Positions 1 through 64,000 of a DNA stretch of 64,000 nucleotides are shown here, piece after piece. Each line of letters opens with the position of its first letter. The stretch's first letter is position 1. Made by a program: the position numbers and the translations under genes. Origin of the DNA: Myxococcota bacterium (lineage in GTDB: Bacteria; Myxococcota; XYA12-FULL-58-9; JALHOP01); assembly GCA_022842935.1 (NCBI GenBank), contig JALHOP010000007.1:141592-205591 (forward strand). Reading direction: 5' to 3'. The notes under the pieces are model-generated. The model was not told the origin of the DNA. It saw only the letters and a list, made by a program, of their open reading frames with translations, and ran no database searches.

Positions 1-34
1 CTTTGACCGCGCTCCGGCTTTACTTGTGGGGCAG

Positions 35-910
35 ATGCTTTCATCAGCAAAAACATCGCTGGTGTGTTCCGTCGTTCTTGCGGTCGGTTCTGCGTGTGGG
101 CCGGTCGTCGATTTCGGCGCGCGGACGACGAATCTTGCGACTGACCCCGACCCGTCGGGCGACGAGGCCGGAGGTGACGAGGACCCGGCGGACATCGACA
201 GTAGCAATGGTGACGTGACGACCACCGACGAGGTCAGCCAATCGGATAGCGATGGCCAGGGGGACCAGGATGGGGACGCGGGCTCGCCCACCGACACCGA
301 CCCGATCGTCTATTTCGTAAGCGACGTGTTTGACCGTACCATCACCAGCGGACTTGGCACGCCAACCTCGGGTCCCCCGGCCTACACCTGCCTTGCGAGT
401 GGCCCGGCGGACTACCGAGTCGATGGCGGTGTCGCGCGCTTAAGCGTCACCAACCTCAGCGGTGAGCGCGATGTTGCTTGCCAGCTCATCGATGCGACAC
501 CGGCCAATATCGAGGTCGAGGCCATCTTTACGGGGGTCAATGGCGGGGCAACATTGTTCGGCCGCTTGTCAGCCGACTACACGCGTTATCACCTCACGAT
601 CGGCATGGGCGCTGGACCCGACACGGCGACGATCGCACGCAACGTCAACACGACGTACACACCTCTCGACTCTATCGTGTTGCCGCTCGAGGGCGCCGCC
701 TACAACGTGCGCTTGCGCATTGAGGGACCGACCAACAACACCACCCTAAGCGCGACAGTCTGGCCTGTCGGTAGCGCGGAACCTGCGGCACCGACCCTTG
801 TGGTCACCGACACCAGCGCACTCGCCGGCCGCGGGGTCGGCTTTGGCGCTTGGGTGTCGAATGGCACCTTCGATATGACCATCGACAACTTCCGAGCGCG
901 AGAGTGGTGA
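35..910 (+). CDS. Lipoprotein with acidic stalk and LamG/concanavalin-like C-terminal domain
   Basis: About 291 residues from ATG 35; an in-frame GTG at 26 is an alternative. A short hydrophobic signal ends in the lipobox VGSAC, so a lipid-anchored envelope protein is predicted. Roughly 70 residues rich in Asp, Gly, Ser and Thr follow as a flexible stalk. The remaining 190 residues are beta-rich and end in a phrase typical of laminin-G/concanavalin-like domains (FDMTIDNFRAREW), suggesting glycan or protein binding; this assignment is by pattern only. The stop overlaps the GTG start of the downstream kinase in a GTGA, so the two are probably co-translated and may work together as a surface sensor and kinase. 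No enzyme motif is seen. Confidence 0.75.
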   Translation: MLSSAKTSLVCSVVLAVGSACGPVVDFGARTTNLATDPDPSGDEAGGDEDPADIDSSNGDVTTTDEVSQSDSDGQGDQDGDAGSPTDTDPIVYFVSDVFDRTITSGLGTPTSGPPAYTCLASGPADYRVDGGVARLSVTNLSGERDVACQLIDATPANIEVEAIFTGVNGGATLFGRLSADYTRYHLTIGMGAGPDTATIARNVNTTYTPLDSIVLPLEGAAYNVRLRIEGPTNNTTLSATVWPVGSAEPAAPTLVVTDTSALAGRGVGFGAWVSNGTFDMTIDNFRAREW

Positions 911-2448
911 GCGCGGAACGTGCCCCGCGGCGCGCCGGAAAACAGTTTGGGCGCTATCACCTACTCGAGCTCATCGCCTCCGGCGGCATGGGAGAGGTGT
1001 ATCGCGCGCGCCTCGCCGGCGTTGAAGGCTTCAATAAGAACGTGGCGCTCAAGCGCATTTACCCGCACCTGAGCAGCGACGAAAGCTATCGCAAGCTCTT
1101 CATTCAAGAAGCCAAGGTTGTCGCGCAGCTCTCGCACCCCAACATCGTGCAGGTGCTGGAGCTTGGCGCACACGACGACGACCTGTTCATTGCAATGGAG
1201 TTCGTCGACGGCGTCGACGTGGGGAAGCTCATCAACGAGCTCGAACGCCACGATGCTCGGCTGCTATCGGGACTTGCCGCGGTCGTCGCCTTCGATGTGC
1301 TCGAAGCCTTGGACTACGCGCACAACAAGCACGACCGCGATGGCAGACACTTGGGCCTGGTGCATCAAGACGTATCGCCGCAGAATATACTCATCGACCC
1401 TGAGTCTGGACTCGCGAAGCTTTGCGATTTCGGGGTCATGCGTTTGAGCAACGAAACTCAAGTGGCATCGATGCGCGGCAAGCTGGCGTACATGGCGCCG
1501 GAGCAGGCCCGCTGTGAACCGATTGATGGGCGCGCCGACGTTTTCGCCTTGGGCGCCGTCATGTACCGCATGTTCACGGGCCGCTACCTAGTCGAGACGG
1601 AAGACGAGGCGAGCCGCCTCGAGCTCTGTCGCAAAGGCCAATGGGGCGACGTGAGGGATGCGCTCGTTCGGGTCGACCCGACAATCGCAGCAATCGTTGC
1701 TAAAGCGCTCCAAGCGGAGCCCAGCGAACGCTACCAGTCAGCAAACGCCATGCGGACTGACATCGAAGCCTATCTGGTCGACGCAGACCCTCGAACTCTG
1801 CGCTCGCGGTTGAAGGCGCACGCTGCCAGCCTCGCGATGGCGCGCGGGCCTCGCGAGGCAAGCGATGCCGCGATGGACGCGACGGGTCGCGATTCCGAAG
1901 CCACACAGGGATGGGAACGAGTGCTCAGCAAAGCGCGTGCGGCGCGCGACCCTGTGGGCGCTCATTCTCGCAAGCCGAATCGACAACGGGGCGTAGCTCC
2001 GGCGCTGATTTTTGGCCTCGCTGCAGCAATCACTGTGGCGGTCGGAGCCGTGTTGGTCTGGCCATCGCTGAGCCCCTTGCCAGAGCCGCCACCACCTGTG
2101 TCCGCTATGGTGGATACGGCGCCCGAGTCGGTGCCTGCCGTGTCGGTCTCCGAAACGGTTCCCGGAGAGCCGGGGAAGACCGCGCCAGCGCCGGACCACC
2201 CGACGGGTCATCGCAGCGAGGCCAGGCGGGGCGGCGATAGCGGTGTGCTCAACCTCAACGCCATTCCTTGGGCCTACGTCACCATCGACGGCAAGCGGCT
2301 TGCACGCTCGACGCCACTTGTTGACTACAAGCTTGCCGCGGGCGACTACGTCATCGCTCTCGAAGGCCCCCAGCACACCAAGACCATCAAGCTGCGCGTC
2401 CGGCCTGGCACGACAGTCACGCGAGTCGTAGACCTGCGTAGCCCTTAA
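907..2448 (+). CDS. Membrane Ser/Thr protein kinase with C-terminal PEGA domain
   Basis: 513 residues from GTG 907; the open frame extends upstream to 850, but the GTGA overlap with the lipoprotein supports 907. Kinase motifs are in order: a glycine loop (SGGMGEVY), the ATP lysine in VALKRI (K49), the catalytic loop HQDVSPQN (H153, D155), CDFG (D174) and MAPEQ (E199). The residue before the catalytic Asp is Gln rather than Arg, so this is a non-RD kinase, which often means activation does not need loop phosphorylation. One membrane helix lies near residues 366-385. A PEGA domain fills about 446-512, a surface carbohydrate-binding-like module common on myxobacterial kinases. It should phosphorylate cytoplasmic Ser/Thr in response to an envelope signal; the substrate is unknown. 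Confidence 0.93.
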   Translation: MSAERAPRRAGKQFGRYHLLELIASGGMGEVYRARLAGVEGFNKNVALKRIYPHLSSDESYRKLFIQEAKVVAQLSHPNIVQVLELGAHDDDLFIAMEFVDGVDVGKLINELERHDARLLSGLAAVVAFDVLEALDYAHNKHDRDGRHLGLVHQDVSPQNILIDPESGLAKLCDFGVMRLSNETQVASMRGKLAYMAPEQARCEPIDGRADVFALGAVMYRMFTGRYLVETEDEASRLELCRKGQWGDVRDALVRVDPTIAAIVAKALQAEPSERYQSANAMRTDIEAYLVDADPRTLRSRLKAHAASLAMARGPREASDAAMDATGRDSEATQGWERVLSKARAARDPVGAHSRKPNRQRGVAPALIFGLAAAITVAVGAVLVWPSLSPLPEPPPPVSAMVDTAPESVPAVSVSETVPGEPGKTAPAPDHPTGHRSEARRGGDSGVLNLNAIPWAYVTIDGKRLARSTPLVDYKLAAGDYVIALEGPQHTKTIKLRVRPGTTVTRVVDLRSP

Positions 2449-2570
2449 CTGGTCGGCGCGAACAGCACAGATTCGAGCGACCCTCACCTCGAGTCGGGCT
2501 CGCGGCAGTGGCGCGCATTGCGGCGGCCTCTATCTTGGCGCGCTTCGTCCTGAGCGACGGCGCGCAGTGC

Positions 2571-3866
2571 CTATTGGGCGAGGCCCTTGAGGTCGTAAAT
2601 GATCGTGCCCGCGACCATGGTCAGCACGGCCCGCCCCGTCATGGTTTGGCCGATGAAGGCGCTATTTGCGCTCTTCGAGTGGAGGGCGCCGGCGCTCACC
2701 TGCCATTTCTCCTCGAGATCGAGACAGACGACGTCAGCGCTCGCGCCGGGTCGCAGCGAGCCGCCCGGTAGACCAAGAACGCGTGCCGGGCCGGCAGTGA
2801 GTCGTTCAAGAACTTGAACGAGAGGGAAGTCGTCGTTAACCAACGACAGCGCGAGTGGCAGCGCTGTTTCGAGGCCGATCATTCCGAACGCAGCGCAGCT
2901 GAACTCCACGTCCTTCTCGGCCGGGCCGTGCGGAGCATGGTCGGTCGCGATTGCGTCCACCGTGCCGTCCATCAAGCCGGCCCGGAGCGCCGAGACATCG
3001 GCTGCCGTTCGAAGGGGAGGGTACATCTTTGTGGACGTATCGAGGCTGAGACACGCCTCATCGGTCAAGGTCAGATGGTGTGGCGTGACCTCGCAGGTCA
3101 CGTGAAGCCCCTTGGCCTTGGCCGCGCGAATCAAGGCGACGCTGCGGGCCGTCGACGCGTGCGCGAGGTGGTAACGCGCACCGGTGAGCTCCACCAAGAT
3201 CAGGTCGCGCGCGACCATGATGTCCTCCGCCTCCTGGGGCTGACCGTGTAGCCCTGCCTTAACCGAGCTTGCGCCCTCATTCATGGCGCCACCGTCGGAC
3301 AGATTGGTGTCCTCTGCATGTTGAATCAACGTGAGCTCGCAACGCCGCGCTGACTCCAAGGCACGACGCATGAGCAGCGCGTTCATGACCGGTCGCCCAT
3401 CGTCCGACACCGCGACAACCCCGGCGCTCTTCAGGTCGCGAAAGTCCGTTAGCGATACGCCCCGCAGGCCTTGCGAGATCGCACCGATGGGGTAGACGCG
3501 CACGAGGCCTGCCGCCTTCGAGCGGGCCAGAATCAGCTCCGTGACCTCACGTGAGTCGTTTGGCGGCGAGGTATTCGGCATGCAGCAGATGGCTGTAAAA
3601 CCGCCTGCCGCTGCGGCAAGGGCTCCGGACGCGATCGTTTCTTTCCGCTCGTCGCCAGGTTCGCGCACGTGGGCGTGCAGGTCGATGAACCCCGGTGCGA
3701 CGACGAGGCCGCGGCAATCAACGGGCATCCCGCCATCTGGCGTGGCGAGCGAGCGACCTATCGCGCTGACCCTGCCGTCGGAGATGATGAGGTCAAGCTC
3801 CGCGTCGACCCCGGTCGCGGGATCGACCAGACGACCGCCGCGAAGATGAACTGGTCGCGGGCTCAT
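2571..3866 (-). CDS. pyrC: Dihydroorotase (class I)
   Basis: 431 residues, the normal length for class I dihydroorotases. It converts carbamoyl-aspartate to dihydroorotate in de novo pyrimidine synthesis. The zinc motif DLHAHVREPG (H64, H66) and the conserved Asp/His segment ATDHAPH near the C-terminus are intact, so it should be active. The ATG overlaps the stop of a 57-residue ORF (ATGA), and icd lies just upstream on the same strand, so the three may share a transcript. The usual neighbour pyrB is not in the window. The 3' end faces the kinase gene tail-to-tail across about 120 bp with no clear terminator. Confidence 0.96.
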   Translation of the reverse strand: MSPRPVHLRGGRLVDPATGVDAELDLIISDGRVSAIGRSLATPDGGMPVDCRGLVVAPGFIDLHAHVREPGDERKETIASGALAAAAGGFTAICCMPNTSPPNDSREVTELILARSKAAGLVRVYPIGAISQGLRGVSLTDFRDLKSAGVVAVSDDGRPVMNALLMRRALESARRCELTLIQHAEDTNLSDGGAMNEGASSVKAGLHGQPQEAEDIMVARDLILVELTGARYHLAHASTARSVALIRAAKAKGLHVTCEVTPHHLTLTDEACLSLDTSTKMYPPLRTAADVSALRAGLMDGTVDAIATDHAPHGPAEKDVEFSCAAFGMIGLETALPLALSLVNDDFPLVQVLERLTAGPARVLGLPGGSLRPGASADVVCLDLEEKWQVSAGALHSKSANSAFIGQTMTGRAVLTMVAGTIIYDLKGLAQ

Positions 3867-4036
3867 GGCTTGCGTTGGTCGCAGCGCGCGGGGGCCGCAT
3901 TCGCCATCCGCGTCGCATGCGCCAAACGGTGATCGCGCAGGAGCGCGCCGATGTGCTCGTCTTCGCGAAGTTCTCGGCGTTGAGCCACGACGCTGCGACA
4001 GCGGAGGGGTTGCAGCGCATCCTGCGTGCGCGCCAT
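3863..4036 (-). CDS. Small hypothetical ORF between icd and pyrC
   Basis: 57 residues. The ATG lies one base after the icd stop and is preceded by GAGGA about 8 nt upstream; the stop overlaps the pyrC start as ATGA. This tight packing on both sides argues for a real coding unit or for a bridge that couples pyrC translation to icd. The product is basic and Arg/Ala-rich (starts MARTQDALQPL), with no signal, membrane helix or motif I recognise. Its composition is close to that of random high-GC frames, so it could instead be an untranslated spacer. Confidence 0.45.
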   Translation of the reverse strand: MARTQDALQPLRCRSVVAQRRELREDEHIGALLRDHRLAHATRMANAAPARCDQRKP

Positions 4037-4037
4037 G

Positions 4038-5498
4038 TCAGTCCTCGCCTTGAGCGAGGGAGTATGCTGCGACACCGTCGAACTCCTGGAGCTTCTCGAT
4101 GTGCATCCACCTGTGGGCGCTGGCGACACGAGCTAGGTGCGTAGCAAGCGTCTCATCGCGCAGGTCTGCCTCGCCATCGCGCAGCACGAACCGGCAGCGC
4201 CATTGGTCCACGCAGTCGGTCATTGCGCCATTGTCTGCGTAGACCTTCGTGCCGCGGTTAGAGATCATCTTCAGACGAAGCGGGCTCTCCTGGGAGAGCT
4301 TGTCGAGGCTCTTGCCGAGCTCAGTCGCCGATAGGCCAGACTCCAGGAAGATGTCGGCGCCGATGGTGCGGCGCTTGGCCACGTGGACGAAGTCGGGCGC
4401 CGCAGGAAGCTTGGGCATCTTCAGCGGACGATGCTCGCGAACCCGCGCTAGCTCGGAGCGCTTGCCGAGGTTCGCGATGACGCGATCCGCGAACTCGCTC
4501 GTGGAGAGGCTCCCTTCCTGACGCACGTCGCGCGTGTAGAAGCCCTGCTCCAGCGTCAATAGGAGCGCGTGCTCGATGGCTTGGGCCGCCGCGAACTCGT
4601 CCAGGTGACGGAGCATCATGACGCCGGACTGGAGCACCGCCGTCGGGTTGATGACGTTCTTGCCGGCATACTTCGGCGCGCTGCCATGCACCGCCTCGAA
4701 GATACACACCTCATTGCCGAGGTTTGCGCCTGGCGCAAAACCGAGCCCGCCGATGAGGCCGGACGCGAGGTCCGAGATGATGTCGCCGTTCATGTTCGAG
4801 GTCACGATCACGTCGAACTGCTGAGGCGTGCGCACCAGTTGGTGCGCACAGTTGTCGATGATGATGTGGCTCGACTCGAGCTCGGGGTACTCTGGGGCGA
4901 TCTGCTCGAAGGTCTTCTTGAGTAGACCTTCGGTAAACTTCATGATGTTCGCCTTGGTCGCGCAGTGGACTTTCTTGCGCCCCTCCGCTCGCGCCAGCTC
5001 GAAGGCCAGGCGCACGATCTTCTCGCAGCCTTTGCGCGACATGATTTTGAGGCACTGCGCGACGCCCGGGGTCTGCATGTGCTCGATCCCGGCGTAGAGG
5101 TCTTCGACGTTCTCACGGACGATGACGAGGTCGATGCCCGCGCCGGAGTAGCGCGTCTTGACGTTCGGCATTTCGCGGACGGGCCGCACGTTGGCGTAGG
5201 TCTCGAAGAGCTTGCGGAGGGTGACGTTGGCGCTCTTCTCGCCGAAGCCCACCGGGGTCTCGAGCGGGCCCTTGAGCGCGACGCGCGTCCTCTTGATCGA
5301 CTCAATGGTCTCCTGCGGCACGCCGGAGGCTACGCCCTGCCGGAACACGCTCGCGCCCGCGTGTTGCTCCTCCCAGGCGATGGGCGCGCCGCTCGCTTCG
5401 ATGATGCGCTGGGTGGCGCGGACGCACTCGGGTCCAACCCCGTCGCCAGGGATGAGGGTCACGAGCTTCTTGGTGGTTTGAGCTGACGGCTTGGTCAT
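4038..5498 (-). CDS. icd: Isocitrate dehydrogenase, Thermus-type with C-terminal extension
   Basis: 486 residues from the ATG at 5498, chosen because AGGA sits about 8 nt upstream; the open frame runs on to 5633 without sense. It oxidises isocitrate to 2-oxoglutarate in the TCA cycle. The N-terminal LIPGDGVGPE and the cofactor segment HGSAPKYAGKNVINPTA are present. Lys-Tyr after HGSAP is the pattern of NADP-dependent enzymes, whereas NAD enzymes usually have Asp-Ile there. About 130 C-terminal residues match the extra domain known from Thermus isocitrate dehydrogenase rather than the short E. coli type. Small ORF and pyrC follow directly. Confidence 0.95.
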   Translation of the reverse strand: MTKPSAQTTKKLVTLIPGDGVGPECVRATQRIIEASGAPIAWEEQHAGASVFRQGVASGVPQETIESIKRTRVALKGPLETPVGFGEKSANVTLRKLFETYANVRPVREMPNVKTRYSGAGIDLVIVRENVEDLYAGIEHMQTPGVAQCLKIMSRKGCEKIVRLAFELARAEGRKKVHCATKANIMKFTEGLLKKTFEQIAPEYPELESSHIIIDNCAHQLVRTPQQFDVIVTSNMNGDIISDLASGLIGGLGFAPGANLGNEVCIFEAVHGSAPKYAGKNVINPTAVLQSGVMMLRHLDEFAAAQAIEHALLLTLEQGFYTRDVRQEGSLSTSEFADRVIANLGKRSELARVREHRPLKMPKLPAAPDFVHVAKRRTIGADIFLESGLSATELGKSLDKLSQESPLRLKMISNRGTKVYADNGAMTDCVDQWRCRFVLRDGEADLRDETLATHLARVASAHRWMHIEKLQEFDGVAAYSLAQGED

Positions 5499-5822
5499 GG
5501 AGTCTTTCCTTGGGTTGGGTTTTTTTCGGGGGGGCGAGGCGGGTGCGGGGCCGGAACGCGGTGAGGAAGGACCACGCCTCGAGTCTTTCCATCGCCGGCC
5601 ATGTAGCCCTAGGGGTTGGTTCTTGGAAAACACATAATTGTGCTAATGACGTTCTGTTCTATAGATGGACATGAAGACCTCGACGGCGAGGCGAGAAAGC
5701 CACGCGGTCACTCGAAAGCGCGCAATCGCAAGGCGACAGAGCGAGCCCGTGCCGGCTTCCCTAAACTGTGCGTGCGCCCGCGCTCGGGGAGGGGACTGCG
5801 TTTTCTCTGGGCTCTTCCTGGG

Positions 5823-5838
5823 TATAGCCGATGCTATA
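5823..5838. promoter_or_regulatory. Perfect inverted repeat, candidate MntR-type operator of mntH
   Basis: TATAGC-CGAT-GCTATA has 6-bp arms and a 4-nt spacer and lies 16 nt before the mntH ATG. The core ATAGC-N4-GCTAT is the same as in the E. coli MntR box ahead of mntH as I recall it (ACATAGC-N4-GCTATGT). Position and target gene fit manganese-dependent repression. No mntR gene is in the window. Confidence 0.65.
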
Positions 5839-5841
5839 TGT

Positions 5842-5847
5842 TATATT
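5842..5847 (+). promoter_or_regulatory. Candidate -10 box of mntH (leaderless transcript)
   Basis: TATATT ends 7 nt before the mntH ATG, so transcription would start at or next to the start codon. No Shine-Dalgarno sequence is visible, which agrees with a leaderless mRNA. The -35 region is poor, and the candidate operator overlaps the presumed spacer. Confidence 0.4.
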
Positions 5848-5854
5848 CGCGTCA

Positions 5855-7150
5855 ATGAATCGCCGCGGAACCCTGAGCGAACGCACGCACGCCGGCATGG
5901 TCGAAGCGCTCGCCGGCCGCCGCTCGGCTCTGCGATCGTTCCTCTTGTTTGCCGGGCCAGCTGTGATCGCGTCCATCGCCTACATGGATCCCGGAAACTT
6001 CGCGACCAACATCCAGGCGGGGTCGAAGTTCGGCTACCGGCTCCTTTGGGTCGTCGCGCTTGCAAACCTCATCGCCATGTTGTTCCAAGGACTGTCGGCA
6101 AAGCTCGGCATCGTGACTGGCAAGAACCTCGCAGAGATGTGTCGCGAGCGCTTCAAGAAGCCGGTCGTTATCGCCATGTGGGTCGTCAGCGAGATAGCCG
6201 CGATGGCGACCGACCTCGCAGAGTTTTTAGGGGGAGCCATCGGGCTGTCGCTGCTGTTCGGCATGCCGATGCTCGCGGGTATGGCGGTGACCGCGGTCGT
6301 CACCTTCGCCATTCTTGGGCTCGAGCGGCACGGCTTTCGACCCATGGAGCTCGTCATCGGCCTGCTCGTTGGGGTCATCGCGGTCTGCTACGTCGCTGAG
6401 CTCTTCATTGCGCCCATCGACTGGCTCGATGTCGGCAAGAGCTTCGTGACACCCAGCATCCCCAGCGCCGAGGCGCTCGCCATCGCGGTCGGCATCATCG
6501 GGGCCACGGTCATGCCGCACGCCATCTTTCTGCATTCGTCTCTCACTCAGGGGCGCTTCGTCGCTCGCGATGTCGTCGAGAAGCGCGCGCTGGTGCGCAT
6601 CTCGAACCGCGAGGTGGTGATCGCGCTCGCGCTCGCCGGCATCGTCAACGCCGCCATGGTGATGATGGCATCGAGCGCGTTCCACGCCGGCCACAGTGAC
6701 GTTGCCGAAATCGAGACCGCCTACCACACGCTCACTCCGCTGCTTGGTGGCGCCGCCGCCGGCATTTTTCTCGTTTCGCTCATCGCCTCGGGCATCTCGA
6801 GCTCGGTGGTCGGCACCATGGCGGGGCAGGTGATCATGCAAGGCTTCGTCGGCTTTCGCATCCCCGTGTGGGTTCGGCGCGTGGTCACGATGGTGCCCGC
6901 GTTCATCGTGGTCGGCCTGGGGCTCGACGCGACACGTTCGCTAGTCCTCAGTCAGGTGGTCTTGTCGATTGCGCTACCCGTGCCGATGGTCGCGCTCGTC
7001 CTCTTCACCCGCGACCGGCGCATCATGGGCGATCAGGCGAACGGTCGGTTCACCGATGGCGCTGCTTGGCTGGGTGCGGCGCTCGTGTTGACCCTCAACG
7101 TCGTGCTCATTCTTTCGACCTTGGGAGTCGAGATTTCGCTTTTGGGTTAG
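5855..7150 (+). CDS. mntH: Nramp-family Mn2+/divalent metal transporter
   Basis: 431 residues from ATG 5855; an in-frame ATG at 5831 lies inside the palindrome and is rejected. It imports Mn2+ (and possibly Fe2+) with protons across the inner membrane. The two metal-site motifs of Nramp proteins are intact: DPGN in helix 1 (D45-N48) and MPH in helix 6 (M220-H222). About eleven hydrophobic helices can be followed. The candidate MntR box just upstream suggests repression by manganese. The stop overlaps that of the convergent UPF0158 gene by 4 bp, so no terminator fits between the two. Confidence 0.93.
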   Translation: MNRRGTLSERTHAGMVEALAGRRSALRSFLLFAGPAVIASIAYMDPGNFATNIQAGSKFGYRLLWVVALANLIAMLFQGLSAKLGIVTGKNLAEMCRERFKKPVVIAMWVVSEIAAMATDLAEFLGGAIGLSLLFGMPMLAGMAVTAVVTFAILGLERHGFRPMELVIGLLVGVIAVCYVAELFIAPIDWLDVGKSFVTPSIPSAEALAIAVGIIGATVMPHAIFLHSSLTQGRFVARDVVEKRALVRISNREVVIALALAGIVNAAMVMMASSAFHAGHSDVAEIETAYHTLTPLLGGAAAGIFLVSLIASGISSSVVGTMAGQVIMQGFVGFRIPVWVRRVVTMVPAFIVVGLGLDATRSLVLSQVVLSIALPVPMVALVLFTRDRRIMGDQANGRFTDGAAWLGAALVLTLNVVLILSTLGVEISLLG

Positions 7151-7818
7151 CGTTGCCGGACGATGAAGCTCCGAGCGATTGCGTGCGCTAGCTTCTCGAG
7201 TGACAGGGGCGACAGAGCGTCGACGGTCTTGCCTTCGGACCAGGCAATCAAGTAGTCGCGCAACGCCTCGGTGGACTGCTTCTCGTTGGCCTCGAGCGCG
7301 ACCACATCGTTGACCGCCGCAGCGGACTCCCCACCGTCAGGCCCGCCCAGCCACGGTGGGAGGTTCACGGCCCTGACGTCTTGTTCTGTGACCCAGTCGA
7401 CGATGCGCTCGCGCATGCGTGCATCGCGGAATTCGAACCAACGGCGACGTTCGTCGGGGAGCGTCAGCAGGATGTCCTTGAAGCGCCGAAAGGCACCTTT
7501 GCCATTGATGGCCGCTTCCATGCGCCGCTTCACGTCGGGGTCTTGGACCTCGCGAATGAAGTCATCGAGCCACTGGTACTGGATGCGCGAGGGGATCGCT
7601 TCGATGGGCGCGTAGCGACTCGACTGTTCGCGGACCTGAGCAAGGCGCGCGTCGCCCGGCGGTACCTTGAGCACACGGCCATCCTCGAGGGACAGGAAGC
7701 ACCGTACCTCGGGCATATTCATCTGGAAGGCGCTGTGTAGCGCTGACCAATCGACGTTGAGATCACGCACGGTACGTATCCTAGTGGCTTCACGACGATC
7801 CTGGATCGCCCGGACCAT
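7147..7818 (-). CDS. UPF0158 family protein
   Basis: 223 residues. The pattern matches UPF0158: a short beta segment ending in a FLSLEDGRVLKVP-like phrase, a central GKGAFRRFKDIL block, and RRWFEFRDARM followed by a helix. The biochemical role of the family is not known to me; proteins are soluble and small. The C-terminal ~60 residues, with Pro- and Asp-rich stretches, look like a lineage-specific addition. It is the last gene of a minus-strand series that starts at upp, 18 nt after the coiled-coil gene. The start could be internal, since the first ~18 residues are basic and poorly typed. Confidence 0.8.
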   Translation of the reverse strand: MVRAIQDRREATRIRTVRDLNVDWSALHSAFQMNMPEVRCFLSLEDGRVLKVPPGDARLAQVREQSSRYAPIEAIPSRIQYQWLDDFIREVQDPDVKRRMEAAINGKGAFRRFKDILLTLPDERRRWFEFRDARMRERIVDWVTEQDVRAVNLPPWLGGPDGGESAAAVNDVVALEANEKQSTEALRDYLIAWSEGKTVDALSPLSLEKLAHAIARSFIVRQR

Positions 7819-7836
7819 GACCCAGTCGTCGCTAAC

Positions 7837-9495
7837 CTAAGATTCGCCGTCGACCGCGTTCTCGCCAGTGGGGCCGGTGATTTCTTTGCCGGAATTGGTG
7901 TTTAAGGCCTTTTCCAGGCCGTCGGCGCGTCGCCTTTCGCTCTCCAAGGCATCCTTGAGCTCGGCTAGCTGCTGCCGATCGAGGTCGAGACTGCGCGTGA
8001 GGTCGTCACCTCGTCGGCGGCTCATGTCGAGCGCGCGCTGAACCTCCTCGAGACGACGTTTCATGCTCTCGCGTTCGTGTTCCGCGGCTTGCTTGGCGTG
8101 AGCAGCCGCGGTGCGCTCGATCGCGATGGTGTCCTGAAGCTCGGCCAAGGCGGCGTGATCGCGGGTCGCCGCGTTTTCGAGCTCGACGATCAACGCCTTG
8201 GCCTTCTCGAGATCCGGAGCCGAGGCGTTCTCTTGGCTCTCCCGGTCGGCGAGCTCGCCGAGCCGCGCGTGCAGCTCCGCAATGGTGGCTTCCAGCACAT
8301 GCGTCCGCTCGCCAGCCTCGGCGAGCCGTGCGTGCAGCTCTGCGACCGTTTCTTCGAGCTCCATGGTGCGTTGGCCAGTCTCGGCGAGGCGCGCGTGCAA
8401 CTCGGCGACCTGCCCTTCTAGCTCGCTTGCCCGCTCGGCACCGCGCTCGTCCGTCGTTGCAAGCTCGTTCGTGAGGTCCGCGACTCGATCTTGCGCGACC
8501 ACGAGCTCCTGCTCGAGTGTTGCCAGTCGGTCTTCCCAGACGAGCGCCGACGCGCTCATGGAGGCGCTCTCCTCGAGCAGGTCAGCGATCTGAGCTTCGA
8601 GCGTGGCGCGGTCGCTGCGATGACGCGCGAGCTCGTCGTGAGTTTCGCCCGCCGTTGGGGTCAACGAACGCAGCTGCTCCGCCTCGTACCGGAGGCTTGC
8701 AAGCTCGCTCATCGCGACTTCCAGCTCGCTGCGAGCGTTCGCGAGCTCGAGCCGCGTCGTGCTAAGCTCGCTCGAGGCGCCACCAAGCTGCCACTGGCTG
8801 TGCGCGATATGCTCGTTCGCAGCCGCGAGCTCGCGTTCGAGCGCGGCGCGCTCTTGGCGGAGCGTCTCGAGGTCGGCGTTCGCCACACGTTCCCAGGCGA
8901 CGAACGGCATCTGCACCATCGTGAGCTTTTCGTTGTGGCGCGTATCGGGCGCGAAGATGACCACGTAGCTCGTGGGCTCGTCATCGTCGCCATCGGCCCA
9001 GGTGCGGTCGAGCTCGGGCTCGAGCTCCTCGGCGCCGAGGTCATAGACCATGTGGCCGACCAATGGGGTTTGCGCAAAGACCGTCGGGACGCCAAACGTC
9101 TCACCCAAGATGCGGGTTGCGTCGTCGGCCGAGGTGGCGGCGATGACGATGGCGCCTTCGGCCGTCAGCACGGTGCGCAAGGCACTCATCCACGCTGGGT
9201 CTTGGGCGATACGGGCGATGAGATCGAAGCAGACGACGACATCGAAGGCGCTGGGCGCGAACGGGAGCGGCAGGTTCACCGTCGGGACGAGCTGGAGGTC
9301 GACGTTATGAGTCGTCAAATCCCGCCGCACCTGCGCAGGAGCACAGACGGTAATGCTCTGGGCGCCCGCGGTCACCAACGCGTCAATGCAGCGCGCGTCG
9401 TGGTGCGTCGCGAGGTCGAGAACGCGCGCTCCGTGAACGAGCCCCGAGAGAGCGGCATAACGCGCCTCCGTCTCTCCGTAGAGCGTGGCGCTCAT
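7837..9495 (-). CDS. Methyltransferase-fold protein with long coiled coil
   Basis: 552 residues. Residues 1-200 look like a class I SAM methyltransferase: motif I ARVLDLATHHDARC, then FDVVVCFDLIARI where motif IV is expected. The glycine-rich loop of motif I is poor, so activity is uncertain. From about 210 to 525 it is an almost unbroken, Glu/Leu/Arg-rich coiled coil, including three near-identical 21-residue units with the core AELHARL. The C-terminus is short and acidic. No signal peptide is present. Fusion of a methyltransferase-like head to a rod suggests a scaffold or an enzyme attached to a filament or large complex; the target is unknown. It follows a membrane protein gene by 3 nt. 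Confidence 0.75.
   Translation of the reverse strand: MSATLYGETEARYAALSGLVHGARVLDLATHHDARCIDALVTAGAQSITVCAPAQVRRDLTTHNVDLQLVPTVNLPLPFAPSAFDVVVCFDLIARIAQDPAWMSALRTVLTAEGAIVIAATSADDATRILGETFGVPTVFAQTPLVGHMVYDLGAEELEPELDRTWADGDDDEPTSYVVIFAPDTRHNEKLTMVQMPFVAWERVANADLETLRQERAALERELAAANEHIAHSQWQLGGASSELSTTRLELANARSELEVAMSELASLRYEAEQLRSLTPTAGETHDELARHRSDRATLEAQIADLLEESASMSASALVWEDRLATLEQELVVAQDRVADLTNELATTDERGAERASELEGQVAELHARLAETGQRTMELEETVAELHARLAEAGERTHVLEATIAELHARLGELADRESQENASAPDLEKAKALIVELENAATRDHAALAELQDTIAIERTAAAHAKQAAEHERESMKRRLEEVQRALDMSRRRGDDLTRSLDLDRQQLAELKDALESERRRADGLEKALNTNSGKEITGPTGENAVDGES
8236..8424 (-). repeat. Three 63-bp tandem repeats in the coiled-coil gene
   Basis: The CGTGCA core recurs at 8268, 8331 and 8394, exactly 63 bp apart, encoding 21-residue (three-heptad) units. 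The units differ by silent and conservative changes, so the expansion is not very recent. Outer boundaries are approximate. Confidence 0.75.
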
Positions 9496-9498
9496 CGG

Positions 9499-10242
9499 CT
9501 AGAGAGCCTCGCCCTTGGGCTTGTCGACAGGTTGTTCATCCGAGGGTTGCGGAGTTGCCGGTGTCGACCCATTCGGTGCGTTCGGGGCGCCCTCGGGCTT
9601 TGTGCGCTCACCGAGCGCCGCGCGGTAATCGTGCGCCCATTTGTTCATCTGCGTCACCCACGCATCAGCGTCACTTGGCCGCGATGTACCCAGCTCGAGG
9701 GCGAGTTTGAGCTCGGCGACAGCTTTGTCGAAGTCGTCCGCGATAGCGTAGGCGAGGCGCTTGCCGTTGCGGTAGGCGAGGTCGGCGCGCAGCGATTTGA
9801 GCTCCGAGCGCTGTTCCTCGGAGAGGCCGGGGAGCAATGCGCAGCGACCCACGTAGCTGCTGGCCAGCTCGAACGATTCACCATCGCTGGCTTGCAGACG
9901 GGCGCGCGCCCAGCCGGCGAGCAGCGAAAACAGCGCCCGATCGAGCTCCACACGGTCCTCGAAGTTCTCGACCTCGTCGACCCTTTCGCCCGCCGGCACC
10001 TTGATGGGGGCGTATGCGGATTGCAGGTCTTTGGCGCCGGGCGCGAAGGGCTCGTAGCCGACGGGCAGCAAGCGACCGCGCTCGATGAAGACGATACCGC
10101 CCTGGTTGCGCATGCGGAAATGTCGCTGGTTGCGTTCCGCGAGCAGGTAGGTGACCGCGGCTCCCAAGGCTACGACCAGGCAAAACACCAAGAAGCCGGT
10201 GAAGAGCCGACCGATGCCGCCATATTGGTTACGTCGGACCAC
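9499..10242 (-). CDS. Single-pass membrane protein of unknown function
   Basis: 247 residues if it starts at the GTG at 10242, which overlaps the hpt stop by 14 nt; a start at 10302 would give a longer overlap. One membrane helix lies near residues 14-34 (FTGFLVFCLVVALGAAVTYLL), then a predicted extracytoplasmic alpha-helical region with TPR-like character, and a Pro/Asn/Lys-rich tail. No catalytic motif is seen. Placement between hpt and the coiled-coil gene suggests a shared transcript, but nothing in the sequence ties it to purine salvage. Confidence 0.75.
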   Translation of the reverse strand: MVRRNQYGGIGRLFTGFLVFCLVVALGAAVTYLLAERNQRHFRMRNQGGIVFIERGRLLPVGYEPFAPGAKDLQSAYAPIKVPAGERVDEVENFEDRVELDRALFSLLAGWARARLQASDGESFELASSYVGRCALLPGLSEEQRSELKSLRADLAYRNGKRLAYAIADDFDKAVAELKLALELGTSRPSDADAWVTQMNKWAHDYRAALGERTKPEGAPNAPNGSTPATPQPSDEQPVDKPKGEAL

Positions 10243-10765
10243 GGTACACACCGATGAACGGGAGGTTGCGATATTTGCCAGCGTAGTCGAGGCCATAGCC
10301 AATGACGAACTCGTTGGGGATGCGAAAGCCGACGTAGTCGAGCGGGATCTTCACGCGGGCGTTGTCGGGCTTCTCGAGCAGGGTGCACACGCGTACCGAG
10401 CGTGGGCGGCGTGTCGCCATACTCGCGAGCAGGTACTGCATCGACAGACCGGTGTCGACGATGTCCTCGACGAGGACCACGTCTTGGCCTTCGATGGTCT
10501 TCGTCAAGTCGTAGGTGATCTGCACCACGCCGCTCGACTCGGTGTCGTCGCCGTAGCTCGAGATGCCCATGAACTCGCACTGCACCGGCAAGTCGACGGC
10601 GCGGATCAAGTCCGCGAAAAAAGGCACGGACCCCTTGAGGATACCGACGAAGATCGGTGAGCGCCCCGCGAGGTCACGCGTGATCTGCGCGCCGAGCTCG
10701 GCGATACGCCGTTTGATGGTCTCGGCATCATAGAGAACGTCGATGTGGTCACGCCAAGTGGTCAT
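10229..10765 (-). CDS. hpt: Hypoxanthine phosphoribosyltransferase
   Basis: 178 residues from ATG 10765, normal for the family; the frame upstream is a shadow of upp. It makes IMP or GMP from hypoxanthine or guanine and PRPP. The PRPP loop VVLVEDIVDTG (about 97-107) has both acidic residues, and the early KGSVPFF segment and late YVGFRIPNEFVIGYGLDY segment are typical. The start overlaps the stop of the upp-like gene as ATGA, giving a two-gene salvage unit for uracil and purine bases. Confidence 0.95.
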   Translation of the reverse strand: MTTWRDHIDVLYDAETIKRRIAELGAQITRDLAGRSPIFVGILKGSVPFFADLIRAVDLPVQCEFMGISSYGDDTESSGVVQITYDLTKTIEGQDVVLVEDIVDTGLSMQYLLASMATRRPRSVRVCTLLEKPDNARVKIPLDYVGFRIPNEFVIGYGLDYAGKYRNLPFIGVYRGPT

Positions 10766-11577
10766 ACGTAGCTGTTGTTCAATATCTCCCCGAGGCCGCC
10801 GGCTCCCGGGACGATGTATTGCTTTTCGTTGAGGCCGCGCTCCTCGGGCCAGCGCTCGCCTAAACCGGTCTTGAGCACGTCGGGTTCCGACATGCCGCGG
10901 TCGAGGCGGACCGCATACACGATGGCGTCCGGATGCGTGGTGGTCATGTGCTTCAAGTATTCGGGCGTGACGATGAGGTGCAGCGCGATGAGCTTCATTG
11001 GCGTACCGCCCTCCATGTCTTTGTACATGTTCATCGCCCAGCTCATGCTCCCGCCTGTCGCGCCCATCGGGTCGGGAAACAAGACGACCGCGCGATCGAC
11101 ACCACCGCCGATCTTGCTGCCGGACACCGAGACACCTTGTACGGCTCCGGCATCGTCGGTGACGCGGTTCATATAGACGTGATCTTGGCGAACGGCGTCC
11201 GGGTTGAGCAACCGGACCAGGGTCTCGAAAGCGATTTGCGACGGGAGGGTTCCGGCGCGGGCGACGTCGACCGTGACGACCTTGGTGGCCGCGTCGAGGA
11301 CCTGACCGCTCCATACGCCGTTCGGCGTCGCGGCGAACATGCGCGTGCGCACCTCGGCCGGACTGCGCGGAAACTCAGCGGCGATGACGATGCGCACCAG
11401 GGTTTCGTAGATGTCGCGCACCAGCCAGGTGACCTCGGGCTGCAAGGTCTCGGGCCGCGATAGACGCGCGAGCTGCGTGAGCATCACAGGGTCACCCAGC
11501 AGGTGGACATTGGCGCCGTAACGGTGCTCGAGCTGCGGAGGGCGGTAGGAGTAGGAGCGGTAGACGGTCTCTCGCAT
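10762..11577 (-). CDS. upp: Uracil phosphoribosyltransferase-like protein
   Basis: 271 residues from ATG 11577; a TTG at 11631 would extend it by 18 residues. It would convert uracil and PRPP to UMP. The PRPP loop DPMGATGGS is well preserved and YIVPGAGGLG marks the uracil site. Two features are unusual: it is about 60 residues longer than common bacterial Upp, mostly at the N-terminus (a YGANVHLLGDPVMLTQLARL-type segment), and the C-terminal loop, which normally ends in Asp-Phe/Ala-Gly-Asp then Phe-Gly-Thr, is changed to GGLGEILNNSYV. Coupling to hpt by ATGA supports a base-salvage role. Substrate specificity is therefore less certain than fold. Confidence 0.78.
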   Translation of the reverse strand: MRETVYRSYSYRPPQLEHRYGANVHLLGDPVMLTQLARLSRPETLQPEVTWLVRDIYETLVRIVIAAEFPRSPAEVRTRMFAATPNGVWSGQVLDAATKVVTVDVARAGTLPSQIAFETLVRLLNPDAVRQDHVYMNRVTDDAGAVQGVSVSGSKIGGGVDRAVVLFPDPMGATGGSMSWAMNMYKDMEGGTPMKLIALHLIVTPEYLKHMTTTHPDAIVYAVRLDRGMSEPDVLKTGLGERWPEERGLNEKQYIVPGAGGLGEILNNSYV

Positions 11578-11899
11578 CGCCGAGGGACCATAGCGGCTTT
11601 GCTTCACGCGATCCAACGGCGACGGTGACAATTCGCGTCAGGCGGCATTTGACGCGGTGGCGCATGCCGGTCACCGCTGTGACCGCTATCGCAGACAGAT
11701 GATGCAAGCTCGGGGGAGCGGCGCGGCCGGTGACCGCCAGGCAAAACGCACCACTGCTTGCCGCGGTGCGGCATACGCGCACGCGGTGCCCGACACAACT
11801 TGCTTGATCCGCCAACCACATGGACCTACCCAGGTGTAAGTAGGCGAAGGGGCGCTTTCCGCCAAGCGACCCCCGTTAGTTCGAGGCACACTCAAATCC
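11578..11899. other. Divergent intergenic region upp/C39-like gene
   Basis: 322 bp. It contains the inverted repeat at 11668-11685 and an isolated half-site at 11730-11736. No coding frame of quality, RNA gene or clear promoter hexamers were recognised. Confidence 0.5.
11668..11685. promoter_or_regulatory. Inverted repeat CGGTCAC-N4-GTGACCG, candidate operator
   Basis: Perfect 7-bp arms with a 4-nt spacer, 91 bp upstream of upp and 215 bp upstream of the C39-like gene. One arm, GTGACCG, recurs alone at 11730-11736. There is no T tract, so an operator is likelier than a terminator. The regulator is not identifiable. Confidence 0.45.
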
Positions 11900-13912
11900 A
11901 TGTCCGGCGCGGCTACAGCAGTGCGCCCTCGGGAGGCCTCCCGGGCCGTCGACCCCGAGGTCCAAGAACGCCTTCAGGACCCGGCGGCGCGAAAGGCCGC
12001 CGCCGACGAGTTGCGACGACTCGCGAGCACCCTCGGCGCGTCCCTTCGCCGGGACCAGCGGGCCGAGCCAGGGCAGGTCGCTGCGCTGCAGCGCGCCATC
12101 AACCTGTACACCGGCGGCGCGAAGCTCGAGGTCGACGACGTCTTCGGCCGGCACACCGAACGCGCGCTCCGCGATGTCCAGGCGGCGCTGCGCGCTGATA
12201 GCCGTGTCCGCGCGCGTGACGACATCGGGGGTGGGCGTGCCGCCGGGCCCACGCTCAACGGCCTTGCTGACGCGCTCGACTCCGATGCGCAGGCTCCGGA
12301 GGGTCTTCGCGATCGTTTCCAAAGGGTCCACGCGCAGCCGAACGTTACCGATCCCATCGGCCAGACGCGGGTGCCGCGCGCTGTCACGCGGCCCGGTCCG
12401 ACGCCGCCAGAAGAGACGCCGCGGGCGGTCACGCGTGGTGACCCCGAGGCTCTTTCGGCGGCTCGCCGCCTCGCTGCGAACGAGCACTCTCCGGTTGGTT
12501 TCGATGACGCCGACGCGACCGCGCTCCGCGAGCGGGTGAGCGGCCTCCCGAACGACGCGCGGCGACGCACGCTCGAGGCGCTGGGCACCGAGGTCCAGAA
12601 TCAGCCCGAGGCGTCACGGGGCCAGTTCGCCGCGACGCTTCTCGTAAGCCTCGACAACCGAAACGCTGCCGAGCTCTACGAGCGACTTGCCCCACGCGAA
12701 AACCAACCGGGTCGGCTCACGCCCGATCAGCACCTCGACGCGGCACGCGCGCTCGGGACCCTCGAGGGCAACGGTCGGGAGTTCGCAGGCTCGATTCCTG
12801 CGAACGCGCTTGCCGGCATGCACGGCGCCATTCGCGAGCGTGCGCTTTCTCCGGAGGGCACCGACGCTGACCGCGATGCCGCCGCAAACTTACGCGCCGC
12901 CATGATCAGGCGGAGCGCCGATCAGCCGGTCGACATTCGCGACCCGGCGCAGCGAGAAGCGCTCCTCGCCGATGTTCGGTTTGCCCGTGGTGGTGCTGGC
13001 GACGATCCGATAGCGGCTCGCTTGCGTGATAGCGATAGTGAAGAGCTCCAGCGCGCTATCCTCGAGCGACTCGAGAAAGCGCGACCGCCGACGAATGCGG
13101 CCGCCGCGCGTGCGTATCGTGAGGGCCTCCGCGAGGTCTTGGGCGAGGTGTCGGAACCATTGATTCCAACCAGCTTGGGCGATCGCCTTGTGGAGCCACC
13201 GGCCGCACGGCCCGCCGCCGATGAGCCTCCTGTGGTTGCGCCTCGGAGGCGTGTGGCTCCCGATGCACCCGCCGTTGTCGAGCCTGGGAGGCGCGCGGCC
13301 TCTGACGCTCCCGCCGTGCGTGACCGCCGCGACGGGGCGCTCAGCCTTGCGAGCCTCACTGCGGCGAGCCCCGATCTGGGCATCCCCCACTACGTCCAGC
13401 CCGATGGCAGCACGTGTATCCCAACCACGCATCGCATGATCCGCGCCGCGAATGGCCACATCGGCAGGGAGCGCGTCGGTAACAACGAAGCCGTGCGCTT
13501 TGACGGGGCCCTGTTGCAGCGCGTGCTCACCCAGGTTCAAACCACCGGCATTCAGGTCGGCGTCCGTTCGCGCAACAGCCCGGGGGGCTCGATCCGCGGC
13601 TCCGAGAGTGGCCACGTCGTAGCCTTGACGGGCTATCAATTCGTCAATGCGGAGGGGCGCCGCGTCACGAACGCCGACGTGCAGGCCGCTGTGGCCGCCA
13701 CAGGGGGCGACTGGAACCAACTGCTCGGCGCGCTCGATCGCCGCGGGATCCGTCTTCGCTTGAACATCAACGACCCCGGCATCAACTCCCAGAGCCCAGG
13801 CGCGCGTTCTTACCTCGATGTGGCCCCCAACGGCCTCATCAGCCGACCCGCCATCGGCTCCCGCTACGTTTCGCTCGGGCACTACACGGTCCGCTACTTC
13901 ATGCTCGACTAG
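11900..13912 (+). CDS. Papain-like (C39-like) cysteine protease with peptidoglycan-binding-like N-terminus
   Basis: 670 residues without a signal peptide. Residues about 25-95 resemble a PG_binding_1 unit (LQRAINLYTGG then VDDVFGRHTERALRDVQ). A long Arg/Ala/Glu-rich helical region with two Pro-rich linkers follows. The last ~180 residues look like a papain-fold peptidase: Q500 lies six residues before C506 (QPDGSTC, the papain Gln-Cys spacing), then SGHVVALTGY (H572) and NINDPG (N624, D625), as in C39-like families. So a cysteine protease or amidohydrolase is predicted, possibly exported by a signal-independent route and acting on cell wall or protein. Neighbours are a DUF4329 gene and a Pro-rich protein. 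Substrate and export route are inference. Confidence 0.72.
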   Translation: MSGAATAVRPREASRAVDPEVQERLQDPAARKAAADELRRLASTLGASLRRDQRAEPGQVAALQRAINLYTGGAKLEVDDVFGRHTERALRDVQAALRADSRVRARDDIGGGRAAGPTLNGLADALDSDAQAPEGLRDRFQRVHAQPNVTDPIGQTRVPRAVTRPGPTPPEETPRAVTRGDPEALSAARRLAANEHSPVGFDDADATALRERVSGLPNDARRRTLEALGTEVQNQPEASRGQFAATLLVSLDNRNAAELYERLAPRENQPGRLTPDQHLDAARALGTLEGNGREFAGSIPANALAGMHGAIRERALSPEGTDADRDAAANLRAAMIRRSADQPVDIRDPAQREALLADVRFARGGAGDDPIAARLRDSDSEELQRAILERLEKARPPTNAAAARAYREGLREVLGEVSEPLIPTSLGDRLVEPPAARPAADEPPVVAPRRRVAPDAPAVVEPGRRAASDAPAVRDRRDGALSLASLTAASPDLGIPHYVQPDGSTCIPTTHRMIRAANGHIGRERVGNNEAVRFDGALLQRVLTQVQTTGIQVGVRSRNSPGGSIRGSESGHVVALTGYQFVNAEGRRVTNADVQAAVAATGGDWNQLLGALDRRGIRLRLNINDPGINSQSPGARSYLDVAPNGLISRPAIGSRYVSLGHYTVRYFMLD

Positions 13913-13967
13913 CGCGAGCCGAGCGCGTCTTACGCCGTCGTCGCTTCGAATGCGCGGTCGCGCGCGC

Positions 13968-14627
13968 TTACCGGGTTCGTATCGTGCCTTCTGGCGAGTA
14001 GCTGCTGCGCATCGTCGCCGGGTCATAGAAGCCGAACACGCCGCGCGGAGAGCTGAAGTAAACGATGAGCTGGTGGCGGGCCGCAAACTCTCGGTCCGGG
14101 CCCGACAGTCGCTCGGTGTTTACGCAGGCAATGCATGCTTGCGGCGAGTAGGGCGCCGCGTGCGTGTGGCCCACACCGACGATCTGTCCATCGGTCGGCG
14201 GCGTGAGATCGAGATTCGCGATCGTGTACGCGCCCTCGGCCCCGACCGTGAAGGGACCGACGCGGAAACCGTCGGGCCCCTTGATGACGACGAAGGCAAT
14301 CTCCGAGTTCATCAGGATGGAAAGAGGGTTGAGCGCGTTGAGCGCGGCGCGTACGGCGGCGTCGCTGCTCAGATAGCGTCGCGTGAGGAAGGCGCTTTCG
14401 AGATCCGCGACTTCGGCGAGCGCCCCACCCCGATCCACGGCGGCGAGGGCCACGCGTCGCGTGACTGCCGGCGTCGCGAGCATCGCTGGCGGTGAAACCA
14501 AGGCGAGCGGCCCCATCCCAACCAGCGTGAGCACAGGCTCTTGACGCACTGTCGCCGCAGACTCGTCGAGGTCGCACAGACGCCCGGAGGCTTTGGCAGT
14601 TGATGCTTGCAGATCGATTGGTCGCAC
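13968..14627 (-). CDS. DUF4329-like protein with GHTH motif
   Basis: 219 residues from the GTG at 14627, preceded by AAGG about 5 nt upstream. The C-terminal half has a beta segment followed by VGVGHTHAAPYSP, then SGPDREFAARHQLIVYFSS and a final GVFGFYD strand. This His-x-His...Ser...Asp order is that of DUF4329 and related JAB/MPN-like folds, where His and Asp bind a metal in active members. DUF4329 domains often sit at the end of polymorphic toxin or Rhs proteins; here the domain is on a small protein with no secretion signal. It faces the C39-like gene convergently and the Pro-rich gene divergently. Confidence 0.65.
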   Translation of the reverse strand: MRPIDLQASTAKASGRLCDLDESAATVRQEPVLTLVGMGPLALVSPPAMLATPAVTRRVALAAVDRGGALAEVADLESAFLTRRYLSSDAAVRAALNALNPLSILMNSEIAFVVIKGPDGFRVGPFTVGAEGAYTIANLDLTPPTDGQIVGVGHTHAAPYSPQACIACVNTERLSGPDREFAARHQLIVYFSSPRGVFGFYDPATMRSSYSPEGTIRTR

Positions 14628-14771
14628 GCCGCCTTATCGGCCGCGCGTCAGTCGCGTTGCTAATCGCGGGGCATGCGCGACTCGCCAAGTGGCTTTCTGT
14701 CACTCAGCGGCCCCCCGCGAATGATTCGCGCAACTCCCCGACGCAATGCCGATACTCGATCTGAGTACATA

Positions 14772-14787
14772 GCGAGACCGGTCTCGC
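14772..14787. promoter_or_regulatory. 16-bp perfect palindrome GCGAGACCGGTCTCGC
   Basis: Lies 49 bp before the Pro-rich gene in the divergent region with the DUF4329 gene. As DNA it is a good dimeric operator. As RNA its first half is fully complementary to 14816-14823. Confidence 0.5.
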
Positions 14788-14815
14788 GGGCTGCACAAGG
14801 GCAGCACATGGAAGC

Positions 14816-14832
14816 GGTCTCGCGAGGAGACC
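14816..14832 (+). promoter_or_regulatory. Hairpin GGTCTC-N5-GAGACC covering the ribosome binding site
   Basis: The arms are the same GGTCTC/GAGACC sequence as in the upstream palindrome. The right arm contains the GGAG that serves as Shine-Dalgarno for the ATG at 14837, so a folded mRNA would hide it. A translational switch is possible but unproven. Confidence 0.4.
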
Positions 14833-14836
14833 CACC

Positions 14837-15592
14837 ATGGCAGGACCGTTCGGTGTCGGACCGAGTGTGCCCGGCAACAGCTCCTTTCGCGCAGCACCTC
14901 CAGGAATCATGTCACGGCCGATACCCGTGCCGCTTGCGACTGGACCAGTCGTCGGGCGGCCGCCGGTGCTCGTGCCGGGTACGGTTCCCGGTGGCATCCT
15001 GGGCGGGGCGCGGCCGCTCCCCACCATGCCAGGCATTGGCATCGCGCCTCCAAGTCGCGCCGGTGGTATCCCGCAGCGCCCGCCGGTGCTCGTGCCGGGA
15101 GGCAATCCAGCCATTGGGCGGCCGATGCCGACCGCGCCTGGTGTGACGTTGCCTGGCCGCACGTCCCCAGGAGTCATGCCGCCGCGAACCGGAGGCTATA
15201 CGCCGCAGCAACCCCCGGTGCTCGTGCCTGGGGGTACGCCCAGCGGTGTAAACCCGACGATGCCGGGTGGCCGTCCGATGCCCACCGTTCCACCAGGCAT
15301 CGGGCAATATCCCAGCCGCGCCGGCACGCCGACCAACGGGCAATGCGGCATGTTCAACAACTACGGTCTCATCGGTTTCTTCGACAAGACCGTCGGTGCG
15401 GTGGTGAAGCGGCTCATGGGTATGCGTGACACGTGTATCCCGGGCTACTCGGGTACCGGCAGCCCGACCATGACGGCACCCGGGACTATGACGGCTCCCG
15501 GAACGATGACAGCGCCTGGTGTGACGCCCGGCGCGGGGTTGACTCCCGGCGGACGCGTCATGCCGCAGATGACGCCGAGGGTTTATCGATGA
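14837..15592 (+). CDS. Pro/Gly-rich repeat protein
   Basis: 251 residues with GGAG about 7 nt before the ATG. Nearly the whole protein is Pro, Gly, Met, Thr and Val. The unit PPVLVPG occurs three times (near residues 42, 82 and 126) and TMTAPG three times near the C-terminus. A short non-repetitive island at about 165-205 carries two Cys (QCGMFNNYGLIGFFDKTVG ... DTCIPGYSG) and may be the folded part. No signal peptide is present. The stop overlaps the start of a Cys-rich lipoprotein (ATGA), so the two are co-translated. Low complexity and lack of known domains suggest a structural or secreted matrix-like protein. Confidence 0.75.
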   Translation: MAGPFGVGPSVPGNSSFRAAPPGIMSRPIPVPLATGPVVGRPPVLVPGTVPGGILGGARPLPTMPGIGIAPPSRAGGIPQRPPVLVPGGNPAIGRPMPTAPGVTLPGRTSPGVMPPRTGGYTPQQPPVLVPGGTPSGVNPTMPGGRPMPTVPPGIGQYPSRAGTPTNGQCGMFNNYGLIGFFDKTVGAVVKRLMGMRDTCIPGYSGTGSPTMTAPGTMTAPGTMTAPGVTPGAGLTPGGRVMPQMTPRVYR

Positions 15593-16593
15593 GGCAGACG
15601 GCGCTGCTCTTGCTCTCGGGCTGCGTGCTCGCTTGTAGCGGGAGCACGCGCACCACACCGCTGTCGCCCCTCGGTGGCGACAGCGGTGGGGACTCACGCA
15701 CCACGACCGACCGCGATGACCCGGTCGATGACCCGCCCGAAGACGATGAGGATCCCATCATCATCCCAGAGGTCGACGATCCGACGTTTGGCGACGATTG
15801 CGATACCACTGCAGAGTGCGGGCCGGGCCTCGTGTGCAGCGGTCTCGTCGTTGGGGCGACCATCTGCACTGTGCCGTGTATCGGCACCGGGCGTGGCGGC
15901 AACGACGATTGTCCGTCGGGCTTTGCTTGCTACAACTACGAATCGACGACGCTCGATGGCGTTCAGATCTGTCTTGCCGACTGGCAACTCGGCGCTGGTG
16001 AGGCGGGGTACCCTTTCACGACGCCTCCGGGCGGCGCGTGCAGCGCCTCGGATAACGCGTGCCAGACCCAGGTCTGCGATCTCGAAAGCGGGACCTGCGT
16101 GGTGCAGTGCGCAGCCGATCGCGACTGCGCGAGTGGCGAAGTCTGCTACGCCTACCCGTCGGACATGGGTTATCTGCATGTCTGCCTCGCGAGTGACCTC
16201 TCCACCTATCGGTCCGTCGGCGAGAGCTGCGCCGATCCAAGTGAATGCGATAGCGGAATATGCCTCGGCAGCGAGTGCGTAGAGCACTGCCGCGCGACGC
16301 CGGACTGCGCACCTGGGCAAACATGTGCGTTCTGGCCACTCATCGACGACGGGAGTGTGCGCGGTTGGACGAGCGTTTGCAGTGCGCTTCAATACAGCGG
16401 CCGGGGTGACCTGTGGGATGCATGCGATAGCGACTCGGACTGCCGGGGCGAGTGGTGCCTCGAGGGCTCGTGCACGACGCCGTGTGCGACGCGCGACGAC
16501 TGCGACGATCTCATGCCGGGGACCGAGTGTATCCAGCTCAACTTCGCAAGCGACGATTCGGCCTTTTCGGGTGGTTTCTGCCTGATGCGTTGA
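15589..16593 (+). CDS. Cysteine-rich lipoprotein
   Basis: 334 residues from ATG 15589; the open frame extends upstream only as a shadow of the Pro-rich gene. The signal MRQTALLLLSGCVLAC ends in a lipobox, followed by an Asp/Pro/Thr-rich stalk of about 45 residues. The remainder has about 30 Cys arranged as repeated units of the form C-D-S-G-I-C-L-G-S-E-C, as in Dickkopf/EGF-like Cys knots of myxobacterial surface proteins. It is predicted to be an outer, disulfide-stabilised envelope protein. Translation is coupled to the Pro-rich protein, and the BatA-like gene follows after 16 nt. Confidence 0.85.
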   Translation: MRQTALLLLSGCVLACSGSTRTTPLSPLGGDSGGDSRTTTDRDDPVDDPPEDDEDPIIIPEVDDPTFGDDCDTTAECGPGLVCSGLVVGATICTVPCIGTGRGGNDDCPSGFACYNYESTTLDGVQICLADWQLGAGEAGYPFTTPPGGACSASDNACQTQVCDLESGTCVVQCAADRDCASGEVCYAYPSDMGYLHVCLASDLSTYRSVGESCADPSECDSGICLGSECVEHCRATPDCAPGQTCAFWPLIDDGSVRGWTSVCSALQYSGRGDLWDACDSDSDCRGEWCLEGSCTTPCATRDDCDDLMPGTECIQLNFASDDSAFSGGFCLMR

Positions 16594-16609
16594 GTGATAG
16601 CGTCAGAGC

Positions 16610-18733
16610 GTGGGTGAGCTGACGTTCCTGTATCCTTGGTTGCTCGGCGGTGCTGCGCTCGCGAGCCTTCCGGTCATCATCCACTTGATCGGGCGGCGCC
16701 GCGCGCCCGTCGTCAAGTTCGCGGCGTTCGACTTCCTCATGGCGGTCAACAAGCGCCTGGCCCGGCGTGAGCGGCTGCGTCAGCTCCTGTTGCTCGTCTT
16801 GCGCACGCTCGCCGTACTCGCGCTCGTCTTCGCGGTCGCCCGCCCCATGCCCAAGCGCGCAGCCGACGCCGGGACTGCGAGCAAGCGCGTCGCTATCGTC
16901 TTCGACGCGTCGGCGTCGATGCGCTACGAGCGGGGTGGCCGCTCGCTCTTCGAAAACGCGAAGCGCCAAGTGCGCGACGTCATCTCGCATCTCGCGCCGG
17001 GTGATGCCGCTACGCTGGTGGTCGCGGGACGCGACGTCACGCCCGTCTTCCAGGCGCCGACGCTCGACCTCGCGGCGGTGCGCGGCGCCGTCGACAAGAT
17101 CGCGCCCCCCGAAGGTGTCGCGAACATGGGCGCGGCCATCGATATGGCGCTGTCGCAGCTCGGAAGCGACGGCGGCAACGCGACCCTCGTCATCGTCAGT
17201 GACCTTGCCGAAAACGGCTTCGCGAATCTGCGGCCAACCGCCATGGAACCACCGCCCGAAGTCCGCCTCATCGACGCGGCCGAGCGTCCGCAACCCGTGG
17301 CGCTACCGAACCTTGCCATCGAGACCGTGTCCGTGGAGGGCGCGGGCGAGCAGGCTTCGGAGCGTCGCATTCGTGTTGCCGTCCGCAATTACGGACCTGA
17401 GGCCGTGCGCGAGTTGCCGCTCGAGCTGCGCGTCGGTGGCGATGTCACGCAACGCGTGCTCGTCGAGGTACCCGCTTTCGGCGTCAGCGAGAAGACTCTC
17501 ACGTACGCCTTTGCGGGGACCGGTGTGTTTCGCTGCGAGGTGAAGCTCAGTGGGGACGGCGCCTATGCGAGCGACGACACCATGGCGTTCGTGGTCGAGA
17601 TTGCCCCCGGCGTCCACGTGCTCGCCATCGACGGTGACCCGCGCACCACGCCCTATGACGACGAGCTCTTTTTCTTCGAACACGCCGTTCAAGCAGTGCC
17701 CAAGGGCGATCCCACGATCGACCTACGTATCGTCGGTGTCGACGAGGTCAGTGCCGATTTCTCCCTCGAGGGCTACGACGTCGTCGTGCTCGCAAACGTT
17801 GCCGAGCTTCCCGCCGAAGTCGTCTCGCGCTTGGTGAGCTTCGTCGGTGCCGGCGGTGGCCTGCTCTTCACTCTTGGCAGCGAAATCCGCTTTGAACGCT
17901 ATAACGCACTATTTGGTGGGCTCCTGCCGCATCCGCTGCGTGACTTACACAAGGCTGCCGACGAGGTCGCTGGAACACCGCCCCTGGCTCTTGGAGACAT
18001 GGACTGGGACCACCCCGTGCTCGCGGGACTTGGTCAGGCCGCGCAGGAAGGCCTGCGGGCGTCGCGGACGCGCAGCTATTTCAATGTCGATGTCGGCTCG
18101 CGCAACAAGACGCTTGCTGTATTGCGCTTCGATAACGGAGCCCCTGCACTCATGGAACGTCGCGATGCCTCCAAGGGCCGCGTCATGCTGCTTGCCACGA
18201 GTATCGACGTCGACATGAGCGACCTCGCGTTGCGTAGCACGTATCCAGCCCTTGTACAGCGATGCGTGCGCTACCTTGCCAAGGCGATCGATGCTTCGAG
18301 CCTTGCTCCGGCGCGGGTGGGGGCAACCATCGAACTTCCTGTCCCGACCGGCGCGGATGCGGTCGCCCTCGTTTCGCCCGGTGGAACGCGTATCGAGCGC
18401 AGTAGCGATGACGGCACGCGGAGGCGTCTCGAGATGGGGCCCTTGACCGAACCTGGCTTCTATAGCGCACAGGTGCTTGGCAAAGACTGGCAGGCTGCGC
18501 CGCGTCTCGATGTTGCCGTCAATGCCACGCTCGACGAGTCCGACTGGAAGCCAGTTCAGCCCTCGCGTATCGCCGAAGCGCTGGGCGGAGGCAGCGGGGA
18601 CCGCGTGGTCTCGGTAACCATCGGCGCCGGTCAATACGACGATCCATTCGCGCAGCGAGGCTACGCATCGTATCTCTTGCTGACGTTGTGTTTGGTGTTC
18701 ATCGGCGAGAGCTTCCTGGGCTCCCGTGGCTGA
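16610..18733 (+). CDS. BatA-like membrane protein with VWA domain
   Basis: 707 residues from GTG 16610. The N-terminus (FLYPWLLGGAALASLPVIIHL) is the aerotolerance/BatA-type domain with two membrane helices. A von Willebrand A domain follows with the metal site DASAS. The middle is beta-rich (CARDB-like), then comes a class I glutamine-amidotransferase-like region around 340-560, and a final helix YASYLLLTLCLVFIGESFL. Such proteins usually accompany MoxR AAA ATPases and other VWA proteins in envelope-stress operons, none of which is in this window. The function is not established. ilvE follows at 14 nt. Confidence 0.88.
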   Translation: MGELTFLYPWLLGGAALASLPVIIHLIGRRRAPVVKFAAFDFLMAVNKRLARRERLRQLLLLVLRTLAVLALVFAVARPMPKRAADAGTASKRVAIVFDASASMRYERGGRSLFENAKRQVRDVISHLAPGDAATLVVAGRDVTPVFQAPTLDLAAVRGAVDKIAPPEGVANMGAAIDMALSQLGSDGGNATLVIVSDLAENGFANLRPTAMEPPPEVRLIDAAERPQPVALPNLAIETVSVEGAGEQASERRIRVAVRNYGPEAVRELPLELRVGGDVTQRVLVEVPAFGVSEKTLTYAFAGTGVFRCEVKLSGDGAYASDDTMAFVVEIAPGVHVLAIDGDPRTTPYDDELFFFEHAVQAVPKGDPTIDLRIVGVDEVSADFSLEGYDVVVLANVAELPAEVVSRLVSFVGAGGGLLFTLGSEIRFERYNALFGGLLPHPLRDLHKAADEVAGTPPLALGDMDWDHPVLAGLGQAAQEGLRASRTRSYFNVDVGSRNKTLAVLRFDNGAPALMERRDASKGRVMLLATSIDVDMSDLALRSTYPALVQRCVRYLAKAIDASSLAPARVGATIELPVPTGADAVALVSPGGTRIERSSDDGTRRRLEMGPLTEPGFYSAQVLGKDWQAAPRLDVAVNATLDESDWKPVQPSRIAEALGGGSGDRVVSVTIGAGQYDDPFAQRGYASYLLLTLCLVFIGESFLGSRG

Positions 18734-18747
18734 GGTAAGGGAGACGC

Positions 18748-19665
18748 ATGCGCAAGGCTGACTGGATCTGGCGAGACGGTTCGTTCGTGCCCTGGGATGA
18801 AGCGACGCTGCACGTCACCACGCACTCGTTGCACTATGGGCTTGCCGCCTTCGAGGGCATGCGCTGTTACGCAGATGACAAGGGCGGCGCCGCCATCTTC
18901 CGTCTGCACGAGCATCTCAAGCGCCTCTATGACTCGGCGCACATCGCCACCATGCAGATCAACGTGCCGCTCCAGCAGGTCGTCGAGGCGTGTGTGGAGC
19001 TCGTGCGCAAAAATCAGATGCTCGATGGCTGCTACCTTCGCCCCATCGTTTACATGGGCGATGGCGAGCTTGGCATCGCTGCGCAGAACCCGACGCACGT
19101 CGAGGTCATCGCCTGGCGCTGGGGCACGTATCTCGGTGACGACGGCGTGAAGAACGGCATCCGGTGCAAGATCTCGAGCTTCCGCCGCCCGGCGGTCGAC
19201 TCGATGCTGGCCAAGGGAAAGATCACGGGCAACTACGTGAGCTCGATCCTTGCGCGACGCGAAGCGAACTCCGCAGGCTATCAAGAAGCGCTGCTGCTCG
19301 ACCCTCAAGGCTATGTCGCCGAGGGCTCGGGCGAGAACCTGTTCCTCGTGGTCGACGGCAAGGTTCGCACGCCACCCAAAGGCGCGGCCATTCTGCACGG
19401 CATCACGCGCGACACGGTCATCCAGCTGCTGGGCGATCGTGGCATTGGCGTCGAGGAGAGTTTCATCTCACGCGACGAGCTCTACTGTGCGGGTGAAGTA
19501 TTCCTGACAGGCACCGCTGCCGAGATCACGCCCGTTCGCGAAATCGACAATCGCCGTATCGCCGATGGAACGCCCGGCGAGGTCACGCGGCTCGTTCAGA
19601 AAGCCTACGCCGCCGCGGTGCGTGGCCAGGACGACAAGCACAGCGCTTGGCTCACACGCGTCTAG
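18748..19665 (+). CDS. ilvE: Branched-chain amino acid aminotransferase
   Basis: 305 residues with AAGGGAG ahead of the ATG. It transfers the amino group between glutamate and the 2-oxo acids of Leu, Ile and Val, using PLP. The class IV fold signature is clear: an early LHYGLAAFEGMR segment, the PLP lysine K158 in GKITGNYVSS, and EGSGENLF and TGTAAEITPV at the cofactor site. Length is normal. It is close behind the BatA-like gene, which may be only a positional link. A 7-bp inverted repeat follows the stop and may end transcription from both sides. Confidence 0.95.
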   Translation: MRKADWIWRDGSFVPWDEATLHVTTHSLHYGLAAFEGMRCYADDKGGAAIFRLHEHLKRLYDSAHIATMQINVPLQQVVEACVELVRKNQMLDGCYLRPIVYMGDGELGIAAQNPTHVEVIAWRWGTYLGDDGVKNGIRCKISSFRRPAVDSMLAKGKITGNYVSSILARREANSAGYQEALLLDPQGYVAEGSGENLFLVVDGKVRTPPKGAAILHGITRDTVIQLLGDRGIGVEESFISRDELYCAGEVFLTGTAAEITPVREIDNRRIADGTPGEVTRLVQKAYAAAVRGQDDKHSAWLTRV

Positions 19666-19666
19666 C

Positions 19667-19685
19667 TCAGCGCGGCCTGCGCTGA
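19667..19685. terminator. Inverted repeat between convergent genes, possible terminator
   Basis: TCAGCGC-N5-GCGCTGA has perfect 7-bp arms right after the ilvE stop. It has no T tract on either strand, so intrinsic termination would be weak. Confidence 0.4.
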
Positions 19686-19714
19686 TGTGATGGTGCAGAC
19701 AACAGACCCGCTAA

Positions 19715-19849
19715 TTACTTAGCGTCGCCGAACAGCTTCGCCTTCGAAGGCGTCGAGCCGTTCTTGGCCAGCGCCTTCTTGCGGCGCTTGCCGAGGGCGC
19801 GGGTCTTGTTCTTCAGCTTGGTCATGTGCGCTTTGGTCGTCGAGGCCAC
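19715..19849 (-). CDS. Very small, highly basic protein
   Basis: 44 residues from GTG 19849, which has GGAG 6 nt upstream; an internal ATG at 19825 would give 36 residues. About a third of residues are Lys or Arg (KNKTRALGKRRKKALAKNG), ending in STPSKAKLFGDAK. It resembles small ribosome- or nucleic-acid-binding proteins in composition, but I do not recognise a family. Evidence for coding is the good Shine-Dalgarno and the strongly non-random composition. It is convergent with ilvE and divergent from the giant lipoprotein gene. Confidence 0.65.
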   Translation of the reverse strand: MASTTKAHMTKLKNKTRALGKRRKKALAKNGSTPSKAKLFGDAK

Positions 19850-20111
19850 GTCGAGCTCCGGTTGACGATTGAGGCGGCGCAAATGCCGCTATCGCTCTGA
19901 TTTGTCAAGGCACGTAGGCGGCGCATGGGATGTAAGCCCTCACCGACCGCCAAGGCCTCGGGGGCTGTGGGCTCCGGTAAGCGCCCCTGGGGCATGGCAA
20001 AAACCGGCGTGCATCGACCGCGTCGAGTACGATATGGGCCCGACCCAGGTGTTTTGCCTTTACGCTAGGGAAACGCCTGGGAATCGCTGTTGTGTTGAAG
20101 GAGCCGGTCGA

Positions 20112-23100
20112 ATGCTCGGGCTGTGTCTTAATCGTTCGTATCTGACGGGCGCGCTCATGCTCGTCGGCTTGGTTGGCCTCGCGAGCTGCGGCAAGGTGAA
20201 CGAACCGCAGGTGGTTTGCCCTCCGCCCGGTGATGTCTGTTACGACGAAAACGGTAACCGCGTTTACCCCGACGGCGACCCCTTCGATCGCGAGCCGAGC
20301 GATAGCCCGACCACCGACGAGGTGACCGACGACGACGGCGATAGTGGCGGCGACGCGGGCGACGGCGGTGACATCATCAACCCCGGCCCGACCTGCGACT
20401 GCCCGGTGAGCGGTAGCGACCAGGACGGCGACTGCATCGCCGACACCACCGAATCGAGTAACGGCTACACCAACCCCGCCCAGAAAGACTCCGACGGCGA
20501 CGGCATCAATGACGGCTGCGAAGACCGCAACCTCAACGGACAGCGCGACCCGGGCGAGAGCAACGCTGGCGATGCCGACAGCGACAACGACTGTATTCCG
20601 GACGGCGTCGAGGATCGTGATCGCGACGGGCGCTTCGAGCTGCTCTTCGGTGAGACCAGTCCGAATCTCGTCGACTCCGACCGCGATAACATACCGGACG
20701 GTGGTCCTTCCGGCGAAGACAAAGACTGCGACGGCGTCGTCGACCCGTTCGTCGACAGCAACGGCAATAGCTGCTGGGATCCGGCCGAGGCGCAAGGCGA
20801 GACGAACCCGGCGCTTGCTGACACCGACGGTGACGGCATTGGCGACGGGCGAGAGGACTTCAATCAGAACGGCACGTGCGACAGCGACGAGAACAGCTGC
20901 GCCTTCGTGACCGACACCGACTGCGATCAGCTGCCGGATGGCTCCGAAGACAAGAATCGCAACGGTCAGCAAAACAGCGGCGAGACCAACCCGCGCAACA
21001 ACGATAGCGACAACGACGGCATCCTCGATGGAGTCGAAGACGCAAACCGCAACGGCATCGTCGAGTCGGCCACCGAGACCGACCCGCGCAGCATCGACAG
21101 CGACGGCGACACCATCCCCGACGGCGTCGAAGACGCCGACCGCGATGGGCAGGTCGACCCCGCGCCGACCGGCGCCGATGGCTGCTGGACCGGAGTGACG
21201 CCAGGCGAGACCGACCCGCGCCGTGTCGACTCCGACGGCGACCTCATCAGCGATGACGCCGAAGACAAGAACAAGAACGGCCAGTGCGACAGCGGCACCA
21301 TCGCCGACCCGAACGCGCCCGGCGGCACCCGCGAGGGGCTGGTCGAGAGCTGCTCCTTCCTTGCCGACACCGACTGCGACGGCCTGTCCGACAGCGCCGA
21401 AGACAAGAACCGCGACGGCACTTACCAGCTCGCCGAGACGGACGCGCGTTTCAATGACACCGACCGCGATGGCCTCATCGACGGGTGTCCGATCGGCTTC
21501 AACCTCACGACCTGCGAGGACCTCACCAATGACGGACGCGTCGACCCAGGCGAGACGGATCCGCGCAGCGTCGACACCGACCTCGACGGCTTGAACGACC
21601 GCTGCGAAGTTCAGTTCGACTCGAGCAACTGCACCTCACCGACATGCACCACCAACGCCACCGTCGAGGACACCGACGGCGACGGCAAGCTCGACGGCGA
21701 AGAAGACGCCAACCGCAACTGCCGGTTCGACCCGCCCAGCGAGACCGACCCGCGCGTGAACAACCCGCCGCCGGCGCCAGGCACACCAGAGTATCCGCGC
21801 TCGCAGGTGTGCGACGCGCAGAACTTGAAGCAGCTCACCTTTGCCGAGGCTCCCGACCCGGCGGTCGACTATCGCGTCGCCTTCGAGGTCGAGAAGTTCA
21901 ACGGCGTCACCGCCGAATACCGGACGCGCGCTTACGGTATCGAGCTCAACGCCGCCAACAATCAGATCGTCGAAGATGATCCGAACGACATGGTGTGGGG
22001 ACATCTCTTCGAGTCACCAACAGGCGTGGTGGTCGAGTCCGGCAATCCGGCTCCGGTCAACCGGAACGTGTACGGCTTTACCTACGTGACCCAGGACACG
22101 ACGCCGCTCGACGATCGGCTCGACGATTTGCGTGACCAGCTTGCCGCTCTATACGGCGCCGCCGTCGTCACCGAGGTGAGCAATGTCCCGGCGCGCCCGG
22201 CGCACGACGATTTGCCGAACTTCCGCGTGACCCGCGCCTCACGCCAGTATCGCGTCACCGTCGGTGCTTCGGCAGCGCAAGCCAAGTCTGCCGTGTTTGT
22301 CCGCCAGGACCTGCTGGCGCGCGCCTTCTTGCCGCTGGCCGAGCTCGCCAACGTCCGCCCGACGAGCATTCTTGGCGACACCACCTCGGACGCGGTTTAC
22401 GGCCAGGTGAACTGCCCCGGTAACCCGCAGTGCTACCAGCGCTTCACCATGAACATCGCGGCGGTGCAGCGCCTCGACCAGATCGTCATCAACAACGAAG
22501 CGCCGACGCCGGACGTGACCGGCGTGACCATGTACGTCGTGGCCCTGACCCCCGACGACTCGACCGCCGACAGCAATGCCACCGTCACGCGTCTTTACAA
22601 CGAGCGTCTCACCCGACTCGAAGACCTCACCGGTGGCTCGGCCGTCGCCCGCTTCGAAGCGCGGCGCTCGAGCATCTGCGAGGACCGCAATGCCAAGCAG
22701 GCAAAGGCAGATCTCCTCTTCGTGGTCGACGACTCGGCGTCCATGCAGGCGGTCATCGACAAGCTCCAGCAAGCCTCGCGCGATGCGCAAGCGGTGCTCA
22801 CGGCGAACTCGACGAACGTCGACTACCGCGTCGCCATGACCACCACGAATCCGTCACTCTATGGACGCACTGTCTGCGAAAACGTGCAACCCGGCACGGC
22901 GCCGTCGGGCACCTTCGACGAAGACATTGGCTGCATGAAGATCTGCCCCGCCAACTGCACGACGACGTGCGGCAACTCGGGTGGGACGTGCCCCGCCTCG
23001 TGCGGCACCTCATGCCGGCCGGCCATCGGCACGCTGCTCGCCGACGAACAAGCCGCGCCTGGCGGAGACGGTGAGTTCATGTATCGCCTGCCCGGTGGTG

Positions 23101-26003
23101 GCGGCACCTTCTACTACGAAGACACGGCGTGGCTCGACTGCGATGGCACCGAGCTCGGACCAAATCCCTGCAACGATCCCGACTTCGCGCTCTTCCGTAG
23201 CGGACCGCGCAAGCGCCTGCTTGCGAACCGCGGCTTCTTGGGAGCCGATCCCGCTGCTGCCTGCCCGACCTTGCCTGTTGATCTTGCGGCCGTCACCAGC
23301 GCTCCGGGTACGACGTGCGACAGCGACCCCAACAACGCCGATTGTTGCGAGCGCTTGATCGACGCTTGCACCGACGGTCCGCGCGTCTTGAGCTCGCAGA
23401 TGTGCGATCTGATTCGCGCCATGGGCGGTCGGCGTGAGTCGTTCGGGCAGGCGCCGAGCGCGCGTCCGAACTCGGCGAACGAGTCTGGCGTGCGCATGGC
23501 GCGGCGGCTCATCAACACCCTGCTACCGGCGCTGCCCAGCACATCGAGCGCCACAGCGGACAAGCTGCGTTTGCGCCTGGATTGTGACCCAGCGGGCTCG
23601 AACGAGGCCTGCGACACCGATTCCGACTGCGGCAACTACGACTTCTGCGATCGTACGACGCTCGTCGACAATCGCGGACAGTGCAAGCCCACCGGCAACT
23701 GCGTGCAGTGCGATCCGCGCGCTGGCTCGAAGACGATGATCGGCCTCGACTTCGATGACGATGAAGACGGCCACGAGGTCGCCGCCGCGTCATGTACGCC
23801 TGGGCCCTGTACCTGCACCCAGGACTCCGACTGCGGTCGCGGCGAGGTTTGCGGCGCGACGGGAACCTGCATCGTCGACTGCTCGCCAGTCCCGCTCGTT
23901 ACCATCTTCCTCTCCGACGAAGAGGACTTCTTCTTCAAGGACGAGTGCGCAACGTCCGTGACGCTCCCGAGCGCCACCGACGGTTGGCAGCGTTCTGCGC
24001 AGCAAGCGGCAGACGAGTCGCAGCTGCAGACCGACTGCTACTACCGTGTGAACAATGTCGATGGGAACGGTCTGCAGGGCCCGGAGCCTTGCGTTGACTC
24101 CACTATCCCGGATGACCCGCTCTCGTATTGCCGCACGTACCTCACGCCGAACGTCATCGGGCTCGCGACCGGCTACAACCCTGATGGGGTGCCGACCTCG
24201 AACCTCGAGCTCATGGACTGGCGCGCCTTCAACGCCCCCGAGTGCTTGCCGACCGGACAGGGTGCGCCGAATACGTTCGCGCCGCCCGAGGATACCTGCG
24301 TCGCTGACCCGTGCCGCTTGCTGAACAGCCAAGGCGCCTGCGAGGGCGGGGCGTACAACAATCAGTGCGTGTGGACACCGGGCCTCGACGTCTGCACCAA
24401 TCGCTGTACCGCGATCACGGTGGGCACGGTGAGCCCGACCCCCACCGAGCGTAACAACCAGCGCGCCGCGTGCAACGCCGACCCGGCCTGTTTCTTCGAC
24501 CCCGGCATGGGCGTCGATGGCAACTTGAACGGCGGCGACGACAACTCGGTGGTGAACCAGCAGTACGCTTGCGTGCCGCGCGTGCCGCTCAACGATTGCC
24601 AGGCGTGCAAGCGCTTGCTGCGTCGTTACCAGGCGGTCCACGGCGAAGACACTGCGGGCAATGACAATGGCACTGCCGGTCTTGGTGACGCCGGCCCCGT
24701 GTACGCTATCGCGCGCAACCGCGGCCAGGAAGGCTTCCGTCTCGAGCAGGCTCTCATTGGTCAGGATCAGTGCGGCGGTGGTCCCATCACCTGGGGCCGC
24801 GGCGACGGTCAGGCCTATCGCGACATCGCAGTCGACACCTTCGGTCGTACCCAGAACGTCTGTGCCTCGAGCTACCGTGACTTCATGCAGCTCGTCGTCA
24901 CCGATATCGTTGCCCTCTCGGCGCCGTATCGCCTGGCCGAGTCGCCGATCGCCGCGACCTTGAAGGTCGGCATCGGGCGCCCGAACGGTGACGGCTCTTG
25001 GACGTACATCGAGGTGCCACGCTCGAAGACGCGCGGCTTCGTCTACGACGCGACCAGTAACTCGCTCGGCTTCAAGAGCGACCCGATCGACGGTGTTGGC
25101 GGGACGGCGAACGGCGTCATCGATCCGAGCGAGGTCGAAGCGGCCCGCGCGGCGCAAGAAGTGCCGCGCACCGATGACCTGGTGTTCATCTCATATCGCT
25201 TCTGGCGACCCGTTCCCTGCCCCCAGGGTTGCGACCCAGATACCGAGACCTGCTTGCGCACCATCTGCCCCGACGACACGGCGACGCCAGAAGCCTGCAC
25301 GGGCCAAGGCACACAAAATTGCGACGACGGTCGCGTTTGTATCGATGACCTTTGCCGCTTCCCCTGCACCGACGACGGTTACTTCGAGCGCTGCGTGCCG
25401 AACCCATGCCGCGAGTGCGAGACGTACAACGAGGTCACTGGCGCCTGCACGTTGCAGACCGACACCTGCATCTGCTTCAGCGGCAACGGTATCCCCTGCG
25501 ATCCGACGGGACCGAATACCTGTCCGCCGGGCATGACCTGCGATGAGCAGTGCTTCTGCGAGCCGCTACCCGGCTGTACCGGCGCGTTCGCCGAAGACGG
25601 CTCGGTCATCGACTGCCAGGCGGCGCTCAACTGTTGCGCGCTATTCTCCGCCTGCTTCGGTCTCGAGACCTCGGGGGCCTGCACGGGCAACGCCAACTGC
25701 ACCTGGAACGGCAGCTCGTGCGAGCCGTCGGCGGGCAGTTGCTGCGGCGCGAACGAGGTCGCGATTTGCTACACGCCGATCGAAGATCCGTCGCGCAACA
25801 TCTTCGCCTGCCAGGGCGCGGCGTGCTCATGTGAGTCGGAGATTGCCTGCAACAACGACGCTGACTGCGCAGCGATGAGCGCCGACGACAACCCAGCCGG
25901 CGCGAGCAAGTGCGTCAACAATGTTTGTATCTGCAATCCAGTGACCGAGAGCTGCTTGCCCGACGCTGCGACTGGCTGCTCGTGCGAGCCGACGCCCGGT
26001 TGA
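20112..26003 (+). CDS. Giant lipoprotein with thrombospondin type-3 repeats and VWA-like domain
   Basis: 1963 residues from ATG 20112, which has AAGGAG upstream; the open frame to 19869 is not coding. The signal ends in LASC, so it is lipid-anchored. After an acidic stalk, residues about 97-546 carry some ten TSP3-type calcium repeats of the pattern DSDGDGI-DG-ED-N-NG. A beta-rich region follows, then a VWA-like segment with an intact metal motif DDSAS near residue 870, interrupted by Cys-rich inserts. Residues from about 1700 on form a dense Cys-rich tail. Calcium should stiffen the repeat rod. Large proteins of this build are common on myxobacterial surfaces and may serve adhesion or motility; the role here is unknown. 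Confidence 0.85.
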   Translation: MLGLCLNRSYLTGALMLVGLVGLASCGKVNEPQVVCPPPGDVCYDENGNRVYPDGDPFDREPSDSPTTDEVTDDDGDSGGDAGDGGDIINPGPTCDCPVSGSDQDGDCIADTTESSNGYTNPAQKDSDGDGINDGCEDRNLNGQRDPGESNAGDADSDNDCIPDGVEDRDRDGRFELLFGETSPNLVDSDRDNIPDGGPSGEDKDCDGVVDPFVDSNGNSCWDPAEAQGETNPALADTDGDGIGDGREDFNQNGTCDSDENSCAFVTDTDCDQLPDGSEDKNRNGQQNSGETNPRNNDSDNDGILDGVEDANRNGIVESATETDPRSIDSDGDTIPDGVEDADRDGQVDPAPTGADGCWTGVTPGETDPRRVDSDGDLISDDAEDKNKNGQCDSGTIADPNAPGGTREGLVESCSFLADTDCDGLSDSAEDKNRDGTYQLAETDARFNDTDRDGLIDGCPIGFNLTTCEDLTNDGRVDPGETDPRSVDTDLDGLNDRCEVQFDSSNCTSPTCTTNATVEDTDGDGKLDGEEDANRNCRFDPPSETDPRVNNPPPAPGTPEYPRSQVCDAQNLKQLTFAEAPDPAVDYRVAFEVEKFNGVTAEYRTRAYGIELNAANNQIVEDDPNDMVWGHLFESPTGVVVESGNPAPVNRNVYGFTYVTQDTTPLDDRLDDLRDQLAALYGAAVVTEVSNVPARPAHDDLPNFRVTRASRQYRVTVGASAAQAKSAVFVRQDLLARAFLPLAELANVRPTSILGDTTSDAVYGQVNCPGNPQCYQRFTMNIAAVQRLDQIVINNEAPTPDVTGVTMYVVALTPDDSTADSNATVTRLYNERLTRLEDLTGGSAVARFEARRSSICEDRNAKQAKADLLFVVDDSASMQAVIDKLQQASRDAQAVLTANSTNVDYRVAMTTTNPSLYGRTVCENVQPGTAPSGTFDEDIGCMKICPANCTTTCGNSGGTCPASCGTSCRPAIGTLLADEQAAPGGDGEFMYRLPGGGGTFYYEDTAWLDCDGTELGPNPCNDPDFALFRSGPRKRLLANRGFLGADPAAACPTLPVDLAAVTSAPGTTCDSDPNNADCCERLIDACTDGPRVLSSQMCDLIRAMGGRRESFGQAPSARPNSANESGVRMARRLINTLLPALPSTSSATADKLRLRLDCDPAGSNEACDTDSDCGNYDFCDRTTLVDNRGQCKPTGNCVQCDPRAGSKTMIGLDFDDDEDGHEVAAASCTPGPCTCTQDSDCGRGEVCGATGTCIVDCSPVPLVTIFLSDEEDFFFKDECATSVTLPSATDGWQRSAQQAADESQLQTDCYYRVNNVDGNGLQGPEPCVDSTIPDDPLSYCRTYLTPNVIGLATGYNPDGVPTSNLELMDWRAFNAPECLPTGQGAPNTFAPPEDTCVADPCRLLNSQGACEGGAYNNQCVWTPGLDVCTNRCTAITVGTVSPTPTERNNQRAACNADPACFFDPGMGVDGNLNGGDDNSVVNQQYACVPRVPLNDCQACKRLLRRYQAVHGEDTAGNDNGTAGLGDAGPVYAIARNRGQEGFRLEQALIGQDQCGGGPITWGRGDGQAYRDIAVDTFGRTQNVCASSYRDFMQLVVTDIVALSAPYRLAESPIAATLKVGIGRPNGDGSWTYIEVPRSKTRGFVYDATSNSLGFKSDPIDGVGGTANGVIDPSEVEAARAAQEVPRTDDLVFISYRFWRPVPCPQGCDPDTETCLRTICPDDTATPEACTGQGTQNCDDGRVCIDDLCRFPCTDDGYFERCVPNPCRECETYNEVTGACTLQTDTCICFSGNGIPCDPTGPNTCPPGMTCDEQCFCEPLPGCTGAFAEDGSVIDCQAALNCCALFSACFGLETSGACTGNANCTWNGSSCEPSAGSCCGANEVAICYTPIEDPSRNIFACQGAACSCESEIACNNDADCAAMSADDNPAGASKCVNNVCICNPVTESCLPDAATGCSCEPTPG

Positions 26004-26130
26004 TGGCGCTGGGCCGCTAGGGGACGCGGCCCGACGCATGTTTCACCTGGCGGGCCCGATTGGGCCGCCAGCGCTCTCGACCCCTTGGCGCGGCGCCCGA
26101 TCGTCCCCAAGGTGTGTCGGGGAGGGCATT

Positions 26131-27396
26131 GTGCGCGTCGTCGTCGTTGTGTGGGCTGTTATTTTCGGCTGCGTCACCGCCTGTGGAAGCTCCGGTGAGG
26201 GCTCCGCAGTGCGGCAGGACGATCCGACCGACGCGGTCCTGGGCGAGACCTCCTCGAGAGTTCGTTACGCGAGCGACCGCACGCACTCGCCCATCACGGC
26301 GGCAATCGCGACCACGATCCGCGCCATCGCCAGCGCAGCCGCCGACCGCAACGACGACATGTTCATGAAGGTAGGCGACTCCATCACCGAGTCGTTCGCG
26401 GTCATGGCGTGTTTCGCCGACGGCACGGTCGAGCTCGCGGGTCGCACCGATCTGCAGCCCACCATCGATTTCTACCGCTCAGCGCGCATCAGCGGTGCCT
26501 CACCGTGCGGCGAAGAGTGGTGCCGGGGCTCTTCGACGGCGCTCGACCGGGCGAGCTATGCCGCGCAGGGCGGAGCCACCGCCGACTTCCCGCTAGCATC
26601 ATCACCACTGCCACTCGACCAAGAAGACGCCGCCATCAGGCCGCGTATCGCCCTGGTGCAGTTCGGTACCAATGACGCGACCCTCATCACGACCGCGGCG
26701 GACGTCGACGGCTTCGTGACCTTCCACGACCGCATGCACGCGCTCGTCGACAGCCTAACGTCGCGCGGCATCGTGCCAGTGCTCTACACCATTCCTCCCT
26801 ACGTCGCGCCGCGCCCCGGTTTCGCCAACGTGCCGACCATGAATGCCATCATTCGCGTCATCGCCCAGGGCCGCGCTATCCCGCTCATCGACTTCGAGCG
26901 CGAGCTCATGCCGCTGCCTGACTACGGCCTTTGGGACGGCACTCATCCGAAGGTCGAGTTTGGTGGCTGTGTTTTCACGTCGGCGGGCCTTCAGTACGGC
27001 TACAACGTGCGCAACCTCATCAGCATGCAGGCGCTTGCGCGTGTGAAGCACGTACTCGATGGCGGCGGCGCGCTCGATTCTGGTTCTTCCGTGAGCGGGG
27101 CGGGCAGCGCGTCCTCGCCGTTCGCAGTAGATGGGTTACCGTTCGTCGACGCCCATGAGACGGGACCGAAGACCTATCGCCTAGAGATTCTCAGCTCGAC
27201 GCGCGTGCGGTTTCTAGCGCTCATGCGCAGGGGGCGCGCTACAGTCGCCGTAACGAACGGCGCGACCCTGGTCGCTGCGGGAAACGCGATTGTCCACGCG
27301 ACGCTCCCTGCCGGGGCGTACGACATCACTGTGTCTGGTGGCGCCTTTGGCTTCGTTGTCGTTCGCTGCGACAGCGCCGATGCGACATGCGACTGA
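26131..27396 (+). CDS. SGNH/GDSL-type hydrolase lipoprotein
   Basis: 421 residues from GTG 26131, with GGAGGG upstream; the ATG at 26038 lacks this. The signal ends at the lipobox VTAC (C18). The SGNH catalytic blocks are present: VGDSITES (S84 nucleophile), QFGTND (N181), and DGTHP (D269, H272). So it is an envelope-anchored esterase or deacetylase of the GDSL class; natural substrates of these enzymes include acylated glycans and lipids. About 90 C-terminal residues form an extra beta-rich domain. It follows the giant lipoprotein by 127 bp and could share its transcript. Confidence 0.88.
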   Translation: MRVVVVVWAVIFGCVTACGSSGEGSAVRQDDPTDAVLGETSSRVRYASDRTHSPITAAIATTIRAIASAAADRNDDMFMKVGDSITESFAVMACFADGTVELAGRTDLQPTIDFYRSARISGASPCGEEWCRGSSTALDRASYAAQGGATADFPLASSPLPLDQEDAAIRPRIALVQFGTNDATLITTAADVDGFVTFHDRMHALVDSLTSRGIVPVLYTIPPYVAPRPGFANVPTMNAIIRVIAQGRAIPLIDFERELMPLPDYGLWDGTHPKVEFGGCVFTSAGLQYGYNVRNLISMQALARVKHVLDGGGALDSGSSVSGAGSASSPFAVDGLPFVDAHETGPKTYRLEILSSTRVRFLALMRRGRATVAVTNGATLVAAGNAIVHATLPAGAYDITVSGGAFGFVVVRCDSADATCD

Positions 27397-27510
27397 GGCG
27401 ACCCGGTTTGTACGTGCGGCGCCCCAAAGGCCGTGGGCTTCAAGGTGAGTCCTGAGGGCCACGTGCAGCAGGACCTTGAGGCGGCCGCTTCTCGCGAGCA
27501 CACTCATCGC

Positions 27511-27747
27511 ATGAGCGAGCGAAGACGTAAGATCGACGGAGCGGGAATGCGGGCGGCGTTCCATCACTTCGACAAGAATCACAACGGCAGCATCGACCGT
27601 GCCGAGTTCGCGCAACTCATGGCGTTGCTCGTCGTCGATTTGGATATCGAGCACCTCGACGCGGAGTGGCGCGCAGCGGACAGCAACGGCAATGGGCGTA
27701 TCTCATACGATGAGTTCGCACATTGGTGGGCGCAACGCGGCGTGTGA
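27511..27747 (+). CDS. Small EF-hand calcium-binding protein
   Basis: 78 residues from ATG 27511 (a GTG at 27433 would add 26). Two canonical EF-hand loops are seen: DKNHNGSIDRAE at 21-32 and DSNGNGRISYDE at 57-68, both with all six coordinating positions acceptable. No signal peptide is present, so it is probably a cytoplasmic calmodulin-like calcium sensor or buffer. It lies between the SGNH lipoprotein and proS, with a weak ribosome binding site. Confidence 0.85.
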   Translation: MSERRRKIDGAGMRAAFHHFDKNHNGSIDRAEFAQLMALLVVDLDIEHLDAEWRAADSNGNGRISYDEFAHWWAQRGV

Positions 27748-27867
27748 AGGCTGCCCACCGGCGGGCACCACGACCTGCCCAGGGCGGCTGGCGGTCGTCA
27801 GTCGAAGGCATTCGTTCAGCTCCAAGGGGCTCGACTAACAGGGCGCACGCGCGCTAAACGAGCGCGT

Positions 27868-29319
27868 ATGTCCTCTGAAAAGCAGCCTGAGCGCATCACC
27901 CCGCGCGCCGAAGACTATTCACGTTGGTACCTGGACGTCATTCGCCAGGCGAGCCTCGCCGAGCCGGCCGAGGTCGTCAAAGGCTGCATGGTCATCAAGC
28001 CGCATGGCTACGCCATCTGGGAGAAAATCCAGCGGGCGCTCGATGACATGTTCAAGGCCACGGGTCACCAGAACGCCTACTTCCCGCTGCTCATCCCCGA
28101 GAGCTTCTTGAAGAAGGAGGCCGAGCACGTCGAAGGCTTCTCGCCAGAGCTCGCGGTCGTGACGCACGCCGGCGGCAAGGAGCTCGAAGAGCGTTACGTC
28201 ATTCGCCCGACCTCCGAGACCATCATTGGGCACTTCTTCGCCAAGTGGATCGAATCGTGGCGCGACCTGCCGCTGCTCATCAACCAGTGGGCGAACGTCA
28301 TGCGCTGGGAGATGCGCACTCGTATGTTTTTGCGGACGGGAGAGTTCCTCTGGCAAGAGGGTCACACCGCGCATGCGACGCACGACGAGGCGCGTGAAGA
28401 GGTCATCCGTATGTTGCACGTCTATGGCGACTTCGCCGAGACGTTCATGGCGATGCCGGTCGTTCGTGGCATCAAGACGCAGAGCGAGAAGTTCGCTGGC
28501 GCTCTCGAATCATTCTGCATCGAGGCGATGATGCAAGACGGCAAGGCGCTGCAGGCTGGCACCTCGCACGACCTCGGGCAGAACTTTGGTAAGGCCTTCG
28601 ACGTCAAGTTCCAAAATAAAGAAGGCCAGCAGGACTTCGTCTGGCAGACGAGCTGGGGCGTCTCGACCCGTCTCATCGGCGCTTTGATCATGAGCCACTC
28701 CGACGACAACGGCCTCGTGCTCCCGCCCAAGCTTGCGCCCGTGCACGTCGTCGTCGTGCCAATCTACGGCAAGGGCGCCGACGAGGCGCTGGTCCGTGAG
28801 CACGGCGAGGCCATCGCCAAGGAGCTGCGCGGCGTGGGGCTCACCGTGGTCTTCGATACGCGCGACTACAAGCCCGGCTTCAAATACTTCGAGTGGGAGC
28901 AGAAGGGCGTACCGCTCCGCATCGAGATTGGCCCCAAAGATATCGAGAAGAACGCTATCGCGTACAAAGATCGTCTCGCCGAGAAGAAAGACTTCCGCAG
29001 CCGTGACGGGCTTGGTCCATGGGCGAGCGCGTTCATGGATGACTTCCAGAAACGTCTTTTCGAGCGGGCAAAGCAACGCCTCGCCGACAACACCATCGAG
29101 GTCGACGACTGGGAGACCTTCAAGAAGGTCTTCGAGGGCCAGGAGTCTAAGTTCGTGATGGCGCATTGGGACGGCACGGCCGAAACCGAAGCGCGCATCA
29201 AGGAAGAGCTCAAGGTGACGGTGCGGTGCATCCCACTCGACGCCAAGCCCGAAGAGGGCAAGTGCGTTCTCACGGGCAAGCCGTCGAAGCGGCGGGTGCT
29301 GTTCTCGAAGTCGTATTGA
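27868..29319 (+). CDS. proS: Prolyl-tRNA synthetase, archaeal/eukaryal type
   Basis: 483 residues. It charges tRNA-Pro with proline. The length and segments such as [27 protein letters not shown] and [12 protein letters not shown] mark the class II type without the editing insert found in the E. coli form, and with the extra C-terminal domain of the archaeal/eukaryal type. Motif 2 and the anticodon-binding region look intact. This type is scattered among bacteria, so its presence reflects lineage. Convergent with the TreT-like gene. Confidence 0.96.
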
Positions 29320-29378
29320 CTGCCGCCGGTTGCTCCTCGCGATCCGACGCAGAGAGCTCGAGCGCGCTCCGACGTGCT

Positions 29379-31256
29379 TTAGCTTCCGTACATATCTTCG
29401 CCGATGACGTCGGCGACGCTCGCGACGTGTGCCGCGCCTTGTGACTTGACGCGCTCGCTTGCTCGCGCGAGCTGCGCTGGTGTGGCCGCGACCGCCGCAA
29501 GGTAGTTGCGTGCCATGACCGGCGACGAGTGCTCGAGCGTGATGCGCTCGGCGACTTCAGCGGCTCGCTGGTAACGGGCCGAATAGCCGGGATCGTGTCG
29601 ACGCGCGTCGAAGATCTCCTTGAGTTTGGCGGCGAGCAGGTCCTGAATGGCCTGCGCCTCAGGGCTTGCCACCACCTTGCCGTCAACCAGCCGATACATT
29701 TGGGTCGGGTCGTCGATGGTGTCGACGAGGTTTGCGATGCTCACCGAAAACGCCGCCGTATCGGGCTCTTCGCCGTACCGCGAGAAGCCGCCCTGCAAGA
29801 ATGTGAGGACTGCGGCACGCTGGCGCGCAGCTTCGTCGCCCACCATGCCATAGCCCTCACGGCACGAAGCGGCGACGTACGGTAGCTCGGAGTGGGCAGC
29901 GAGCGCATAGGCGGCGGCGATCTCGACGCTCGAGCGGTCATCCATGCGCCTAACGCGCTTTGCCGCCTCGGGGAACTCGGCGAGCGAGGCGTCGAAGAGG
30001 TCGCGCTGTGCGATCTTGCGGTCATCGCCCTTGCCGATGCCCGCGAACACGAAGAGACCGATCTCGGGATATTGCTCGGCGATGGAGAGGAAGGCGCGCT
30101 GGACGATGATGTTTCCTTTCCAGGCCACGAAGCGTCCGCCGGTCACCAGGTACTTCAGGTCGAGATCGATATCCGGCACTTCCTTCTTCAAGATCGCCTG
30201 CGCGCAGTCCCAGTCGAGACGCTGGTTCTTCGGCGATAGCGGATCGATCCCGGGGGGACAGACGAAAACGCTGCACGGCAAGTTGTAGCCCTGCGGCACG
30301 CTGCCCGGCTGGAAAAAGACAGCGTCGTTGGGGCCCAAGAGCCTGAGGTTCGGTAGGATGGCTTTCTGCCAGAGGTCCGTGGCGGCTTGCTTGCCATCGA
30401 GCACACCGGCCATGTCGACATGGCTGCGCCAGATGATACGCATGTCGGGATTGTGCTTCTTGATCTCGGGAATGAAGTGGATCGCGTGGTGGTCCTCGAG
30501 GAAGACCGCGCCGACCTTGGAGTCGCTGAAGACGTCACGGTAGATGCTTGCGAGCAGCGTGTTGTGCGCGGCCCAGCGGCCGTGCTCCTCGGCCTTGATG
30601 AGCGTCGCTCCGCCCTGGAACGCGTCGAACGCCTTGCGGCCGATCTCGCCGTAGTCGCCGTCGTGATCCCACGTCTTGTGCCACTCGACGTCGATGCCGA
30701 GCTGCTGCACGATGTGACCCTGCGTCTGGAACATCTCGGCGACGCCGCCACCGCTGAAGGTGGCATTGATGAGGCAGACTTTCGGGTTTCCCCCGGCCCT
30801 GAGTGTGCTCGCCAACGCGTGCAGATTTTCCACGTAGAGGCGGGCACCCTCGACGCCCAAGCTCTTCGCCAGCTCGACCTCGTATTCGGCGATCGTGTGG
30901 TACGGCGTGCCGACGTCATAGCGGAGGGCCTCGCGAACCGCCTTGGGCTGGTGCGCTGCCAGGTTGGCAAGCTCATGCAGCGCACCGAGGCGCTCATCGC
31001 TCGTGGCTCCCTTGTCGACCTGCAGGGCCAAGCGGTCGGCTTCGGCACGACCAAGGCTCGCGGGAGAATGGGCCTTTCCGACGGGCCTGACCCCCAGGGC
31101 CGCTTGTGTGCGTCCCACGGCACCATCGTAGCCGATGGGCAGCTGGAGGCGGGGGCGCTCGTTCTTGGCGGTCGCAGCCGCTGGTCCGGAAGCCTCGGTT
31201 ACGCTGTCTGGGACGCCAGGGCGCTCAGCCTGCGGTTGATTAATGATGGGACGCAC
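29379..31256 (-). CDS. GT4 glycosyltransferase related to trehalose synthase TreT / trehalose phosphorylase
   Basis: 625 residues from the GTG at 31256, chosen for GGGGAG 7 nt upstream; the ATG at 31391 lies inside otsB. After a helical N-terminal region of ~160 residues comes the typical start of this family, INATFSGGGVAEM, then WRSHVDMAG, and the C-terminal Rossmann half with AWKGNIIVQRAF and the donor motif EGYGMVGDE (E-x7-E). Relatives make trehalose reversibly from an NDP-glucose or glucose-1-phosphate and glucose. Divergence from otsB (46 bp apart) supports a trehalose role, but OtsB needs trehalose-6-phosphate, which TreT does not make, so the acceptor may be glucose-6-phosphate. That is inference. 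Confidence 0.78.
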   Translation of the reverse strand: MRPIINQPQAERPGVPDSVTEASGPAAATAKNERPRLQLPIGYDGAVGRTQAALGVRPVGKAHSPASLGRAEADRLALQVDKGATSDERLGALHELANLAAHQPKAVREALRYDVGTPYHTIAEYEVELAKSLGVEGARLYVENLHALASTLRAGGNPKVCLINATFSGGGVAEMFQTQGHIVQQLGIDVEWHKTWDHDGDYGEIGRKAFDAFQGGATLIKAEEHGRWAAHNTLLASIYRDVFSDSKVGAVFLEDHHAIHFIPEIKKHNPDMRIIWRSHVDMAGVLDGKQAATDLWQKAILPNLRLLGPNDAVFFQPGSVPQGYNLPCSVFVCPPGIDPLSPKNQRLDWDCAQAILKKEVPDIDLDLKYLVTGGRFVAWKGNIIVQRAFLSIAEQYPEIGLFVFAGIGKGDDRKIAQRDLFDASLAEFPEAAKRVRRMDDRSSVEIAAAYALAAHSELPYVAASCREGYGMVGDEAARQRAAVLTFLQGGFSRYGEEPDTAAFSVSIANLVDTIDDPTQMYRLVDGKVVASPEAQAIQDLLAAKLKEIFDARRHDPGYSARYQRAAEVAERITLEHSSPVMARNYLAAVAATPAQLARASERVKSQGAAHVASVADVIGEDMYGS

Positions 31257-31302
31257 AGGTAGTCTCCCCTCAGTACTTGTCTCGGGTGACGCCCGGAGCT
31301 CG

Positions 31303-32130
31303 ATGGTCCCGCCCGTTCGCAACGTGACCTTGGAAATCGCTGGCGCCGCGTCCTGGAAGAACGCGAGCGCTGAGGCCTTGGCGCGCGCCAAAAGGCCGCT
31401 GCTCGTGCTCGACTACGACGGCACGCTTGCCGAGATCGCGCCCACTCCCGAGCAGGCAAAGCCGACGCGTGAGGTCATTGCGCTTCTCGAGTCTGCGATC
31501 GCGGCCGGAATCACCGTAGCGATCGTCAGCGGGCGGGACGCTCCGACCCTGCAAAAATGGCTTGGCCACCTGCCAATCCACCTGGTCTCGGAGCATGGTG
31601 GGGCACATCGAAAACCCGGCGGCGTCTTCGTTGACCGCGTCAAGACAGAGTCGCTCACCTGGTTCCCCGCGGCGCGCGCCATCCTGACCGAGGCGGTGGC
31701 CAAGGCGGCCGGCGCCATGCTCGAGACCAAGCGCTTCTCGTTTTCCTTCCACTACCGCAACGTCGCAGCCGAGGTAGGTGAGAAGGTTGTCTCTGGCCTC
31801 GCTCTGCGACTCCGCGAGCAGCTGCCAGAGACCGTCGAGCTGCACCACGGAAAGAAGGTCCTCGAGGTACGCCCCACGGGTGTCCATAAAGGTGTCGCGC
31901 TGGTCGATCTTGCTGCCCATACGCGCGCCGACTTCGTGCTCGCCGCCGGCGACGACCGGACCGACGAGGACATGTTTGCTCACGCTCCGCGCGGAACGTG
32001 GACTCTCAAGATCGGCGCTGGAGAGACCAACGCGCGCGCCCGCCTCGACAGCGTCACCGAGCTGCGGGGGTTCTTGCTCGAGATCATCTCGGCGCGACGG
32101 GTCATGAGAGAAAAGAAGCTGCACGGCTAG
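31303..32130 (+). CDS. otsB: Trehalose-6-phosphate phosphatase
   Basis: 275 residues from ATG 31303, with CGGAG 4 nt upstream; an upstream ATG at 31243 overlaps the divergent gene. It removes phosphate from trehalose-6-phosphate. HAD motifs are intact: LDYDGTL (D37, D39), AIVSGR, and GDDRTDEDMF. The otsA partner is absent from the window. Divergent from the TreT-like gene with only 46 bp between starts, so the two promoters must overlap each other or the coding ends. Confidence 0.93.
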   Translation: MVPPVRNVTLEIAGAASWKNASAEALARAKRPLLVLDYDGTLAEIAPTPEQAKPTREVIALLESAIAAGITVAIVSGRDAPTLQKWLGHLPIHLVSEHGGAHRKPGGVFVDRVKTESLTWFPAARAILTEAVAKAAGAMLETKRFSFSFHYRNVAAEVGEKVVSGLALRLREQLPETVELHHGKKVLEVRPTGVHKGVALVDLAAHTRADFVLAAGDDRTDEDMFAHAPRGTWTLKIGAGETNARARLDSVTELRGFLLEIISARRVMREKKLHG

Positions 32131-32216
32131 GTTTTCGCTTTCGTCGTTCCCCCGTATCGGCAGCGTGCGTTGCAATGTTGCGAAAGAAGCGACCGGAAGG
32201 TTATGGGGCGCAATTC

Positions 32217-32828
32217 ATGCGCCTCTACGCCTCAACGACCTCCCCGTTCGTCCGCAAAGTCAGGGTTGTGCTGCACGAGCTCGGCATCGCCGAAAAGTGC
32301 GAAATCATCGCCGTGACCAGCGCGCCGCACGAGCCGGACGCGGCCCTCGGCCGAGCTAACCCCTTGAACAAGCTACCGACTCTCGAGCTCGACGACGGGA
32401 CGACGCTCTACGACTCGGCGGTCATCTGCGAATACCTCGACGCGGTGCATGGGCGAGGACAGCTGCTCCCACAGACGGGAGCCGGTCGCTGGCAGGTCCT
32501 ACGCACGCAGGCGCTTGCGGACGGGATCGTCGATGCCGGCATTCTGGTGCGCTACGAGACCGTTATGCGGCCGGCAGAGCTTGCCTGGCAGCCATGGATC
32601 GACGGTCAGCGGCTCAAAGTCACGCAGGGCCTCAGCGAGCTCGAAGCCACCATCGATCGTCAGCCTCCCGCCCTCGATCTCGGGGGGATCGCGATTGCAT
32701 GCATGATGGGTTGGCTCGAGTTTCGCGGCATCGAGCCGAATCTACGCCAGTCGTTTCCGCGCCTGTCCGCTTGGAACGATACTCTGCAAAAACGCCCATC
32801 GCTCGCTGCGACCAAACCATATTCTTGA
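32217..32828 (+). CDS. Glutathione S-transferase family protein
   Basis: 203 residues from ATG 32217. The N-terminal thioredoxin-like half shows SPFVRKVRVVLHELGI with Ser in the usual glutathione-activating place, NPLNKLPTLELDDG with the cis-Pro, and YDSAVICEYLD with the glutathione-gamma-Glu Ser. The C-terminal half is helical. It would conjugate or reduce electrophiles using glutathione; the substrate is unknown. An in-frame ATG at 32175 is possible but would add an atypical N-terminus. Confidence 0.88.
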   Translation: MRLYASTTSPFVRKVRVVLHELGIAEKCEIIAVTSAPHEPDAALGRANPLNKLPTLELDDGTTLYDSAVICEYLDAVHGRGQLLPQTGAGRWQVLRTQALADGIVDAGILVRYETVMRPAELAWQPWIDGQRLKVTQGLSELEATIDRQPPALDLGGIAIACMMGWLEFRGIEPNLRQSFPRLSAWNDTLQKRPSLAATKPYS

Positions 32829-33061
32829 TCATCGCGGTTTGCTCCCGAGACGTTGATCGTTTCTTGCCTGCGGGTGACGTTTTTCTGTCCCCCTCGCCCC
32901 GGCCCGCCCTTTTTTGAGGGTTACGGTACTGATCGACGTACAGCCCGATCCACGCAACCGCCCAACAACCAGCACGATAATGGCCCGACTACCACCACAC
33001 CGCCGCTCATATTGAGGTGCCGCCGCAGTCGTAGCGCTGGCCAAGCCTCGGAACCTGACAC

Positions 33062-33697
33062 ATGAGTCCGATCAACTTCGATCAGCCAGGCGCTGACTGC
33101 GGCGCTGGTTTCACCGAAGAGCATCATTCGCGGCCGATTCCGTTTCGGGTTCGCATCGATCCGGCCGTGTGCATGGACCACGACGACATGATGGCCGACA
33201 TCGTCGCGGTGCAGCGCCGCCGTGACGATGACCGTGACGGCCGCCGCAAGCGGCCGGCGCAGCGTCGCAAGGATCCACGGGCTGGCTATTACGACAGATA
33301 CGGGAACTTCCATCCGGCTCGTCCGCAGCGCGGCCCACACCGCGCCGGCAGCAGTCAGGGCGATCGGCCCGCGCCACGTTACGATGGCTACGGCGGCAGA
33401 CCGGTTGACCAGGGTGACTTCTACGACTCGCAGCAAATCCGCTATCGCGGTGAAGCACGATCCAGCGACGACAAAAGCGGCAGCTTCTGGGCCACGATGA
33501 AGACCACGGCGGTCGGCATCGGTGGTATCGCGGCGCTCGGTGGAGGCGGTTTCATCGCGCTCACTGGGGTGATGAACATGGTGCACAGCGCCGGTCGCTC
33601 GCCGTCTTTTCTGTTGATCGCCGGGGGCGCTTTGCTCGCAATCGCCGGCATGGCCGCCATCAAAGCAGCATTCAAGGACGAGGCCGACCGAAGCTGA
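33062..33697 (+). CDS. Small membrane protein with long basic linker
   Basis: 211 residues. Residues 1-50 are acidic-neutral with several His and two Cys; about 50-140 is an Arg/Asp/Gly/Tyr-rich, probably disordered linker; then two hydrophobic helices (IGGIAALGGGGFIALTGVM and SFLLIAGGALLAIAGMAAI) end the protein. I recognise no family. The build suggests a tail-anchored protein whose disordered cytoplasmic part binds nucleic acid or a partner. The TauE/SafE gene follows after 12 nt. Confidence 0.65.
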   Translation: MSPINFDQPGADCGAGFTEEHHSRPIPFRVRIDPAVCMDHDDMMADIVAVQRRRDDDRDGRRKRPAQRRKDPRAGYYDRYGNFHPARPQRGPHRAGSSQGDRPAPRYDGYGGRPVDQGDFYDSQQIRYRGEARSSDDKSGSFWATMKTTAVGIGGIAALGGGGFIALTGVMNMVHSAGRSPSFLLIAGGALLAIAGMAAIKAAFKDEADRS

Positions 33698-33709
33698 TAT
33701 AGGCCCGGC

Positions 33710-34465
33710 GTGAACGAGCTCCTCGCCTACGTCGTGGTCGGCTTCGTGGCGCAGCTCATCGATGGCGCGCTCGGCATGGCTTACGGCGTTGCGTGCAACT
33801 CCGTCCTGCTCAGCATGGGGTTGTCCCCCCTCGCCGCCAGCGCCAGCGTTCACGCGGCCGAGGTGTTTACGACCGGGGCGAGTGGACTTGCGCACTGGCG
33901 TATCGGCAACATCGACAAACGTCTGGTCTGGCAACTCGCCGTCCCCGGCATGGTCGGGGGCTTCATCGGCGCCTACCTGTTGTGGTGGGCGCCGCCGACT
34001 TTCGTGCGTCCCGCGGTCAGCATCTATCTGTTCCTCGCTGGGTCGTGGATCTTGATCAAGGCTTTGCCTGTCCGCCAACGCGAACATCGCATTCCACGCG
34101 GGGTGCGCACTCTAGGCTTCGTTGGCGCCTTTCTCGACGCTGTAGGCGGCGGGGGGTGGGGCTCGATCGTCACCACGACGCTCATCGGCGGTGGCAGCAA
34201 GGCGCGGTTCGCTATTGGCTCATCCAACGCGGCGGAGTTCTTCGTGACGGTGGTCATTTCAGCGACGTTCCTTGCGACGTCGGGCTTTGCGATCTGGCCC
34301 ATCATGACAGGCCTGCTCATCGGCGGCGTTCTGGCGGCGCCGCTCGCGGCCCGTGTCGCCAAGCGCTTGCCCGAGCGCCCCTTGCTGTTCGTGGTTGGCA
34401 CCGTGATCGTGCTGCTGTCGGTGCGCGGTATCGTCAACTTCTTCTGGCCGGGGTCGCTGCCATGA
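33710..34465 (+). CDS. TauE/SafE family sulfite/anion exporter
   Basis: 251 residues from GTG 33710. Seven or eight hydrophobic helices with the two repeated TauE/SafE halves: GFVAQLIDGALGMAYG near the N-terminus and FVGAFLDAVGGGGWGSIVTTTLI in the middle. Members export or import sulfite, sulfoacetate and related anions; the substrate here cannot be told. The stop overlaps the ATG of the next gene (ATGA), linking it to a methyltransferase with no obvious sulfur role. Confidence 0.9.
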   Translation: MNELLAYVVVGFVAQLIDGALGMAYGVACNSVLLSMGLSPLAASASVHAAEVFTTGASGLAHWRIGNIDKRLVWQLAVPGMVGGFIGAYLLWWAPPTFVRPAVSIYLFLAGSWILIKALPVRQREHRIPRGVRTLGFVGAFLDAVGGGGWGSIVTTTLIGGGSKARFAIGSSNAAEFFVTVVISATFLATSGFAIWPIMTGLLIGGVLAAPLAARVAKRLPERPLLFVVGTVIVLLSVRGIVNFFWPGSLP

Positions 34466-35298
34466 GTCGTCGTCGCGTCGAAGCCAACGAGCTCAAGAAA
34501 GAGCTCGCCCCCGGCCAATCTGTCGAGCTCCTCAAAGATCTGCACCTGGTCACCCGTGACGGCGCCATGAACGCCGACACGTTGCGCAAGCTCAAGCAGG
34601 TGAATCACCTGGTGCAGCTCGTGCGCCCCGCGCTGGACGACGTGCTTGCGCGTTTTGCCGACCCAGTGGTCATCGACTGCGGTGCGGGGAAGAGCTACCT
34701 CGGGTTCATTCTCTATGAGCTGTTCTTGCGCGATGCGGGCAAAGGCAAGCTCATGCTCCTCGAATCGCGCGACGATCTGGTGAAGGGAGCGCGCGAAAGA
34801 GCGGCTCGTCTGGGCTTTGCGCGCCTCGAGGTCTTGGGCTCCGATATCGCGGGTGCGACGTTGCCCGCGCGCGTGAACCTGGTCGTCGCGCTGCATGCAT
34901 GTGACACCGCGACCGATGATGCGGTAGCCCTCGCCATCCAGCACGGCGCCGACCACGTCGCGGTGGTCCCTTGCTGCCAGGCGGAGGTTGCGCGCCAGCT
35001 CAAGGAGAAGGGTGGTGCGTCGTCCGTTATAGCGGAGCTGCACTCACACCCATGGCACCGACGAGAGTTCGGTTCACATCTGACGAACGTCATTCGTGCG
35101 CTTACCCTCGAAGCGTACGGCTATAGCGTCACGGTGACCGAGCTCGCCGGCTGGGAACACTCCCTGAAGAACGAGCTCATCCTCGCGAAGAAGGTGCGCG
35201 GCGCCAACCCAGAAGCGCGGCGGCGTCTCATGGATCTTCTCGATGCGACGGGAGTCGAGCCAAAGATTACGCGAACCCTCGCAAACGCGTCGGTCTAG
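34462..35298 (+). CDS. SAM-dependent methyltransferase (Methyltransf_32-like)
   Basis: 278 residues from ATG 34462. The SAM-binding motif is VIDCGAGKSYLGFILYEL, and the later ALHACDTATDDAVALAI and VVPCCQAE segments are the hallmarks of the family that includes METTL25- and GSTCD-like proteins. Targets of bacterial members are unclear; RNA or protein is likely. The frame upstream to 33793 is a shadow of the exporter gene. Translation is coupled to the exporter. Confidence 0.82.
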   Translation: MSRRRVEANELKKELAPGQSVELLKDLHLVTRDGAMNADTLRKLKQVNHLVQLVRPALDDVLARFADPVVIDCGAGKSYLGFILYELFLRDAGKGKLMLLESRDDLVKGARERAARLGFARLEVLGSDIAGATLPARVNLVVALHACDTATDDAVALAIQHGADHVAVVPCCQAEVARQLKEKGGASSVIAELHSHPWHRREFGSHLTNVIRALTLEAYGYSVTVTELAGWEHSLKNELILAKKVRGANPEARRRLMDLLDATGVEPKITRTLANASV

Positions 35299-35367
35299 CT
35301 TAGCTAAGCAAGACCTAGCCGACATGGGCCCTCCAGCATCGATAGCCGTCGTGGTATTGCCCGCCGT

Positions 35368-37269
35368 ATGAACAAACCCACCCTGCGCGAACACCTTCGG
35401 TATCGCTTCGACGGACTGATGTCGAAAGGGACTCCGGCGCTCATCGCGGGTCTGGCGCTCGTCTCGGCTTTCGTCGTCATTGTGTTCTCAGCGCTCATCT
35501 ATGTGAGCGGCGTGGCTCCGGCCGCCGACGACGGACAACGCCCAGCTCTGCCGCAGATCATCTGGATGTCGCTCATGCGCACGCTCGACGCCGGCACCAT
35601 GGGTGGCGACGCCGGCAGCTGGGGCTATCTGTTCGCGATGCTCGGAGTAACGCTTGGTGGCGTTTTCATCATCAGCACGCTCATCGGCGTACTCACAAGC
35701 GGCATCGAAGCGCGCATTGAGGAGCTGCGGAAGGGCCGCTCCCGAGTCATCGAATCAGGCCACACGGTCATCTTGGGTTGGTCCCCGCACGTTTTCACCA
35801 TCGTTTCGGAGCTCGTTGAGGCCAACGCGAACCAGCGCCGGGGCTGCGTTGTGGTGCTCGGAGCCGAGGACAAGGTCACCATGGAGGATGCGATCCGGGC
35901 GCACGTACCGGACACAAAGAACACGCGTGTGGTCTGCCGCACCGGTGACCCGACCGACCTCGCAGATCTTGCGATCGTGGGTGTTGATGCCGCACGCTCG
36001 ATCGTCGTCCTCGCGGCTGGAGGAGACGCCCCCGACGCGCAGGTGATCAAGACTCTACTTGCGATCACCAATGATCCGCAGCGCAAGCCGGAGCCCTACC
36101 ACCTCGTGGCTGAGCTTCGCGATGCCAAGAATCAGGACGTGGCCCGGTTGGCCGGTAAGGGCGAGGCGACGTTCGTCCTTGTCGGCGATCTCCTCTCACG
36201 CATCACGGTGCAGACCTGCCGGCAGTCAGGCCTCTCGGTCGTCTACACCGAGCTGCTCGATTTCGGCGGCGATGAGATCTACCTCAAGGAAGAGCCCTCA
36301 CTCGTCGGCAAGCGCTTCTTCGATGCATCACTGGCTTATGAGGACTCGGCGCTAATGGGCGTGCGCAAGAAGGATGGCCGTGTCGTCCTCAATCCACCTC
36401 CCGAGTCGCTCGTCGAAGCCGGCGACAGCTTGATCGCAATTTCGGAGGACGACGACACCGTGGTTCTCTCTGGCCGCAAGAACTTCGGCATCGATCCGAG
36501 CCTAGTACAGAAACACGGTTCGGAGCCGCGCAAGCCGGAGCAGGCGTTGATCTTGGGGTGGAACTGGCGTGTCCCATCTCTGATTGCGGAGCTAGACAAA
36601 TACGTGGCGCCCGGGAGCTCAGTCACTGTGTTGTGCGCACACGACGTCGAGGCTGGTCTTGGCCGCGTGCGCGCTGGACTCGAGCGCCAGAAGCTCCTCG
36701 CGCGGATCGGTGACGCCACCGATCGTTCAACCCTTGAGAGCCTCGACCCCTCCAAATTCGATCACATCATCGTGGTCAGTGACGAGGCCGTCAGTCACGA
36801 ACAGGCGGATGCACGTTCACTCATCACGCTGCTTCACTTACGCGACATGGCAGACCGCCAGGGTGCACGCTACTCGATCGTCAGCGAGATACTCGACGTA
36901 CGCAATCGCGTTCTTGCCGACGTGACCAGGGCGGATGACTTCATCGTGAGTGACAAGCTCGTCAGCTTGATGCTCGCGCAGGTCTCCGAGAACAAAGACC
37001 TCAAGGCGGTGTTCGAAGATCTGTTCAGCCCCGAGGGGTCGGAGATCTATCTAAAGCCCGTCGAGCACTACGTCGTCGTCGACAAGCCTATGAACTTCTA
37101 CACTGTGATGTACGCGGCGGCGCGCCAGAAGCAGGTCGCCATCGGTTATCGACGCAACGCGATAGCGAACCGGGCAGACCAAGAGTATGGGGTAGTCGTC
37201 AATCCGACGAAGAGTGATCTCATCACCTTCACTGCAGGCGACAAGGTGATCGTGCTTGCCGAGGACTAA
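35368..37269 (+). CDS. CASTOR/POLLUX-type ion channel protein with two RCK-like domains
   Basis: 633 residues. Two membrane helices (about 24-46 and 87-110) flank a short pore segment with TLDAGTMGGD near 72-81, close to the DAG filter of plant CASTOR/POLLUX channels. A Rossmann-like RCK domain starts at HTVILGWSP (132) and a second at ALILGWNWR (about 392); each is followed by a TrkA-C-like region. It should form a ligand-gated cation channel, with calcium or a nucleotide as possible ligands. Weak ribosome binding site. Confidence 0.87.
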   Translation: MNKPTLREHLRYRFDGLMSKGTPALIAGLALVSAFVVIVFSALIYVSGVAPAADDGQRPALPQIIWMSLMRTLDAGTMGGDAGSWGYLFAMLGVTLGGVFIISTLIGVLTSGIEARIEELRKGRSRVIESGHTVILGWSPHVFTIVSELVEANANQRRGCVVVLGAEDKVTMEDAIRAHVPDTKNTRVVCRTGDPTDLADLAIVGVDAARSIVVLAAGGDAPDAQVIKTLLAITNDPQRKPEPYHLVAELRDAKNQDVARLAGKGEATFVLVGDLLSRITVQTCRQSGLSVVYTELLDFGGDEIYLKEEPSLVGKRFFDASLAYEDSALMGVRKKDGRVVLNPPPESLVEAGDSLIAISEDDDTVVLSGRKNFGIDPSLVQKHGSEPRKPEQALILGWNWRVPSLIAELDKYVAPGSSVTVLCAHDVEAGLGRVRAGLERQKLLARIGDATDRSTLESLDPSKFDHIIVVSDEAVSHEQADARSLITLLHLRDMADRQGARYSIVSEILDVRNRVLADVTRADDFIVSDKLVSLMLAQVSENKDLKAVFEDLFSPEGSEIYLKPVEHYVVVDKPMNFYTVMYAAARQKQVAIGYRRNAIANRADQEYGVVVNPTKSDLITFTAGDKVIVLAED

Positions 37270-37647
37270 CAAGGCGCTGCGGATACTGCCAATCGGCCCC
37301 GGGCCCGGCGGCGAGTACCACGACGACCTTGCCCGTATGTAGTATCTCGCAATCTACGATTGCTCGGGCGCGTGCCCTTCGTGCAACTCTGCCGTTCGTG
37401 GGTGCAATACGCGCCACTCTATCGGCTACGCAGAAGCGGACATGTCCATCGCCTCGCTCTGAGACTACCATTTTCATCTTTGCAATGCGTCGACGGCTTC
37501 CCCGCCGCAGGTGGAGCCGGGATGCCCAGGCGAGCGAGTACTCCATCAGGACGGATTGGGGGCGTCGACGTCCACCTAAAAACTGACATAAGGATGACAA
37601 TCGACCTGTGTAGGCTGCTCATGAACTCGTTTCAGGGAGACTTTTTC
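37270..37647. other. Intergenic region without recognised gene
   Basis: 378 bp between the channel gene and the VOC gene. Open frames on both strands have no coding character. It ends with the AGGGAG ribosome binding site of the VOC gene. No hairpin with a T tract was found. Confidence 0.6.
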
Positions 37648-38007
37648 ATGAGCAATGCGATTTCCTGGTTTGAGATCTTCGTCGCCGACATGGCGCGCGC
37701 CAAGCGCTTCTATGAGCAGACGCTGGCTGTCGATTTGAAGAGCGAAACCTTCAACGGCGAGCCCCACGCCGTCTTCGCAGCGCAGGGCGTCGCAGGCGCT
37801 CTCGTTTCGCGTCGCGGCCGCGCTCCATCGGCTGAAGGCTGTGTCGTTTACATCAATTGTAACGGCAAGCTCGATGCCTGTTTGAACAGGGTCACGAGCG
37901 CCGGGGGGCGGTTGGTCGTCGACAAGACCGATATCGGCGAGCCCGGATTCATTGCACTCATCCATGACAGCGAGGGCAATCTCATCGGACTACATGCCGA
38001 GCGCTGA
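37648..38007 (+). CDS. VOC family (glyoxalase-fold) protein
   Basis: 119 residues from ATG 37648, which has AGGGAG 9 nt upstream; further in-frame ATGs at 37594 and 37621 exist. A single VOC unit: ISWFEIFVADMARAKRFYEQTL at the start and SAGGRLVVDKTDIGEPGFIALIHDSEGNLIGLH at the end, as in small homodimeric glyoxalase/bleomycin-resistance proteins. The Glu of the metal site is replaced near the C-terminus, so enzymatic activity is uncertain. Stands alone. Confidence 0.88.
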   Translation: MSNAISWFEIFVADMARAKRFYEQTLAVDLKSETFNGEPHAVFAAQGVAGALVSRRGRAPSAEGCVVYINCNGKLDACLNRVTSAGGRLVVDKTDIGEPGFIALIHDSEGNLIGLHAER

Positions 38008-38068
38008 AGAGCTTCTGCTGCGTCGAGCTTTGCCGACCGACGCCTGAGCGAGTACGCGCCGCTCGGTC

Positions 38069-38557
38069 TCACCGCAGGTAGTCACCGGCAAGGGCGTCCG
38101 CGTATTCGTTCCAGCGCGACCCGTCGTGAGCGCGGATCCATTGCAGTGTCAGGTTCTTCTTCTCCAGGGAGAGCGCGTAGAGCTCCTGCACCAGCTCGAG
38201 ATTCTTGATTTCGCCGTCTTTGCGGCGCCAACCCCGGCGTGCCCACGAAGCGGCCCACTCGTTGACCGTTTTGACGCATAGCTGACTGTCCGTGAAAACG
38301 GTCAATGGCATGGTCGACGAGGCCATTCTGTAAGCGGTGATCAGTCCGGTCAGCTCCATGCGATTGTTGGTGGTATGGGGTTCGCGACCGGACATGCTGT
38401 CGATGAGCTCGTCGTCGACGACATAGACCGCGCTCCAGCCTCCGGGGCCGGGGTTGGGAGTCGCGCTCCCATCGGTGAATAGACCGGTTGTCGGCCCCTT
38501 GCGATATCGGGCGAGCACTTGCTCGGGCGTCAGTTGCGGACGGTTGAATGGAGGCAC
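38069..38557 (-). CDS. rnhA: Ribonuclease HI
   Basis: 162 residues from a GTG at 38557. It cleaves RNA in RNA-DNA hybrids. The four acidic catalytic residues are present: D29 (FTDGSATPNPGPGGW), E68 (NRMELT), D90 (FTDSQLC) and D154 (NEYADAL), with H144 in IRAHDGS. Slightly longer than E. coli RnhA because of an N-terminal extension. Lies 1 nt after the amidohydrolase stop on the same strand, so the genes are probably cotranscribed. Confidence 0.95.
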   Translation of the reverse strand: MPPFNRPQLTPEQVLARYRKGPTTGLFTDGSATPNPGPGGWSAVYVVDDELIDSMSGREPHTTNNRMELTGLITAYRMASSTMPLTVFTDSQLCVKTVNEWAASWARRGWRRKDGEIKNLELVQELYALSLEKKNLTLQWIRAHDGSRWNEYADALAGDYLR

Positions 38558-38558
38558 G

Positions 38559-39944
38559 TCAGCTCACACGCGCGGCAACGCGACGAGCCGCCGCCCGCGC
38601 GTCTTTGAGGGTCTTGTTGACATCGAGGGTGAGCAGTTCGCCCTCCCTTACGATGAGGCGCCCGTCGATCATCACGGTGTGGACGTCGGTGGGTCTTGCG
38701 GAATAGACGACGCGGGACGTCAGGTCGCCGATGTCCGGATAGACGTGCGGCTTGTGCAGGTCGAGCATGACGAGATCGGCTCGCATACCGGGAGCGACGA
38801 CACCCGCGTCTTCCACACCAAGCGCTTGCGCTCCGGCGCGAGTCGCCATGTGCAGCGCCTTGCGCGCGGGGATAGCCGTCGGTCCACCTCGGACTTTGTG
38901 GAGAACGGCGGCAAGGCGCATTTCCATGAACGCGTCGAGACCGTTATTGCACGCAGCACCGTCGGCCCCCAATGCGACATGAATGTCCATTTGCAAGAGC
39001 TCGTCGATCCGAGCGATGCCGCTCGCGAGCTTCAGGTTCGAGGACGGGCAATGTGCAAGGCGCGTCTTGGTGTCGCGGAGGATGCGGCGCTCTTCGGCCG
39101 AGAGCCAGACCCCGTGGGCCAAAACGACGTCAGGGCCAGTGAGGCCCAACGAATGCAGGTACTCGATGTTGCTTTTGCCGCTGCGCTCGCGGACGAGCTC
39201 GATCTCTTCGGAGTTCTCAGAGGCATGCGTATGCAACATTGCGCCGTGAGCGCGAGCGTTCGCGGCGCACATCTTCATGGCGTGCTCGCTGCACGACAGC
39301 GCGAATCGTGGCGAGAAGGCGTAGCGCAGGCGGCCCTCCGCGGCCCCATGCCACCGCTCACAGAGGGTGACACTCTCGTCGATAGCGCTCTCGGTGGTCT
39401 CGCGCAGGCCGGCCGGGTAACCCTGGCCGACGTCCATCAAACACTTACCGCCGACGTAGCGGATACCCGAACGGGCCGCCTCCTCGAACAACACGTCAGC
39501 GTGGCGGACTGTGCCCATGTCGAGGATGCCAGTGGTCCCCGACAACAAAAGCTCGGCCAAGCCCAACCGAGCGGCTGCTCGCATGTCGTCCGGCTCGAGG
39601 GCTCCCTCCATGGGCCATATGCGTTCGCGCAACCAGTCGAGCAGAACCATGTCGTCAGCTTGAGCGCGAAACAGCGTCTGGCACAGGTGGATGTGGCACT
39701 GAACGAAACCGGGCATGACGACCAAGCCCTTGGCCTCAATCACCATGTCGGCGCCGCGTGTCGCGAGCTTCGGCCCGAGACCGACGATGCGACCGTCTTC
39801 GATGGCGATATCGAGCTTCGCGACATCGAAGCGCTCGTTCATGGTGATGACGTCGGCGCCGCGAATGACGATGCTGCCATCGCGTTTGACGGGGACGTGC
39901 TTCTTTTTGGCCGGCACGCGGGGGGCGCTATGGCGGACTGTCAT
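38559..39944 (-). CDS. Amidohydrolase of the MTA/SAH deaminase class
   Basis: 461 residues. Metal motif CHIHLCQTLFR, then HTHASEN, AHGVWLS and GADGAACNN, as in methylthioadenosine/S-adenosylhomocysteine, guanine and chlorohydrolase deaminases. It probably removes the amino group from an adenine nucleoside or base. It sits between a purine nucleoside phosphorylase (ATGA overlap) and rnhA, so nucleoside deamination followed by phosphorolysis is plausible. The first 22 residues are a basic addition. Exact substrate is not readable from sequence. Confidence 0.85.
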   Translation of the reverse strand: MTVRHSAPRVPAKKKHVPVKRDGSIVIRGADVITMNERFDVAKLDIAIEDGRIVGLGPKLATRGADMVIEAKGLVVMPGFVQCHIHLCQTLFRAQADDMVLLDWLRERIWPMEGALEPDDMRAAARLGLAELLLSGTTGILDMGTVRHADVLFEEAARSGIRYVGGKCLMDVGQGYPAGLRETTESAIDESVTLCERWHGAAEGRLRYAFSPRFALSCSEHAMKMCAANARAHGAMLHTHASENSEEIELVRERSGKSNIEYLHSLGLTGPDVVLAHGVWLSAEERRILRDTKTRLAHCPSSNLKLASGIARIDELLQMDIHVALGADGAACNNGLDAFMEMRLAAVLHKVRGGPTAIPARKALHMATRAGAQALGVEDAGVVAPGMRADLVMLDLHKPHVYPDIGDLTSRVVYSARPTDVHTVMIDGRLIVREGELLTLDVNKTLKDARAAARRVAARVS

Positions 39945-40759
39945 GCGAGCGACTGCACGGCGCGCGCGAGCATCATGCGCAAGGGCTTCTGAACGCGGCC
40001 AGCGACCTCCTTGACCTCGTCGTGCGACAGTGTCGTCTTGGAAATGCCTGCGGCGCTATTGGTGATGACGGACAGGCCCGCGACCGTGATGCCCATATGA
40101 CGGGCCGCTATGACCTCTGGAACGGTGGACATCCCGACAGCATCGGCGCCGAGTGTGCGCAACATGCGAACTTCCGCGGGTGTTTCGTAGCAGGGACCTG
40201 GGAGAAACGCGTAAACACCCTCGCGAACGCTCGCACGCGCGAACTGACCTGCCTCACGGAGCTTGTCCCGCGCTGTCTTGGCGTAGGCTTCGGTGAAGTC
40301 GGGGAAGCGCACGCCGAAGCGTTCGTCGTTGGCGCCGCGCAGGGGGTTGTCGGCAACCAAGTTCAAGTGATCGGTGATGATCATGAAATCGCCCGGGGCG
40401 AAAGCTTCGTTGACCGCTCCAGCGGCGTTGGTGACCAGCAGCGTCTTGATGCCAAGGCCAGCGAGCACGCGGATCGGGAAGGTCACCGCGCTCATGGCGT
40501 GACCTTCGTAGTAGTGGACGCGTCCGCTCATGACGACGATACGCGCGGCGCCGATCTTGCCGAGCACCAAGTCACCCTTGTGACCCTCGACATTGCTGAC
40601 GGGAAAGTTCGGGATGTTGCGATAGGGGATGACGCGAGGCTCGTCGATCTGCTCGACGAAAGCGGACAAGCCTGAGCCTAGAACGACGCCGACGGTAGGG
40701 CGGTCGACCGCATTGATGGCACGGACGGCTTCCTGGACTTGATCGTAATATGTGCTCAC
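39941..40759 (-). CDS. punA: Purine nucleoside phosphorylase (trimeric type)
   Basis: 272 residues from GTG 40759; the open frame to 40855 is rejected because it would cross the divergent start. It cleaves purine nucleosides with phosphate to base and ribose-1-phosphate. Motifs: LGSGLSAF, EGHKGDLVLG, RVHYYEGH, TNAAGAVN, LPGPCYETPAE, GMSTVPEVI and ITNSAAG. Asn at ITNSAAG fits an enzyme that prefers 6-oxopurines such as inosine and guanosine. Coupled to the amidohydrolase and divergent from the nucleoside transporter. Confidence 0.94.
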   Translation of the reverse strand: MSTYYDQVQEAVRAINAVDRPTVGVVLGSGLSAFVEQIDEPRVIPYRNIPNFPVSNVEGHKGDLVLGKIGAARIVVMSGRVHYYEGHAMSAVTFPIRVLAGLGIKTLLVTNAAGAVNEAFAPGDFMIITDHLNLVADNPLRGANDERFGVRFPDFTEAYAKTARDKLREAGQFARASVREGVYAFLPGPCYETPAEVRMLRTLGADAVGMSTVPEVIAARHMGITVAGLSVITNSAAGISKTTLSHDEVKEVAGRVQKPLRMMLARAVQSLA

Positions 40760-40794
40760 TGCTCGGGATATATTGTGATAGCGATGCGCCCGCA
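40760..40794. promoter_or_regulatory. 35-bp divergent promoter region punA/CNT
   Basis: Contains TATATT at 40769-40774 in an AT-rich core that reads as a -10-like box on the plus strand. Neither start codon has a good ribosome binding site. Co-regulation by steric overlap is likely. No clear operator is seen. Confidence 0.4.
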
Positions 40795-42624
40795 ATGGCG
40801 CGTAAGGTCTCCCGGAAGCGACTGTTCGTGACGGCTTTCTTGGGCGCGGTGGCAAGCGCGGGCGCCGTGTTCGCGTGGCCGACCGCCTTCGCTCAAACGA
40901 CCGAACAGCTCCCCGTTCCTGGGCAGCCCGAGCCCGAGCCAGACCCCTCGATGCCCGAGAGACCTGTTTGGGCAGCCTACTGTGGGCCGCAAACCATCAC
41001 CGTCCCAGACAACGCTGAAGCGTACCGTCGTGCCGAGACGTTGGTGCGTCTCGGGCAGCTCGACAGCGCCGCCGACCAGCTGTGTGGCGTCATCGCCAGC
41101 GGCGACGCCGCGCTCGAGCTCAAGGCGCACGAGAAGCTGCGGCGCGTCTTCATCCAGTGGCAGCGCCGTCAGGGTCTAGCTGAGCTTTTGGCGCACATCG
41201 CGCAGCTCGCCTTGAAGGCTGGCGACCGCGATCTCGCTGACCGCCGACTCGACGACCTCATCGCGGTCTCACCGCAGCATCCCGATCGCAAGGCGCTCGA
41301 AGCGGCGCTCGTCCGCAACTACACACAGACCGAGCAGAGCACTCCCATCTTGCTGCGCCTGCGCGGCATTCTAGGCATGATCGTCATTCTTGGCCTTGCC
41401 GTGTTGATGTCCGTCAACCGCAAGGCCATCGACTGGCGCATGGTTCGCTGGGGCTTGGGCTTGCAGTTCGTTTTCGCATTGCTCGTTCTGGTCTTGCCCG
41501 CCGGGCGAGCGGTGTTCTCTTACGCGAATGCGGGTGTCACCAAGCTCATTTCCTTCACCGACGCGGGGGCGAGCTTTCTTTTCGGTAACCTCTATAGCGG
41601 AGTGACCGCCGGCCCGACGCGCGGTCCGATGTCACTCGTCGATGGCGCGAGCGGTGACGTCTTGAACGTCGGTATCGTCTTCGCTTTCCACGTCTTGCCG
41701 ACCATCATCTTCTTTGGCGCCTTGATGTCGGTGCTCTATCACTTCGGCATCATTCAACGGGTGGTTCGTGTCATCGCGTGGGTCATGGCACGCGCATTAC
41801 GCACGAGCGGCTCGGAGTCACTCTCGGCTGCAATCAACATCTTCGTCGGACAAACCGAGGCCCCGTTGGTGGTGAAGCCCTACCTCGCCAAGATGACCAT
41901 GTCCGAGCTGATGGCGGTCATGACGGGAGGCTTTGCGTCCGTTGCTGGTGGGGTCCTCGCGGCCTACGTGCGTTTCGGTATCGACGCCGGTCACCTGGTC
42001 GCGGCGAGCGTGATGAGCGCTCCGGCCGGCCTGATGATGGCGAAGATCATCTGGCCGGAGACCGAAGAGTCCGAGACCAAAGGTGGCCACGTCAAAGACC
42101 CACCGCGCACCTCCTCGAACGTCATCGATGCGGCCGCGGCTGGCGCAGGCGACGGTTTGTCGCTCGCCCTCAACGTTGCGGCCATGCTCATCGCCTTCAT
42201 TGCCCTCATCGCCCTAGTGAACTGGATGTTGGGGGTCGCCGGGGGCTTTATGGGCTATCCGGAGCTCGCCCTGGGCCAGATTTTCGGGTGGGTCTTTGCG
42301 CCCCTGTCCTGGTGTATGGGGATTGAGCAGAACGACATCCTGGCCTTCGGGAAGCTCCTGGGGCTCAAGATTTCCCTAAATGAATTCGTGGCTTACGTGG
42401 AGCTTGGGGCTATCCGCGATCAGATCTCGCCGCGTACCTTTACGATTGCCACCTACGCCCTTTGCGGCTTCGCCAACTTCTCGTCCATCGGCATCCAGAT
42501 TGGCGGCATCAGCGCCATGGTGCCCGCGCGACGCGCGGATCTGGCAAAACTCGGCCTACGCGCTATGCTAGCAGGAGCCATGACAACGGCGTTGACCGGG
42601 TGTCTGGCTGGTCTCCTAATCTGA
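40795..42624 (+). CDS. CNT-family nucleoside transporter with N-terminal periplasmic domain
   Basis: 609 residues from ATG 40795; an upstream ATG at 40750 overlaps the divergent gene. Residues 1-33 are a cleavable signal peptide ending in AFA before Gln. Then a Pro-rich linker and about 130 helical residues that look TPR-like. The membrane part starts near 186 and carries CNT motifs: GQTEAPLVVKPYL, LNEFVAY and CGFANFSSIGIQIGG. It takes up nucleosides with Na+ or H+. The soluble N-terminal domain is not part of ordinary NupC proteins. Divergent from punA across 35 bp, fitting a shared nucleoside salvage role. Confidence 0.9.
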   Translation: MARKVSRKRLFVTAFLGAVASAGAVFAWPTAFAQTTEQLPVPGQPEPEPDPSMPERPVWAAYCGPQTITVPDNAEAYRRAETLVRLGQLDSAADQLCGVIASGDAALELKAHEKLRRVFIQWQRRQGLAELLAHIAQLALKAGDRDLADRRLDDLIAVSPQHPDRKALEAALVRNYTQTEQSTPILLRLRGILGMIVILGLAVLMSVNRKAIDWRMVRWGLGLQFVFALLVLVLPAGRAVFSYANAGVTKLISFTDAGASFLFGNLYSGVTAGPTRGPMSLVDGASGDVLNVGIVFAFHVLPTIIFFGALMSVLYHFGIIQRVVRVIAWVMARALRTSGSESLSAAINIFVGQTEAPLVVKPYLAKMTMSELMAVMTGGFASVAGGVLAAYVRFGIDAGHLVAASVMSAPAGLMMAKIIWPETEESETKGGHVKDPPRTSSNVIDAAAAGAGDGLSLALNVAAMLIAFIALIALVNWMLGVAGGFMGYPELALGQIFGWVFAPLSWCMGIEQNDILAFGKLLGLKISLNEFVAYVELGAIRDQISPRTFTIATYALCGFANFSSIGIQIGGISAMVPARRADLAKLGLRAMLAGAMTTALTGCLAGLLI

Positions 42625-42662
42625 CGCAACGCCCGGTTTTTCAAGGCGATACTCTCCCCACG

Positions 42663-43163
42663 ATGTCTTCTGCTTCCAAAGTGCATACCGGCGCCGCGAA
42701 TTGGCTGCCGAACGCTGGTCCGAAGCCTCTCGCGAACGAGAGCGCTGTCGTGGGCCGCGCGGCTGTACCGCCGCTCCCAACCCGCGTGCACATTCCCGAG
42801 AAGCTCTATCGCGAGAGCAGCAACCCGGACACGTTCGTCGGCTCAGGCCATTTCAACTTCATCGCCGACACGTTGGCGCGTGGCCAGCTGCCCAATTACA
42901 GCGCAATGTGGAAGTCAGGCGAGGTGTTCGCTGTCCAGGACGTCACTGGCGCGCTCATGAACGCCTCCGTCCGTGCAGCCCTTGCGGCTGCGGTCGAGCA
43001 GCGCAGCGGCGGCAAGGTCCGACTTGTCGAGTCGACTCCTGACGAGCTCGGCGGCGTGCCGATCGCAGGAGAAGCAGCGCACTTGGCTATCGAGCGGCCT
43101 GGTGCCCGCGTGCCGTTTGCCATCGTCGAAGAAGGTTTCGAGCCTCACCGCCGCGGTCGGTAG
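42663..43163 (+). CDS. Hypothetical protein
   Basis: 166 residues from ATG 42663. A Pro/Ala-rich first 60 residues is followed by a compact region: NPDTFVGSGHFNFIADTLARGQLPNYSAMWKSGE, then an Ala/Val-rich helix. No signal peptide or membrane helix and no motif I can place. It lies 38 nt after the CNT gene with no clear ribosome binding site. Coding is supported by the frame length and non-shadow position. Confidence 0.55.
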   Translation: MSSASKVHTGAANWLPNAGPKPLANESAVVGRAAVPPLPTRVHIPEKLYRESSNPDTFVGSGHFNFIADTLARGQLPNYSAMWKSGEVFAVQDVTGALMNASVRAALAAAVEQRSGGKVRLVESTPDELGGVPIAGEAAHLAIERPGARVPFAIVEEGFEPHRRGR

Positions 43164-43196
43164 CCTCCGCGCGATACGTGTGGGGACCCGTCCGGG

Positions 43197-43685
43197 CTAC
43201 TTGGCGAGGCCCGTTCTCCAGCCTACAGCGCGACAGGCGGTCAAGCCCGCCTGAAAGTCCGCATCCATCGCCTGCCTGACTTCGGCCACCTTGGTGGCGG
43301 CGTCGTTCGCGCGCCCGCTCAAGCAAGCTTCGGCGTCGTAGCTCTGCAGTGGGGTGAGGTCGAGGCGGGCCCCAAAGCCTGCTTGCTCGAGCGTCTGCTT
43401 CTCCGGGCGCGCGACGGCCAGCACCTTCTGAGCGGTGCGGAAGCCGTCCAGGCGCGCGCCGACCACCAGCAGGTCGCGATGAATGAAGCCACACTGGCGC
43501 CCGTCGGGCTGCGGCTCGCCGGCCTGCCGCCTGAGCGCATCGGCGAGGTTGTCGAGGTCGCTCTTCACCCGGTTCGAGAGCAGCTCGAGCTCTTGGCAAT
43601 ATTCCGCCCGCGCGCGCTCCCACTTGGCCTCGTTCCCACAGGAGGCGAGCAACGCAATGGCGACAGCGAACGGCAACTTCGTCAT
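43197..43685 (-). CDS. Small lipoprotein
   Basis: 162 residues from ATG 43685 (an earlier in-frame ATG at 43727 would bury the signal). MTKLPFAVAIALLASC is a typical lipoprotein signal. The mature part is helical with three more Cys at positions that could form disulfides. No family recognised. It follows the LplT/PlsC-like gene by 47 nt on the same strand. Confidence 0.7.
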   Translation of the reverse strand: MTKLPFAVAIALLASCGNEAKWERARAEYCQELELLSNRVKSDLDNLADALRRQAGEPQPDGRQCGFIHRDLLVVGARLDGFRTAQKVLAVARPEKQTLEQAGFGARLDLTPLQSYDAEACLSGRANDAATKVAEVRQAMDADFQAGLTACRAVGWRTGLAK

Positions 43686-43732
43686 TCCCAAGTCGTTACA
43701 GACATCAGGCCTCACCGCAATGTCCATGCGGC

Positions 43733-45439
43733 TCAGGTGAGGTTCCCGAGTTGCTTAACCCGCCGCTCGAGGTCTGCGGCGGTGACGGTCGTAGGGGGCA
43801 CGGCTGCCTCGACCAGCAGGGTGACGCGTGACCAGAACCGCTTGCCGACTCGCTTGTTCTTGCTCTTGCTAAAGACGCTGCCCCACATGCCGACCAGCGC
43901 CATGGGGACCACCGGGACGGGGCTTCGCGCGATGATCTTTTCGATGCCCGGCCTGAACGGGTTCATGTTGCCGTCGGTCGTGAGCTTGCCCTCTGGGAAA
44001 ATACAGACGATTTCGTTGTCTTCTAAAGCGGAGGCTATGCGCTCGAAAGCCTTCTCGAGCGTTTCGGGGTCCTCCTTGGCGCCGGCGATAGGGATGATCT
44101 TGGCGTCTTTGAAGAGATACTTCGCGACCGGGATGTGCATGAAGCTGTAGTGCATGACGAAGCGGAGCGGCAGCGGTGAGGCGCTGCCGATGATCAACCA
44201 ATCGACGAAGGTCACGTGGTTGCAGACGAGCACTGCCGGGCCATGCAAGGGAAGGTGCTCGCGACCGACGACGCGTACGCGATAGAGGACGTGTGAGAGA
44301 AGCCAGATGACGAAGCGAAGCGCGAACTCGGGCGCGTAGGCATAGATGAAGAACGCCACCGCGCCGTTCATGGCAGCGAGGGTTGCAAACACCCAGTACG
44401 CGGGCCATTGGTAAACGAACGCTGCCCACAAAATGCCAGCAGCGCCGATCGCGAATGCGCTGCTTATGCGATCGGAACGCGCTGCGATCACGGCCGCGTC
44501 CGCGGGCTCACTGCGATGATAGATGAGCGCGTATAGCGGTACGACGAACCAGGCGAGCGATGTTCCGCATAGCAGTACCGTCGCGTACGCATGCCAAGGT
44601 GTTGGTTCGACCACCACGCCACCAAACCAGAGCAGCGCCGTGAAGACGGTGATGCCCAGAGCCCCTAGCGGGACCACACCAAGCTCGAGGACGCCGCGCG
44701 AAAGCCATGAGCAGGTGAGGGAGCCGCCGACGAAGCCCGCCGTGAGGCAAGCCGTAAGACCCACGGCACCCCAGGTGCTTAGAGTCAGCGTGACGTAGCC
44801 ATACGGCACCAACAGCCCCACGAGGAGCGTCGCGAGCGCCCAGAACCATCCGATGCCGAGGAGCGAGAGGCCAAGAGTGCGCTGGGACAACAGGCTGGGC
44901 GTGGGCCTGCGCGCTTGCGCAGCCTCGTCCGCGGCTGGCACCAACCAACCGACGATGGCGACGGCGACGAGGACCGCCGCGAGGACGCGGCTACCGAGTC
45001 TCTGCTGCAAGTCGAGGCCAGCGATGATGCCGACGACCATCGACACCGCGGTGGTGGTGGCCACCAGCATGCTGGCGCGCAGCAGGGCGTCGCCGCTCCC
45101 CCCGAGGCGCGGCGCGCTCGAATACTTGATGGGCGCCAAGAGAGCGCCTTTGGCGCCCAAGACGACTAGCCCGAGATACGTGCCAAAGAAGAAACCGAAG
45201 CCCGCCGAGGCGCAGGCGGCGACGCCAGCGAGCTCGACGACCTTGGCGATGCGCAGCGACCTCCGTATGCCATAGCGGTCAACAAGGCGAGCGCCGACAG
45301 GAGCCAAGAACAAGCTTGGTAGGGTGAGCGCGATGAGTGACGCCGGCGCATGCATGAGCGCACCGGCCCCGAGCGCGCCGCCGAGCGCTAGGTGGTCGAC
45401 GAGGGTCGAGAGCAGCGCGATGATGGGGAGGCGCTTCAC
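43733..45439 (-). CDS. MFS transporter fused to a PlsC-type acyltransferase
   Basis: 568 residues. Residues 1-370 form an MFS-like bundle of about ten helices resembling the lysophospholipid flippase LplT. Residues ~385-560 are a glycerophospholipid acyltransferase with NHVTFVDW (H408, D413) and FPEGKLT. In Aas-type fusions an AMP-binding acyl-ACP ligase follows; here the protein ends without it. It may flip a lysophospholipid and re-acylate it with an acyl donor from elsewhere. The start overlaps the deoA-like stop (ATGA). Confidence 0.85.
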   Translation of the reverse strand: MKRLPIIALLSTLVDHLALGGALGAGALMHAPASLIALTLPSLFLAPVGARLVDRYGIRRSLRIAKVVELAGVAACASAGFGFFFGTYLGLVVLGAKGALLAPIKYSSAPRLGGSGDALLRASMLVATTTAVSMVVGIIAGLDLQQRLGSRVLAAVLVAVAIVGWLVPAADEAAQARRPTPSLLSQRTLGLSLLGIGWFWALATLLVGLLVPYGYVTLTLSTWGAVGLTACLTAGFVGGSLTCSWLSRGVLELGVVPLGALGITVFTALLWFGGVVVEPTPWHAYATVLLCGTSLAWFVVPLYALIYHRSEPADAAVIAARSDRISSAFAIGAAGILWAAFVYQWPAYWVFATLAAMNGAVAFFIYAYAPEFALRFVIWLLSHVLYRVRVVGREHLPLHGPAVLVCNHVTFVDWLIIGSASPLPLRFVMHYSFMHIPVAKYLFKDAKIIPIAGAKEDPETLEKAFERIASALEDNEIVCIFPEGKLTTDGNMNPFRPGIEKIIARSPVPVVPMALVGMWGSVFSKSKNKRVGKRFWSRVTLLVEAAVPPTTVTAADLERRVKQLGNLT

Positions 45440-46761
45440 CCGCTGATGACGTCCACGACGAGGGGGCGCGCCGCCTTTGCCGATGCGCCGATGACCATCC
45501 CCGCTTCGATGGTCTTGAGCTCGCGCTCGATGATGCCACCGCCGCGGTGGTGGACGTAGGCCATGGGCTCACCGCGCTCCACGATGTCACCGACTTTCTT
45601 GACGAGGACGATCCCGACGGCGTGGTCCACGCGATCTTCTGCTTTGGCGCGGCCAGCACCCAAGCGCATCGCCGACGTACCGAGCACATAGGGGTCGATA
45701 TCGGTGATGACGCCGGCCATCTTCGCGAGCACGGCTGACTTGTGCTCGGTGCTCGGGAGCTTCTCTGGGTGATCGACCACGGTGGGGTCTCCGTGCTGAG
45801 CCTCGATGATGGCGCGGAACTTTGCGAGACCCGCGCCCGAGCGCATGGCGTTACCTAGCTGCGCGCGTGCTTCGATGCTGTCCTTGGCGACGCCGCCCAG
45901 GATCAACATTTCGGCTCCCAGGGCCATGGTGAGCTCGGTGGTGTCCTCTGGGCCGTGCCCCCGAAGAATCTCGATCGACTCGCGCACCTCGAGGGAGTTG
46001 CCGATTGTTTTCCCCAGCGGCTGATCCATGTCGGTGATGAGCGCCCGCATCTTGACCCCGGCTTGTGTGCCGACGCGGACGAGCGACTGCGCAAGCGCCC
46101 TGGCGTGCTCTTCGGTTTTCATGAACGCGCCGCGACCAACCTTGACGTCGAGCACCAGCGCGTCGATGCCCTCGGCGAGCTTCTTCGAAAGGATGCTCGA
46201 GGTGATGAGCGGGATCGACTCGACGGTCGAGGTGACATCACGCAGGGCGTAGAGCTTCTTGTCCGCTGGAGCGAGGTCAGCGGTCTGACCGATGAGGCAC
46301 AACCCCAGCGTCTGGACGAGCTCGACGAAGCGGGTGAGTGAGAGGTCGACCCGGAAGCCTGGGATCGACTCGAGCTTGTCCAAGGTGCCGCCCGTGTGGC
46401 CCAGGCCGCGACCGCTGACCATGGGGACGGGAACCCCGCAGGCTGCCACCAGCGGCGCTAAGGGCAGCGAGATCTTGTCGCCGACACCCCCGGTTGAGTG
46501 CTTGTCCACCTTTAGTCCAGGCACGCTCGTCAAGTCGATGACCCGGCCGCTGTCGCGCATGGCCAGGGTCATCGCGGCGGTGAGCTCATCGGAAAGGCCG
46601 TTGAAAAAGACGGCCATGAGGAAGGCGCTCGCCTGGTAGTCGGGGACATCGCCGCGGGCGATGCCCTGGACGAAGGCCGCGAGCTCCGCAGGCAAAATGG
46701 CTTGTTTGTCACGAACGGCTCGGATGAGGTCTGCGCTGCGCATGTCCCGCAAAGCGCTCAT
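45436..46761 (-). CDS. deoA: Thymidine/pyrimidine-nucleoside phosphorylase
   Basis: 441 residues from ATG 46761, or 435 from ATG 46743. It cleaves thymidine or uridine with phosphate to base and sugar-1-phosphate. The phosphate-binding KHSTGGVGDK and SGRGLGHTGGTLDKLE are intact, and the C-terminal RAKAEDRVDHAVG domain is typical. Length fits both DeoA and Pdp. It adds to the nucleoside salvage set of the window but is transcribed with an acyltransferase. Confidence 0.92.
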   Translation of the reverse strand: MSALRDMRSADLIRAVRDKQAILPAELAAFVQGIARGDVPDYQASAFLMAVFFNGLSDELTAAMTLAMRDSGRVIDLTSVPGLKVDKHSTGGVGDKISLPLAPLVAACGVPVPMVSGRGLGHTGGTLDKLESIPGFRVDLSLTRFVELVQTLGLCLIGQTADLAPADKKLYALRDVTSTVESIPLITSSILSKKLAEGIDALVLDVKVGRGAFMKTEEHARALAQSLVRVGTQAGVKMRALITDMDQPLGKTIGNSLEVRESIEILRGHGPEDTTELTMALGAEMLILGGVAKDSIEARAQLGNAMRSGAGLAKFRAIIEAQHGDPTVVDHPEKLPSTEHKSAVLAKMAGVITDIDPYVLGTSAMRLGAGRAKAEDRVDHAVGIVLVKKVGDIVERGEPMAYVHHRGGGIIERELKTIEAGMVIGASAKAARPLVVDVISG

Positions 46762-46862
46762 ATGTCGGCTTTCGCCGCAAGTCGGCCGCGCGACCTGACG
46801 CAGTGTCAGACAACCGACGGGCGTGGCATCCGATAACGCAGGCGAACTGGATGGAGACGGCG

Positions 46863-47051
46863 ATGGTGGGTGGCGAGTGCGAAGTCGCGGCGGCGATTGA
46901 AGAGGTCAGGGCCGCGTTGCGGCGGGATGTCGAGGAAGCTCGGGCGGCCCGCAAGAACGTCTTCGTGCCCCTCGCGGTCGAAGCCTGGCTCGAGCGCCTT
47001 GCCAAGGCGGCCCACGAGAGAGCCGCAAACACGGACGGCGCCGGTCGTTAG
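46863..47051 (+). CDS. Small hypothetical protein
   Basis: 62 residues from ATG 46863, which has GGAGA about 5 nt upstream; GTG 46803 and ATG 46851 are alternatives. Acidic-basic amphipathic helix content ([22 protein letters not shown]) with an aromatic patch [14 protein letters not shown]. No family recognised. It lies between the divergent deoA gene and trpS, 44 nt before trpS. Confidence 0.45.
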
Positions 47052-47095
47052 CCCCCGCTTGTCGAGCACCTGTCAGTCGTGCGACGCAGGCGCCC

Positions 47096-48094
47096 ATGAA
47101 ACGCATCTTCTCGGGCGTCCAACCCACCGGCGATTTTCACCTCGGCAACTACCTCGGTGCCGTACGCAACTGGGTAGCCCTGCAACGCGATTTCGACTGC
47201 ATTTACTGCATCGTCGACTTGCATGCGTTGACGGTGCAGCCCGAGCCCGTACGCCTTGCTTCGCGCACCCGCGAGGTTGCCGCAGCCTACATCGCCGCTG
47301 GCGTCGATCCGAAGCGATGCATCATCTTCAACCAGAGTATGGTCTCGGGCCACGCTGAGCTCTCGTGGGTCTTGTCATGCCACACGCCACTCGGCTGGCT
47401 GAACCGCATGACGCAGTTCAAGGACAAGGCGGGCAAGCACAAGGACAACGCGGTGCTCGGTCTCTACGGCTACCCCGTGCTCATGGCTGCCGACATTCTG
47501 CTCTACAAAGCCACACACGTGCCGGTCGGCGAAGATCAGAAGCAGCACCTCGAGCTGTCGCGCGATATCGCGGGCGCGTTCAATCATCACTACGGCAAAG
47601 ATGTGTTCCCATTGCCCGAGCCGCAGATCTTCGGGGTCGCGACGCGCATCATGTCGCTGCGTGACGCTACCAAGAAGATGAGCTCGTCCGACCCCTCGGA
47701 TGCGTCGCGTATCAACATGACCGATGACGCCGACACCATCGCGGCGAAAGTCCGCAAAGCGAAGACCGACCCGGAGCCGCTACCCGGCGACGTGAAGGGC
47801 CTCGAAAATCGGCCCGAGGCCGCGAACCTCGTCGCCATCTACGCGGCTCTCGCCGAGACCACGAAGGAACAGGCCCTTGCGCCTCATGCTGGCGCCCAGT
47901 TTTCGAGCTTCAAGAACGCCCTTGTCGATCTCGCAGTGAGCAAGCTCGCGCCGATCACCAGCGAAATGAAACGCCTGATGAGTGACCCCGCCTCGATCGA
48001 CGCCATCTTGCGTGACGGCGCCGAACGAGCGTCCGCCATCGCAGATAAGACACTGCGCGAGGTGAAGGACCTCATCGGCTTGGTCGTGCCCTGA
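47096..48094 (+). CDS. trpS: Tryptophanyl-tRNA synthetase
   Basis: 332 residues, normal for class I TrpRS. It charges tRNA-Trp. The HIGH-like motif HLGN lies at 15-18 in [10 protein letters not shown] and the KMSKS-like motif is [10 protein letters not shown] near 198. The C-terminal anticodon-binding helices look complete. Upstream has no strong ribosome binding site. Confidence 0.97.
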
Positions 48095-48140
48095 CACCGA
48101 GCTTTGCCCGGTGTGCTACGCTTTGGTGGTGAGGCGGAGC

Positions 48141-49538
48141 ATGCGGGAGCTTTCGGGTGTGACAGGGCTCATGCTAGTCGCCCTGGCGGCGTGTACCGGG
48201 AGTGTCTCGCGTTTGCCTGACGCCGACGCGCAGAGCGCTGATAACGACGTGACTGAGTCCGATGGACTCCCTGGCGAGGGCGCCGACACCGGTGGCGACG
48301 CCCCCGCATCGTCCGACAACGGACCAGATTTCGACCCGCCGGCCATCGGCCCGCTCGTCGGCTTGCCGAGCGCGGAAGGCGCGCACATAGCCGACATTCG
48401 TGCGCTGGCGGACGACAGCTGGCTCGAGCTCCAAGCACCCGCTGGTGATCCCACGTATGGGACCGCGCCGGGCCGTTCCTGGGGCGGTAGGGCGTTCGCC
48501 TGGGCGCCCGACCTCGGGGGCGCGTTTCTCTACGGCGAAGGTCCACATGCCTTCATCTGGCGCGACACGCTCGCCAACGACGAGCTCTGGTTCTATGACG
48601 TCAACGCCAACCGCTGGGTCACCGTCCATCCCGGCACGGACACGGCGACGTTCTCCGCGCGGGTCGCTTCGGGCGCGCTCGCGCTCGACGACAATCTTCA
48701 GCTCGTCGACCGTAGCGGGCAGCAGCTGCCCGTGCACGTGCTCATTCACGCCTGGGGTTTTCTCGCTTACCAGCCCGATGGGCGCGCCTTCACCTTCTTC
48801 GCGGGGCGTGGCCTCGGCACGTATTTCCTCCCTGGATGGGATGACGGCACCGGGCCGATGGCCGCTGGCATCGCGGCGCTCGAAGAGCAGGCCAGTGGTC
48901 GCAGCGAGCCCTTGATGGGGCCGTGGACATACTCCGTCGCGACCGGGCGTTTCGCCCGCGCGCCAGCGAGCGGAACTGGGCCGCCAGCAGGAGATAGTAC
49001 GTTTCCGCAGCTCCACGCCGTGACCTCGATGCACGCGCTGGTGCTCGCGGGTAGCTCGGGTGTCTTCGCCTTCGACACGGTCGCCCGTCGCTGGTCGGTG
49101 GTCGACGACGGCGGCACGCGACCGTCTGGATACGATCAGGGTGCCTGCTACGACCCGACGCGTGAGCGCATCTACATGGGCGGTGGCAGCGACGAGAGCG
49201 CCTCGGGGCTCTACGCCTTCGACCTCGTGGGCAACACCTGGATCGCTCCAGCGAGCGGCGGTCCCACGGGTTTTGGCACCAACGCCGCGACAGTCAGTTA
49301 CGACGTTGCGAGCGACGTGGTCACGGTCATTCACCGCGAGGACCGTGTGATCTACGCCTTCGACCCGGCGACCTCGCTATGGTCGAGTCAGCCCTTCGCG
49401 CCCGAGGTTGCGTTCTCCGACTATGCCTCGATGATGGGCTTCTACGACGCGTCACTCAACGCCTACTTTCTTTACTTCGCCATCGACGGCGTACCCGACG
49501 GGCGTATGTGGGTGTACCGCTATCGCGTTGCCGATTGA
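48141..49538 (+). CDS. Kelch-like repeat lipoprotein
   Basis: 465 residues from ATG 48141, with GAGG 6 nt upstream; a GTG at 48129 is possible. Lipobox LAAC after a short signal, then an Asp/Ser/Gly-rich stalk of about 50 residues. The rest is beta-rich with repeated units such as ELWFYDVNANRWV, VFAFDTVARRWS, LYAFDLVGNTW and IYAFDPATSLW, the strand pattern of Kelch propellers. A six- or seven-bladed propeller is likely. Surface ligand binding is inferred; no catalytic motif is seen. Confidence 0.85.
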   Translation: MRELSGVTGLMLVALAACTGSVSRLPDADAQSADNDVTESDGLPGEGADTGGDAPASSDNGPDFDPPAIGPLVGLPSAEGAHIADIRALADDSWLELQAPAGDPTYGTAPGRSWGGRAFAWAPDLGGAFLYGEGPHAFIWRDTLANDELWFYDVNANRWVTVHPGTDTATFSARVASGALALDDNLQLVDRSGQQLPVHVLIHAWGFLAYQPDGRAFTFFAGRGLGTYFLPGWDDGTGPMAAGIAALEEQASGRSEPLMGPWTYSVATGRFARAPASGTGPPAGDSTFPQLHAVTSMHALVLAGSSGVFAFDTVARRWSVVDDGGTRPSGYDQGACYDPTRERIYMGGGSDESASGLYAFDLVGNTWIAPASGGPTGFGTNAATVSYDVASDVVTVIHREDRVIYAFDPATSLWSSQPFAPEVAFSDYASMMGFYDASLNAYFLYFAIDGVPDGRMWVYRYRVAD

Positions 49539-49568
49539 GTCACCCAGGGACGCAAGCCTTGGGCTTCG

Positions 49569-50810
49569 TTACAAGAAGGTCATGCGCGCGTTGTCGCGTG
49601 CCGGGGTGAAGCCGGGGAATACGGCGTCGAGGCGCGTCGCACCCAGGTGCTTCGTGGCGACGCGCCACAACACGTCGCGGAAGTCGGTTGTCACCGCGAG
49701 GTCGCGGTGCTCGAAGAGCGACCCATCGTCGAGTCCCGGCCAGGCCCCATAGACCTTACCGCCTTGCACGCTGCCATGCGCGACCAGCATGACGTTGCCG
49801 TGCCCGTGATCTGTTCCGCGTGAACCGTTTTCGCGGACGGTACGTCCGAACTCCGACATCGCGATGACCACGACGTCATCCATGCGCTTGCCGAGGTCGG
49901 TCGCGAAGGCGTCGAGGCCCTTCGCGAACACGTCGAGGCGTTTGGCGAGCTGACCCGTCGCTGCACCCTGTGCGGCGTGCGTGTCCCAGCCGCCGATATC
50001 GGTGAAGGCCACCTGAACGCCAAGGTCCGCCTTGATGAGGGCGGCGATCTCCCCGAGCGATCGTCCGAATGCGTCCTTCGGATAGACCGCATCGTTCTGT
50101 GGCTTCATGCGCGTGACGCCAGCCTTCTCGATCTGGCGGGCCACATCGAAAACGTCCTGGGTTGGTCCGTGAAGCACGTCTCGGACTGCCGCGGCGTACA
50201 TCGCTTCGAAGCTCGCCCCGGCGCTGTTTGCTGCTTTGCCCGTGCCAAGTGAGAGGTCGCCGAGCGTCGAGAAGACCACCGCCCGGGCGGGACCGCTCAT
50301 GATGCGCGGCATGGCATTCGTGACCGCTATGGCGCGCAGCTCGGAATCGGTGGGCTTGGCCGATATCGCGAGCAGGCGATTCAAGAAGCCGTCTTCGGTG
50401 GACTTGTTGTCCGGAGTCCCGCTCTCCATGTAGTCCTGCGCATCGAAGTGCGAGCGCGTCGCCGCCTGTGAGCCTGCGGCATGGACGAATGCGAGTCGGC
50501 GTTCGTTGAAGGCGCGGTGCAAGGGCAACATGGCTGGATGCAGGCCGAAGCGATCGTCGAGGCGCAATAGCCTCTCGGTCTCGGGTTTTGCGCCGTCGTC
50601 GGGTCGGGGCAACGCGATGGTGGGACGCGCGTCGTAGTATGCGTTTTCGGCATAGGGCGCGACGACCGACAAACCGTCCACCGCGCCGCGCAGCATCACC
50701 ACCACGAGTACCTTTTTGGAGCTGGGCGCGGCACGTGCTACACGGCCGAGTAACGTCGGGGCGACGAGGCCGCAAACGCCGGCCTGTAAGAACGCTCGTC
50801 GGTCGATCAT
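49569..50810 (-). CDS. DUF1501 family protein, Tat-type signal
   Basis: 413 residues. The N-terminus DRRAFLQAG followed by a hydrophobic stretch is a twin-arginine signal. DUF1501 features include VVVMLRGAVDGLSVVAPY, SHFDAQDYMESG, GGWDTHAAQG and SEFGRTVRENGSRGTDHGHGNVM; His and Asp residues resemble those of the alkaline phosphatase/sulfatase superfamily. The role is not settled. Its start overlaps the stop of the DUF1800 gene, the usual partner of DUF1501 in many phyla. Confidence 0.9.
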   Translation of the reverse strand: MIDRRAFLQAGVCGLVAPTLLGRVARAAPSSKKVLVVVMLRGAVDGLSVVAPYAENAYYDARPTIALPRPDDGAKPETERLLRLDDRFGLHPAMLPLHRAFNERRLAFVHAAGSQAATRSHFDAQDYMESGTPDNKSTEDGFLNRLLAISAKPTDSELRAIAVTNAMPRIMSGPARAVVFSTLGDLSLGTGKAANSAGASFEAMYAAAVRDVLHGPTQDVFDVARQIEKAGVTRMKPQNDAVYPKDAFGRSLGEIAALIKADLGVQVAFTDIGGWDTHAAQGAATGQLAKRLDVFAKGLDAFATDLGKRMDDVVVIAMSEFGRTVRENGSRGTDHGHGNVMLVAHGSVQGGKVYGAWPGLDDGSLFEHRDLAVTTDFRDVLWRVATKHLGATRLDAVFPGFTPARDNARMTFL

Positions 50811-52435
50811 CGGTGCTGGAACTCCGGTGAGCCGAGCAGCAGGCCCACGGCGCGGGCGCTATTCGGGTCGTCGGCTAGCGCCGCGACGGCTGTGTCACGC
50901 GTACTCTTCGACAGGGCGGCACCGAGCAGACGACTCGCAATGGCGTCAATGAGCTCCGGAGCGTCGAGGGCTTTCTGACCATTGCCAATCTCATCACCCA
51001 CGATCTTGCGTAGCTCGATGCGTGTGCCGGGAATGCCGTTGCCCGCGAGCGCGATGCCGAAGCGCAGACGCTGGGTCAGGGCGCCGACGTTGATCCAGCG
51101 GATGGCGTCGTCGGGGTACCCGTTTGGTGTCTGCCACGCGTAAGGCATGTGATTGAGCGCGCGAAGGTATCGACGGGTGATCACATCGCCGTCCGTTTCG
51201 GCGTCCACCGCGCGTAGGCTGCTCACCACCAAGTCGAAAGGGCGCTTGACCTTGGAGCGTTGCAGCGTCGCCGCGACAGTCGCTTCGTCGAGCGCTACCG
51301 CGCGCATCACGGCTCGCAGGTCACCGTTCGTCTTGATGAACACGGCTGCGACCCTGTCGACGAGTCCTGGTGGCGGCACGTCGCTGACGAACCTGCGTAC
51401 GAGCTTCGTCGCGATGAAGCGCGCGGTCGCCGGGTGGTGTGCAAGCATGCGGAGCACCTGCAGGCCTTCGTCACGCCCTCCGTTCGTGATGGTCCGCCCC
51501 AAAACGACCTTGTCTCCTGGGTCATGCAGCTCGGGTACGAACACGGCGCGCCCTGAATCTGGGCAGCCGAGTGCTCCTTCGGGGTCGAACACAGTCCAAC
51601 CCGTGAAGACGCGCGCCACCTCGGTGACATCGCTCTGCGTGTAGCCGCCCTCGACGCCCAGTGTGTGCAACTCGAGCAGCTCACGGGCGTAGTTTTCGTT
51701 GATGCCGCGCTGCCGCTTGGGCTCCTTGCCCTTGGGGCTTCTGTTCTTCGAGGCGCGGCGCGTCAGCTTGTCGATGCGCTCTTGTGGCAGGTACTTGCAG
51801 GCGCGCAGGTCGATGGCATCGGGGATCGCCTGCATCGGCCATGGCGCATTCGGACGAACGTTGTCGTCATTGTCGAGGTACATGGCTATGGCGGCGCTCT
51901 CAGCCACGCCAACGAGGAGCTCGTCGAACGAACCAAGCGCGTTTTTGCGAACACCACGCTCATAGTCCGCTATGGCATACATGACGCCACGTTTGCGGGC
52001 AAAGACGTTGAAGTGATCGAGCCAAAGCTCAACCGTTGCTTCGTAGAGCTGTCTCCGGGTGGTCACTGCACGTACCAGGCGTCGGGCTTGCAGCGCCTGG
52101 ATGAGCTCGCCAGGCCTGTCGACATCGGGCGGTGGCTCGCGGGTGATGCCCATGCGCTCCATGCCCTTCTGCAACATGTTGGGCTTCGGGAAGCGTGCGA
52201 TGAGCTCGCCCGCGTTCGAGGGCAAGTCGTCGAGCGCGCGCACGGCTGCGTCGCTCGCGGCGTCATCAATGAGCTCGTAGGCGAGCTGCTGTTCGATGAC
52301 CGCCTTCCAGCTCATGGTTTCGAGCGCAGCGCGCTCACTGCCGCGTGGTCCGTAGCCGAAGCGCGTGAGCGCGAAGGCGCCGTTCGCGGGGACCTCGGCG
52401 GTGCAGAGGACGGTGGTCAGCCAGATGACGAGCAT
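50807..52435 (-). CDS. DUF1800 family protein
   Basis: 542 residues. ALTRFGYGPRGSE near the start, NFFxR-like LWLDHFNVFARK, and NENYARELLELHTLGVEGGYTQSDV are DUF1800 hallmarks. A short hydrophobic N-terminus suggests export. Function is unknown, but DUF1800-DUF1501 pairs are often next to each other and may act on the same extracellular substrate. The gene is divergent from the VOC operon, 115 bp away. Confidence 0.9.
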   Translation of the reverse strand: MLVIWLTTVLCTAEVPANGAFALTRFGYGPRGSERAALETMSWKAVIEQQLAYELIDDAASDAAVRALDDLPSNAGELIARFPKPNMLQKGMERMGITREPPPDVDRPGELIQALQARRLVRAVTTRRQLYEATVELWLDHFNVFARKRGVMYAIADYERGVRKNALGSFDELLVGVAESAAIAMYLDNDDNVRPNAPWPMQAIPDAIDLRACKYLPQERIDKLTRRASKNRSPKGKEPKRQRGINENYARELLELHTLGVEGGYTQSDVTEVARVFTGWTVFDPEGALGCPDSGRAVFVPELHDPGDKVVLGRTITNGGRDEGLQVLRMLAHHPATARFIATKLVRRFVSDVPPPGLVDRVAAVFIKTNGDLRAVMRAVALDEATVAATLQRSKVKRPFDLVVSSLRAVDAETDGDVITRRYLRALNHMPYAWQTPNGYPDDAIRWINVGALTQRLRFGIALAGNGIPGTRIELRKIVGDEIGNGQKALDAPELIDAIASRLLGAALSKSTRDTAVAALADDPNSARAVGLLLGSPEFQHR

Positions 52436-52501
52436 GGACGGTCATCGTAGCTACTGTCTGACGTGCGCACTGTCCACGTGGAACGCATGCGAGACTATGA
52501 C

Positions 52502-52530
52502 TTGAAATACATACCAACAGTATGTAAAGT
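52502..52530 (+). promoter_or_regulatory. Promoter of the VOC/TfoX-C/TetR operon
   Basis: TTGAAA (52502-52507), 17-bp spacer, then TAAAGT (52525-52530). The operator palindrome fills the spacer. The ATG at 52551 has AAGGAG at 52539-52544, giving a short leader of about 14 nt. Confidence 0.7.
52508..52526. promoter_or_regulatory. 19-bp perfect palindrome, candidate TetR operator
   Basis: TACATACCAACAGTATGTA: 7-bp arms around a 5-nt spacer, lying exactly between -35 and -10. Size and symmetry fit a TetR dimer, and the third gene of the operon encodes a TetR-family protein, so autorepression is likely. Confidence 0.75.
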
Positions 52531-52550
52531 GAAACACCAAGGAGTCGAGC

Positions 52551-52967
52551 ATGTCTCTCACTGGTTTTTTTCCCGTGCTCTTGTCGCGCAACGTTCAACA
52601 CGCGCAGGCCTTCTTCGAGCGCTGCTTCGGAATGGCAACGCGATTCGAGTGCGATTGGTATGTGCACCTTGCGCATCCAACGATGGCTTTCGAGGTGGCG
52701 GTCATGACCACCGCGCACGAATCGCTGCCGCCGTTCGCGCAAACCCCGGCATCTGGCGTGCTCCTGAGCTTCGAGGTCTCGGATGCGACTGCAGAGCACG
52801 CTCGGCTCGCCAGCATCGGCGTCGAGCTCGTCCATGGCTTGCGTGACGAGGCCTGGGGGCAGCGGCACTTCATGCTTCGAGGTCCCGACGGGGTCCTTGT
52901 CGATGTCATCGAGCGGATCGCGCCGAGCCCAGCCTACGAAGCGGCCTACAGGAGCGCGGAGTCATGA
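52551..52967 (+). CDS. VOC family (glyoxalase-fold) protein
   Basis: 138 residues with AAGGAG upstream. Single VOC domain: FFPVLLSRNVQHAQAFFERCFG at the start, then FMLRGPDGVLVDVIER at the end. Such proteins bind or detoxify small molecules, or sequester them. It is first in an operon with a TfoX-C protein (ATGA overlap) and a TetR regulator, so the TetR ligand may be a substrate of this protein. Confidence 0.9.
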   Translation: MSLTGFFPVLLSRNVQHAQAFFERCFGMATRFECDWYVHLAHPTMAFEVAVMTTAHESLPPFAQTPASGVLLSFEVSDATAEHARLASIGVELVHGLRDEAWGQRHFMLRGPDGVLVDVIERIAPSPAYEAAYRSAES

Positions 52968-53290
52968 ACGCGCTCGGACGTCTCGCGAATTTGGGGCCGA
53001 CGATTTGCCGTCGGCTCGCCGAGGTTGGCATCAAGGACCGCCGCACGCTCGCCCGCGTTGGGCCGGTAGGCGCTTACGTGTCGATGGTGCATGCGGCGGG
53101 GCGGCTGCTGCCCGTTTGCTACTATCTCTATTCCCTCGAGGGGGCCCTCCGTGGCGAAGACTGGCGATGCCTGAGCGAACACGACAAGGAGCGACTGCGC
53201 AGCGAGGTGGGCGTGCTGCAGGGCAAACGAGGTCGCGACAGCGCACGCGAACCAACGAGGAGTGGTCGGCGGCGACGATCGACGGTCTGA
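52964..53290 (+). CDS. TfoX C-terminal domain protein
   Basis: 108 residues. The first 75 match the TfoX C-terminal domain: LANLGPTICRRLAEVGIKDRRTLARVGPVGAYVSM, a helix-hairpin-helix-like fold. The N-terminal TfoX domain is missing, as in many stand-alone copies. The last ~35 residues are basic and overlap the TetR gene in another frame, so they may be constrained by that gene. Coupled to the VOC gene by ATGA. Confidence 0.85.
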   Translation: MNALGRLANLGPTICRRLAEVGIKDRRTLARVGPVGAYVSMVHAAGRLLPVCYYLYSLEGALRGEDWRCLSEHDKERLRSEVGVLQGKRGRDSAREPTRSGRRRRSTV

Positions 53291-53892
53291 TTCGCATCGC
53301 TCGGCGCGAGTTCGCGCAACACGGCTATGCGGGCACCTCCGTCGACCGCATTGCGCACGACGCGAAGCTGACCAAGGGAGCGGTCTACTACCACTTCCGC
53401 AACAAAGAGGGACTCTTCGAAGCGGTCCTGCGTCACGTGCAGCGCGACCTCTTGAAGCGAATCGAAGCGCCGTCCGACGAAGCTGGGGTCACCCTTGAGG
53501 CGGTTCGCGACGGCTGCGAAGTTTTCCTCGAGCTCGCGACCGATGACGAGCTTCGGCAGATCGTCTTGACCGACGGTCCCGCCGTCTTGGGTTGGTCGAA
53601 ATGGCGAGCCATCGACGCTGAGTACGGGCTTGGTTCGTTGAAGCAAGCACTAGCTGCGTGTCGGGAGGCGGGTCTACTTGGAGCTTCCAGCGTGGCGCCC
53701 AGCGTGCTCGCACACTGGCTGTCGGGTGCTCTGAACGAAGCCGTTTTCCTTATCGCCGAATCCGTCGACCGCAAGACCGCGCTTGCGGAGGCCAAGGTCG
53801 CTCTCTCCGCGTTTCTTTCAGCTCTCGGTCCGCGTCATGATGGACACAAGCCAAGCCGCCGCCCTCCTCGAGGTGGTCGCAACCAAGGCTGA
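53167..53892 (+). CDS. TetR-family transcriptional regulator
   Basis: 241 residues from ATG 53167, the only plausible start before the DNA-binding domain; this overlaps the TfoX-C gene by 124 nt. The helix-turn-helix is at about 57-77 (TSVDRIAHDAKLTKGAVYYHF), preceded by a basic tail of 35 residues. The C-terminal ligand/dimer domain is helical. It likely represses its own operon through the palindrome at 52508-52526. The ligand is unknown. Confidence 0.9.
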   Translation: MPERTRQGATAQRGGRAAGQTRSRQRTRTNEEWSAATIDGLIRIARREFAQHGYAGTSVDRIAHDAKLTKGAVYYHFRNKEGLFEAVLRHVQRDLLKRIEAPSDEAGVTLEAVRDGCEVFLELATDDELRQIVLTDGPAVLGWSKWRAIDAEYGLGSLKQALAACREAGLLGASSVAPSVLAHWLSGALNEAVFLIAESVDRKTALAEAKVALSAFLSALGPRHDGHKPSRRPPRGGRNQG

Positions 53893-54428
53893 CCAGCGTC
53901 TCGGTTTTGGCGCGAAGAGCGCCTCGCGGTCGAGCGCGCTAGGCGGTGCGCTGCAGGTTCGCGAATACCGCAAGCTCATGTGGCATGCGCGGCAGAGCAA
54001 AGTTTGGGTCAGATAGGCAGCATGCCTGTATCGATGACGTGAATGACGCCGTTTGACGCCGCGATGTCCGTCTGCGTCACGGTCGACTTGTCGACTGTGA
54101 CTTCGCCCATCGCGGATCCGTCGAGGTGTTCGTTGTCGCACGCAGGGCGCCAGACGTGTGGCTCGATGCTATGCACGATCGCGAAACAAACAAGGTCGCG
54201 CGCGGCAGACCGAAACGCGTCGCGTGGCGGCGCTAGGCTCGCGTGACGGCCCCGGACTGTGCGCTACGACGGACTGTCTCGCAGCACGCAGTTACTTCTT
54301 CAGCGGGCCATCGGGACCACTGCAACGTGGCCACTTGACTCTCCACGCCACCACGCCACCACGCTTCACGTTCCGCCGCGGCGCGGCCTTCCATAGCGAA
54401 AGACAAGCGTGGATCGAGTCCTCGGAAA
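53893..54428. other. Intergenic region with gene remnant
   Basis: 536 bp between the TetR gene and the 3' end of the GH57-like gene. The only recognisable content is the FAS1 remnant near 54009-54110 (minus). A small CGCCACCA direct repeat lies near 54347-54362. A plus-strand frame ending at 54016 is not convincing. Confidence 0.6.
54009..54110 (-). pseudogene. Remnant of a fasciclin (FAS1) domain gene
   Basis: The minus strand encodes 33 residues ending [15 protein letters not shown] before a stop, which is the final strand pair of a FAS1 domain (usual form: [13 protein letters not shown]). Upstream in frame the sequence soon loses FAS1 character. The bulk of the ~130-residue domain and any signal are gone, so this is a decayed or truncated gene. 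Boundaries at the 5' side are uncertain. Confidence 0.7.
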
Positions 54429-56420
54429 TTACCGGGGGACAACGGTGTCGTCTTCCTCGGACTCCGCGTCATCATCGCCGGACACTTCTTCGTACTCTTC
54501 GGCTTCGGTCTCGGCGACCACGTGCTCGGCGTGGTGCGGTGCCGGAATGAGCTGAAGCGTTAGCTGTGCCGCTGCTTCATCTTCGGCGCGCAGCACGGGA
54601 ACGATGATGAAGCCCTGCGAGAGATCGTCGCGTGACGCGGGAGCCGTCCATACTTCGAGCGCGGGCGTGAGTGATAGCTCGACCACGCCGCCGTCGGCGG
54701 CCTCGACGCGCACACTGCTGACGTCATCATGACGAGCGATGCCCGGCTTAGCGGACACACCGTTCACCGTCAGGCTGGTGTCAGCCGTGCCCAAGCGGAC
54801 TGGGATACGGGTGGCGAGCAAGACGCCTTTACCCTGCGTGACGCGTGCCTTGGTCGCGAGGGTCACCTCGGCCCTGTCGATGGCGATGCCGAGGCTCTTC
54901 TGAACCTCGACGTTGCTCGCGGTGTGGCCGCCTGTCGCGACGGTTCCGCCGACTTCGAGATGGTAGGTGAGGTCGCCCGCTTCGTCGATGGCGCTCTCAC
55001 GCTGCACGTAGCAGCCGGGGGCCAGCTCTTTCGTGCTACCAGAGAAAAGCTCTTCCGGCGACGTCTCGAGGTCGAGCACGAGCTCTCGCATGCCCTGTGT
55101 GGTCGGCTTCTCGCGATCGACGCCACCAACGTCGAACACGTTGCGTCCGCTCAAACGGTCGTCGAGCGTCCGCACGCGCGCGCCTTCTCCAGGGATGATC
55201 CACGCCGCAAGATGGCGGCTCGACACCACCACCTCATCGACGAGGTCCCCGTCGCGGTCTTCTTCTTCGGCGCTGATCCAGTCGTCTTCACCCTGAACGA
55301 GGGCGTCGATGAGGCGCTCGGCACGGGTGACGCGCGCCATGACCGCGTCGCGCAGCGCGGGGTCGGTGAAGCCCTTGCCGCGACCGCGCCAGTAGGCGTC
55401 GGGGGCCTGCGCCGAGAAGATGCAACGTTGAGCGGTGGCGAGATCGCTCGACCACTCTTCTTCCATCCCCTCCTCTTCCATGGTGGCAATGGCCTCGCGC
55501 AGCTTATCGGAAGCGCGCAACATGCGGCGATGCAACGCGTCGACCTCGGGGAACTGCAGCGGAAAGTCGGTCCAGTCGACGCTTTCGTTCGCCTTGCCGT
55601 CGAGCACCACGTCGGCGCAGCGGTGCAGGAGCCTCACGGGGCGCGCGGGTCGGGCCCCGGCGTAGCCTTCACTTGGCAACACCGTCGACAACTCGTCGCG
55701 GCCGCCGCTCACGGCTTCGAGCCACTCGGGAAGCCACTCGCGCGCCCATTCTTGCGACTTACCATCGAGCCCCAGGCTCTCCGCCCGCAACCAGACCGTG
55801 TGAACTTGGCTACGCGCGCGTTGCATGTTGTCGACGGCGCCGTCCGCCCATTCGCCTGCGTCGCTGCCGAGCGCGGCCTTCGAGAGCTGATCAGCCAAAA
55901 CAAACGCGTGCGCGGCGGCGCCGCCTCGCTCGATGGAGACGACCCCATGCTGCATACCGGGCTCGATGGCGATTTGCGACGCCGATACGAAGCCGTAGTC
56001 GAGGCCGGTCTCGTGGAGCATGCGCGGTAGCTCGGCGCTCCAGGCAAGCTCAGGCAGCCAAAAACCCGACGGGGCGCGTCCGATGAACGACTCCCAATAC
56101 TCGGCCGTCATCTGCACTTGGGCACGGACATCGGCTTCCGGCAGCAACGCCGGGATGCTGCCGTAGAACAGACCACCGAGAATCTCGACGCGGCCAGCGC
56201 GGGCGAGCGCCTTCAAGCGCATGAGGAAGTCCTCGCGCTTGCGCGAGAGGTGATCGAGCAAATGGCCCGAAAAATGGACCGCCACACGTGCCCGCGCGGC
56301 TTCCTCGAGCGCTACGAGGACCGGCTCATAACATACGGAGACCGCGTGCTCGATGGCATCGCCTTGGGCGGCTAGCGGCTGGTGAAACGGGATGACCACC
56401 TGCAAACGAATCGGATCCAT
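54429..56420 (-). CDS. GH57 family alpha-amylase/4-alpha-glucanotransferase-like protein, catalytic Asp missing
   Basis: 663 residues, GAGGA upstream of the ATG. Full GH57 layout: HQP (13-15), E79 in EILGGLFY, nucleophile region WLPEL with E124, then the DUF1925/DUF1926 C-terminal beta domains and an acidic tail. In active relatives a DDGEKFG-like motif carries the acid/base Asp; here the same place reads WLRAESLG (~210-217). The AYWHG segment also reads AYWRG. So it is probably not a normal hydrolase or transferase and may be a glucan-binding pseudoenzyme. Follows FAS1 remnant; FHA gene downstream on the other side is transcribed toward it. Confidence 0.85.
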   Translation of the reverse strand: MDPIRLQVVIPFHQPLAAQGDAIEHAVSVCYEPVLVALEEAARARVAVHFSGHLLDHLSRKREDFLMRLKALARAGRVEILGGLFYGSIPALLPEADVRAQVQMTAEYWESFIGRAPSGFWLPELAWSAELPRMLHETGLDYGFVSASQIAIEPGMQHGVVSIERGGAAAHAFVLADQLSKAALGSDAGEWADGAVDNMQRARSQVHTVWLRAESLGLDGKSQEWAREWLPEWLEAVSGGRDELSTVLPSEGYAGARPARPVRLLHRCADVVLDGKANESVDWTDFPLQFPEVDALHRRMLRASDKLREAIATMEEEGMEEEWSSDLATAQRCIFSAQAPDAYWRGRGKGFTDPALRDAVMARVTRAERLIDALVQGEDDWISAEEEDRDGDLVDEVVVSSRHLAAWIIPGEGARVRTLDDRLSGRNVFDVGGVDREKPTTQGMRELVLDLETSPEELFSGSTKELAPGCYVQRESAIDEAGDLTYHLEVGGTVATGGHTASNVEVQKSLGIAIDRAEVTLATKARVTQGKGVLLATRIPVRLGTADTSLTVNGVSAKPGIARHDDVSSVRVEAADGGVVELSLTPALEVWTAPASRDDLSQGFIIVPVLRAEDEAAAQLTLQLIPAPHHAEHVVAETEAEEYEEVSGDDDAESEEDDTVVPR

Positions 56421-56456
56421 GCTGTCCTCTGAAACGGAACGACGATGTACGAACGG

Positions 56457-57794
56457 TTAGTGAGCGTTACCTATGCCGAGTTCGGCGAGGCGCTCTTTTG
56501 CTGCTTGGTGCCGCGGGTCTTTTGCATCCGGAAAGTAGCGCAAGATATCGCGCAGGGCATCTCTTGCACGCTCCGTATCACCGAAGCGCAGGGCCTGCTC
56601 GGCCGAGAAAACATGCGCTTCGAAGGTGGTCTGTAGCTCGGCCCGTACCTTTTCGAGGAGCGTCACGACTTCATGCGCCACCGGCGACGGCGCTTCTTCG
56701 GCGGCGGTGTAGAGCTCGGCCTCTTCGAGATATGCGACCGCTCGGGTGAGGTTCTGCGGCGCCACCGACCGGCTGTCGAATGCGACTTTGCCGAGCTCGT
56801 GGAGTTGTTTGGCCTTGGTCGGGTTCGGCGCGGGCAGCGCTACCTCTGTGAGCGTCAGCTGGCCAATCGCCCAGCGATCGTCGTCTTTGCCTGCGCGGGC
56901 GGGAATGTCGAGGTTGTCGAAGATCACGATATTGCGCTCTGCCTTGAGCAGCCGTCGCGGCACGATGAAGCTCAAGCCGGTCGTCCATCCACTTGCGGTT
57001 TGCGGAGCGTAGCCGACGCGCTCACCATTCACCACAATCTCTACCTGGTCGCCCCGGTCGATCGATGCCGCCGCATAGCCGATGACGACGCGGCCGCCCT
57101 GGCAGTCGAAAGTGAAGGTAGCACGGTCACTTGCGACGACGTCGACGTTCCCTTTGCCGTACGAGGTGTTCTGCGTTGCTTTGTCGATGGGGAAGACCTT
57201 GAACGACTCGTCGGGCTTTTTGTGCTTGGCGATATAATACGCCAGGCAGACCGCTATGATGAGCGCGGTCAATCCGGCCACGCGCACGATACGACGTTGC
57301 GATGACTGAGCGCGCGGGCTCTGCACGACCCCTTGGCTCTTGAAGATCCCAGTGAGCTTGCCCGCCACTTTGGTGACGAGCTTGGCGCGTTTCTGGGGCG
57401 GTGCCGCTGGCTTGGTGCCTGGGTCGCCCTCGCCCATGGGCTTGGGAACGATTTTGTCCGCTTTAGCGGCTTGAGCGCCGCTGGCGCGAATTTCGGCGTG
57501 GGCGTCGACCTCGAGCACTTCGAAGATGACGGGCCCCATGCCGATAGTGTCACCCGTCCTGAGCTCGGTCTCGGTGGCGATGACGTCGTTCACCTTGGTG
57601 CCGTTGGCGCTTTCGAGATCGCGCAGCATCACTCCGGCGGGCTCGATGACCAGCTCGCACTGGAGGCGCGAGATGCCGTCGTCGTTGAGCACCAGATCAT
57701 TGTCGGGAGCGCGACCGATACGCACTGGCGCTTTGGTGAAGACGAACGATTTCCCTTCGCCGGCTCCCTTGACGATCTTGAGACGCAGCTTCAT
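56457..57794 (-). CDS. FHA domain membrane protein
   Basis: 445 residues from ATG 57794. The FHA domain fills residues 1-95 with R28, S42-R43 and N64-G65 at the phosphothreonine-binding loops. A Pro/Lys-rich linker, then one membrane helix near 165-185, and a ~250-residue extracytoplasmic region: beta-rich first, then TPR-like helices. It can read phosphorylated threonine made by a Ser/Thr kinase and pass the signal across the membrane. Coupled to a TadE-like gene by ATGA. Confidence 0.88.
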   Translation of the reverse strand: MKLRLKIVKGAGEGKSFVFTKAPVRIGRAPDNDLVLNDDGISRLQCELVIEPAGVMLRDLESANGTKVNDVIATETELRTGDTIGMGPVIFEVLEVDAHAEIRASGAQAAKADKIVPKPMGEGDPGTKPAAPPQKRAKLVTKVAGKLTGIFKSQGVVQSPRAQSSQRRIVRVAGLTALIIAVCLAYYIAKHKKPDESFKVFPIDKATQNTSYGKGNVDVVASDRATFTFDCQGGRVVIGYAAASIDRGDQVEIVVNGERVGYAPQTASGWTTGLSFIVPRRLLKAERNIVIFDNLDIPARAGKDDDRWAIGQLTLTEVALPAPNPTKAKQLHELGKVAFDSRSVAPQNLTRAVAYLEEAELYTAAEEAPSPVAHEVVTLLEKVRAELQTTFEAHVFSAEQALRFGDTERARDALRDILRYFPDAKDPRHQAAKERLAELGIGNAH

Positions 57795-58075
57795 CGCGCA
57801 AGCCCACCGCCGAAGACGAGTGGGGCCGCGAAAGCGTTGAGGTCGGGGCTTGCGACCTCGACATCGACGCGTTGCACTCCCGCAAGGGCTGCGCCGAGGA
57901 GTGATTTGGTCTTGGCAACGGTCCAAGGTTTGCTGGAACGCCCAAAGGGTGTCGGTACGACCATCAGCATGACATGCAGCGCGCCGAGAACCACGAAGAT
58001 TGCGAGCGGCAACGCGATGGCCGCCTCGACCAGGATCTGGCCGCGACCGCCGCGCGTACGGCCGCCCTCAGTCAT
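57791..58075 (-). CDS. TadE-like pseudopilin-related protein
   Basis: 94 residues from ATG 58075. RGQILVEAAIALPLAIFVVLGALHVML is the usual TadE N-terminus: a short basic head, Glu in the hydrophobic helix, then a small domain. TadE proteins help assemble Flp/Tad pili, but the other tad genes are not here. It overlaps the permease gene by 8 nt and the FHA gene by ATGA, so all three form one operon. Confidence 0.8.
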   Translation of the reverse strand: MTEGGRTRGGRGQILVEAAIALPLAIFVVLGALHVMLMVVPTPFGRSSKPWTVAKTKSLLGAALAGVQRVDVEVASPDLNAFAAPLVFGGGLAR

Positions 58076-59939
58076 AGCGCATCGCATCGACCGGGCGCTG
58101 CCGTGCCGCGCGCAAGGCCGGGTAGATGGTGGCGAGATGCGAAATGACGAAGGCCGCTACAGCGGTCAAGACGATCTCGAACGGGCGGATACGTACGGTG
58201 AGTGAGTCGACCATATAGACATCGGCTGCGATCTGGAGCTTGAGCTGCGAGAGCGCGATAGCGACGCCAATCCCGAGTACGAGCCCGAAACCAGTGCCAA
58301 CGAGGCCGACGATCCACCCCTCGAGTACGAAGATCTTCATGATGCTACCGTCGCGCGCGCCCATGGACTTGAGCACGCCGATCTCTCGCGCCTTTTCAAT
58401 GACGGTCATGAAGAGAGTCGAGGCGATGTTGAAGGCCGCGACCACGATGATCATGACCAGGATGCTATAGAAGACAGCTTTCTGGAGAAAGAGGGCGCGA
58501 AAGATACCCTGGTTGAGCTCACGCCAATCGAGGGTGCGGTATGGGTAGCGGCCGACCGCGCGGAGCACTTTGGCCGCGATCGCCTCGACGCGCTGCGGGT
58601 CACTCAGCTTCAGCTCGACACCCGACACCGAGGCGCCTAAGCCCAAGAGCTCCTGGGCGGCGCCGAGCTCGAGGTACGTGAGCCGTGAGTCGAACTCGTG
58701 CATGCCTGAGCGAAAGGCGCCGGTGACCTGGAACTGCATGCGTTTCGGTGCGGTATTGCGGACGCTCGCCAGTGACACAGGTGTCGTCAAGGTGACGAGG
58801 TCGCCGACAGCGAGGCCTTGGCGCTTGAAGAGCTCGAGCCCGACGACGATACCGGGCACTCCGCCACCCGGGCGCAGCATCTTGGCGAATTGGGCGTCAC
58901 CGTCGCGCGTGAACGGGATGCAACGCCCGGCCTCGACGCGCTCGCAGAGGTTGCGCGTCACCTCGGTGACCGCTCCAGCGGTCTCGGGTACGACACCCTT
59001 GAGCAGGACGCCAAGGCCACGATCGCCAAAGCTGAACGAAGCCTCGTTGAAGACGAATGGTGTCGTCGCGATGACCTCGGGTACGTCGCGGGTGGTCTGG
59101 GCTATCTTTTCGTGCTCGCTGAAATCGACGCCGTACTTCTGCACCACCAGGTGGGCGTTGGTGGACAAGATGCGCGACTGGATGTCCGCCTGGTAGCCGC
59201 TCATCACGGCGGTGACAGCGACGAGCGCCGCGACACCCACCGCGACACCCGTGATTGCGACCATCGCGGTGACCGAAACCAAGCCCCGCCGTTGCGACAC
59301 GAGCTGGCGTAGGCCCAGGAAGCGCTCGTAGCCCATCTTGAAGTCCCGGATGCCGTCATCGCCGTAGACCAGGAAGACGAGCGAGCCGCCGAAGATCATC
59401 AGCACGAAGCCGATGAACAACCACAAGCCCCAGAGCGCGAGCCACAAATCGCCCAGCATGCGCTGGCCAGGCGCGAGGACCCCAAGCATGTCGAGGTATG
59501 AGGTGTGCTCGCCCGCGACTTTGGCCCAGAGGTTCTGAAAACCATAACGCAGGTGGACGTACGCGGCCGCGCCGCTCACCAACATCGCCGCGTAACTCTC
59601 CCAGTAGCCGATGCGTCTTGCGAGCCGACCGATGACCGCGCCGGCCAGCATCGCGACGAGTAGCGCGGCGGCCCAGGTGAGGATGACGGCGTCGTCGCCG
59701 AAGCGGTTTGGGTCGACCTGGATAGCCATCGTCGTCGCGGTGACGCCCGCCATCATGAGCAGGGTCCCCAGGCAGAACGCAGCCCAGCGAAAGCGGCGCT
59801 TCGTGATCGCGTCGATGAGGCCGAGGATGGCGACCCAGAGCAGGCCGTAGATCGCCATGACGAGCTGCCAAGCACCCCAATGCATGAGGGATCGCGAGGT
59901 TTTCGGCTCGCGCGCTGCGGGCACCACGATGCTGGTCAT
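58068..59939 (-). CDS. LolC/E-like ABC permease with extra N-terminal helices
   Basis: 623 residues from ATG 59939; the open frame begins at 60059. The C-terminal ~400 residues are a MacB/LolE-type permease: one helix, a large periplasmic domain (MSGYQADIQSRILSTNAHLVV), then three helices with EKAREIGVLKSMGAR. In LolCDE this unit moves lipoproteins from the inner to the outer membrane. About 230 residues with some six helices at the N-terminus are not usual. No ATPase gene is adjacent. It leads an operon with TadE-like and FHA genes. Confidence 0.87.
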   Translation of the reverse strand: MTSIVVPAAREPKTSRSLMHWGAWQLVMAIYGLLWVAILGLIDAITKRRFRWAAFCLGTLLMMAGVTATTMAIQVDPNRFGDDAVILTWAAALLVAMLAGAVIGRLARRIGYWESYAAMLVSGAAAYVHLRYGFQNLWAKVAGEHTSYLDMLGVLAPGQRMLGDLWLALWGLWLFIGFVLMIFGGSLVFLVYGDDGIRDFKMGYERFLGLRQLVSQRRGLVSVTAMVAITGVAVGVAALVAVTAVMSGYQADIQSRILSTNAHLVVQKYGVDFSEHEKIAQTTRDVPEVIATTPFVFNEASFSFGDRGLGVLLKGVVPETAGAVTEVTRNLCERVEAGRCIPFTRDGDAQFAKMLRPGGGVPGIVVGLELFKRQGLAVGDLVTLTTPVSLASVRNTAPKRMQFQVTGAFRSGMHEFDSRLTYLELGAAQELLGLGASVSGVELKLSDPQRVEAIAAKVLRAVGRYPYRTLDWRELNQGIFRALFLQKAVFYSILVMIIVVAAFNIASTLFMTVIEKAREIGVLKSMGARDGSIMKIFVLEGWIVGLVGTGFGLVLGIGVAIALSQLKLQIAADVYMVDSLTVRIRPFEIVLTAVAAFVISHLATIYPALRAARQRPVDAMRYD

Positions 59940-60185
59940 GACCTGGGCGACCTCTGCGGGCGTAATCCCAGGTGCGCGTGGTTTTTTCAAGGCGCGGCGG
60001 CCGCTCTGGTGGGTGCCAGTCGCTGCGCCTAGGGCGAACCGCCGCTCATCTGTCCTCAAAGGTTCGCACGCTTGGGTCCACGTATGGGTCCAGGTAGTCG
60101 TTCATTTTCGTCTCGCGCAATTTGCAACCACCTCCGCGTTGCCTTTAGGCTCCGCGTGCCGGGTTTCATATCCCCTGGAGACTTC

Positions 60186-62645
60186 ATGTCTTTGTCGCGG
60201 ATCCCTCGTCGTGTCACTTGGTTCGGCGTGCTGGCTTTGGCGGTGGCGAGCGGTTGTGGGGACGATCCCGATGACAACATTGGCGACGACAACACCTCCG
60301 ATAGCGACACGACGACCGATAGCGACACGACGACCGACACGGATACTGGCGCGGACGGTGACTGTAACTGCGCCGCGGTGAGCGCGTGCTGCGACGGCTG
60401 CAATGTGATCAACCAGGGTGGGTCATGCACCGACGGTAACTTCTGCAACGGCACCGAGACCTGCAGCGCGGGAGTCTGCGGCGGCAGCACCGGTAACCCC
60501 TGCCCTGGACCCGATGGCGATGACAACTGCTCCGAATCCTGCGACGAGGCGACGGATTCGTGCACCGCGCCCGATACCAACGGCAGCGCCTGCACCGATG
60601 GAAACTACTGCAATGGTGCCGAGACCTGCAGCGGTGGCGCTTGCGGCGGCAGCACCGGTAACCCTTGCCCGGGCCCCGATGGTGACGACAATTGCAACGA
60701 GTCGTGCGACGAAGCCGCCGATTCATGCACCGCCTTCGACGGGAACGGCGCAGCGTGTTCTGACGGCGTGGGTTGCACCACCGAGAATTGCAGCGCTGGG
60801 GCCTGCACCGTGGACCTCGTCTGCCCAGTCTTCGTCGACGTCAACGCGACGGGCGCAAACGACGGCTCGAGCTGGGCGGACGCTTTCACGACCGTGCAGG
60901 CTGGTATCGACTTTGCGGTGGCGTCGTCCAACCCGCGCGTCTTCGTAGCCGACGGCACGTACGTGGCGACCGGGCCGGTGGTCGTTGATACGCCGCTAGT
61001 CGCTATGGCGGACGACGTGGCTATCTACGGCAGCTTCGTCGGCACCGAGGATACACTGGCGCAGCGGCCAAGCCCCACCGAGCGCAACTCCGTCCTCGAT
61101 GGCGGCAATACCCAGCGCGTCGTGACCGGCGCATCGAATGCGCGACTCGATGGCTTCGTCGTGCGCAATGGACGGGCGGCAGCATTCGGGGGCGGCATGT
61201 ACAACGAGAGCGTCACCGGGCTAACCGTGGCGGATACGAGCTTCGTCAACAATCGGGCGGGCACGTCCAGCACAGGCGAAGGCGGCGGCATGGCTGCCCG
61301 CTCTGCAAGCGTGGTGCTCGACAACGTTCTCTTCCAAGACAACCGTGCCGGGGGAAGTGTGAGGAGCTTTGGTGGCGGCGTTTCCGGGAGCGAGTCGAAT
61401 CTGTCGCTAACTGACGTTACGTTCTTGGAGAACGTGGCGGCCGGTTCGTCGACTGCTCGAGGTGGCGCCATCGCCGTCGCTCAAGCGGGCACGACGGTTC
61501 TGCAAGACGTGGTCATCGCGGACAACCAGGTGACGTCGGCGGGGGCAAGCCGAGGCGGTGGCCTCGCGGCGTTTGGCCATACATCGCTGACCGTCAACGA
61601 CGTGCAGTTCGTTGCGAACAGCGCGCAAAACAACTCGTCAAGGAGCGCCTCGGGTGGCGGCATGTTCATGCAGAGCGTTACTACGGCAACCCTCGCTGAC
61701 GTTCGCTTCGAAAACAACAGTGTCAATGGTGCCTACGTGTTCGGCGGCGGCCTCGCCATCACGGTCGGCGGCACCCACACCCTCACCGACGTGACGTTCA
61801 GTGGCAACCAGGCAGTCGCAAGCTCCTCTGCGTCTGGTGGCGGTCTGTTCGCGGCCAACGCAGGGAACCTCACCGTCACCGATTCGACCTTCTTCGACAA
61901 CAGTGCGAGCAATGGTGGCGGCATGCAGGTCCAAAACGGCCCAGTCACAGTCACGAATACGAACTTCCTGCGCAACGGCCGGGCCATCGAGTTCGACAAC
62001 GCGCTTGCCGAGGTGCGCTTCTCGAGCTTCAGCTTCAACTCCGACGGTGGCATTTCCGCTGGCGCGTCGACGCTGACCGTGACGAACTCGGTGTTCTTCG
62101 ACAATGGCGGGAGCGACGTGAGCGTCGGGGGGCCCGTCGCGACCACGGCCACGAATAACTGCGCGTTCCAGATCTTCGGCGCAATCGATCCGAGTAATGT
62201 CTTCATCACCACTAACCCGTTCATCCAGTCACCAAGTGGCCGACTCTTCCTCGACCAGGGCAGCGCCTGCGTCGACATCGGCTCGAACGCCGCAGCGGAC
62301 ACCGCCTACGGCGCGGACGTTTGGCGTGCCTACACGACCGACATCGAAGGTGCGACGATCGAAGGGGCGGGCACTGCTGACCCTGGCGTGCATCACGACC
62401 CGGCCCGGGCATGGATCAAGACCTTGGTCGTCGGCGACACCAGCGTGACCTGGACCACCAACGCCCCAGCGGGCGGCACCTGCTTCCTGCGCACTTCGAC
62501 AGGCACCTTCGTCTACGACATACCCGACGCCGACCGCGCCTCGGGTACGACGTCGCACACCGAGCCAGGGGGTACGCCGTTCATCTTGACCTGCGCTGAT
62601 AGCGCCGGTCACCGCGATATCGCGACCGCGAACTTTTCGCCTTGA
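60186..62645 (+). CDS. Beta-helix lipoprotein with Cys-rich repeats
   Basis: 819 residues from ATG 60186, with GGAG upstream. Signal ends SGC, followed by a D/T/S-rich stalk (TTTDSDTTTD). Residues ~79-188 hold two full and one partial 55-residue Cys-rich units. Then ~450 residues form a right-handed parallel beta-helix of the Chlamydia Pmp/Pel type, with repeated GGG-M/L and N-xx-A motifs, and a C-terminal beta domain. A surface adhesin or glycan-binding role is likely. The stop overlaps the sulfatase start (TGATG). Confidence 0.85.
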   Translation: MSLSRIPRRVTWFGVLALAVASGCGDDPDDNIGDDNTSDSDTTTDSDTTTDTDTGADGDCNCAAVSACCDGCNVINQGGSCTDGNFCNGTETCSAGVCGGSTGNPCPGPDGDDNCSESCDEATDSCTAPDTNGSACTDGNYCNGAETCSGGACGGSTGNPCPGPDGDDNCNESCDEAADSCTAFDGNGAACSDGVGCTTENCSAGACTVDLVCPVFVDVNATGANDGSSWADAFTTVQAGIDFAVASSNPRVFVADGTYVATGPVVVDTPLVAMADDVAIYGSFVGTEDTLAQRPSPTERNSVLDGGNTQRVVTGASNARLDGFVVRNGRAAAFGGGMYNESVTGLTVADTSFVNNRAGTSSTGEGGGMAARSASVVLDNVLFQDNRAGGSVRSFGGGVSGSESNLSLTDVTFLENVAAGSSTARGGAIAVAQAGTTVLQDVVIADNQVTSAGASRGGGLAAFGHTSLTVNDVQFVANSAQNNSSRSASGGGMFMQSVTTATLADVRFENNSVNGAYVFGGGLAITVGGTHTLTDVTFSGNQAVASSSASGGGLFAANAGNLTVTDSTFFDNSASNGGGMQVQNGPVTVTNTNFLRNGRAIEFDNALAEVRFSSFSFNSDGGISAGASTLTVTNSVFFDNGGSDVSVGGPVATTATNNCAFQIFGAIDPSNVFITTNPFIQSPSGRLFLDQGSACVDIGSNAAADTAYGADVWRAYTTDIEGATIEGAGTADPGVHHDPARAWIKTLVVGDTSVTWTTNAPAGGTCFLRTSTGTFVYDIPDADRASGTTSHTEPGGTPFILTCADSAGHRDIATANFSP
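60420..60749 (+). repeat. Two tandem 165-bp repeats in the beta-helix lipoprotein gene
   Basis: The Cys codons that open each unit lie at 60426 and 60591, exactly 165 bp apart, and a third unit starts at 60750 (Cys codon at 60756) but diverges. Each unit encodes 55 residues with about ten Cys and the phrase CPGPDGDDNC. High identity makes the array a hot spot for copy-number change. Confidence 0.85.
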
Positions 62646-64000
62646 TGCGTTTGGTTGGGCTCGTAGCCCTTGCGTGCGTCGTGGCATCTTGCGACGCGCG
62701 CGGCGGTGTGCGCGAGCCCAACGTCCTGCTCATCACCATCGACACACTGCGGGCTGACCATCTCCCGATGTACGGCTACAAAGATGGGCGCACGCCGGCA
62801 CTCGACGCCTTGGCGCGCGAGGCGACGGTATTCGAGCATGCGACATCGCACGCGCCCATCACGCTCCCGTCACACACCACCATTCTCACCGGCCTCTACC
62901 CGCCGCAGCATGGAGCGCGCAGCAATGGCAGCTACCGCGCTCCCGCCGAGCTCGACACCCTCGCCGAAAAGATGCGGGCTGCCGGCTATCGAACCGGGGC
63001 GTTCGTATCGGCGTTCGTTCTCGATTCGCGCTACGGGCTCGATCAGGGTTTCGACGTTTACGATGACGACCTCGTCGACGGTCGCAAGAAGCTCTCCAAG
63101 TTCGGCGTCAAGGACCGCCAGGCCGACAACACTCTGTCGCGAGCGCTCGCTTGGATTGACGGTGAAAGCGGCCGGTTCTTCGCGTGGGTGCACCTTTATG
63201 ACCCACACTTTCCATACGAAGCACCCGAGCCTTTCCGCAGCGCCTTCGCGAACCCATATGACGCTGAGATTGCTTACGTCGACGCGGCGCTCGGTCGCTT
63301 CTTCGACGGCTTGAAGAAGAGCGACCGTTTCGCCGAGACGCTGGTAGTGCTGACGAGCGACCATGGCGAGAGCTTTGGCGAGCACGGCGAAAGCACCCAC
63401 TCGTTGTTCGTTTACGAAGCGACACAGCACATCCCACTGCTGGTACGGCTACCCGGCGGACGCGATGGCGGACAACGCGTCAAGGAGCTCGCGCGTCACG
63501 TCGACATCCTGCCAACGGTCATGGGGGTGGTGGCGGGAGACAAGCAGCCTGGGTTACTTGCGCGCGGGCGAAGCGAAGCACCCTCGTACGCAGAGGCCTA
63601 TTTGCCGCTCGAGCAGTTCGGTTGGAGCCCGCTCTACGCCTGGCGCGATGCGCGCTACAAGTTCATCGACGCGCCCAAGCCAGAGCTCTACGACCTCGCG
63701 AGCGACCCCCATGAGCTGCGTAACCTCGCGACCGACACCGACCTCGCTCCGTACAGAAAGCGACTTGCCGCTTTGCAGGCTACCTTGATGCCGGTCGCGC
63801 GTGACGCCACGGTCGAAGTAGACGCCGCAGCCACGGACGCACTCGCCGCTCTGGGTTACGTGAACCGCGACGACAAACGTCCGAGCGATCGTGGTCGTGA
63901 CCCGAAGGACATGGTGGGGATGCACGAGATCCGCGAGCTGGCGCATGCACGCATAGAACGCGGTGAGTACCTCGAGGCCATTCCGATTCTCCAAGAAGGT
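62645..64000 (+). CDS. Sulfatase-like lipoprotein with TPR region (truncated by window end)
   Basis: 452 codons are visible and the frame is still open at the last base. Signal MRLVGLVALACVVASC gives a lipoprotein. The sulfatase/alkaline-phosphatase fold shows LLITIDTLRADHL (D33), LTSDHGESFGEHG with metal ligands, and TLPSHTTILTGLYPPQHG where arylsulfatases have Cys/Ser-x-Pro-x-Arg; here Thr73 takes the nucleophile place, so formylglycine cannot form and a phosphatase or transferase role is likelier. The final visible residues start a TPR stretch (ELAHARIERGEYLEAIPIL), as in the widespread sulfatase-TPR family of this phylum. Coupled to the beta-helix lipoprotein. Confidence 0.88.
   Translation, partial: MRLVGLVALACVVASCDARGGVREPNVLLITIDTLRADHLPMYGYKDGRTPALDALAREATVFEHATSHAPITLPSHTTILTGLYPPQHGARSNGSYRAPAELDTLAEKMRAAGYRTGAFVSAFVLDSRYGLDQGFDVYDDDLVDGRKKLSKFGVKDRQADNTLSRALAWIDGESGRFFAWVHLYDPHFPYEAPEPFRSAFANPYDAEIAYVDAALGRFFDGLKKSDRFAETLVVLTSDHGESFGEHGESTHSLFVYEATQHIPLLVRLPGGRDGGQRVKELARHVDILPTVMGVVAGDKQPGLLARGRSEAPSYAEAYLPLEQFGWSPLYAWRDARYKFIDAPKPELYDLASDPHELRNLATDTDLAPYRKRLAALQATLMPVARDATVEVDAAATDALAALGYVNRDDKRPSDRGRDPKDMVGMHEIRELAHARIERGEYLEAIPILQEG

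Follow-up and report, generated by a model that had tools for sequence, protein, structure and literature searches.

Two described TetR-family repressors come closest to the locus reported here. EthR2 (Rv0078), the closest solved relative of its TetR protein, acts through an inverted repeat to repress the gene divergent from its own (PMC6016246). In Stenotrophomonas maltophilia, the TetR-type repressor DitR gives a footprint on CATACnnnnnGTATG, with one box placed between the -35 and -10 hexamers, and responds to the thiol oxidant diamide via Cys92 and Cys127 (PMC9342713). In the open-access papers searched, the operator string was found for DitR alone. Here we compare these systems with an operon found in the window, the whole 64,000-nucleotide stretch of a Myxococcota contig that was analysed, in which genes for a VOC protein, a TfoX_C-domain protein and a TetR-family regulator follow a palindromic promoter.

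Results

Organization of the operon

The gene identities proposed in the first-pass annotation, VOC, TfoX-C and TetR, agree with Pfam, which assigns Glyoxalase, TfoX_C and TetR_N plus TetR_C_41 (Table 1). The TetR protein combines an N-terminal HTH with a ligand-binding C-terminal domain, both families scoring above cut-off, and the VOC and TfoX_C genes are coupled through an ATGA. On the minus strand, two overlapping genes (49569-50810 and 50807-52435) resemble by eye a DUF1501/DUF1800 pair; the DUF1800-like gene is divergent and starts 72 bp from the operator, and we consider its control through the operator unlikely. A 77-aa ORF (53783-54016) overlaps the 3' end of the TetR gene in another frame, with no Pfam match for 53816-54013 within it.

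Table 1. Positions of operon and promoter features in the window
Feature	Position	Strand	Basis
-35 hexamer TTGAAA	52502-52507	+	sequence
-10 hexamer TAAAGT	52525-52530	+	sequence
Sigma-70-type promoter, TTGAAA - 17 nt - TAAAGT	52502-52530	+	9/12 matches and recurring geometry
Predicted TetR-type operator, TACATAC-CAACA-GTATGTA	52508-52526	.	single genome site and conservation
Shine-Dalgarno-like AGGAG for VOC	52540-52544	+	sequence
VOC protein, 138 aa	52551-52967	+	PF00903 6.6e-10; ATG at 52551
TfoX_C-domain protein, 108 aa, domain to about 53206	52964-53290	+	PF04994 2.3e-15
TetR-family regulator, TetR_N + TetR_C_41	53167-53892	+	PF00440 4e-17; PF21351 3e-25

The junction between the TfoX_C and TetR genes is unusual in that the two ORFs overlap by 124 nt (53167-53290). 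The ATG at 53167 is the sole canonical in-frame TetR start nearby and lies 124 nt inside TfoX_C. Conserved TetR sequence starts near 53233-53254, and the window sequence has no canonical TetR start codon at that position. Near 53228, the codon-position G+C signature of the TfoX_C frame gives way to that of the TetR frame, a noisy signal over short stretches, and the GTG that starts the TetR gene of the nearest relative is matched by TCG in the window. Use of the long overlap, initiation at a near-cognate ACG (53227) and a one-base indel, natural or from assembly, are all possible; such an indel might derive from a former TfoX_C-TetR fusion.

A palindrome within the promoter

The palindrome is a perfect 19-bp repeat with 7-bp arms and a 5-nt centre, as first described. 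It had also been placed exactly in the 17-bp promoter spacer, which is true of 17 of its 19 bp, the last two (TA, 52525-52526) coinciding with the first two of the -10 hexamer. Its core, CATAC-N5-GTATG (52510-52524), lies 26 bp 5' of the VOC start, within the 130-bp limit applied to relatives below. A bare palindrome of this kind is not rare, eight exact 7+5+7 palindromes being present in the window with the operator included. The specific sequence is: CATACNNNNNGTATG occurs once in the window versus 0.01 times in shuffles, TACATACNNNNNGTATGTA, the full 19-bp pattern, occurs once in the whole genome with up to two mismatches allowed, and exact CATAC-N5-GTATG is a single site in the 6.28-Mb genome. 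Since one-mismatch sites of the core elsewhere in the genome do not exceed the control (34 versus 35 for the reversed pattern) and the exact site is single, a global regulon is ruled out. Between 52300 and 54200, the operator's hexamers form the only promoter-like pair at 9/12 matches, against 0.1 expected.

Conservation of the VOC/TetR pair and its operator

A GTDB scan with the VOC alignment alone, a query that carries no TetR or operator information, yielded 80 loci. A TetR homologue adjoins the VOC gene in 79 of them (73 divergent, 6 colinear). With 9 or more of the 10 bases of CATAC-N5-GTATG required, 74 of these 79 loci carry the motif no more than 130 bp upstream of VOC, versus 2 of 4404 control windows; 49 of the 74 have it exactly and 54 have two copies. 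As a rule, divergent pairs, such as L040, L066 and L071, have one operator for each promoter, the two copies being spaced by about 30 bp (54/79 loci); colinear loci have a single copy. Record titles of the GTDB loci name Myxococcota, Pseudomonadota, Actinomycetota, Bacillota, Bacteroidota, Chloroflexota and Latescibacterota, to which a plasmid record adds Deinococcota, giving at least eight phyla.

A search with the TetR protein detects homologues in 31 of the 146 relatives, a count that includes the window's own genome. The closer ones are mostly encoded divergently to a VOC gene whose product is 36-43% identical to that of the window, and CATAC-N5-GTATG or a near match lies between the two genes. 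The recognition-helix stretch of TetR, T[RK]GA[LV]Y[HY]H[FY], is almost invariant across relatives, in agreement with the conserved operator. VOC and TetR distance matrices correlate strongly (r=0.86 over 97 pairs; permutation maximum 0.16), shared species history contributing to this value. In the nearest relative, a Sandaracinaceae MAG (L039), operator, VOC and TetR are colinear, the two genes overlap by GTGA and the TetR protein is 53% identical to that of the window. Orthologous VOC and TetR genes are present in the window, in this MAG and in 78 other loci, with TfoX_C lying between them in the window. Conservation upstream of orthologous operons had been set as the computational part of the test of the palindrome, and the palindrome is indeed kept, in many phyla, at VOC genes paired with TetR. 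The TetR protein encoded two genes downstream almost certainly has this palindrome as its operator, and VOC plus TetR is the conserved, widespread core of the predicted module.

The promoter layout recurs as well. Measured from the operator CATAC, the window's -35 hexamer lies at -8 and its -10 hexamer at +15; against the consensus TTGACA, 17 nt, TATAAT, 11 of the 99 loci with sites (window included) score 9/12 or more at these same positions, versus 0.7 expected from shuffled flanking hexamers. The operator is enclosed by TTGACA-17-TATTAT in L040, TTGACA-17-TAAAGT in L041 and L092, TTGACT-17-TATATG in L039 and TATACA-17-TATAAT in a staphylococcal plasmid. Hexamers of many other loci are weaker or displaced by a base or two, so that the spacer layout is recurrent rather than universal.

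Affinities of the VOC protein

A profile search of solved structures with the VOC protein gives as best match the uncharacterised 3vcx (E 1e-62 or better), and the next named matches are mitomycin-binding, EhpR (phenazine), bleomycin-resistance, TioX and zorbamycin-binding proteins; none of the significant profile matches is to glyoxalase I. The AlphaFold model of the protein has a pLDDT of 95. Its best Foldseek matches include 3vcx, ZbmA, the mitomycin-resistance protein MRD, the Tn5 bleomycin determinant, TnmS1/S2 and UcmS2, with FosA, FosB and GloA2 lower in the list. By profile and by fold, the protein is therefore closer to the binding proteins than to glyoxalase I, a likeness that is nonetheless remote (about 15-25% identity, E about 1e-3 to 1e-6). 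In glyoxalase I, the first strand carries a metal-binding His; the residue here is Pro8, which does not vary in A1 and lines up with the PVL of the bleomycin-resistance protein. Replacement of this first metal ligand is no more than suggestive of binding without a catalytic metal. The earlier description of this effector as a glyoxalase fold thus fits its Pfam family, while its sequence and fold lie nearer the antibiotic-binding proteins than the enzyme. Profile ranks, fold matches and the Pro8 alignment lead us to prefer a binding role over a catalytic one, although they do not prove it, and the VOC protein probably sequesters the inducer or a relative of it.

The gene between VOC and TetR

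Outside the window, no VOC/TetR locus that was fetched carries TfoX_C; Bacillota and other phyla were covered through these loci alone. A search for the VOC/TfoX_C/TetR order, proposed as a check in the first-pass annotation, did not find it in the 146 relatives, in plasmids or in 195 genomes of the phylum (Pfam), and the idea of these genes as a unit gives way to a VOC plus TetR core joined by TfoX_C here alone. TfoX_C is itself rare (6 of the 195 genomes by Pfam), and neither VOC nor TetR relatives lie near the other five TfoX_C genes of the phylum. The 108-aa protein matches TfoX_C alone in Pfam, with no TfoX_N domain, and so lacks the TfoX_N plus TfoX_C composition of competence regulators. 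Its solved relative is 3bqt (E 9e-4), and it weakly matches the Cdd1 family (E 0.14).

Genes downstream of VOC in other loci are mixed (arginase, GNAT, GST and others) and show no shared third gene. The Staphylococcus aureus plasmid pSALNBL75 (L034, 2720-4576) carries operator, VOC, DNA_alkylation (AlkD-like) and TetR in colinear order, the operator lying within the promoter and the AlkD-like gene in the slot held here by TfoX_C. A related VOC/TetR pair is found on an S. arlettae plasmid (H30, H58). What is unusual in the window is only the extra middle TfoX_C gene, whereas the predicted switch recurs; the three-gene system is a lineage-specific variant of the widespread putative VOC/TetR module and is not supported as a new kind of system.

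Discussion

The best reading of the module is autoregulated, ligand-induced drug sequestration with VOC and TetR as its core, and we infer binding, repression, ligand release and sequestration as follows. A dimer of the TetR_C_41-type regulator bound to CATAC-N5-GTATG, in the spacer between -35 and -10, would leave RNA polymerase unable to use the promoter and keep the VOC/TfoX_C/TetR operon low, the repressor's own gene included. A small molecule would then bind the repressor, which would leave the operator and allow induction of the operon. The VOC protein would likely trap that molecule or a relative, in the manner of the bleomycin-, mitomycin- and zorbamycin-binding proteins and not as a glyoxalase, and TfoX_C would be an accessory specific to this lineage, placed between the VOC and TetR genes and perhaps having a DNA-associated protective function. 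We put at about 0.8 the probability that TetR represses the promoter through the palindrome and leaves it when a ligand binds. The ligand switch first proposed for the locus is upheld in its conserved operator, its VOC/TetR pairing and, in a subset of loci, its spacer geometry, though not as a three-gene unit. A point against this reading is that most divergent relatives have two operators and the window one.

A chance palindrome, with TetR acting elsewhere and the promoter unregulated, might be suspected from the seven further perfect 7+5+7 palindromes in the window; recurrence of the exact motif, its place and its geometry across phyla, together with the single exact genome site, makes this very unlikely, and we reject it on the cross-phylum conservation. 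A different question is what the VOC protein does within the same switch. It might be an enzyme, either a metal-dependent lyase or a thiol transferase, that breaks down the electrophile to which the repressor responds, since GloA and FosA/FosB belong to the VOC superfamily and appear, if lower, in the fold list, and since DitR, with the same operator, responds to a thiol oxidant (PMC9342713). We consider this enzymatic role rather doubtful, because the characterised proteins nearest to it in sequence bind without catalysis and because of the proline found at the glyoxalase I metal-His site.

The switch might alternatively serve in genotoxin defence, with a DNA-damaging inducer, a VOC protein that sequesters it and a variable middle gene that handles damaged DNA. 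The Foldseek neighbours of the VOC protein include binders of DNA-damaging agents (presumably bleomycin, zorbamycin, mitomycin, enediynes for TnmS1/S2 and UcmS2, and thiocoraline for TioX), pSALNBL75 carries an AlkD-like middle gene, and the weak Cdd1 match of TfoX_C points the same way. However, a middle gene occurs in two cases only, genes downstream of VOC elsewhere are mixed, and drug-binding VOC proteins protect against other compounds too, such as phenazines (EhpR), so that we regard this as unlikely. Still more speculative is the broader notion of a widespread VOC drug-trap and TetR sensor directed against a common class of DNA-damaging natural products, in which some lineages capture a DNA-protecting third gene; if true, the TfoX_C domain would gain a role outside competence, with an AlkD-like counterpart in staphylococci.

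Under the preferred reading of ligand-induced sequestration, the VOC protein may count among the antibiotic-resistance factors that have gone unrecognised, and the TfoX_C insertion offers a handle on the function of that domain. As sensor, operator and effector are defined by sequence, a reporter strain would allow a direct screen for the inducer. The VOC/TetR pair with its conserved operator in at least eight phyla is apparently undescribed, as no functional description of it was found in the open-access literature searched.

Among characterised VOC proteins, the bleomycin-, mitomycin- and zorbamycin-binding proteins and EhpR are the closest by profile and fold, differing from the window's protein in all but about 15-25% of residues. 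TfoX/Sxy competence regulators have the TfoX_C domain in common with the middle protein, but they also have TfoX_N, whereas that protein is standalone. Orthologous VOC/TetR genes with the same operator upstream of VOC are found in the 79 GTDB loci and in Deinococcus, Embleya and Staphylococcus plasmid loci, several with the spacer geometry of the window; these are mostly divergent, with two operators and without TfoX_C, whereas the window has a single operator and a colinear arrangement into which a gene is inserted. EthR2-Rv0077c of Mycobacterium tuberculosis resembles the predicted module in repression of a neighbour, an inverted repeat and drug-like ligands, but has a 21-bp operator bound by two dimers and a divergent gene for a monooxygenase (EthA2) rather than a VOC protein (PMC6016246). 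DitR-mfsBC shares the operator of the window, including a box between -35 and -10, but controls MFS transporters, is divergent, has three boxes and is reported as closest to TtgW/SmeT (PMC9342713). Given the precedents of DitR and EthR2, the operator type and the proposed mechanism are of known kinds.
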